Shown here: one piece after another, positions 1 through 34,121 of the stretch | Numbering within the stretch: the stretch's first letter is position 1 | Layout of the letters: every line of letters begins with the position of its first letter | Origin: Thermoleophilia bacterium | GTDB taxonomy: Bacteria > Actinomycetota > Thermoleophilia > Miltoncostaeales > Miltoncostaeaceae | Length of the DNA: 34,121 nucleotides | Direction of reading: 5' to 3' | Assembly: GCA_017882585.1 (NCBI GenBank) | Contig: JADGPF010000063.1 | Span: 1-34,121 of the forward strand | Made by a program: the position numbers and the translations under genes | The notes under the pieces: model-generated | What the model was told of the DNA's origin: nothing | Seen by the model: only the letters and a program-made list of their open reading frames with translations | The model's database searches: none

Positions 1-44
<44 letters not shown>

Positions 45-86
45 GGCCACCCGGCCACCGCACCACCGAACCACCTGCACGATCGA

Positions 87-110
87 CGGGGGCCCTTTCA
101 AGGGCCCCCG
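87..110. terminator. Hairpin between convergent groEL and yihY-like genes
   Basis: CGGGGGCCC and GGGCCCCCG form a perfect 9-bp stem around the six bases TTTCAA, and the inner bases could extend the pairing. It lies 42 bp after the groEL stop and 3 bp beyond the stop of the convergent gene, so it can serve both strands. Neither side has a real T-tract, as is common for high-GC actinobacterial terminators. The structure is certain; its use as a terminator is inferred. Confidence 0.8.
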
Positions 111-113
111 TTG

Positions 114-1109
114 TCATGCGATCGAGCGGCCGCCGATGCGCCGCGCGCGGGTCGCCCGACGTTGCTCCTCGAGGGTCGCATTCAAGGAGAACGCCAACTC
201 GACGACCCGACCGAAGACAAACATCAGAAACAGCAGACCGGCGGAGATGCCGAGCACGCCATAGGTCGCCTGCTTGTGGGCGACCCACGGGACGACGAGA
301 AGCGTTGCCAGCACGTGGACGAGCGCGTAGGTGACGTAGACGAGGATCGCTCCGGGAATGAACGCGGTCCAACTGGTGGCGCGGTGGGGCAGGAGCACCA
401 TCGACACCATCACGATGTACGCCGGTATCACGAGCAGCGACGCCACGGCCATCACCAGACCGAGCGGGAAAAACAGGTACCCGGCGATCTTGTTCGTCAG
501 CGCCAGGGCGACCAGCAGCAGGACCGACAGCCCCAGGAAGAACAGGGTCTGGCGGGCGGGGTTGCGCATCGGGCGAACCGGAATCCGCCACGAGAAGGCA
601 GAGATGGCCCGCAGCGTGCGCAGCAAGACGTAGGATTCGTACAAGAAGACGATTGTGCCCGAGATGATCAGCGCGATCCGCCCGAACCAGTTGCCGGATT
701 GGGCGGTCGATGAGACCGACTGGGCGACGACGCCCGACACGCCAAGGTCGTTCACCGCACTCGACGCGTCCGACGAGCCGGCGAATCCGAGGCCGGCGAC
801 CAGGACCAGCGCCAGCGGCAGCAGCCAGATGAAGATGCGGTAGGCGAGCGCCGCGGCCAGCACGCTGCCGGCGATCTCCCGGTCGCGTCGCCACACCTGC
901 CAGCCCGATTCGGCGATGGGCCCGAGCGGTCCCCAGGTCGTGAGCCGCTCCGCGGTATCGAGCACGCGGGTGCGGGCGTGGTCGACCCTGCTGTCGCGGA
1001 TGGGCCGGCTCGCGAGCTCGTCGAGGTAGCCGCGCAACGAGGGGTTGTCGTGTGCGCCGTCGTCCCGGGGCGCGTCGTCGTTGAGTGCCGGTGGGGGCTC
1101 TGAGGTCAT
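114..1109 (-). CDS. YihY/BrkB-family integral membrane protein
   Basis: A 331-residue protein with a polar N-terminal region of about 75 residues, then several hydrophobic helices. The first helix includes AYRIFIWLLPLALVLVAGL and later ones lie at roughly residues 140-165, 185-205, 210-240, 245-275 and 285-305. The Ala-Tyr-Arg-Ile-Phe-Ile-Trp-Leu-Leu-Pro stretch matches the region where YihY/BrkB proteins have 'ALAYYFLLSLFPLLL'. The family was once annotated as ribonuclease BN; its biochemical role is unsettled and a transport or envelope function is likely. The ATG at 1109 has no clear Shine-Dalgarno. The gene is divergent from proA (122-bp gap) and convergent with groEL, so it is probably monocistronic. 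I see no frameshift or unusual composition. Confidence 0.85.
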   Translation of the reverse strand: MTSEPPPALNDDAPRDDGAHDNPSLRGYLDELASRPIRDSRVDHARTRVLDTAERLTTWGPLGPIAESGWQVWRRDREIAGSVLAAALAYRIFIWLLPLALVLVAGLGFAGSSDASSAVNDLGVSGVVAQSVSSTAQSGNWFGRIALIISGTIVFLYESYVLLRTLRAISAFSWRIPVRPMRNPARQTLFFLGLSVLLLVALALTNKIAGYLFFPLGLVMAVASLLVIPAYIVMVSMVLLPHRATSWTAFIPGAILVYVTYALVHVLATLLVVPWVAHKQATYGVLGISAGLLFLMFVFGRVVELAFSLNATLEEQRRATRARRIGGRSIA

Positions 1110-1231
1110 GGGGCGGTCCGCGCAGCCGCCGAGCGCGATCGGGTCCGGTCGCTCCCGAATGGAGCACGGTGAGCCGACTCTAGCGCGCGTCTCCGTGCAA
1201 AGGCATGCACAAATTGGGATGATCCGCTGCC

Positions 1232-2494
1232 GTGAGCGAGCAGACCATCACCGAACTTGTGCAAGCCGCCGGCCGCGCGGCACAGAGCGCCGCGCCGAGC
1301 CTGGCCGCCGCCGCTGATGCATCGCTCACGGACGCGCTCGGGGCCATGAGCGCGCGCCTGGCCGCCGAGGTCGAGCTGCTGCTGGCCGCCAATCGCGCCG
1401 ATCTCGCGGCGCTGGAGGCGAGCTTCCCGGACGCCATGCGCGACCGGCTGCGCCTCGACGCCGGACGGATCGCGGCGATGGCCGCGCAGATCGACGCGCT
1501 CGCGGCGGCGCCGTTTGCGCCGGTCATCGTGATGCGGCGCGATCTGGGTAACGGCGCGGTCGTCGAGGAACGTCGGCGTCCGGTCGGTGTGATCGGCGCC
1601 AACTACGAAGCACGTCCCAACGTGACGATCGACGTCGCCTCGCAGCTGATCAAGTCCCGCAACGTTGGGGTCCTGCGCACCGGGGGCGCCGCGTTGCGCT
1701 CGGCGGCGGCCCTGGTTGATCTGGTCATCGCGCCGGCGCTCGAGCAGGCGGGGCTCGACCCGCGGGCGATCCAATTGGTCCGCTCGCCCGATCGCGCGGC
1801 TGCGACCGCCCTGGTTTCCGCGCCCGGACTCATTCCACTGGTAATCATCCGCGGTAGCGGTCCGACGACGCGCGAGCTCGCGACGCGCGCGGCCACGAAC
1901 GGGGTTCGGACGCTCGCCCACGCGGACGGTGGGGGCGTGCTGTACGCCGACACAGCTGCGGAGGTCGGCCTGTTCCGGGAGCTTCTGCGCGCGAGCCTCG
2001 ATCGCCTCGGCGTCTGCAACCGGCTGAACCTGCTGCTGATCCACGGCGATCGTTGGGACGAGCTCGTCGCGGTCGCCGCCGAGGAGTTCGCGGCGCTCGG
2101 GATCGCCCCGGTGCTGCCACCCCATACCCAGGCGCGCGGCCACGAGTGGGCACTCGATGAGGGCAACGAGGCCCATGTGACGGTTGATCGTGTGCATTCG
2201 CCGGCGCACGCGGCGGCCATCGCCAACGAGGAAACCTCAGGCCTGGCAGCAGGAATCGTGACGGCCGATCCGGAGCACGCGCGCCAGTTCCTCGACGCGT
2301 ACGTCGGCACGGGGGCGTTCTGGAACACGCCGACACGCCTGCTCGACGGCTTCAAGCTGCTCGGGGCGCCCGAGACGGGCATCAACGTCGACCACGTGCC
2401 GGGACCGCGCGGGCCGGTCACCTTCCGCGATCTGTACCTGCGCCAATACGTCGTGATGCCGGCCGACGGCGCCGGGGCGTTGTCCGTCCCTTAG
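1232..2494 (+). CDS. proA: Glutamate-5-semialdehyde dehydrogenase (gamma-glutamyl phosphate reductase), divergent
   Basis: A 420-residue cytosolic protein of the ProA branch of the aldehyde dehydrogenase superfamily. It would reduce gamma-glutamyl phosphate to glutamate-5-semialdehyde with NADPH, the second step of proline synthesis. Supporting signatures are the substrate/cofactor segment 'YEARPNVTIDVASQLIKS' (about 125-142), 'VLRTGGAAL' (about 147-155) and 'GVCNRLNLLLIH' (about 260-271), where Cys262 corresponds to the catalytic thiol. The C-terminal part ('APETGIN', 'GPRGPVTFRDL') matches the ProA end but is more divergent than usual. The GTG at 1232 gives the normal length; it has no good Shine-Dalgarno, and a weak -10-like GATGAT lies 8 bases upstream. 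proB and proC are not adjacent, so the gene is unlinked from the pathway here. A related acyl-phosphate reductase role is less likely. Confidence 0.88.
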   Translation: MSEQTITELVQAAGRAAQSAAPSLAAAADASLTDALGAMSARLAAEVELLLAANRADLAALEASFPDAMRDRLRLDAGRIAAMAAQIDALAAAPFAPVIVMRRDLGNGAVVEERRRPVGVIGANYEARPNVTIDVASQLIKSRNVGVLRTGGAALRSAAALVDLVIAPALEQAGLDPRAIQLVRSPDRAAATALVSAPGLIPLVIIRGSGPTTRELATRAATNGVRTLAHADGGGVLYADTAAEVGLFRELLRASLDRLGVCNRLNLLLIHGDRWDELVAVAAEEFAALGIAPVLPPHTQARGHEWALDEGNEAHVTVDRVHSPAHAAAIANEETSGLAAGIVTADPEHARQFLDAYVGTGAFWNTPTRLLDGFKLLGAPETGINVDHVPGPRGPVTFRDLYLRQYVVMPADGAGALSVP

Positions 2495-2666
2495 GCGGCC
2501 CGAGCCCCGCCGTGGGATGGCCGGGCGGTCGTGTGGCGCGCCGGTCGTCGACCCTCGCCGCCCCGTCAAGGAAGTCCCATGCGACGCCGATGACACAGGT
2601 GTCGACGTGCACACCGGCCGGGCTGCGCCCGCGTCGTGCCGTGCGCCAACAGCAGGTGGGGGATCG

Positions 2667-4223
2667 GTGGCCCGAGCCAAGCGGCATCGCCAGGCGGGAT
2701 TCATGTACCTCGAGGTGCTGCTCGGGATCCTGCTGCTGGCGATCGTCGCGGGCGGGGTCATCGAGGGGTTCGCAGCCGCCTCGTCGCAAATCGGCAAGAC
2801 CCGCTTGGACGTGGTCGCGGCGAAGATCGCCCAGCAACACCTCGAGGACGTCCACAATATGTCCTACTCGGCGGTCGGCGTCGTCGGGGGCAACCCCAGC
2901 GGAACGATCCCGGCCTCTCAGACCCAGACGGTCAACGGCACCGCCTACACGGTGCAGACGAGCGTCAAGTTCGTCGACGATCCGGCGGCGGGCCAGCCAC
3001 ACACCTACGTCGATTACAAGTCGGTGACCGTGGTGGTGACCCCGAACCTTACCGTCGGGTTGCCGGTCACCGAGTCGACGCTCGTCGCGCCGCCCAACTA
3101 TGCGTCGATGGCCGGGCTGTCGACCGCCGTGGTCACGGTCGTCGACGCCGTCACGCTGGCCCCGCTGCCCAGCATGACCGTCACGATCGGCGGCGGCCCT
3201 TCGGCGACGCGCACGGATCTGTCCACGAGCAACGGAACGGTCGTGTTCGCCGGCCTGATCCCGAACCCGACCTCGACCAGCAGCCCGCAGTACAACTACA
3301 CGGTCCAGGTCAGTCAGGCGGGATATGCGACCGATTCGACGACCGCCCCCAGTGTTACGTCCGCGCATTTGAGCGCATCCCAGACCTGGCAGGTGACGAT
3401 CAAGGTCTTCCAGCCGACGACGCTCGGCGTCAACCTCATCGATTCGATCACCGGGAGCCCGATCACCAACTACTCAACGGTGACGGTCACGGCCCCGGCA
3501 CCCCAGTCGGTCACCGACAGCCAGTCCGGGATCACCGGCGCATTCAGTTTCACGACGCTGCAGGGCCAGGTCATCGAGCCGAGTCTGTCGGCGTTCGGCA
3601 TCACGGCGAGTGCCGACTGCTACGCCTCGCAGACACTGAACACCCCGCTCCCGACCGGCTATCCGAATCTGACCTCCCAGACGGTCACGTTCAGCCTCGT
3701 CTCGCAGGGCGGCGGCCATCTGAACGCCACGGTGCTCGACGCGAACACCAACCAGCCGATCAGCGGCGCACAGGTGCAGATCTCCGGCGGTCAGGGCAAC
3801 CTCGCCCCGGTGATCCGCACGACCGGATCCTCGGGGACGGTGACCTTCTGCGAGCTCGCGTCCGGGTCCACCAATTACACCGTCGCGGCCGGGGCGAACG
3901 GCTATGGGGCCGGCAGCCTGAGCGCCGCGATCACAAATAACGGGACTACGAGCGTCACCCTGAAGCTTGTCGCCGGAACGGTGGGGACGATCAAGCTGAC
4001 CACCACCGCCAGCAACCAGCTCGTGCGCCTGAAGGCCGCTGTCGGCACCTACGACGTCTCCCAGTTCACCAACAGTTCCCGCTTCGCGTCGTTCATCAAC
4101 CTGGCGCCGGGGACCTACACCGCCTATATCGCGACCGCGTTCTCCTCGGGGAACCCGATCTGGAGCTCGGGCAAGACCGTGACCGCCCAGTCCGGCAAGA
4201 CCCTGAGCTACCCCGTGCCATGA
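2667..4223 (+). CDS. PilV-like minor prepilin with tandem beta-sandwich (Ig-like/carboxypeptidase-regulatory-like) extension
   Basis: A 518-residue prepilin. From the GTG at 2667 the protein starts with a short basic leader ending RHRQAG, then FMYLE and a hydrophobic helix. This is a class III leader: PilD-type cleavage after Gly11 would leave Phe at +1 and Glu at +5. Residues about 50-140 resemble the small PilV-type globular part. Residues about 150-250, 252-346 and 350-436 read as three beta-rich modules with recurring 'VxDaxTxxPi..' starts, aromatic/Gly turns and Thr/Ser-rich strands, like carboxypeptidase-regulatory or CNA-B-like folds; about 80 more Thr/Ser-rich residues follow. PilV proteins are usually under 200 residues, so the extension is striking and suggests a surface adhesin at the pilus tip. 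An upstream in-frame extension to 2517 was rejected because it would bury the leader. A purine-rich AGGTGGGGG precedes the chosen start. The 172-bp gap after proA holds nothing else I recognise. The next gene overlaps by 4 bp (ATGA). Confidence 0.82.
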   Translation: MARAKRHRQAGFMYLEVLLGILLLAIVAGGVIEGFAAASSQIGKTRLDVVAAKIAQQHLEDVHNMSYSAVGVVGGNPSGTIPASQTQTVNGTAYTVQTSVKFVDDPAAGQPHTYVDYKSVTVVVTPNLTVGLPVTESTLVAPPNYASMAGLSTAVVTVVDAVTLAPLPSMTVTIGGGPSATRTDLSTSNGTVVFAGLIPNPTSTSSPQYNYTVQVSQAGYATDSTTAPSVTSAHLSASQTWQVTIKVFQPTTLGVNLIDSITGSPITNYSTVTVTAPAPQSVTDSQSGITGAFSFTTLQGQVIEPSLSAFGITASADCYASQTLNTPLPTGYPNLTSQTVTFSLVSQGGGHLNATVLDANTNQPISGAQVQISGGQGNLAPVIRTTGSSGTVTFCELASGSTNYTVAAGANGYGAGSLSAAITNNGTTSVTLKLVAGTVGTIKLTTTASNQLVRLKAAVGTYDVSQFTNSSRFASFINLAPGTYTAYIATAFSSGNPIWSSGKTVTAQSGKTLSYPVP

Positions 4224-4864
4224 GCCGGTCCGCCACCCACGCCGGGCAGGACGGCTTCACGCTGACCGAACTGCTCATGGGGATCGTCATCGGGACGATC
4301 TTCATGTTTGCCATCTACGGCTTCTACGACTCGAGCCTGTCGAGCGAGACGACCCATCAGGGCGAGGTGCTCGCACAGGGTCAGGCGCGCGACGCCCTCA
4401 ACCAGCTGACATCGCAATTGCGGGAGGCCGTCAGTCCCGACGACGGGCTTACCCCGCCGATCGTGAATCTCTCGCCGACCCAAATCGAGTTCTATGCCGA
4501 TCTCAGCCGCAGCCCTACCGAGCTGATGCCCAAGCCCGAGGAGTTTCTCTACCAGGTCTCCGGGGGCAGCCTGATCCGTCAGGTCGCCCAGCCGGTCGGC
4601 GCGTCGCCGCCGTACACCTATAGCGCGTTCTCGAGCGCCGAGACGCTCGTCAGTTCGGTCGCCAACTCGTCGGGCGCACCGCTGTTTAGCGCAGTCAACG
4701 GCAATGGCGTGACACTCGCCGCGACGCTATCGGCGCCGACGACGATCGGCATCGCGCTCGTCCACGTGAACATGCTGGCCAAATACAAGCTGGGGAATTC
4801 GCCCCAGCAGTTCGCGCTCACGACCGACGTCGTGCCCCAAAACCCGACCTCGGCGAACAACTAA
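4220..4864 (+). CDS. PilW-like minor prepilin
   Basis: A 214-residue prepilin starting at the ATG of an ATGA overlap with the preceding gene, which implies translational coupling. The leader ends GQDG and is followed by FTLTELL, giving Phe+1 and Glu+5 of the mature pilin. The hydrophobic helix runs to about residue 32, followed by an amphipathic stretch with 'EVLAQGQARDALNQLTSQLREAV', as in PilW/PulJ-type minor pilins. The rest is a beta-rich globular head rich in Ser, Thr and Pro with no known catalytic motif. Minor pilins of this type are thought to prime pilus assembly or sit at the tip. Assembly genes (pilB, pilC, pilD, pilM-Q) are not in the window and must lie elsewhere. Whether the machine is a twitching pilus or a pseudopilus cannot be told. 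Confidence 0.83.
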   Translation: MSRSATHAGQDGFTLTELLMGIVIGTIFMFAIYGFYDSSLSSETTHQGEVLAQGQARDALNQLTSQLREAVSPDDGLTPPIVNLSPTQIEFYADLSRSPTELMPKPEEFLYQVSGGSLIRQVAQPVGASPPYTYSAFSSAETLVSSVANSSGAPLFSAVNGNGVTLAATLSAPTTIGIALVHVNMLAKYKLGNSPQQFALTTDVVPQNPTSANN

Positions 4865-4870
4865 CCCACG

Positions 4871-6328
4871 ATGCGCACCCGCAACCGACAATCCGGCCAG
4901 ACGTTGATCGTCGTCATCTTCATCAGCGCGATCGCCGCGCTGCTCGTGGTGGCCAGCCTGTCGTGGGCGCAGTCGAGCGTCTTCCAGACCGCGGCGAGCA
5001 ACCGCAACGACATCGCCCTTGAGGCCGCCGAGGCCGGTGTGCAGGTCTACATCTCGCGACTGGTCGAGAACCCCCAGTACTGGCTGAACTACGTGGATAC
5101 CGCCGAGGATCCCCGGACGGACTCGAGCACGGGCGGGACGGTCAACCCCGGCGCGGCATGGACACCCGGGCACACATGGACGTACCCGGCCAAGATCCAC
5201 ACGTGGGTCACCTTGCAAAACGCCCGCTTCGGCATCGCAAAGTACAACCTGCGCCTGTTCGCGGACCCCAACGACCAGAACAGCATCTTCGTCCAGTCGA
5301 CCGCCGAGGTCGGCAGCGGCACGCCGGTTGTCCGCTCTATCGTCGCGCAGGTATCTCCGGAGTCGATCGCCAACTACCAGATGATCTCCAACGCGAGTAT
5401 CGCGTACGGATCGAGCGCCACCACGACCGGCAAGATCTATTCGGCCCAGGACGTCGTCCACCAGGGCACTGCGGTCGGCGCCATCTATGCCGAACACGAG
5501 GTGTGCCGCAACGATTCCTCCGGCGCGACCTGCCTCAAGTCCGATGCGACCGACCCGGCGTTTTCCGTCGGTGGAGCATTCGACTCGACCACGACCCCGG
5601 CGTTCTCGGACAAGTTCCCGACACCGATCGACTTCACGACCTTTACCGGAGCGATCAGCAACATCCAGTCTGCCGCAAAAGCGACCGGGGTGTACGCCAA
5701 CAATGCGTCGGTGAGCGCGTGGGAGATCCAGTTCCTGTCCGCAGGCCAGGTGCGGGTCTACCCGGTCACCAACACGACCGATCCCGGTGTCGCGATCGGA
5801 ACGCTTGGATGCCCGACGACGTACACGCTGCCGAGCGGTGACGCGCCGTTCTACATGTATTTCCAGCAGCCCGTCATCGTCGGCAACGGCCAGAACCTCA
5901 CCGACGCGTGCTCCTCGACAAGTGGTGTCCGGGACTCGGTGGTCAACGGCCAGGTGACCGTCGCGACCCCGGGCAACCTGTACATCGGCGGCAATATCTC
6001 CTACGCGTCCGGCACGCAAAGCGTGCTCGGACTGATCGCCTCGGGGAACCTGATCATCTCGCAGTTCGCGCCGCAGACACTCAGCTGGCGCGCCGCGACG
6101 CTGGCGCAGAGCGGTCAGTGGTTCACCGACACCAGCAGCTCGACCCATACCTCGATGACGTTCACCGGGTCCATCGCCACCGCGCAGGGCGGTTACGCGT
6201 CGATGTTCGCGAGCCGTACCTACAACTACGACCAGATCCTCCAGACGCTGCGCCCCCCGCTGTTCCCGACGATTGAGAACTCCTGGTCGATCCAGTACTG
6301 GCATGAGGTGAGCCCGCCGGCGACCTGA
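4871..6328 (+). CDS. PilX-like pilus protein with DUF4900-like C-terminal region
   Basis: A 485-residue protein beginning 6 bp after the PilW-like gene. The N-terminus reads MRTRNRQSGQTLIVVIFISA, a basic leader followed by a hydrophobic helix, with Gly9 as the probable cleavage site. The mature protein lacks Glu at +5, as is common for PilX/PulK-type pilins. 'AAEAGVQVYISRLVENP' soon after the helix is typical of PilX N-terminal regions. The C-terminal third ('VTVATPGNLYIGGNISY', 'LGLIASGNLIIS', then a terminal 'YDQILQTLRPPLFPT' segment) resembles DUF4900-type domains of bacterial pilus-associated proteins. It completes a PilV-PilW-PilX order with the two upstream genes, and the three products probably form one minor-pilin or tip complex. 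The ATG at 4871 has no strong Shine-Dalgarno, which fits reinitiation after the preceding stop. Confidence 0.8.
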   Translation: MRTRNRQSGQTLIVVIFISAIAALLVVASLSWAQSSVFQTAASNRNDIALEAAEAGVQVYISRLVENPQYWLNYVDTAEDPRTDSSTGGTVNPGAAWTPGHTWTYPAKIHTWVTLQNARFGIAKYNLRLFADPNDQNSIFVQSTAEVGSGTPVVRSIVAQVSPESIANYQMISNASIAYGSSATTTGKIYSAQDVVHQGTAVGAIYAEHEVCRNDSSGATCLKSDATDPAFSVGGAFDSTTTPAFSDKFPTPIDFTTFTGAISNIQSAAKATGVYANNASVSAWEIQFLSAGQVRVYPVTNTTDPGVAIGTLGCPTTYTLPSGDAPFYMYFQQPVIVGNGQNLTDACSSTSGVRDSVVNGQVTVATPGNLYIGGNISYASGTQSVLGLIASGNLIISQFAPQTLSWRAATLAQSGQWFTDTSSSTHTSMTFTGSIATAQGGYASMFASRTYNYDQILQTLRPPLFPTIENSWSIQYWHEVSPPAT

Positions 6329-6444
6329 TCGGCGCGTCGCGTCCGGCGCCCGGGTGGCGTGACATCATCCCCGGCGTGCAGCGATTGGTCGTCTCGGTAG
6401 CCAGCCTCGCGCCCGCTGCGCGCGGGCCGGTCACGGAGTAGGGC

Positions 6445-7365
6445 GTGCTCGTGACCTCAATCGCCGCGCTTGCGATCATCATGATCGGCGTCGGCCTGCG
6501 GCATGCGCGCGTGCTGCGCGAGGACAACGGGCCGGTGCTGGTCAACCTCGTCATCTACGCGACGATGCCGGCGCTGGTGTTTACGATCATCGCCCACGAG
6601 CGATTGTCGCTCGGCTTGGTGCTGGTGCCGATCGCCGGATACCTGATCCACGTGGTGATGCTGGGCATCGGATGGGTCATGGCACGCGTCCGACACGCCG
6701 ACCGCCCGACCGAGGGCGCAATGCTGGTCGCCACCGGGGTGGGCAACACGGGCTTTTTCGGCGTGCCGCTGATTGCCGCGAGCGGTTTGGGCGTGTCGCT
6801 GGCGGCCGCGGTGTTCTACGACGCGTTCGCGACGGGCGTGATCACCTGGACCTCCACGGTGGTGATCGCAAACTCCTACGGATCGGTCGAGGGCCGCACG
6901 AGCGGGATCGACTGGAGCGCGCTGCGGCGCGGACTGCTGATGCCGCCGATGGTCGCACTCTACGTCGCCCTCGCGTGGAACCTGGTGGGGCTTGGGACGC
7001 CCTCGCACTGGATCAACCGTCCGCTGGTGCTCCTCGGCAGTGCGACGCTCCCGCTGGTGATGCTCTACGCGGGCCTGATGCTCGACTGGCGCGCGTTGCG
7101 GCGCGCGTGGCCCGAGGTGGGGATGATCACCGTGGCCCGGCTGGTCGGCGGCGCCATCGTGGGGCTCGCGATCGGTACGCTGCTCGGGCTCGCCCCGGCG
7201 GTGCTGCACACCGTCGTTTTGATGGCGGCGATGCCGACGGCGATGATGTCGCTGGTCTTGGGTGTGCGGTACGGGTTGCGGCGTGATGTCTTGGTCGGGG
7301 CGGTGTTTGTGACCTCGGTCATGTGCACGCTGACATTGCCGATTGTGCGGGGGTTGATGCTGTGA
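6445..7365 (+). CDS. AEC (auxin efflux carrier) family permease
   Basis: A 306-residue membrane protein with about ten hydrophobic helices in two similar halves, the usual AEC size. 'NLVIYATMPALVFTII' early, and 'GNTGFFGVPLIAASG' near residues 98-112 with its broken-helix Asn-Thr-Gly and Gly-Val-Pro, are AEC hallmarks. The C-terminal half has 'MPTAMMSLVLGVRYG' at a position matching the second crossing helix. AEC carriers export or import organic acids and related small molecules; the substrate cannot be told. The GTG at 6445 has GGAG 7 bases upstream. The stop overlaps the pyrF start by 4 bp (GTGA), so the two are co-expressed, but there is no obvious functional link to pyrimidine synthesis. 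Confidence 0.87.
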   Translation: MLVTSIAALAIIMIGVGLRHARVLREDNGPVLVNLVIYATMPALVFTIIAHERLSLGLVLVPIAGYLIHVVMLGIGWVMARVRHADRPTEGAMLVATGVGNTGFFGVPLIAASGLGVSLAAAVFYDAFATGVITWTSTVVIANSYGSVEGRTSGIDWSALRRGLLMPPMVALYVALAWNLVGLGTPSHWINRPLVLLGSATLPLVMLYAGLMLDWRALRRAWPEVGMITVARLVGGAIVGLAIGTLLGLAPAVLHTVVLMAAMPTAMMSLVLGVRYGLRRDVLVGAVFVTSVMCTLTLPIVRGLML

Positions 7366-8180
7366 GTACGACGCCGGGGTTCGGTGATCGATTGGCGCGG
7401 GCGGTCGCGGCCCGCGAGAGTCAGGTCGTGCTCGGGCTCGATCCGGATCCGGCGCGGATCGGCGAGGGTGCCGCCGGCGCGAGCGAGTTCTGCACACGGG
7501 TGATCATGGCCGCGGCGCCGGCATGTGTCGCGGTCAAGCCGCAGCTGGCCTGGTTTGAACGCCTTGGATCGGCCGGGTGGGACGCGCTGGAGCGCGTCGC
7601 GACGCTCGCCGCCGAGCTGGGGCTCCTGGTCATCGCCGACGCAAAACGGGGTGACGTGGCTGTCACCAGCGGCGCCTACGCCGACGCCCTCCTGCGGGCC
7701 CCGTTCGATGCCGTCACGGTCAACCCGCTGCTCGGCACCGACGCGGTCACCCCATTCGTGACGGCGGCCCGCGCCACCGGTCGTGGACTGTTCGTGCTGG
7801 TGCGCACGTCGAATCCCGGCGCGGGCGACCTGCAGGACCTCCGCCTCGCCGACGGATCCCCGTGGTACGAGTCGGTCGCCCGTCTGGTGGCCGCCTGGGG
7901 CGCGGCGGGCGTCGGGTCGAGCGGCATGTCGGACGTCGGCGCCGTCGTCGGCGCCACGGCGCCGCACCACCTGGCCGTCCTGCGCGAGCTGATGCCGCAC
8001 CAGCCGTTCCTGATCCCCGGGGTGGGGGCCCAAGGCGGCCGACCCGAGGATCTCGGCGCCGCCTTTGCCGGCACGCGCGCCGCCGCGGTCGTCGCCGCGA
8101 GCCGGTCGATCCTGTACGCAGCGGACCCCCGTGTCGCCGCGGAGGCGCTGCGTGCTCAGCTGTGGGACGTCTCGGGATGA
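7362..8180 (+). CDS. pyrF: Orotidine 5'-phosphate decarboxylase (type 2)
   Basis: About 272 residues from the GTG at 7362, which shares GTGA with the stop of the AEC gene; an in-frame upstream start at 7323 was rejected. The enzyme decarboxylates OMP to UMP, the last step of de novo pyrimidine synthesis, in the cytosol. Diagnostic motifs are 'VVLGLDPDP' near the N-terminus (first catalytic Asp), 'KPQLAWFE', and 'VIADAKRGDV' with the Lys-Arg-Gly-Asp catalytic centre of the type-2 (longer, mycobacterial-like) subfamily. Near the C-terminus 'LIPGVGAQGG' is the phosphate-gripper region. Other pyrimidine genes are not adjacent. A strong hairpin follows the stop. Confidence 0.95.
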   Translation: MSTTPGFGDRLARAVAARESQVVLGLDPDPARIGEGAAGASEFCTRVIMAAAPACVAVKPQLAWFERLGSAGWDALERVATLAAELGLLVIADAKRGDVAVTSGAYADALLRAPFDAVTVNPLLGTDAVTPFVTAARATGRGLFVLVRTSNPGAGDLQDLRLADGSPWYESVARLVAAWGAAGVGSSGMSDVGAVVGATAPHHLAVLRELMPHQPFLIPGVGAQGGRPEDLGAAFAGTRAAAVVAASRSILYAADPRVAAEALRAQLWDVSG

Positions 8181-8184
8181 ATCG

Positions 8185-8216
8185 GTGCGCGGGTCCGCTC
8201 GGGCGGATCCGCGCAC
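8185..8216 (+). terminator. 14-bp hairpin after pyrF
   Basis: GTGCGCGGGTCCGC pairs with GCGGATCCGCGCAC over 14 bp, with a single G-T wobble and the four-base loop TCGG. It starts 4 bp after the pyrF stop and ends 40 bp before the next gene. There is no T-tract. The position fits a terminator that isolates the carboxypeptidase promoter; a 3'-end stabiliser is the alternative. Confidence 0.75.
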
Positions 8217-8242
8217 ACACCGCCGGGAAGTGGGTCGACCTT

Positions 8243-8256
8243 GTTACGATCGTAAC
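8243..8256. promoter_or_regulatory. Perfect 14-bp palindrome overlapping a candidate leaderless -10
   Basis: GTTACGATCGTAAC is its own reverse complement and ends directly at the GTG at 8257. It contains TACGAT (8245-8250), a TANNNT -10 hexamer exactly 6 bases before that GTG, so transcription would start at or next to the start codon. A repressor bound here would block RNA polymerase. The palindrome is seen directly; operator function and the bound protein are inferred. No convincing -35 is visible. Confidence 0.6.
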
Positions 8257-9360
8257 GTGATGCGAGCGCACCAATGGGCCCTGGTTGGTGTTTCCGTCGC
8301 GGCAATCGCGGTCCACGTCTCGGCGGCCTCCGTACGCATGGCGCGCGTGCCGCCGGTCGCGGGACGAAGCTTCGTGATCGTCGATCCGGCGACGAACACG
8401 GTCCTCGCCGAGCGGCGCCCCGATCTGCGTCTCCCGATGGCCAGCACGACCAAGCTCATGACGGCGCTGGTCGCGGTGACCCACCGGTCGCTGAACGCCC
8501 GCGTGCGTGTCTCGTCCTCCGCCGCAGCGACCCCGGGCTCGCACATGGGCCTGGTCGCCGGTGAGCGGGTGACCATCCGTGAACTGCTCGAGGGCTTGAT
8601 CATCGCCAGCGGCAACGATGCCGCTGTCGCGATCGCCGACGCCGTCGGCGGCTCCGTGCCCCACTTTGCGACCTTGATGAATCGTGAGGCGCGCGCGCTG
8701 AGGCTCACCGATACCCACTACGCCAATCCCGACGGGCTGGATGCGACACGCCATTTCACCAGCGCCCGTGACCTCGTGCGGCTGGGCCGCGTCGTTGCCG
8801 CCATCCGACCACTGGCGCCGATCCTGCATATGCGCCGTGCCGTCGTGCCCGGACCGGGCGGTCGGGGGCGGCGTGTGCTGGTCAGCCAAGACGGTGCCCT
8901 GACGACATGGTCGCCGATCGACATCATCAAGACGGGATCGACCGCACTGGCCCGCAAGACCATCGTCTGCCGGGTCGTCGCTCCGGGGACGCACGCCCAG
9001 ATCTGGATCGCGGAGCTTGCGGCGCCGTCGGTCGCGGCGCGGACCGCCGACGTCGAACGACTGGCCACATGGGCGTTCCACCATTTCGCCCGCCGCACCG
9101 TGCTCAAACGAGGCGCCGCTGAGGGTACGATTCCCGTGGCGGGCGAATCCGACGTGTTGGTGCATGTCACGGTCGACCAGTCATTGACGTCGGTGATACG
9201 AATCGATCTGCCCGTGAGCCAAACAATCAATCTCCCCCACATTGTGACGGCACCGGTTCAGGCGGGTCAGGTGCTGGGGCGCGTCACGGTACGCCAGGGC
9301 GCACGCATCATCGGGGTCCGGACGCTCGTCGCGGCAGCGGCCGTCCCGGCGGTGGGTTGA
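8257..9360 (+). CDS. D-alanyl-D-alanine carboxypeptidase (penicillin-binding protein, peptidase S11)
   Basis: About 366 residues if the ATG at 8260 is used; the GTG at 8257 is adjacent and fits a leaderless transcript better. The enzyme would trim the terminal D-Ala from peptidoglycan pentapeptides outside the cell. Numbered from the ATG, the three penicillin-binding motifs are all present: Ser62-Thr-Thr-Lys65 in 'MASTTKLMTALVAV', Ser117-Gly-Asn in 'IIASGNDAAVAI', and Lys224-Thr-Gly in 'IIKTGST'. The N-terminus has one hydrophobic stretch (about residues 6-25), a signal peptide or anchor. The C-terminal 110 residues are beta-rich ('VHVTVDQSLTSV', 'VTAPVQAGQVLGRVTV'), like the second domain of DacA/PBP5. 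The PfkB gene follows after one base. Confidence 0.92.
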   Translation: MMRAHQWALVGVSVAAIAVHVSAASVRMARVPPVAGRSFVIVDPATNTVLAERRPDLRLPMASTTKLMTALVAVTHRSLNARVRVSSSAAATPGSHMGLVAGERVTIRELLEGLIIASGNDAAVAIADAVGGSVPHFATLMNREARALRLTDTHYANPDGLDATRHFTSARDLVRLGRVVAAIRPLAPILHMRRAVVPGPGGRGRRVLVSQDGALTTWSPIDIIKTGSTALARKTIVCRVVAPGTHAQIWIAELAAPSVAARTADVERLATWAFHHFARRTVLKRGAAEGTIPVAGESDVLVHVTVDQSLTSVIRIDLPVSQTINLPHIVTAPVQAGQVLGRVTVRQGARIIGVRTLVAAAAVPAVG

Positions 9361-9361
9361 C

Positions 9362-10324
9362 GTGATCGTCACCGTGACCCTTAACGCCGCGCTCGATCGC
9401 ACCCTGACGGTGCCCAACTTCCAGTCGGGCACACGCAATCGGGCCTCGGACGCGCTCGCGCTGGCCGGTGGTAAGGGCATCAACATCGCACGCACGCTCA
9501 AGCGCTTGGGCGAGCCGGTCATCGCCACCGGGCTCGCCGGGGGCCGCACCGGCGCGTCGATCATCGAGGGCCTGACCAGCGAGGGCATCCTCAACGACTT
9601 CGTGCGGATTCGGCGCGAATCGCGTACCTCGACGGCCGTCATCGACCCCAACGGGAGCCAGACGGAGATCATCGAACACGGGCCGACGGTCGACGACGAC
9701 GAGCTCGAGATGCTCATGGAGAAGATCAGCTACCTCGCTCGCGGCGCCGACATCTTTGTGCTGGCCGGCTCGCTGCCGCCGAACGTACCCGAGGACTACT
9801 ACGCGCGGGTGATCCGCGAGATCAAAAGCCAGGTGTTGACCGCACTCGACGCACAGGGCCCCCCGTTGCGTTTCGGCCTGGCAGCCGATCCGGACCTGGT
9901 GAGCCCGAACGCGCGCGAGGCCGAGGAGATCGTCGGGTACGAACTCAACGACGACATCGATCTCGCCGGCGCGGCGGACACCATCGGCAGCTTGAGTTCG
10001 CATTCGGCGATCGTCCACCGCGCCGACGGCTGCGTCGCGCGCCTGCGCGAGCCCTCGATCAAGGGGACCTCGACCTACCGGGCCTACCTGCCCGCCCGCG
10101 ACGCAGCGAGCACCGTCGGATCCGGCGACGCGTTGATCGGCGGGTACCTGGCGGGCCTCAGCCGCGGCGATGACCCCGAGACCCGGCTGGCGCTCGCGGT
10201 TGCCTGCGGCGCGGCCAACACGCTCAGTCCCGGCGCCGGTGTGTTCGACAGTGGTGACGTCGAGGCGCTGCGCCGTCAGGTCCAGATCTGGCGCCTCGAT
10301 GAAGTGGCAAATACCGCAGATTGA
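9362..10324 (+). CDS. PfkB-family sugar-phosphate kinase (1-phosphofructokinase/tagatose-6-phosphate kinase type)
   Basis: A 320-residue cytosolic ribokinase-fold kinase. 'TVTLNAALDRTL' at the N-terminus and 'LAGGKGINIARTLKRLG' (about 37-53) are signatures of the FruK/LacC/PfkB branch. 'VLAGSLPPNVP' and the ATP-binding, catalytic 'TVGSGDALIGGYLAGL' near the C-terminus supply the anion hole and base Asp. It phosphorylates a hexose phosphate such as fructose-1-phosphate or tagatose-6-phosphate; sequence alone does not separate these. No PTS or fructose gene is adjacent. The GTG at 9362 starts one base after the carboxypeptidase stop, so the two are co-transcribed despite unrelated roles. Confidence 0.85.
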   Translation: MIVTVTLNAALDRTLTVPNFQSGTRNRASDALALAGGKGINIARTLKRLGEPVIATGLAGGRTGASIIEGLTSEGILNDFVRIRRESRTSTAVIDPNGSQTEIIEHGPTVDDDELEMLMEKISYLARGADIFVLAGSLPPNVPEDYYARVIREIKSQVLTALDAQGPPLRFGLAADPDLVSPNAREAEEIVGYELNDDIDLAGAADTIGSLSSHSAIVHRADGCVARLREPSIKGTSTYRAYLPARDAASTVGSGDALIGGYLAGLSRGDDPETRLALAVACGAANTLSPGAGVFDSGDVEALRRQVQIWRLDEVANTAD

Positions 10325-10418
10325 CCTGTCGATCGAGCGGCGACGTCCGTGCCGGTACGGTACCCTCAGTGTTCCGCCGAGCCCGCCCAGAACTGCCGCC
10401 TGGCAGCGGCCGTAGACG

Positions 10419-10447
10419 ACCCAGGACCGGCCATCGCTGACCTGGGT
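10419..10447 (+). repeat. Inverted repeat upstream of guaB3
   Basis: ACCCAGG (10419-10425) and CCTGGGT (10441-10447) are separated by 15 bases and followed by TTCTGTG. This could be a weak terminator for the PfkB gene or a leader structure for guaB3; the stem is short, so either reading is tentative. The 191-bp gap around it has no promoter I would defend. Confidence 0.35.
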
Positions 10448-10515
10448 TTCTGTGCATTCGGGGTGGTGAGCGGCGGCGCGGGTGACGGTCGGCCAGGGGA
10501 ACAAGGAGCGGATGC

Positions 10516-11673
10516 GTGGAGATCGAGATCGGGCGAGGCAAGAAGGGTCGTCGAGCCTATGGCTTCGACGAGATCGCAATCGTTCCGAGCCGGAGGACGC
10601 GTGATCCCGAAGACGTCGATCTCTCCTGGCGGCTCGACAGCCATACGTTCGATCTGCCGCTGCTCGCGTCCGCGATGGACGGCGTCGTCGATGTCAACAC
10701 GGCGACCAAACTCGGCAGACTCGGCGGCCTCGGGGTTCTGAATCTCGAGGGCATCCAGGTCCGCTACGCCGACGCCGACGACCAGCTGGAACGGATCTCC
10801 AAGATGGCGCCCGCCGATGCGACTCGTGGACTGCAGGAGATTTATCGGCAGCCGATCGACCCCGAACTCGTGGCTGAGCGCGTGCGGCAGCTCAAGGCCA
10901 ACGGCATCGTCGTCGCCGGATCGCTGACCCCGCAGCGCGTCCGCGACTACATCACGCCGGCGCTCGACGCGGGTCTGGACATCCTGGTGATCCAGGGCAC
11001 CGTCGTCAGCGCCGAGCACGTCTCAACCGTCGTCGAGCCGCTCGATCTCAAGCAGTTCATCTCCGAGCTACCAATCCCGGCCATCGTCGGTGGCTGTGCG
11101 TCGTTCCAGGCGGCCCTGCACCTGATGCGCACCGGCGCGGTCGGCGTGTTGGTCGGCGTCGGACCGGGTGCGGCCTGCACGACCCGGCAGGTGATCGGCG
11201 TCGGCGTGCCGCAAGCGACGGCGATCGCCGATGCCGCCGGCGCTCGGATGCAGCACTTGTTGGAGACCGGTCAGTACGTCAGCGTGATTGCCGACGGCGG
11301 CATGAGCTTCGGGGGTGACCTCGCCAAGGCGATCGCCTGCGGCGCGGACGCGTGCATGATCGGCTCGCCGCTGGCCAAGGCCAGCGAGGCACCGGGGCAC
11401 GGCTACCACTGGGGGATGGCGACCTTCCACCCAACTCTTCCGCGTGGGACGCGTGTCAAGACGAGCACCATCGGGACGCTCGAGGAGATCATCGTCGGCC
11501 CCGCACATGAGAACGACGGGACGCTGAATCTGACCGGTGGCCTGCGGACCGCGATGGCGACCTGCGGCTATGACTCGATCCAGAGCTTCCAGAAGTGCGA
11601 GGTGATGGTGGCCCCCGGGCTGCGCAGCGAAGGCAAGCGATTGCAGCAGGCGCAGTCCGTGGGGATGGGATAG
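10516..11673 (+). CDS. guaB3: GuaB3-family IMP dehydrogenase-related protein
   Basis: A 385-residue TIM-barrel protein of the IMPDH/GMP reductase superfamily without CBS domains, which is typical of the GuaB3 branch found in Actinobacteria and Cyanobacteria. The start '[20 protein letters not shown]' is characteristic. '[20 protein letters not shown]' carries the Cys-Thr-Thr-Arg of the IMPDH active-site loop, followed by '[20 protein letters not shown]' (phosphate site). The enzyme acts on IMP/GMP; whether it works as an IMP dehydrogenase or in another direction in this organism is open. The GTG at 10516 has a good Shine-Dalgarno, AAGGAG at 10503-10508. Its stop TAG directly abuts the guaA start, so the two form an operon for GMP supply. 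Full-length CBS-containing guaB is not in the window. Confidence 0.93.
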
Positions 11674-13245
11674 GTGTCGACAGCCGGTCCGGGCCTGGAT
11701 CCGGAGCTTGCCCGCGCCGTTCCCGGTGGTGTGTTGGTCGTCGACTTCGGTGCCCAGTACGCCCAGCTGATCGCCCGCCGTATCCGCGAGTGCCGCGTGT
11801 TTTCGGCCGTCATCCCCCACGACATGCCGGCGGCCAAGATCGCGGCGCTGCATCCCAGGGGCCTGGTGCTCTCGGGTGGTCCGGCGTCCGTCTACGAGCC
11901 GGGCGCGCCGGAGCTGAACCCGCAACTGCTGGAGCTCGGCGTGCCCGTGCTGGGCATCTGCTACGGGATGCAGAGCATGGCCCAGGTCCTGGGCGGTGAG
12001 GTCGCCCGCACCGGCGCGGCCGAATTCGGCAAGACCGAGCTTGAGGTCCTCGGACGCGACGGGCTGCTGCGCGACGTGCCGCTGGACCAATGCTGGATGA
12101 GCCACCGCGACGCCGTCGTGCTGGCGCCCCCGGGCTTTGAGGCGACCGCCCGCACCGCGCACGCGCCTGTCGCGGCAATGGAAGATCGTGCCCGTGGCCT
12201 CTATGGGGTGCAGTTTCACCCCGAGGTGGTCCACACCCCGTTCGGCACCGACCTGCTCAAGGCATTCCTGTTTGACAGCTGCGGCTGCGCGCCGACCTGG
12301 ACGCCGGTCCACGTCATCGAGGATCAGGTCGCGCGGATTCGTGCGCAGGTGGGCGACGAACGGGTCATCTGCGCGCTGTCCGGCGGAGTCGACTCTGCCG
12401 TGGCCGCGCTGCTGGTGCACCGGGCGATCGGCGACCGATTGACCTGCATCTTCGTGGACCACGGGATGCTGCGCATGGATGAGGGCGAGCAGGTCGAGGA
12501 GGCCTTCGGCACCTACTTCCACGTACCGCTCATCCACGTGCGCGCCCAAGACCACTTCGTGGCCGAACTCGCGGGTGTCACCGACCCCGAACAGAAGCGC
12601 AAGATCGTCGGTCGGGAGTTCATCCGGACCTTCGAGCACGAGGCCGGCAAGCTCGGCGGCGTGCGCTTTCTGGTCCAAGGGACCCTGTATTCGGACGTGA
12701 TCGAATCGGGCTCGCGCGATGCGTCGAAGATCAAGAGTCACCACAACGTCGGCGGACTGCCCGAGGACATCTCGGTCGAGCTCGTCGAGCCACTGCGCCA
12801 GCTGTTCAAGGATGAGGTTCGCGTCGTCGGCGAGGAGCTCGGCCTGCCGGAGCGGATGGTCTGGCGGCAGCCGTTTCCGGGCCCGGGGCTGGCGATCCGG
12901 ATCATCGGCGAGGTGACCTCCGAACGGCTGCAGATCCTGCGGGAGGCCGACTTCGTACTGCAGGAGGAAATCCGTCGTGCGGGGCTCTACCGGGAACTCT
13001 GGCAGAGCTTTGCGGTGTTACCGGCGGTCAAGAGTGTCGGCGTGCGGGGCGACGAGCGCACCTATGCGTATCCGATCGTCATCCGCGCCGTCACGTCAGA
13101 CGACGCGATGACCGCCGACTGGGCGCGCCTGCCACACGAGCTGCTCGAGCAGATCAGCAACCGCATCATCAATGAGGTGCCTGGTGTCAACCGGGTCGTG
13201 CTCGACATCACGTCCAAGCCGCCGGGGACGATCGAGTGGGAATGA
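11674..13245 (+). CDS. guaA: GMP synthase (glutamine-hydrolysing)
   Basis: A 523-residue enzyme that converts XMP, ATP and glutamine to GMP. The N-terminal class-I glutaminase domain (about 20-210) has the nucleophile Cys96 in '[16 protein letters not shown]' and the His/Glu pair in '[11 protein letters not shown]'. The ATP-pyrophosphatase domain has the P-loop '[19 protein letters not shown]'. The C-terminal dimerisation domain ends in 'KPPGTIEWE', the family's normal end. The GTG at 11674 is placed directly after the guaB3 stop, so it relies on coupling; no separate promoter is seen. The stop lies only 10 bp from the stop of the small convergent gene, with no hairpin between. Confidence 0.97.
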
Positions 13246-13255
13246 GCCCGGCCCG

Positions 13256-13636
13256 TTAGCCGCCGTGCTGCGCGCGCGGCGCTGAGAAGGCCGGTCGCGC
13301 CGACCCGCGCACCTCGACGTACCCGTGGGCGCGGCCGATCACCAGCGTGCCATCCCCGGGGGCTTCGAGGAAGCGCGCCAGCTGCTCGAGCTGACCGCGG
13401 TTCAGCCGCACGGCGATGCGCTCGATCGCCGGGGTCGGGGGAGGGGTCTCCGGCGTCGCCAGCGCGAAGACCGGCGCGTCCGCGGCCCGTGCGCGCGTCG
13501 AGACCCGGCTGGGCGCCCAGACCTTGCGGCTCTGGGTGTGGTGCCAGCAGTATGGGCTGCCGCGATAGGTGGATTGCTGGCAGCGACGGCCGTGGGCGGC
13601 GATGGCGATACAGCGATTTACCGAGCTTGACGACAT
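13256..13636 (-). CDS. Small protein with N-terminal Cys3-His putative zinc motif, function unknown
   Basis: About 126 residues from the ATG at 13636, which has a GAGG 9-10 bases upstream; a longer frame reaching 13795 lacks that site and covers low-complexity sequence. The N-terminus holds Cys9-x9-Cys19-x10-Cys30-x2-His33 ('RCIAIAAHGRRCQQS' then 'YCWHH'), a pattern of small treble-clef-like domains found in many uncharacterised bacterial proteins. A Pro/Ala linker follows, then a C-terminal segment 'RIAVRLNRGQLEQLARFLE' and 'GTLVIGRAHGYVEV' that looks like one helix and two strands. No function is assigned. It is convergent with guaA and divergent from rplM, with about 236 bp between the two starts. 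Confidence 0.65.
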   Translation of the reverse strand: MSSSSVNRCIAIAAHGRRCQQSTYRGSPYCWHHTQSRKVWAPSRVSTRARAADAPVFALATPETPPPTPAIERIAVRLNRGQLEQLARFLEAPGDGTLVIGRAHGYVEVRGSARPAFSAPRAQHGG

Positions 13637-13777
13637 GGCAACCGTGCCTCGTTGGTAACGGGCGCAACGGATGCAGGAGCGCGCGCTGCGCCATTCCGTG
13701 TTGGCCCGTATTACACAGCCGGGATCGGACGGAACCGCGCATGGTGGGCGCGCACCGGCCGGCGCAGCCCCTGCGGG

Positions 13778-13806
13778 TTGCGCCGGAGCCCCCATTCTCG
13801 TAATCT
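13778..13806 (+). promoter_or_regulatory. Candidate housekeeping promoter of the rplM operon
   Basis: TTGCGC (13778-13783) and TAATCT (13801-13806) are separated by exactly 17 bases, a good sigma70-type match in an otherwise GC-rich stretch. The predicted start near 13813 leaves a leader of about 60 bases containing GGAGG at 13855-13859. I see no L13/S9 attenuator structure in it. Confidence 0.6.
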
Positions 13807-13872
13807 CCGCGGTCGGCCCAGAGGGTTGGGTCAGCTACTGCATTGCCATTATCCGGAGGGACGCGGACCACC

Positions 13873-14325
13873 GTGAAGACCGTAAGCGCCAAGCCTGGAA
13901 CCGTCGACCGCCAATGGTGGGTCGTCGATGCGGACGGGCAAAACCTTGGGCGTATGTCCACATCGATCGCCGAGACACTGCGTGGGAAGCGCTCGCCGTG
14001 GTTTACCCCTCACGTCGACACCGGCGACTTCGTGGTGGTCGTCAACGCGGAGCGCGTCGCGGTCACCGGACAGAAGCTGCGCGACAAGCGCTATTACCGC
14101 CATACCGGCTATCCGGGCGGAATCCGCAGCCGCACCCTCGCCGAGCAGCTCGCGCTGCGTCCGGAAGAGGTGATTCGGATGGCGGTTCGCGGGATGCTCC
14201 CCAAGAACCGGCTCGGCCGCAAGCAGCTGACCAAGCTGAAGGTGTACGCGGGTCCCGAGCACCCGCACACCGCCCAGAACCCGCAGCCCCTTCGAATTGA
14301 GCGTAAGGCAGAGGTCCCCGCATGA
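13873..14325 (+). CDS. rplM: 50S ribosomal protein L13 (uL13)
   Basis: A 150-residue protein of the large ribosomal subunit. '[28 protein letters not shown]' near the N-terminus and '[13 protein letters not shown]' in the middle are universal L13 signatures; '[14 protein letters not shown]' follows. The GTG at 13873 gives the conserved start MKTVSAKPG; a longer in-frame start at 13843 would precede the GGAGG at 13855-13859 and was rejected. The stop shares ATGA with rpsI, the usual tightly coupled L13-S9 pair. This is the first gene of a five-gene run ending in acpS. Confidence 0.97.
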
Positions 14326-14723
14326 AGACTGATCAACTTGGCCGGTTCATCGCGACCGGCAAGCGCAAGACCTCCATCGCCCGAGTCATCCTCGCCCCCG
14401 GCGAGGGTCGGGTGCTCTGCAACGGGCGCCCCGCCGAGGAGTACTTCGGGCGTCGCGTGCTGGTGACCAACGCGCTCAAGCCCCTGGTGACCACGGGCAC
14501 GCTGGGCCAGTTCGACGTGATCGCTCGCCTGAATGGCGGCGGACCCTCGGGCCAGTCCGGCGCGCTGCGCCACGGGATCGCCCGTGCGCTCTGCGTCGTC
14601 GACCCCGAGCTGCGTCCGGACCTCAAGCGCGAAGGCCTGCTGACGCGCGATGCGCGTGAGAAAGAGCGCAAGAAGGCCGGCCTCAAGGGCGCCCGTAAGC
14701 GGCCGCAGTTCTCCAAGCGCTAG
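14322..14723 (+). CDS. rpsI: 30S ribosomal protein S9 (uS9)
   Basis: A 133-residue small-subunit protein. '[19 protein letters not shown]' is the conserved N-terminal segment and '[20 protein letters not shown]' the central one. The C-terminal tail ends in 'RKRPQFSKR', which reaches the P-site tRNA in the ribosome; all are intact. It starts inside the rplM stop (ATGA) and is followed by glmM after 13 bp. Linking S9 to glmM is conserved in Actinobacteria. Confidence 0.98.
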
Positions 14724-14736
14724 TTCGCAGGCGGTC

Positions 14737-16098
14737 ATGAGCGCCCAGACGGCCCGCAGGCTCTTTGGGACGGACGGGGTTCGCGGCATCGCGAACCGCG
14801 AACTCACGCCGGAACTGGCGGTCGGGATCGGCCGTGCGCTCGGCGCCGGGCTCACCGCGCACCAGCAGGTGGTCATCGGCCGCGATACGCGCCGGAGCGG
14901 GCCGATGCTCGAGTCCGCACTGGCCGCGGGTCTGGCCGCCGCCGGGATCGACGTGCTGCTGGTGGGCGTGCTGCCGACACCCGCGATCGCCGAACTGGTA
15001 CCCGCGCTTGGGGCCGCGGCCGGAGCAGTCATCAGCGCCTCGCACAACCCGTTCGCCGACAACGGCATCAAGCTGATTGGTCCCGACGGGTTCAAGCTCG
15101 CGGACGCTCAAGAAGCCGAGGTCGAGCGGCGAATGGCCGAACCGGACGCGCTTGAGCGCCCGACTGGCGCTGGGTTGGGCGACATCACCGTCGTCGATGA
15201 CGCTGCCGACCGCTACATCACGAGCCTGATGGCACGCTTTGCGACATCGCTCGCGAACATCACGGTCGTCGTGGACTGTGCCAACGGCGCCACGTCGGTG
15301 ACCGCCCCCGAGGTCCTGCGCCGACTCGGCGCGCGCGTGTCGGTGATCAACGCCACACCCGACGGGACCAACATCAACGACGGGTGTGGCTCGACGCATC
15401 CCGAGGCGTTGCAGGCCGCGGTTCGTCAGGGCGGGCACCGACTCGGGTTTGCTTTCGACGGCGACGGTGACCGGGTCTTGGCGGTCGACCACGCTGGTGC
15501 CCTGGTCGACGGCGATCAGATCCTCGCGATCCTTGCCCTGCACATGCAGGCCGGCGGCGGTCTGCCCGGGGATGCGGTTGTGACGACCACGATGACCAAC
15601 CTCGGATTCCGGCGCGCAATGGGCCTGCGCGGCATCGAGGTCCGCTGGACCGATGTCGGCGACCGCTACGTCCTGGCAGAGATGCTCGCCGGCGGATACG
15701 TGCTCGGCGGCGAGCAGAGCGGGCACCTGATCAACCTGCGCAGCGGGCCGACCGGCGATGGCCTGGCCACGGCCCTGATGGTATTGGATGCCTTGATCGC
15801 GTCGGGCCAGACGCTCGGTGAGGCCGCCGCCGTGATGCGGCGGCTGCCGCAAAAGCTCGTCGGGATTCGCTGTTCTCGTAAAGGCGAGCTCGCAGGTGCC
15901 GAAGAGATATGGGACGAAGTTCGCGCGTTCGACGCCGCGTTCGGTGAAGATGGCCGCGTGGTCGTTCGTGCAAGCGGGACCGAGCCCCTCGTTCGCGTGA
16001 TGGTCGAGGCGCCCGACGGCAAGGATTGTGACAGTTGGTGTGCACGGATTGCGGACGTGGTCGAGCGTGTGCTCGGTGATGCGGCTCCGCAGTCCTGA
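14737..16098 (+). CDS. glmM: Phosphoglucosamine mutase
   Basis: A 453-residue cytosolic enzyme that converts glucosamine-6-phosphate to glucosamine-1-phosphate on the way to UDP-GlcNAc. The start 'RRLFGTDGVRGIANRELTPE' is diagnostic. The phosphoserine loop is 'VISASHNPFADNGIK', the Mg-binding loop 'DGDGDRVLAVD', the sugar loop 'GGEQSGHLI', and the C-terminal phosphate loop 'VRASGTEPLVRVMVEA'. The ATG at 14737 is chosen because it starts just before the family motif; an in-frame start at 14650 would overlap rpsI. It lies between rpsI and glmS, and its product comes one step after that of glmS. Confidence 0.97.
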   Translation: MSAQTARRLFGTDGVRGIANRELTPELAVGIGRALGAGLTAHQQVVIGRDTRRSGPMLESALAAGLAAAGIDVLLVGVLPTPAIAELVPALGAAAGAVISASHNPFADNGIKLIGPDGFKLADAQEAEVERRMAEPDALERPTGAGLGDITVVDDAADRYITSLMARFATSLANITVVVDCANGATSVTAPEVLRRLGARVSVINATPDGTNINDGCGSTHPEALQAAVRQGGHRLGFAFDGDGDRVLAVDHAGALVDGDQILAILALHMQAGGGLPGDAVVTTTMTNLGFRRAMGLRGIEVRWTDVGDRYVLAEMLAGGYVLGGEQSGHLINLRSGPTGDGLATALMVLDALIASGQTLGEAAAVMRRLPQKLVGIRCSRKGELAGAEEIWDEVRAFDAAFGEDGRVVVRASGTEPLVRVMVEAPDGKDCDSWCARIADVVERVLGDAAPQS

Positions 16099-16119
16099 TC
16101 GCACCACTCGGAGGCAGAC

Positions 16120-17964
<1,845 letters not shown>

Positions 17965-17973
17965 CGAGCGGTC

Positions 17974-18357
17974 ATGGCGGTGATCGGCGTCGGGATCGAC
18001 CTGATCGAAATCGACCGGATCGCGCAGGCGCTTGCGCGCCGGCCGCGCTTTGCCGAGCGCTGCTTCACGCCAGCCGAGGCCGCCTACTGCCATTCCCGGG
18101 CGTTTCCGGCCCAACACTTCGCGGCCCGGTTTGCCGCCAAAGAGGCCGTCGGCAAAGCCTTGGGGATCGGGATGACCCGCTGGCGCGAGGTCGAGGTCGT
18201 ACGCGGCCCCGCCGGCGCGCCGAGCGTCGCGCTGACTGGCAGGTATGCACGACGATCCGCAGACCTCGGGATCACGGCGATCTCCGTATCGCTGACGCAT
18301 AGCCGCGGCACGGCCGCCGCCGTGGCCGTCGCGGAGGCGCACGACCGCGCGGCGTGA
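17974..18357 (+). CDS. acpS: Holo-[acyl-carrier-protein] synthase
   Basis: A 127-residue enzyme that transfers 4'-phosphopantetheine from CoA to acyl carrier protein. 'IGVGIDLIEIDRI' provides the Mg-binding Asp, and 'AARFAAKEAVGKALG' contains the Glu and Lys of the family; 'ISVSLTHSRGTAAAVAVAE' is the usual C-terminus. Length is normal. The ATG lies 9 bp after the glmS stop. The nine bases GCGGTCATG covering this start also cover the glmM start. acpS next to nnr and alr is a conserved actinobacterial arrangement. Confidence 0.95.
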   Translation: MAVIGVGIDLIEIDRIAQALARRPRFAERCFTPAEAAYCHSRAFPAQHFAARFAAKEAVGKALGIGMTRWREVEVVRGPAGAPSVALTGRYARRSADLGITAISVSLTHSRGTAAAVAVAEAHDRAA

Positions 18358-18437
18358 GGGTCCGCCGGCACGCCCGGGTCCGGGGCACGGGCGGCGATGC
18401 GATTCTCGCAAGTCACGAGCTCGGTGCCCGGTCGTCG

Positions 18438-18443
18438 TAGGAT
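18438..18443 (+). promoter_or_regulatory. Candidate leaderless -10 (TAGGAT) for nnr
   Basis: TAGGAT fits the TANNNT -10 consensus and ends 6 bases before the GTG start at 18450, so RNA would begin at or beside that codon. No Shine-Dalgarno precedes the start, which supports a leaderless message. A -35 is not evident. Confidence 0.5.
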
Positions 18444-18449
18444 GGTGGT

Positions 18450-20018
18450 GTGCCGACCGCTCGCTCCCGCATCCCGCATCCGTTTCCCGGGCTCACGCCG
18501 CTGTTCGGCGCCGCTGCGCTGCGGGAGGCTGATGAGGACGCATCGGGGCGGTTTGGCCTGCCGGCCGTGGTGTTGATGGAACGTGCGGGCCTCGAGAGCG
18601 CCCGGGCGATCCTCGCGCGCTGGCCCGACATCCGGCACGCGGTCGTGATGGTCGGCACAGGCAATAACGGCGGCGATGGCATGGTCGTCGCACGGCACCT
18701 CGCGGAGGCCGGCTGGCGCGTGCAGATCATCTCGGCCGAGGGGCGAGCGCCGACGACTCCGGATGCGCACACCATGAGCAATGTGGCGCTCGCCATGGGC
18801 GTGACACTGGGACCGTTCGATCCGGGTGACCACCCGCAGGCCGGTGCGGTGCTCGTCGACGCCCTACTCGGTACGGGCACCCGCGGCGCGCCACGGGCGC
18901 CGCTCGATGCGATGGTCGCCTGGGCGGGCGGCTGGCCCGGCCCCGTCGTCGCCCTCGATGTCCCCAGCGGGGTTGACGCGGACAGCGGTCACGTCGAAGG
19001 GGCGTGTATCGACGCGGATCTGACCGTGACCTATCACGGCGACAAGCCGGGGCTGCACGTGTCCCCCGGGCGTACCCACGCCGGCGAGGTTGTGAGCATC
19101 GACATCGGGATTCCGAGCGGCATCCGGACGGAGCCGCTGGCGTGGCTCGCCGGTCCGTCGGTCGCGGCGCAGATTCCCGCCAAGGACGCGGCCGGTGAGA
19201 AATATGGGGCCGGGTCGGTGCTCGTCGTGGCCGGGGCGCCCGGGCTGACCGGAGCCGGCGTGCTTTGCGCGCAGGCCGGACTGCGGGCGGGGGCCGGCTT
19301 GGTCGTCGCGGCCGTGCCGGCGCGGGTGCAGGCGCTGATGGCCCCGATGATGCGTGAGGTGATGTGTGTGCCGATCACCGATGACGACGGCTCGTTCGGG
19401 GGCGCGTCGGTTCCGCAGATCATCGCCGAGGCGGTCCGGACGGGCGCCGTCGCGCTCGGGCCCGGGATCGGACGCGGCGGGGCGACCACGGATGCCGTGC
19501 TCGGGGTTCTGGGTGGCGTCTCGCAGCCGATGGTTGTGGATGCCGACGGCCTGTGGCACCTGGTCGGGCGGCTCGATGCGGTGCATGGCCGGAGCGCCCC
19601 GACGGTGCTCACCCCGCACGCGGGCGAGGCGGCGCGCCTGCTCGGCTGCGAGCGGGGTGATGTCGATCGCGATCGGCTCGGCGCGGCGCTCGAGTTGTGC
19701 CAGGCGAGTGGCGCGACGGTCGTCCTCAAGGGGCCGGGCACGATCGTGTGCAGCCCCGACGGCACGGTCTTCGTGGCGCAGGGCGGGGGCCCCGAATTGT
19801 CGACCGCCGGTTCGGGGGATGTGCTGACCGGGATCACCGCCGCCGCGCTCGCCAAGGGCCTGGACCCCGGGCGGGCGGCGATCGCCGCGGTCTGTGCACA
19901 CGCGATCGCCGGTGTCCGGGCCGGCTTCGGTGACGGTACGGTGGCCGGCGATCTGATCGCCGCACTCCCCGGAGCGATCGCCCACGCGCGGGCCCTCGCC
20001 GACGCGGGGCGGCAATGA
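18450..20018 (+). CDS. nnr: Bifunctional NAD(P)H-hydrate repair enzyme (epimerase + ADP/ATP-dependent dehydratase)
   Basis: A 522-residue fusion that repairs damaged NAD(P)H hydrates. The N-terminal YjeF_N epimerase domain (about 20-225) has 'LMERAG', 'VGTGNNGGDGMVVARHLAEAG' split around the conserved Asn-Asn-Gly-Gly-Asp-Gly, and 'ALDVPSGVDADSG'. The C-terminal ribokinase-like dehydratase domain (about 240-515) has 'GAGSVLVVAG', 'ALGPGIGRG', 'VLTPHAGEAARLLG' and the catalytic 'TAGSGDVLTGITAAAL'. Both active sites look intact. The GTG at 18450 fits a leaderless promoter. The stop overlaps alr by 4 bp (ATGA). Confidence 0.94.
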   Translation: MPTARSRIPHPFPGLTPLFGAAALREADEDASGRFGLPAVVLMERAGLESARAILARWPDIRHAVVMVGTGNNGGDGMVVARHLAEAGWRVQIISAEGRAPTTPDAHTMSNVALAMGVTLGPFDPGDHPQAGAVLVDALLGTGTRGAPRAPLDAMVAWAGGWPGPVVALDVPSGVDADSGHVEGACIDADLTVTYHGDKPGLHVSPGRTHAGEVVSIDIGIPSGIRTEPLAWLAGPSVAAQIPAKDAAGEKYGAGSVLVVAGAPGLTGAGVLCAQAGLRAGAGLVVAAVPARVQALMAPMMREVMCVPITDDDGSFGGASVPQIIAEAVRTGAVALGPGIGRGGATTDAVLGVLGGVSQPMVVDADGLWHLVGRLDAVHGRSAPTVLTPHAGEAARLLGCERGDVDRDRLGAALELCQASGATVVLKGPGTIVCSPDGTVFVAQGGGPELSTAGSGDVLTGITAAALAKGLDPGRAAIAAVCAHAIAGVRAGFGDGTVAGDLIAALPGAIAHARALADAGRQ

Positions 20019-21124
20019 TCGGTACGGTCGAGCGCGCCCACGCGCGCATCGATCGCGCCGCCCTCGCCCAGAACGTGCGCCGCATCGCTGCCACCGCCGG
20101 CTCCGCGCGCGTCGTGGCGGTGGTCAAAGCCGACGCGTACGGGCATGGCGCGGTGGCGTGCAGTCGCATCGCGATCAATGCGGGCGCGGGTGCGCTTGCG
20201 GTGCATACGATCGCGGAGGCCGAGCAACTGCGGATGCATGGACTGACCGCGCCGATCATCGTCATGGGCCCACTGAGCGGCGGGGAGTGGGTCCGGGCGG
20301 GGGAGACCGCGGTCGAGGTCGTGACGTGGACCCCGGAGGGCGTCTACGCCGCCGTGGAGTCCGGGGTCGCCGGCGTGCACCTCGAGCTGGATTCCGGCAT
20401 GGGCCGGCTCGGCGCCCGTGCGGAGGATATCCCCGCGCTCAGCGACGCCGCGGTGGCATCCGGGGCCAGCGTCGTCGGGATCATGACCCACTTCGCGACC
20501 GCCGATGATCGCGACGGCGACCAGGCGGGGTTCTTCGGCGAGCAGCTGGTGCGGTTCCGTGCCGCCGCGACGGCCTTGGCGCAGACATTCCCGACGGCCC
20601 GGATCCACGCCGCGAATTCGGCCGCAACGTTCCGTGACCCGCGGGCGGTGTTCGACATGGTCCGCTGCGGGATCGCGCTCTACGGATGCTCCCCGTTCCA
20701 CGAGGACCCGGCGGCCCTCGGTCTGGTCCCGGTCATGACCGTGATGTCGTACGTCGCGATGGTCAAGACCATCCGCTCCCGGGACAGCGTCGGCTATGGA
20801 CGAACCTGGCGCGCGCAGCGTGGCACCCGTATCGGCCTGGTTCCGGTCGGGTACGCCGATGGGTACGCGCGGGCGCTGGGCAACAACGCCGACGCGCTCG
20901 TCGATGGCCGGCGCGTCCCGGTGGTCGGCGCCGTCTCGATGGACCAGATCACGGTCGACCTCGGTCCCGAGAGCACGGATGGGGTCGGCGCACCGGTGGT
21001 GCTGCTCGGGGGTACCGGCCCGCAGCGCATCACCGCCGAGGAGCTCGCCCTGCGACGCGGCACGATCAACTACGAGGTCACGTGCGGGATAAGCCAGCGT
21101 CTGCCACGGGTGTACGTGGGGTGA
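20015..21124 (+). CDS. alr: Alanine racemase
   Basis: A 369-residue PLP enzyme that interconverts L- and D-alanine for peptidoglycan. The PLP lysine is Lys38 in 'AVVKADAYGHGAVA'. The catalytic Tyr on the other face is about Tyr261 in 'SVGYGRTW', and 'VPVGYADGYAR' and 'VGAVSMDQITVDLG' complete the family signature. Length is normal. The ATG lies in an ATGA overlap with nnr and the stop in a GTGA overlap with the nucleotidyltransferase, so the three are one transcript. In many actinobacteria tsaE-tsaB-tsaD follow alr; here a CCA/HD gene takes that place. Confidence 0.96.
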   Translation: MIGTVERAHARIDRAALAQNVRRIAATAGSARVVAVVKADAYGHGAVACSRIAINAGAGALAVHTIAEAEQLRMHGLTAPIIVMGPLSGGEWVRAGETAVEVVTWTPEGVYAAVESGVAGVHLELDSGMGRLGARAEDIPALSDAAVASGASVVGIMTHFATADDRDGDQAGFFGEQLVRFRAAATALAQTFPTARIHAANSAATFRDPRAVFDMVRCGIALYGCSPFHEDPAALGLVPVMTVMSYVAMVKTIRSRDSVGYGRTWRAQRGTRIGLVPVGYADGYARALGNNADALVDGRRVPVVGAVSMDQITVDLGPESTDGVGAPVVLLGGTGPQRITAEELALRRGTINYEVTCGISQRLPRVYVG

Positions 21125-22539
21125 GCGTCGAGGGCCTGCGCGGGCCGCTGGCCGTCCTGGGCGATGACGCCTGGATCGTCGGCGGCGGTCTTCGCGATGC
21201 GCTCCTGGGCCGGCCGGTCGCCGACGTGGACATCGCGATCGCGGGCGATTCTGCCGCGGCCGCCGAACGCCTGGCGCGGGTGCATCGGGCGAGCCGGTTC
21301 CCGTTGTCCTCGGCGTTCGGGGCATGGCGCCTGTCGGGCGGGACGCTGCCGGTGCAGGTCGACATCACCCCGACCCAGGGGGGAAGCCTCGCGGCGGACC
21401 TCGCGCTGCGGGATCTGACCGTCAACGCGATGGCGATCCCGGTCGCCGGCGCGCCCGAGCTGTTCGACCCGCATGACGGACGCACGGATCTCGCCGCGCG
21501 CCGGCTGCGCGCGGTCGGGCCGAGAGCCTTTGCCGCCGACCCCGTGCGGATCCTGCGCCTTGCGCGCCTCGCCGAGCAACTCGGCTTTACGATCGATCCG
21601 CCGAGCGCCGCGTTGGCCGCCGCGGCCACGCCCGCGCTCTGGTCCAAGGCACCCGAGCGCCTGCGTGACGAGCTGTATCGGATGATGAGCCTGCCACGGG
21701 CTTGGGGTGCGTTCGCGGCGCTGGACGGCCTCGGAGGCCTCGGCGCGCTCGTCCCCGAGCTCGATCAGGCGCGCGGGCTTGATCAGAGCGACTACCACCA
21801 CAAGGACGTGCTTGGACACACACTCGAGGTCGTCGAGCACAGCTGTGCCCTGCGGGAGGACCCTGGCACGGTGTTCCGGTCCGACGGTCCGGCGATCACC
21901 CAGATCCTCGACGAGCCGGTCGCCGACGGGCTGACGCGTGGGCAGGTGCTGGCGCTCTCGGCGCTGCTGCACGACATGGCCAAACCGGCGACCCGCGGCG
22001 AGCTTCCCAACGGACGGGTCACGTTCTTTCATCACGATCGCCTTGGGGCGGAAATGGCCGATAGCCTCGCGCTGCGCCTCCGAACCGCCACCCGGGTACG
22101 CGACACCGTGGTCATGTGTGTGGCGGAGCATCTCCAGCTGGGGTTTCTGGTGCATGACCAGCCCCTGTCGCTGCGAACGATCGACGCGTACCTGCGTCGT
22201 ACCGGGGCCGCACCGGTCGAGATGATCCTGCTGAGCGTCGCCGATCGGCTTGCGACGCGCGGTCGGCGCTCACATGAGATCCAAATTACGCGGCACCTGG
22301 ATCTGGCGCGCCAGGTCATGCATGCCCACCTGGGCCTGCGTGCGCGCGGACCGATCGCCTCACCGATCCCCGGCGACGTCCTGGCCGCGCGGTTCGGGCG
22401 CGCGCCGGGCCCATGGCTCGGCGAGGTCCTCGCGGAGATCCGTGCCGCACAGCTCGGCGGCCCGATCACCCAGGCGCGGGCGATGCGGGTTGCCGATCGG
22501 TGGGTGCGGGCGCATCCGGACCCGGCCACGGTTCGGTGA
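21121..22539 (+). CDS. CCA tRNA nucleotidyltransferase-family protein with HD domain
   Basis: About 472 residues from the GTG at 21121, which shares GTGA with the alr stop; a much longer upstream frame was rejected because it lies over alr. The class II nucleotidyltransferase head has 'WIVGGGLRDALLGRPVADVD' with Gly-Gly, Arg-Asp and the metal-binding Asp-x-Asp. 'RDLTVNAMAIPV' and 'DPVRILRLARLAEQLGFTID' are the usual neck motifs. The C-terminal half has an HD phosphohydrolase core: 'HHKDVLGHTLEVVEH' and 'LSALLHDMAKPATRG'. The protein adds or repairs the tRNA 3' CCA; a poly(A) polymerase-like role cannot be excluded. The HD part may remove 2',3'-cyclic phosphate or have 2'-phosphatase activity, as in related enzymes. 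Confidence 0.88.
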   Translation: MSVEGLRGPLAVLGDDAWIVGGGLRDALLGRPVADVDIAIAGDSAAAAERLARVHRASRFPLSSAFGAWRLSGGTLPVQVDITPTQGGSLAADLALRDLTVNAMAIPVAGAPELFDPHDGRTDLAARRLRAVGPRAFAADPVRILRLARLAEQLGFTIDPPSAALAAAATPALWSKAPERLRDELYRMMSLPRAWGAFAALDGLGGLGALVPELDQARGLDQSDYHHKDVLGHTLEVVEHSCALREDPGTVFRSDGPAITQILDEPVADGLTRGQVLALSALLHDMAKPATRGELPNGRVTFFHHDRLGAEMADSLALRLRTATRVRDTVVMCVAEHLQLGFLVHDQPLSLRTIDAYLRRTGAAPVEMILLSVADRLATRGRRSHEIQITRHLDLARQVMHAHLGLRARGPIASPIPGDVLAARFGRAPGPWLGEVLAEIRAAQLGGPITQARAMRVADRWVRAHPDPATVR

Positions 22540-22595
22540 CCCCGCCCCGGTGCCGACAGGCGACGGGTCGCCCGCGTCTGTCGCCGTGATCCCGC

Positions 22596-22601
22596 TAATC
22601 T
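22596..22601 (+). promoter_or_regulatory. Candidate leaderless -10 (TAATCT) for the adenosyltransferase gene
   Basis: TAATCT ends 7 bases before the ATG at 22609, consistent with transcription beginning at the start codon. No Shine-Dalgarno is present between them. A -35 hexamer is not clear. Confidence 0.5.
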
Positions 22602-22608
22602 GGCGGTG

Positions 22609-23193
22609 ATGGTGCGACTGACACGGATCTACACCCGCCTTGGTGACGGCGGCGATACGCATCTGGGCGATCTGAGCCGCGTCCGCAAGACCCACGCGCG
22701 CGTGTGTGCCTACGGCGATGTCGACGAAACCAACAGCGCCATCGGCCTTGCACGGGCCCAGGGACTGCCCGCGGAATTGGATGGGTGGCTGGCGGCCGTC
22801 CAGAACGATCTGTTCGACCTCGGTGCGGATCTGTCCATGCCGGAGCCGCCGGACCCGGCGGGCCCGCCGCGTCTGCAGGTCACCGCGACGCAGGTCACCC
22901 GCTTGGAACAGTGGTGCGACATCGCCAACGACCGGCTGGAGCCGCTGACGAGCTTCGTGCTCCCGAGCGGCACCCGGGCCGCCGCCGCACTCCACCTCGC
23001 CCGCACGGTCTGTCGGCGCGCCGAACGCGCGGTGATCTCCCTGGCCGACCATGAACCGGTGAGCCCGGAGGCGGTCCGGTACCTCAACCGACTGTCGGAC
23101 CTTCTGTTCATCCTGGCTCGGGTCGCGAACGCCGGTGCGGCCGGAGACGTGCTCTGGCGCCCCGGGGGGGCGTCGGCGGACGGCCCCCGCTAG
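22609..23193 (+). CDS. PduO-type ATP:cob(I)alamin adenosyltransferase
   Basis: About 194 residues. The enzyme transfers adenosyl from ATP to cob(I)alamin to make coenzyme B12. 'RIYTRLGDGGDTHLGDLSRVRK' near the N-terminus is the ATP-binding loop, 'YGDVDETNSAIGLAR' follows, and 'LPSGTRAAAALHLARTVCRRAER' and 'RYLNRLSDLLFILAR' are the C-terminal helical signatures of the PduO/MMAB trimer family. Three start codons are stacked at 22606 (GTG), 22609 (ATG) and 22612 (GTG); the ATG best fits the -10 spacing. No B12-dependent enzyme or cobalamin riboswitch is nearby. The stop TAG sits in a CTAG shared with the stop of the convergent gene. Confidence 0.93.
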   Translation: MVRLTRIYTRLGDGGDTHLGDLSRVRKTHARVCAYGDVDETNSAIGLARAQGLPAELDGWLAAVQNDLFDLGADLSMPEPPDPAGPPRLQVTATQVTRLEQWCDIANDRLEPLTSFVLPSGTRAAAALHLARTVCRRAERAVISLADHEPVSPEAVRYLNRLSDLLFILARVANAGAAGDVLWRPGGASADGPR

Positions 23194-24482
23194 TACCGCC
23201 GCGCCATGGCGTAGCTGGTGCGCCACGGATTGTCATACAGCGATGCGATGCGCACACGCTGTTCGGGGCCCGGTGCATGGATGAATTCCCCGCCGCCGAG
23301 GTAGACGCCGACGTGATCGATGGTGCCGGATGCATCGGCGAAGAACACCGCGTCGCCGGCCCGCAGCCCCTGCGGCGCCTGGGCGGTGCCGGCGGCGGCG
23401 AGCCCCGTGAGCGATCCCGGCAGGGAAACGCCCTGGTCCTGGTAGACGGTCTGGACGAGCTCGACGTCGTTGAGCCCGTCCGGGCTGTCGGCGGGATTCG
23501 GCACACCCAACAGCCCGAGTGCAGTTTGGGCTGCCGCCGGACCCTGGGTGCCCGCTGCGGGGGTCGTCGGCGACAGCGACACCAACTGTGACGCGCCACT
23601 GATGATCACGGCGCCGTTGGGATTGCCGCCGAGATCGGCGTAGTACCGGTCGACGTTCGCCTGCCAGTTGTTGTTGAGGTTCATCGGGTCGTTGGCGACG
23701 CCAAGGGGCGCCCACCGCGACTGGATCTCGGCAATCGTGACGAGGCCGGCGCCGCGGTACAGGTTGCCGCCGAGCGTATTGGCGGCCGCCTGGATTGCGG
23801 CGCTCCAGTTCGGGAAGCGCAAATTGGGTCCCAACCCGAACGGATTGCGGATCGCCTGGGCGGGACCGTAGGTGCCAAACGACGTCTCGGCGCCAGTGAT
23901 GGCCACCAGCAGGCGCGGATCGACCCCGACGGACTCCGCGTCGGCGACGAACACCGCGCCGAGCCCGGTGAGCGGGCTCAGTTGACTTTGCAGGAAACCG
24001 TCGATGGTCGCGGCGGTCGGTCCCGGGGCCGGTAGGTTGGCGCCCGCGATCGCGCCAAGCACGGGCGGCGTCAATGGGTTGAGTCCGAGTGAGGCTGCGC
24101 CCGCCTGCTGGCTCGCCAGCGCCTGGGCGGCGATGAGCTGGTTTAGGCGTCGCTGCTGGACCGCCAAGCGGGCGATGAGCGCCGTCTTGCGGACCTGGAG
24201 GCGGGACTGCTGGATGTCGAGCGCGGTGATCGTCGCGGGATCCGTCGCAATGAACAGCTCGTTGCGGATCTGGGCGAGCGTCGCGGACGCCGCGTCGATC
24301 AGGTCCTGGGTGGCGAGGACCTGGGCCTGGGCGGCTTGGACCGTGGGCATCGGAGCGACGGGCGCAGGCGCTGCCGTCGGGCCCGCCCCAAACACCGGCT
24401 GGGTCGCGAGGACCGGCCCGACGACCACCACAAAGGCGACGATCGCGGCGATCCGGGGAAACCTGAGGTGACCGGTGCGCAT
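23190..24482 (-). CDS. Exported cell-wall protein: coiled coil, lysozyme-like domain and a degenerate NlpC/P60 domain
   Basis: About 430 residues from the ATG at 24482; a TTG at 24503 would add seven. The signal peptide is basic then hydrophobic (residues 1-27). Residues about 50-125 form an Ala/Gln-rich coiled coil. Residues about 176-285 look like a transglycosylase/glucosaminidase-type domain ('GVDPRLLVAITGAETSFGTY', with Glu199 as the likely acid, and 'IRNPFGLG'). Residues about 315-430 match NlpC/P60, with 'GDAVFFADASGTIDHVGVYL' and 'EFIHAP' supplying His390 and His402. Where active members have Phe-Asp-Cys-Ser-Gly-Leu-Val this protein reads Leu-Asn-Asp-Val-Glu-Leu-Val, so the nucleophile Cys is replaced by Asp339. 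The peptidase is predicted dead and may be a regulator or binding module. An intact paralogue lies just upstream on the same strand. Confidence 0.85.
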   Translation of the reverse strand: MRTGHLRFPRIAAIVAFVVVVGPVLATQPVFGAGPTAAPAPVAPMPTVQAAQAQVLATQDLIDAASATLAQIRNELFIATDPATITALDIQQSRLQVRKTALIARLAVQQRRLNQLIAAQALASQQAGAASLGLNPLTPPVLGAIAGANLPAPGPTAATIDGFLQSQLSPLTGLGAVFVADAESVGVDPRLLVAITGAETSFGTYGPAQAIRNPFGLGPNLRFPNWSAAIQAAANTLGGNLYRGAGLVTIAEIQSRWAPLGVANDPMNLNNNWQANVDRYYADLGGNPNGAVIISGASQLVSLSPTTPAAGTQGPAAAQTALGLLGVPNPADSPDGLNDVELVQTVYQDQGVSLPGSLTGLAAAGTAQAPQGLRAGDAVFFADASGTIDHVGVYLGGGEFIHAPGPEQRVRIASLYDNPWRTSYAMARRY

Positions 24483-24547
24483 GCACCTTGCGTATCGCCA
24501 CAATCCGGCGGACTCTTGAGACCCGGCACGGGGCGCGCCGACCGGAG

Positions 24548-24553
24548 TACGCT
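24548..24553 (+). promoter_or_regulatory. Candidate leaderless -10 (TACGCT) for the 24560 gene
   Basis: TACGCT fits TANNNT and ends 6 bases before the ATG at 24560. No Shine-Dalgarno is present. It lies in the short divergent gap shared with the start of the cell-wall gene on the other strand. Confidence 0.45.
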
Positions 24554-24559
24554 GGGCGC

Positions 24560-24895
24560 ATGCCGACGGCTCTGCTGATCGCCGACGTGGGCGACGCCCG
24601 TGATGCGGTGGGGCTCTATCTGGCGGGGCGTGGGTGGACGACGGTCCCGATGATCCCGCGGCCCGGCAAAGTCCGGCAGGCGGCGGCGCAGCTCGCTCCG
24701 GAGCTGGTTGCCATCGACTTCCGCGGGCGCCTTGAGGACGCCGTCGCGTGCCTGAGGGCGCTCGAGGGTGGGCCGGCGCCCGTGTACCTGTTCAACGCGC
24801 CGGAGGAGCTGGAATCAGCCGCAGCGAGCGTCACGCGTGCGGACGGTCCCGCCGATGTCCCAACCGCCCCCGGGCATCCGGCGCCGCCGCACTAG
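24560..24895 (+). CDS. Small protein, possibly a degenerate receiver/flavodoxin-like fold, function unknown
   Basis: A 111-residue protein not assigned to a known family. 'MPTALLIADVGDARDAVGLYLAGRGW' looks like a first beta strand, an acidic loop and a helix. 'QLAPELVAIDFRGRLEDAVACLRAL' places an Asp at the end of a third strand where response-regulator receivers have their phosphorylated Asp, and 'APVYLFNAPEEL' resembles a following strand. The protein stops short of a full receiver (about 120 residues) and ends in a Pro/Ala-rich tail. The ATG at 24560 is supported by a leaderless -10. It lies between two minus-strand cell-wall genes, and its stop shares CTAG with the second. Receiver homology is a guess from pattern only. 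Confidence 0.55.
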   Translation: MPTALLIADVGDARDAVGLYLAGRGWTTVPMIPRPGKVRQAAAQLAPELVAIDFRGRLEDAVACLRALEGGPAPVYLFNAPEELESAAASVTRADGPADVPTAPGHPAPPH

Positions 24896-26070
24896 GGCCG
24901 GACGGCTCCGTCGGGTGTACCCATCGACGACAGCGACGCATACGAGACGAACGCGCCGGTGTGTGGTGCCTGGATCACGGTGCCGCCGCCGACGTACATC
25001 CCCTCGTGGGACAGGCCGTAGAAGAAGACGATGTCGCCAGGCTGAAGCTGGCTGAGCGGCACCTTCGGGAACATGTTGTACTGCGCCACCGTGTAATGCG
25101 GCAGGGACCTGCCGATCTGGGCGTAGGCGTAGGCGACCAGGCCGGAGCAGTCGAACCCGGACGGCGATTCGCCGCCCCAGACGTACGGGACGCCGATGTA
25201 GCGCTCGGCAACGGCGACTGCGGCCGCGTTGCCGGATCCCGACGGGAGGCTCACCGGGGATCCGCCTCCGCCGGAGTTGACGCCCGAGGCCGACGAGATC
25301 TGGGTCCCGGTGCCCTGTTGGACGACCTGGTTGCGTTGCGCCGCCTGTGCGGCAGCGGCCTGGGCGGCGGCTGCGGCGGCCGCGGCCGCCTGCTGGGCGG
25401 CGATCTGGGCACGCAGGTTGGCCTGCGCGTTGGCCAGGACGGACTTCTGCTGGCCGAGGAGCGCGAGGACCTTGGTCTTCTGTTGTTGTGCGGCGGTCAC
25501 CTGTTGTGTCGCGGTCTGCTGTGCCGCGACCAGACGGACCCGCTCCGTCTTGAGGTTGTTGAGGGTGCCGCGTACGCCCTTGACGACGGCGCCGTCCTCG
25601 CTACCGATGTGCTGCACGAGGCTTTCGGTATCGACCACCGAGGTGATGTTGCCGGTCGCGAGCAGGACCTGGACGGCATTTGGCTGGGGCGTCGCGTACA
25701 GCTCACGCAGCCGCGTGGCCAAGACGCTCTCCGAGCGGGCCAGCTGTGACGAGTTGGTCACGATCGCTGCCGAGTTCTCGGAGATCTGCTGCTTGGCGGT
25801 CTGCAGACGCCAGATCGCGCCGTCGTAGTTGTTGACCGCAGCATCAGCCTGATAGTTGATGCTGTTGAGCTGGTTCTCCAGCTGCGCGATCTGCGCCTTC
25901 TGGCCCTGGATCGTGGACGGCTGACACAAGGTCGCCACCGGGACGATCAAGCCGGCCGCGAGACCTGCAAGACCCGCGAGTGCGGCGCGACGCCGGGTGA
26001 GGATTGCGCGACCAGTGCTGATAAGCGCGATTCCTTGCTCGGGAGCGGGACGGCCGGGCCTGCTGAACAA
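24892..26070 (-). CDS. NlpC/P60 peptidoglycan endopeptidase with N-terminal coiled coil (RipA-like)
   Basis: About 392 residues. The N-terminus is basic then hydrophobic ('TRRRAALAGLAGLAAGL'), a signal peptide; 'TLC' near residue 49 does not fit a lipobox. Residues about 52-250 form a long coiled coil ending in an Ala/Gln run (about 220-245), then a Gly/Ser linker. The C-terminal NlpC/P60 domain is intact: 'GVPYVWGGESPSGFDCSGLV' has the nucleophile Cys near 307, 'SHEGMYVGGG' the catalytic His, and Gln replaces the second His ('VIQAP'), a position that tolerates other polar residues (RipA has Glu). It would cut peptide stems outside the cell, perhaps in division. The only usable start is TTG at 26070, since an in-frame stop lies just upstream; TTGACC-N16-TAGCTT is a possible promoter there. 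Confidence 0.88.
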   Translation of the reverse strand: MFSRPGRPAPEQGIALISTGRAILTRRRAALAGLAGLAAGLIVPVATLCQPSTIQGQKAQIAQLENQLNSINYQADAAVNNYDGAIWRLQTAKQQISENSAAIVTNSSQLARSESVLATRLRELYATPQPNAVQVLLATGNITSVVDTESLVQHIGSEDGAVVKGVRGTLNNLKTERVRLVAAQQTATQQVTAAQQQKTKVLALLGQQKSVLANAQANLRAQIAAQQAAAAAAAAAQAAAAQAAQRNQVVQQGTGTQISSASGVNSGGGGSPVSLPSGSGNAAAVAVAERYIGVPYVWGGESPSGFDCSGLVAYAYAQIGRSLPHYTVAQYNMFPKVPLSQLQPGDIVFFYGLSHEGMYVGGGTVIQAPHTGAFVSYASLSSMGTPDGAVRP

Positions 26071-26381
26071 CCAACCGGGGCCAAGCTACCAACACTCAAG
26101 AGAAGGTCAAGGCGCGAAACCTGGCGCTGCGAACGTTTCACGCCGTTCACTTCCCCAGTTCGGGCGACGGACATGTTGCAATACATAACCCCTGCATCTT
26201 CCGTGATGTCGCCGAGATCCGTCGTGGGTAGTGGGATCCAGGGAATCCGCCGCGAACGGGTTTGGCCCGGGGGCGCGGGGGGCACCGGCGGCGTTACGCT
26301 GACAAGGTTAAGACTTCGCAAACGAAATAGTTCTGTGACGTACGCGGTACCGTTGCCGGACCTCGGCGTGGGGAGACACAG
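26071..26381. other. Divergent intergenic region, 311 bp
   Basis: This gap separates the NlpC/P60 gene (minus) from the FrnE-type gene (plus). On the minus strand TTGACC and TAGCTT with 16 bases between lie just before the TTG start at 26070. ATGT (26173-26176) and ACAT (26183-26186), 6 bases apart, form a short inverted repeat in an AT-richer patch and could be an operator. GAAAC and GTTTC near 26116-26139 form another weak inverted repeat. I looked for a c-di-AMP (ydaO) riboswitch, common before such hydrolase genes in Actinobacteria, and saw none of its conserved blocks. No RNA gene or ORF is supported. Confidence 0.4.
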
Positions 26382-27038
26382 ATGAATGGTGGGCGTCAGC
26401 CGGTGCGGGTGGACGTGTTCTCGGACGTGGCCTGCCCATGGTGCTTCGTCGGGTTTCGCAATCTGCAGCGCGCGAGAGCCGACTGGGATGGCCCGCCCCT
26501 GGACATCCGCTGGCGCGCATTTCAGCTGGCTCCGGAGAATCCGCCCCGCGGCATTCCGTTCGCGGAGCTCGTCGAGACCAAGTTCGGGGGACCGGAGCGG
26601 TATGCGCGGATGACCGCTCACCTCGTCGCGGTCGGTGCCGAGGCGGGGATCCCGTTTGCACTGGACCGCGTCACGATCAGTCCGAACACGCGTCTGGCCC
26701 ATGCGGTGACCGCGGCAGCGCGTCAATCGGGCCACGCCGAGGCCGTCGTCGGGGCACTGTTCGCCGGGTACTTCTGTGAGGGCGTCGACATCACGGACCC
26801 CGACGCGCTCGTCGAATTGCTGCGCACGCACGCCGCCGACCCGGACCCGGCGGGTCTCGTCGCCGCAGCGCTCGCGGGCGAGCTCGATGCGAGCGTCGAC
26901 GCGGATCTGGCGATCGGCGCCGAGATCGGGGTCCAAGCGGTGCCGGTCGTCATTGCCGACGGCAGTCGCGGCATCGTCGGAGCGCAGCCGCCGGAGGCAT
27001 TGCGCCAGCTCGTGCTCGGGGAGTTCGGGGCCGGCTAG
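26382..27038 (+). CDS. FrnE-type DsbA-family oxidoreductase
   Basis: A 218-residue thioredoxin-fold protein. 'VRVDVFSDVACPWCFVGFRN' places the active-site Cys18-Pro-Trp-Cys21 right after the first strand, and 'IRWRAFQLAPENPPRG' is the usual FrnE follow-on. 'SPNTRLAHAVTAAAR' opens the helical insertion and 'GVQAVPVVIADGSRGIVGAQPPEALRQLV' carries the cis-Pro loop. There is no signal peptide, so it is a cytosolic disulfide isomerase/oxidoreductase or 2-hydroxychromene isomerase-like enzyme; members are linked to polyketide and redox functions. The ATG has GGGGAG 8 bases upstream. It is convergent with the next gene, 13 bp away. Confidence 0.9.
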   Translation: MNGGRQPVRVDVFSDVACPWCFVGFRNLQRARADWDGPPLDIRWRAFQLAPENPPRGIPFAELVETKFGGPERYARMTAHLVAVGAEAGIPFALDRVTISPNTRLAHAVTAAARQSGHAEAVVGALFAGYFCEGVDITDPDALVELLRTHAADPDPAGLVAAALAGELDASVDADLAIGAEIGVQAVPVVIADGSRGIVGAQPPEALRQLVLGEFGAG

Positions 27039-27051
27039 CGTGCCGCCGCGG

Positions 27052-27615
27052 CTACTCCTGCCGCGGGAGTCGTGCGGACTTACGCTCTTGCTCGCGCGCG
27101 ATCGCTTCCTCGAACCGACGCAAGATGTCTTCGGGGACGCGCCCTTCGGGGACGTCCTCGTCGGGCGCCGCCGCGACGGACGGGATCGGCGATTCGCCCG
27201 GCGCCGACATGTCGTCGCCCGCCCGGGCAATATCGCTCGGCTCGGGACGCGGCTCCGCGCCGGACGGTGGGGCACTCAGGTCGTCGGCCCGGATGATTCG
27301 ATGTGTCCTGCCGGGATCGGTCGATGACTCCTCGAGCCGCATCTCGAGCTCGTCGTTCGGGTCCCCGTGGGCGAACTCGGGCGGCAGGCCGCTCAGGTCG
27401 GCCACGGGGCCGGTCGAGATCACCTCGCCCTCGCGTTCGACGACGACGCGGTACTTGCCGGTGCCGTCGCCATGCATGGTGCCGAGCCGCTCGCGTTCGT
27501 ACTGGGCCGCCAGGAGCGCATCCCGCTCGGAACGGTGCTGGCTGACCTCGCTGCGTTGGGCCGCCGAGGAGCCGGCTTCGCCGACGATCACCACTGTGTA
27601 GCGCTTTCGGAACAT
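27052..27615 (-). CDS. Acidic hypothetical protein sharing a C-terminal FEEAIARE motif
   Basis: About 187 residues from the ATG at 27615; a TTG 9 bases further upstream is less likely. The N-terminal 65 residues ('RYTVVIVGEAGSS', then a charged helix and 'GKYRVVVEREGEV') look like a small folded domain. Residues about 80-155 are rich in Pro, Asp, Glu and Ser and probably disordered. The last 30 residues hold an Arg/Glu amphipathic helix with FEEAIARE, preceded by a Val-Pro-x-Gly-x-Val-Pro segment; both are repeated in the next gene upstream. No family is recognised. A linear motif that docks on a partner or targets the protein is the simplest reading. Confidence 0.65.
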   Translation of the reverse strand: MFRKRYTVVIVGEAGSSAAQRSEVSQHRSERDALLAAQYERERLGTMHGDGTGKYRVVVEREGEVISTGPVADLSGLPPEFAHGDPNDELEMRLEESSTDPGRTHRIIRADDLSAPPSGAEPRPEPSDIARAGDDMSAPGESPIPSVAAAPDEDVPEGRVPEDILRRFEEAIAREQERKSARLPRQE

Positions 27616-27820
27616 GGGCCTCAAGAGTCGTGGTGACCTGGCGCGCGCGCCGCGGGCAGGGTCCGCGGGTCACCGGATGGTAGCGATGTCGGACGCAACG
27701 CTCACCTGGCGCGTCACCGGGCGACGCCTCCGCCGCGTTACCGCGCTTGTACGGCGGGGACACGCTCACCTGGTCGTCGGCCAAATCGGCCCACGAACGT
27801 GTCCATCGGCGGTCTAACCC

Positions 27821-27849
27821 CGTGACGGGTGCGCGTCGCGCCCGTCACG
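27821..27849. repeat. Strong inverted repeat downstream of the 27855 gene
   Basis: CGTGACGGG (27821-27829) pairs perfectly with CCCGTCACG (27841-27849). Inner bases add a T-G wobble and three further pairs, giving a 13-bp stem with the triloop CGT. It begins 6 bp past the stop of the small minus-strand gene. No T-tract follows, so it is either a U-less terminator or an mRNA 3' stabiliser. Confidence 0.65.
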
Positions 27850-27854
27850 TGAGG

Positions 27855-28055
27855 CTAGTCGGAGTAGCGCGCGCTTCTGGCGTTGCGGCGTGCCTCTTCG
27901 CGGGCGATCGCCTCTTCGAAGTACTGGATCACCGAGGCGGGCACGGGTCCCGAAGGGACGTCGTCCCACGATGAGGCGAGCGCCTTCAGGACCGGCTGGC
28001 GGCTGGTCGTCGAGCGGTCGTAGGCGAATGCTGCTGCCGACGCGGATTCGGACAT
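27855..28055 (-). CDS. 66-residue hypothetical protein sharing the C-terminal FEEAIARE motif
   Basis: A 66-residue protein starting at the ATG at 28055, with GGGAGA about 8 bases upstream, a good ribosome binding site. The first half is Ser/Ala-rich. The C-terminal 30 residues ('DVPSGPVP' then 'FEEAIAREEARRNAR') align without gaps to the C-terminus of the 187-residue protein encoded next; I count 17 identities in 29 positions. No known family is recognised. The gene follows the suf operon on the same strand after 106 bp and is followed by a strong hairpin, so it may be a separate small unit. Confidence 0.65.
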   Translation of the reverse strand: MSESASAAAFAYDRSTTSRQPVLKALASSWDDVPSGPVPASVIQYFEEAIAREEARRNARSARYSD

Positions 28056-28161
28056 GGAACTCTCCCAGGCATGGAGGTGACGATTGCAACGATCTTCGCA
28101 CTCGACCCGGACAGTCCTGCAGGCCCAGATCGGTCTCCGTGCCGGCCGAGGGCCACAGCGG

Positions 28162-28611
28162 CTACGCGGTAAACGAATCCCCGCATGAGCACGTCCCCGT
28201 CGCGTTGGGGTTGGTGATCCGGAATCCCCGGCGCAGCAGGGTGGATTCGTAGTCGATCACCGACCCGGTGACGTGAATCGCGCTCTTGAGATCCATCAGC
28301 ACGCGCACGTCATTCGTCGCCACTTCGCGGTCGAGCGGCCCGGCGGTTTCGTCGGCGCCCAACAGGTCGAGTTTGTACTCGAGCCCCGAGCAGCCGCCGG
28401 CAAGGATCCGCAGACGTACGCCGGCGGGCGTGCCGGCCCGTGTGGCGGCGGCACGGATGTACGCCGCGGCTGCCGGGGTGACCCGCAGTAGCCCGGCGTC
28501 GTCGCCGGCCTCCTGGGCGGCACGCGCGGCCCGGGAGCGCGCTCTGGCTGCGGCCTTCTTCTCCTCGAGGGTGAGCGGTGTTGCTGCTTGTGCTGCGGCG
28601 CTCTCAGCCAT
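28162..28611 (-). CDS. A-type Fe-S carrier (HesB/IscA/ErpA family) with N-terminal extension
   Basis: A 149-residue protein. The A-type carrier core (about residues 42-149) has the three cluster ligands: Cys74 in 'LAGGCSGLEYKLDL' and Cys141/Cys143 in 'TCSCGDSF'. Carriers of this family receive Fe-S clusters from the SufBCD scaffold and pass them to apo-enzymes. The first 40 residues are unusual: an Ala/Arg/Glu/Lys-rich helix absent from typical 105-120-residue members. The ATG at 28611 lies within the 3' end of sufT (8-bp overlap), so it is translationally coupled as the last gene of the suf operon. Whether it is the ErpA, SufA or IscA equivalent cannot be told. Confidence 0.92.
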   Translation of the reverse strand: MAESAAAQAATPLTLEEKKAAARARSRAARAAQEAGDDAGLLRVTPAAAAYIRAAATRAGTPAGVRLRILAGGCSGLEYKLDLLGADETAGPLDREVATNDVRVLMDLKSAIHVTGSVIDYESTLLRRGFRITNPNATGTCSCGDSFTA

Positions 28612-28915
28612 ACCCCATCACCTTCATCATGAATCGGCCTTCTTCGGTCATCATCTCCGGGCTCCACGCGGGTTCCCAGACCCAGCTGATGTCGACGCCG
28701 GTGACACCTTCAAGGGGCAAGATCGCGGCGCGGCTGTCGCCGAGGATCTGCTCGGTCAGCGGGCAGCCCATCGAGGTGAGCGTCATCTCGAGGCGGACGT
28801 ACCCCTCCTCGGAGATATCGACCCCATAGAGCAGACCCAAGTCGACAACGTTGATCCCGAGTTCGGGATCCTCGACCTGCTTCATCGCGCTGCGGACGTC
28901 ATCGTCGGTCGTCAT
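28604..28915 (-). CDS. sufT: SufT, MIP18/DUF59-family Fe-S assembly protein
   Basis: A 103-residue protein. 'DPELGINVVDLGLLYGVDI' is the DUF59 signature, 'LTSMGCPLTEQI' holds the conserved Cys, and the end has a Trp-Pro region ('SWVWEPAWSPEMM') typical of SufT. Members help Fe-S maturation under stress or high demand. The start ATG overlaps the sufU stop (ATGA), and its own 3' end overlaps the carrier gene by 8 bp. A longer upstream frame belongs to sufU and was rejected. Confidence 0.93.
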   Translation of the reverse strand: MTTDDDVRSAMKQVEDPELGINVVDLGLLYGVDISEEGYVRLEMTLTSMGCPLTEQILGDSRAAILPLEGVTGVDISWVWEPAWSPEMMTEEGRFMMKVMGYG

Positions 28916-29361
28916 CGGCTCTCCTGTTGGTCCACCATGCGGGTCAGCAGTCCATCCTTGAGTGCCATCCAAGACAGTAATGCACACTTGATCCGCACCG
29001 GGTACTTGTTTACGCCCTCCAAAGCGACCGCGTCGCCAAGCTGATCTTCGTCGGCCTGGACCTCGCGGTGCATGACCTGGCGGAAGTGCTCGATCAGCTC
29101 GAGCGCCTCGCCGGTCGTGTGTCCGACGATGGCGTCGCTCATCATCGACGCCGACGCCTGCGAGATCGAACAACCCTCGCCGGTATGGGCGATCTCGGTA
29201 ATCCGGTCGCCGTCGAGGCACACGGTCACGTGGAGCTCGTCGCCGCAGAGCGGGTTGTGCTGGTCGACGATGATCGCCGGGTGCGCCAGCGTGCCGCGGT
29301 GACGCGGTCGGCGGTAGTGGTCCAGGATCAGTTCCTGGTAGAGGTCGTCCAGGCCGGCCAT
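28912..29361 (-). CDS. sufU: SufU, zinc-dependent sulfurtransferase partner of SufS
   Basis: A 149-residue IscU-fold protein. 'LYQELILDHYRRPRH' opens it; the zinc/sulfur ligands are Cys39 and Asp41 in 'HNPLCGDE', Cys64 in 'GEGCSIS' and Cys126 in 'IKCALL'. This Cys-Asp-Cys-Cys set, with the SufU insertion around 'GHTTGEALELIEHFRQVM', marks it as SufU rather than the scaffold IscU. It accepts persulfide from SufS and hands it to SufBCD. The ATG at 29361 lies 4 bp after the sufS stop, and the stop shares ATGA with sufT. Confidence 0.95.
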   Translation of the reverse strand: MAGLDDLYQELILDHYRRPRHRGTLAHPAIIVDQHNPLCGDELHVTVCLDGDRITEIAHTGEGCSISQASASMMSDAIVGHTTGEALELIEHFRQVMHREVQADEDQLGDAVALEGVNKYPVRIKCALLSWMALKDGLLTRMVDQQESR

Positions 29362-29365
29362 CGTC

Positions 29366-30607
29366 TCAGCCACCCAGGTACGCCCGCGCGGCGTGCAGGG
29401 CGCGCACCAGGGCGTCGACGTCGGCGCTGTCGTTGTAGATGTATCCGCTGGCACGTGCGGTCGCGTTGACGCCGAGCGTCCGCATGAGCGGTTTTGCGCA
29501 ATGGTGGCCGGCACGAATGCAGACCCGCTGACGATCGACCAGCTGCGCGATGTCATGCGGGTGAAGATCGGGCATGCTGAAGCTGATCGGCGCGCCGCGG
29601 CGATCGGGGTCCGGGGGTCCATAGACACGTAGCCCATCAACGTCCTCGAGGGCGTCGAGCGCATACGCGACCAGCGCGCGCTCGTGCGCCCGGACCGCCT
29701 CAAGCCCGATGTGGCGCAGGTAGTCGGCGGCGGCACCGATGCCGATGGCTTCGGCGATCGGCGGCGTGCCCGCCTCGAACTTCCACGGCAGATCCGCCCA
29801 GTCGCATCCGTCGGTCCGTACGTCGGAGATCATCTCGCCGCCGCCCAGGAACGGTTCCATGTCGGCAAGGATGGCGGGCCGTCCGACAAGGACGCCGATG
29901 CCGGTCGGTCCCAGCATCTTGTGGCCGGTGAATGCGAGGAAGTCGGCCTCAAGGTCAGCGAAGCGCACAGGCATGTGCGGGACACTCTGGGATCCGTCGG
30001 CAAGCACGAGCGCCCCGTGCTCGTGCGCCATCCGCGCGATCTCGGCAACGGGATTGATGGTCCCCAGCGCGTTTGAGACATGGACGACGTTCACCATCCG
30101 AACCGGCGCCTCGCGCAGCGTCCGGGCGATCCAGTCGAGATCGAGTTCGCCGTCACCGGTGATCGGGGCGAACACGACTCGTGCGCCGGTGATCTCGGCA
30201 ACGATCTGCCAGGGCACGATCCCGCTGTGGTGTTCCATCTCGGTCACGAGGACCACGTCGCGTGGGCGGAGGTTGCGGACCCCCCACGCCCAGGCAACCA
30301 GGTTGATCGCCTCGGTGGCGTTCTTGGTGAAGATGGTGCCCTCGCGTGGCGCCTCGACCAGCCGTGCGACCGCATCGCGGCCGGCCTCGAAGCGCGCGGT
30401 GGCCTCTTCGGCCAGCGCGTACACCCCGCGGTGGACATTCGCGTTGGTCTCGACGTAGTACCTGTCCATGGCGTCGAGTACGGCGGTGGGCTTCTGGGAC
30501 GTGGCCGCAGAATCGAGGTAGACGAGGGGCTCGCGGTCCCCGACCGGGGCAAAGATCGGGAAGTCCGCACGCAGCGCCCGCGCGTCGATATCTGCGGCCA
30601 ACGGCAT
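29366..30607 (-). CDS. sufS: SufS, cysteine desulfurase (group II)
   Basis: A 413-residue PLP enzyme that extracts sulfur from cysteine. 'YLDSAATSQKP', 'NANVHRGVYALAEEAT' and 'TEMEHHSGIVPWQ' are typical. The PLP lysine is Lys230 in 'FTGHKMLGPTGIG', and the persulfide Cys370 lies in 'RAGHHCAKPLM', the short-loop group II form that needs a partner such as SufU. The ATG at 30607 lies 8 bp after the sufC stop. The PLP-ring Asp segment reads 'LADGSQSVPHMPV', a minor variant of the usual Asp-Gly-Ala-Gln. The N-terminus is ordinary for the family. Confidence 0.96.
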   Translation of the reverse strand: MPLAADIDARALRADFPIFAPVGDREPLVYLDSAATSQKPTAVLDAMDRYYVETNANVHRGVYALAEEATARFEAGRDAVARLVEAPREGTIFTKNATEAINLVAWAWGVRNLRPRDVVLVTEMEHHSGIVPWQIVAEITGARVVFAPITGDGELDLDWIARTLREAPVRMVNVVHVSNALGTINPVAEIARMAHEHGALVLADGSQSVPHMPVRFADLEADFLAFTGHKMLGPTGIGVLVGRPAILADMEPFLGGGEMISDVRTDGCDWADLPWKFEAGTPPIAEAIGIGAAADYLRHIGLEAVRAHERALVAYALDALEDVDGLRVYGPPDPDRRGAPISFSMPDLHPHDIAQLVDRQRVCIRAGHHCAKPLMRTLGVNATARASGYIYNDSADVDALVRALHAARAYLGG

Positions 30608-30615
30608 CGCGTCGA

Positions 30616-31383
30616 CTATGCGCTCGGTGCCACGGCCGGCTCCGGAGAGCCGTACTGGGCGTATCCGCCCGCCTCGAGTTCGTCGGCAAGCTCGGGGCCG
30701 CCTGTGCGGACGACCTTGCCCTCGAACATCACGTGAACGACGTCGGGCGTGATGTGCTGCAGGATCCGCGTGTAGTGGGTGATGATCAGCGCGCCGAAGT
30801 TCGGCCCGCGCAGGCTGTTGACACCGTTCGAGACGACCTTGAGCGCGTCGACGTCCAGGCCGGAGTCGGTCTCATCGAGGACCGCGAAGCGCGGCTCGAT
30901 CATCGCCATCTGCAGGATCTCGTGGCGCTTTTTCTCACCGCCAGAGAATCCTTCGTTGAGGTAGCGGTCGGTGAAGCTCGCGTCGAACTCCAAGAGCTTG
31001 CTCTTCTCCTGAAACAGCTTCATGAACTCCCGCGGGCTCAGTTCTTCCCCGTGGAGGGCAATCAGCGAGGTTCGCAGGAAGTTGAGGACCGATACGCCGG
31101 GGACCTCGACCGGGTACTGCATGGCCAGGAAGAACCCCGCCTTTGCTCGCTCGTCGATCGCCATGTCGAGCAGGTCCTGGCCGTCGAAGATGACCGAGCC
31201 GCCGGTGATCTCGTAGCGGGGGTGGCCGGCAAGGGCGTAGGCGAGGGTGCTCTTGCCCGAGCCATTGGGGCCCATGAGCGCGTGGATCTCGCCCTGGGGC
31301 ACCTCAAGATCGACGCCTTTGAGGATGGTACGGCCATCGACGGCAACTTCGAGGCTCTTGATTTGCAGGATGGGAGCGTCCAA
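30616..31383 (-). CDS. sufC: SufC, Fe-S assembly ATPase
   Basis: A 255-residue ABC-type ATPase that drives the SufBCD scaffold. Walker A is 'GPNGSGKSTLAYALAGHP', the signature is 'FSGGEKKRHEIL', and Walker B with the SufC-specific end is 'FAVLDETDSGLDVDALK'. 'AGFFLAMQYPVEVPGVSVLNF' is the SufC Q-loop region. The start is placed at the TTG at 31383 because AGGAGA lies 9 bases upstream; a GTG at 31405 lies upstream of that site and was rejected. It follows the Rieske gene by 20 bp. Nothing is missing. Confidence 0.96.
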   Translation of the reverse strand: MDAPILQIKSLEVAVDGRTILKGVDLEVPQGEIHALMGPNGSGKSTLAYALAGHPRYEITGGSVIFDGQDLLDMAIDERAKAGFFLAMQYPVEVPGVSVLNFLRTSLIALHGEELSPREFMKLFQEKSKLLEFDASFTDRYLNEGFSGGEKKRHEILQMAMIEPRFAVLDETDSGLDVDALKVVSNGVNSLRGPNFGALIITHYTRILQHITPDVVHVMFEGKVVRTGGPELADELEAGGYAQYGSPEPAVAPSA

Positions 31384-31392
31384 CGGAAGGGT

Positions 31393-31398
31393 TCTCCT
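31393..31398 (-). promoter_or_regulatory. Shine-Dalgarno deciding the TTG start of sufC
   Basis: On the minus strand AGGAGA is followed by 9 bases and then TTG at 31383. It lies in the short gap after the Rieske gene and is the main reason for choosing the TTG. Confidence 0.7.
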
Positions 31399-31403
31399 GA
31401 TCA

Positions 31404-31751
31404 CTAGTTGTCGTACAGGGGATGGGCGCGGTTGGGCGTGGGATCCACCAGGATCCGTCCGTCCTTGACCGCGACGCCGAACGTGGGCAGGGGTGCACTC
31501 GCCGGTGGCGTCAGTACCTCGCCGGTAATCACCGAAAAGACGGCGCCGTGGCGGGGGCACTCCAAGCGATCGTGGTCCACCCAGCCATCCGCAAGCGACT
31601 GCATCGCGTGCGTGCACACGTCGTGGACCGCGTGGATCGTTCCGTCCACGTTGACCAGGCAGATCGGGGTGCCGTCGACCTCGACGCGCACGGGCGTCTC
31701 CGGCGGAACGTCGGCCAGCTCGGCGACCTCGACGAATGTGGGACTGGTCAC
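31404..31751 (-). CDS. Rieske [2Fe-2S] ferredoxin (NirD/HcaC-like) in the suf operon
   Basis: A 115-residue soluble Rieske protein. The ligands are Cys46-Thr-His48 in 'VHDVCTHAMQSLADG' and Cys65-Pro-Arg-His68 in 'RLECPRHGAVF', the two-Cys two-His set, and the protein ends soon after the beta-sandwich. It starts with GTG at 31751, sharing GTGA with the sufD stop. Such small Rieske ferredoxins sit between sufD and sufC in many actinobacterial suf operons; they may supply electrons or bind to the scaffold, but the exact role is not established. Annotation as a phenylpropionate dioxygenase ferredoxin subunit, often given, is probably misleading here. Confidence 0.92.
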   Translation of the reverse strand: MTSPTFVEVAELADVPPETPVRVEVDGTPICLVNVDGTIHAVHDVCTHAMQSLADGWVDHDRLECPRHGAVFSVITGEVLTPPASAPLPTFGVAVKDGRILVDPTPNRAHPLYDN

Positions 31752-32971
31752 GCCAGCTTCCGGGCGACCGCATGCTCAAGGTCGCGGCGCACTTCCTCGA
31801 GCTCGACGTGTGCGAGCACCTCCTGTAGGAAGCCGATCACGATCAGCCGCTTGGCGGTCTCCTCGGGAATGCCGCGCGAGCGCAGATAGAACAGGTGCTC
31901 GTCGTCGACCCGGCCGACCGCACCGGCGTGCGAGCACTTGACCTCCGCGGTCTCGATCTCGAGGAACGGAATCGTGTCCGCGCGGGCGCCCTCGTTGAGG
32001 ACCAGGTTGCGGTTGGTCTGGTACGCGTCGGTGCCCGGGGCACCCGGCGGAACGACGAGGTTGCCGAAGAAGACCGTATGGGACTGGTCCTTGAGCGCAC
32101 CCTTGTAGAGCAGATTCGAGTACGACTGCGGCGCCTCATGGCGCGCGACCACCCGGTGCTCGAAGTGCTGGTGATCGTCGGCGAAAAAGAGCCCGAGGGC
32201 ACGCGAATCCGAGCCGCTGCCGGCCGCGATATGCGTCGCCTCGACCCGGACGACGTCGCCACCGAGGGTGACCACGACCGAGCGCACGCGCGCGTCCTTG
32301 CCCGCCGAAGCGGTGATGCGGGCGTGATGTCGGACCCCGGCACCCCACTCGATCAGCGACAGGTGTTCGAGCTCGCCGCCTTCGGCGACGATGATCTCGG
32401 TTGCCGTCGAGACCGCGACGGGGTCTGCCAGATTCCCGGAGCGGTATCGGTCGATGATCGTGGCCTTGGCGCCGGCTTCGACGATGATCAGGGTGCGCGC
32501 GCTCACGCGGCCGCGCGCGCCCGTCGCGCTCAGGAGGGTCTCGGTGGGCAGCGCCAGCGTGACGCCGCGCGGGATGTAGATGAACGTGCCGGCCTCCCAC
32601 GTGGCGGCATTGAGGGCACCGGGTCGGTCGTCGAAGCCGATCAGGCTGTAGAGGCGTGAGCGGACAAGGTCCTCGTGGTCGATGAGCGCCTGGCCGAGCT
32701 CGGCAACGATGACCCCGGCGGGAAGGTCGGCCCCGTGCGGCACCGACGGGGTGCCGTCGGTGAACGCGAGCGTCGCCGCCCGCGGCCCAGCGGTCGCGGC
32801 AAGGTCCACCGCGACGGCCGTGCCGTCAGCCGGAGCGACGCCGGCGAGGCCGAGGTCCGATGGCGGTGTGAACCGCCAGTCCTCCTCTTCGCCGGTCAGT
32901 ACCGGCAACCGGTCAAGGTTGGCGGTGGCGGTCTGCCGCAGTTCCGCGGCCCAGGCCGGCGCATTAGCCAA
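31748..32971 (-). CDS. sufD: SufD, Fe-S cluster scaffold subunit
   Basis: A 407-residue beta-helix protein of the SufBD family, partner of SufB and SufC. '[20 protein letters not shown]', '[21 protein letters not shown]', '[20 protein letters not shown]' and '[24 protein letters not shown]' are conserved; the last includes the His of the SufB-SufD interface. The start is TTG at 32971, supported by GGAGG 6-8 bases upstream inside the 3' end of sufB and by an 8-bp overlap with sufB. It ends in a GTGA overlap with the Rieske gene. No key segment is missing. Confidence 0.94.
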
Positions 32972-34121
32972 TGCTGCCCTCCATCTGCAGTTCGATCAGT
33001 CGGTTGAGTTCGACGGCGTATTCCATCGGGAGTTCCTTGGCGATCGGCTCGATGAAGCCCCGGACGATCATGGCCATCGCTTCCTCCTCGGAGAGCCCAC
33101 GACTCATGAGGTAGAAGATCTGGTCGTCGGCCACCTTCGAGACGGTTGCCTCGTGCCCGACGGAGGAGTTTTCCTCCTGGATATCCATGTAGGGGTACGT
33201 GTCCGAGCGGCTGTCTTCGTCGAGCAATAGCGCGTCGCACACCACCGAGGCCCGGGAACGCGCGGCACCCGGCTCGATCTTGACCAGGCCACGGTACGAG
33301 GTGCGGCCGCCGCCGCGTGAGATCGACTTGGAGATGATCGTCGAGGACGTGTCGGGGGCGACGTGCACCATCTTGGCGCCGGCGTCCTGGTGCATCCCCT
33401 CGCTGGCGAACGCGACCGAGAGCACCTCGCCGCGTGCGCCGCGGCCGGTCAGCCACACGGCCGGGTACTTCATGGTCACCTTGCTGCCAAGGTTGCCGTC
33501 GACCCATTCCATCGTCGCGTTCTCGCGGGCGACCGCGCGCTTGGTGACCAGGTTGTAGACGTTGGTCGACCAGTTCTGAATCGTCGAGTAGCGGCAGCGC
33601 GCGCCCTCTTTGACGATGATCTCAACCACCGCGGAATGCAGGCTATCGGTCGAGTAAATGGGGGCGGTGCACCCCTCGACGTAGTGCACGTAGGACCCGG
33701 GCTCGCAGATGATGAGCGTCCGCTCGAACTGGCCCATGTTTTCCGCGTTGATCCGGAAGTAGGCCTGCAGCGGGATCTCGATCTCGACGCCCTCGGGCAC
33801 CCAGATAAACGAGCCGCCGGACCAGACCGCGCTATTGAGCGCAGCAAGCTTGTTGTCACCCGGCGGGATCACCGTTGCCCAGTATGTCCGGAACAGCTCC
33901 TCATGCTCTCGCAGCGCCGTGTCGGTGTCGCAGAAGATCACGCCCTTCTTCTCGAGGTCCTCGCGAATCGAGTGGTAGACGACCTCGCTCTCGTACTGCG
34001 CGGAGACGCCCGACAGGTACTTCTGCTCGGCCTCGGGAATGCCGAGCCGGTCGAACGTGTTCTTGATGTCCTCGGGGACCTCGTTCCAGTTGGTCTCCTG
34101 GCGCTCGGACGCGCGGATGAA
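32964..34121 (-). CDS. sufB: SufB, Fe-S cluster scaffold subunit (5' end off window)
   Basis: 385 codons are visible, reading in frame to the window end; about 85 N-terminal residues are missing compared with the usual 470. The gene begins off window, so an internal GTG at 33941 is not its start. '[20 protein letters not shown]' near the cut edge, '[19 protein letters not shown]', '[20 protein letters not shown]' with its cluster-linked Cys, and '[18 protein letters not shown]' are typical of SufB. The C-terminus '[15 protein letters not shown]' is normal and overlaps sufD. It is the first visible gene of the operon; sufR and the promoter, if present, lie off window. Confidence 0.96.

Follow-up and report, generated by a model that had tools for sequence, protein, structure and literature searches.

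Two small adjacent genes of a Thermoleophilia bacterium, here called A and B, encode proteins with unrelated bodies and a common C-terminal tail, which is probably a shared docking handle. Both lie on the reverse strand of the 34,121-nucleotide stretch of DNA analysed (the window), which belongs to a 1.7 Mb draft genome that is 81.6% complete. Gene A (27052..27615, -, with its ATG at 27615) is an open reading frame for an orphan protein of 187 residues composed of a domain, a linker and the tail, and both its body and its tail are conserved in relatives. Gene B (27855..28055, -) encodes 66 residues, namely an arm predicted to be disordered, followed by the tail. Read 5' to 3' along the coding strand, the suf cluster comes first, then B and then A; the last suf-cluster gene upstream of B codes for an IscA/SufA-type Fe-S protein (28162..28611, -; PF01521, E=1.5e-12) and is given as context, outside the module. 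As read from the sequence, GGGAGA, located 5 nt before the ATG of B (28061..28066, -), is a probable ribosome-binding site, and a GGAG-like element also precedes B in its g1 and g6 relatives (genera are designated g1, g2 and so on). On the other side of the pair, a DsbA-like thioredoxin-fold gene (PF01323; 26382-27038, +) ends head-on to gene A, and two consecutive NlpC/P60 cell-wall hydrolase genes (23190-24503 and 24892-26070, both -) are found downstream; an NlpC/P60 gene is also present near A in g6 (L060:1556-2731). Searches of Pfam, NCBIfam and PHROGs with A, B and their relatives revealed no credible family, in line with the initial annotation's "motif of unknown function", and a profile-based sequence search of the PDB gave matches at chance level. 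The few papers found on the genus Miltoncostaea or its order dealt with other topics.

The tails, ...DEDVPEGRVPEDILRRFEEAIAREQERKSARL... in A and ...WDDVPSGPVPASVIQYFEEAIAREEARRNARS... in B, align without gaps over about the last 30 residues. Identical residues occupy 16 of the 29 columns from the Val-Pro onward, or 17 of 30 when the preceding Asp is included, and the initial count of 17 in 29 is thus right within one column. The common pattern reads D-D-x-P-x-G-[PR]-V-P-x-x-[VI]-[IL]-x-x-F-E-x-A-x-A-R-E-x-x-R. With the 39 C-terminal residues of A as a query, B was the sole other match in the genome (E=3.9e-7). When profiles of A-relatives and B-relatives were compared, only the final 37 columns matched (E=3.5e-14), indicating that the remaining parts of the two proteins are unrelated, as had been proposed. 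The tail of A (27064..27162, -; HMM match E=1.5e-15) is of the A type, x-R-F-E, and that of B (27867..27971, -; E=4.1e-20) is of the B type, x-Y-F-E. This difference is kept across genera, x-Y-F-E in B against x-[RK]-[FVW]-E in A; the B tails follow W/L-D-x-[VP]-P-x-G-[PR]-V-P-x-x-V-[IL]-x-Y-F-E-x-A, with His and Ala variants in g2. Conservation peaks at the P-x-G-[PR]-V-P turn and, within the helix, where Val/Ile, Phe, Glu and Arg stand, the turn rather than the helix being the most constant part. Helical periodicity of conservation was observed for B (p=0.03) but not for A (p=0.45), and hydrophobic moments of single sequences mostly do not exceed those of shuffles. Consequently, of the turn and amphipathic Glu/Arg helix described initially, the turn and a predicted helix stand but the amphipathicity is weak, and "Pro-Gly-Val-Pro turn then charged helix" is a safer wording.

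AlphaFold2 models of A and B were built from three-row alignments. Residues 6-68 of A (27412..27600, -) are predicted to form a small beta-beta-alpha-beta-beta domain (block pLDDT about 61-87), with strands at 6-12 and 20-27, a helix at 30-48 and strands at 55-61 and 64-68. The following linker, residues 70-151 (27163..27408, -), is predicted to be disordered (pLDDT mostly <50, low confidence from 70 to about 142); its length and sequence vary, it is unalignable between genera, and g9 and g10 have an acidic linker of much greater length. A C-terminal helix is predicted at 162-180 of A (mean pLDDT 62) and at 40-65 of B (mean pLDDT >90 for residues 41-60), where it is preceded by a low-confidence arm. 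In both proteins, the prediction is therefore a disordered segment and then a terminal helix. Foldseek searches with the A model found nothing in the PDB (best E 0.27) and nothing significant among viral models (best E 0.024), where the matches were mostly unnamed phage proteins of ~60-90 residues and indicate merely how common the topology is.

The distribution of the tail was assessed in a class sample of 399 genomes, 42 from the family of the window, one genus of which is Miltoncostaea, and 357 from outside it. The link to Miltoncostaea comes from family genome G025, whose contig 2 shows identity to plasmid NZ_CP064357 of Miltoncostaea oceani throughout the 4 kb compared. The tail profile (A3) matched 30 of the 42 family genomes, while outside the family only two weak partial matches appeared in the 357 genomes (1.2e-5 and 4.3e-4) and, beyond the class, a single one (7e-4) among 296 genomes sampled from the phylum. 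The body of A was detected in 28 of the 42, plus two weak outside matches. Tail and A domain share nearly the same limits, essentially those of one bacterial family. The initial annotation would have taken a lack of other occurrences and of conservation as a sign of a recent local duplication without function; the tail is, on the contrary, both widespread in the family and conserved. By genus, A is found in g1, g3, g5, g6, g9, g10 and g12, and B in g1, g2, g5, g6 and g12 and, as a fusion, in g3. The pair is not always needed, since A occurs in g9 with B undetected, both g2 genomes give a tail match, B-type or unassigned, without a detected A domain, and the sampled genomes of g4, g7, g8 and g11 contain neither A nor B. 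G023 likewise has a tail match with no A domain detected; the assemblies of g2 and G023 are 73-86% complete. In G155 the tail is carried by two genes, each of them A-type. A search of nine genomes down to E=10 yielded no third kind of bearer: every match below 0.06 was A, B or the fused form, and the others were scattered and partial, with a best E of 0.066. A tail restricted to two gene kinds does not behave as a label for general addressing.

The two tails appear to have separated early. In the best tree of 27 tails, a single branch separates all 13 B tails from all 14 A tails; with no more than 32 columns to compare, its support is low (47 bootstrap, 86 SH-aLRT). On the RpoB tree, where genus mates stand in for the genome of the window, in which RpoB was not matched, the genera bearing A and B span the family. 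Taken with the split of the tails, this suggests, though with weak support, that the tail duplication is old and predates most genera. Purifying selection on both tails is supported by codon comparisons: pN is lower than pS in the tail for all pairs, with pairwise values of 0.07-0.22 against 0.31-0.82 for B and 0.05-0.32 against 0.34-0.84 for A. Where dS could be estimated, dN/dS came to about 0.1-0.4 in the tail of B and 0.12-0.17 in that of A, ratios that are rough as several dS values were saturated. Furthermore, the arm of B evolves faster than its tail in most pairs.

In genus g3, a single open reading frame carries the A domain at its start and a B-type tail at its end (G005, L063:5109-5924; G016, L064:6019-6792). 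It contains a whole B-like segment, and A's own tail is missing; the stretch before the tail resembles the beginning of B, with MFDTARAS... and MHDTASAI... in g3 compared to MSDTATARAI... in g6. Since g3 is nested on the RpoB tree within lineages having A and B apart and its tails group with B tails, the fusion is, by these phylogenies, derived, and the B tail replaced that of A. This natural swap shows that A tolerates the tail of B. An ancestral single A::B gene, subsequently duplicated, was considered, as the g1 order is B then A, and is disfavoured by the nested position of g3 and its B-type tail. Gene fusion is taken as a sign of joint action in the "Rosetta stone" method, as outlined in PMC2570368 and PMC3155505. 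By this argument, A and B would act together, one tail serving both. In addition, GAGGAG-N6-ATG occurs inside the fused frame of both g3 species (codon 207 in L063, codon 196 in L064), and B may still be made separately from this internal start. An ATG with a short Shine-Dalgarno-like match is found elsewhere in A at a chance rate of about 1/4 (8 of 35, at least one row, g9_G020, being read in the wrong frame). As Glu-Glu codons of an acidic linker yield such sites by chance at an appreciable rate and the two genomes share ancestry, the internal start is suggestive only. A family-specific two-protein module, with a domain-bearing "client" and a bare-tail "cap" encoded by separate genes in most genera, and with g3 making both from one gene, the short form via the conserved internal start, could be envisaged but is rather unlikely in this full form.

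How could these observations be accommodated? Our preferred reading, to which we give slightly less than an even chance, is that the tail is a C-terminal docking element by which A and B are held at one and the same binding site of a single partner in the family. The Pro-x-Gly-x-Val-Pro cap and the helix after it would constitute the docking element; A would bring along its small folded domain, tethered by a flexible linker. B would be little else than the helix that docks, extended by a disordered arm, and may act on the site used by A by capping it, competing for it or tuning it. We infer the binding by the tail, the sharing of a partner and the competing role of B alike. As expected of terminal docking motifs in general, a conserved terminal stretch is found on otherwise unrelated proteins next to predicted disorder. 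The observed basis comprises the shared tail, its age, its restriction to two gene kinds and one family, its conservation and the derived fusion; the helix and the disorder are predicted. The initial annotation had spoken of a docking or targeting signal: docking fits the conserved tail on unrelated bodies, the purifying selection and the natural swap, but the lack of a third kind of bearer does not suit a general targeting tag. Known docking motifs are in many cases carried by several clients, and the two kinds of bearer found here count to some extent against docking as well. So do the lack of a constant neighbour, the helix that is only weakly amphipathic by calculation, and the genera where B (g9), the A domain (g2) or both (g4, g7, g8, g11) were not detected.

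Docking on a common partner has two main rivals, namely self-association and a tail that binds the domain of A itself. In the first, the tail would be a self-association helix giving homo- and hetero-oligomers of A and B with no third partner. The presence of one element of shared ancestry on both proteins agrees with this, the fused g3 protein would need one tail only, and A alone in g9 could still self-associate. On the other hand, the helix offers just two or three hydrophobic turns before its E/R-rich stretch, and it is the P-x-G-[PR]-V-P turn, not a heptad face, that is most constant, which makes oligomerization through the tail somewhat unlikely. Alternatively, the tail could bind the beta-beta-alpha-beta-beta domain of A, in cis when it belongs to A and in trans when it belongs to B, which would make B a switch for A. 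The nearly identical distributions of domain and tail, and the adjacency of A and B in g1 and their fusion in g3, are compatible with such an arrangement; the g2 genomes and G023 speak against it by having a tail without a detected A domain, albeit in assemblies of the limited completeness given above, and we regard this switch as unlikely.

The initial annotation also saw in the position beside suf a hint at the partner, which was not borne out by comparison of gene neighbourhoods. Genes of suf adjoin B in g1 and A::B in g3, whereas several other genes intervene in g6, and the association is absent in g12, g5 and g2. In Miltoncostaea, a cation-efflux transporter gene precedes B and a thioredoxin-like gene is the neighbour of A, with A and B ~0.7 Mb apart in M. 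oceani. In g5, B is next to a small multidrug-resistance transporter gene and A to a dehydrogenase gene; in g2, B is flanked by a permease gene and a DegV-family gene, and A of g9 and g10 lies near a universal-stress-protein gene. In the g9 loci inspected, the gene for a conserved protein of ~63 residues, without a Pfam match, is a close neighbour of A; it occurs at L081:7308-7535 (-) and at ten further loci of g9, and the protein follows the pattern MTA[DE]VAY.FR..H[DE]EL.RA.ADYLA[IV]SRGSHLY.D...AAE..AW.RMM..RDR.DA. No constant neighbour of A or B was found across the genera compared, and the context therefore names no partner. The suf adjacency is best explained, as far as gene order can tell, by the kinship of g1, g3 and g6. 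It follows that a role of the pair in Fe-S cluster assembly, with docking on a Suf protein, is very unlikely: the order in g1 and g3 would favour it, but the intervening genes in g6 and the other surroundings in Miltoncostaea, g5 and g2 do not.

That the tail serves to load its bearers as cargo into an encapsulin or a bacterial microcompartment is less probable still, indeed highly improbable. A linker with a terminal helix on unrelated bodies does resemble encapsulation peptides (PMC12339742), and encapsulin genes exist in g3, in Miltoncostaea and in one g1 genome. Nevertheless, 12 of the 18 tail-bearing genomes have no detected encapsulin, among them several that are 96-99% complete, including G002 (99%), G022 (99%), G012 (98%) and G007 (97%), and the microcompartment shell protein PF00936 was found in 0 of the 18, with positive controls. 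The genomes with encapsulin (PF04454) are G003, G005, G016, G014, G025 and G021, and some genera of the family are without it. Finally, the idea that a C-terminus was duplicated locally in recent times and has no function, for which the adjacency of A and B in the window might be invoked, can practically be set aside given that the A/B split is older than most genera, both tails are conserved and the genes lie far apart in M. oceani.

If A and B do dock through their tails, the tail would provide a ready-made bait with which to look for a hub peculiar to the Miltoncostaea family, an actinobacterial lineage that has hardly been studied; it is carried by two unrelated bodies and nothing else in the searched genomes, and is naturally swapped in one genus. 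A terminal docking element on unrelated bodies is of a familiar kind. No described family in the searched libraries matches A, B or their tail, and the pair stands as a well-founded orphan module specific to the family. DUF2188 (PF09954) resembles the body of A in being a small alpha/beta domain of similar length, but it was rejected as a relative, as profile comparison gave an hhalign probability of 6.8% over 16 columns and A does not match the Pfam model. Pup, the prokaryotic ubiquitin-like protein of actinobacteria, is small, mostly disordered and ends with Gly-Gly-Glu/Gln. B, also from an actinobacterium, is comparably small and mostly disordered and has a single helix; its last residues, however, are unconserved and differ from this ending, and neither B nor the 41 genomes searched gave a PF05639 match, so that an identity with Pup was discarded. 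Encapsulin cargo-loading peptides are conserved C-terminal stretches after a flexible linker, an arrangement that the tail reproduces, but its presence does not track that of encapsulin (6 of 18 genomes). Encapsulation peptides of bacterial microcompartments consist of a short terminal helix on a disordered linker and are found on unrelated bodies (PMC11157265, PMC12339742). The tail shares these features and differs from such peptides in occurring in 18 tested genomes without a shell gene, on two kinds of bearer only, in having a conserved P-x-G-x-V-P turn, and in that one of its bearers is almost all tail.
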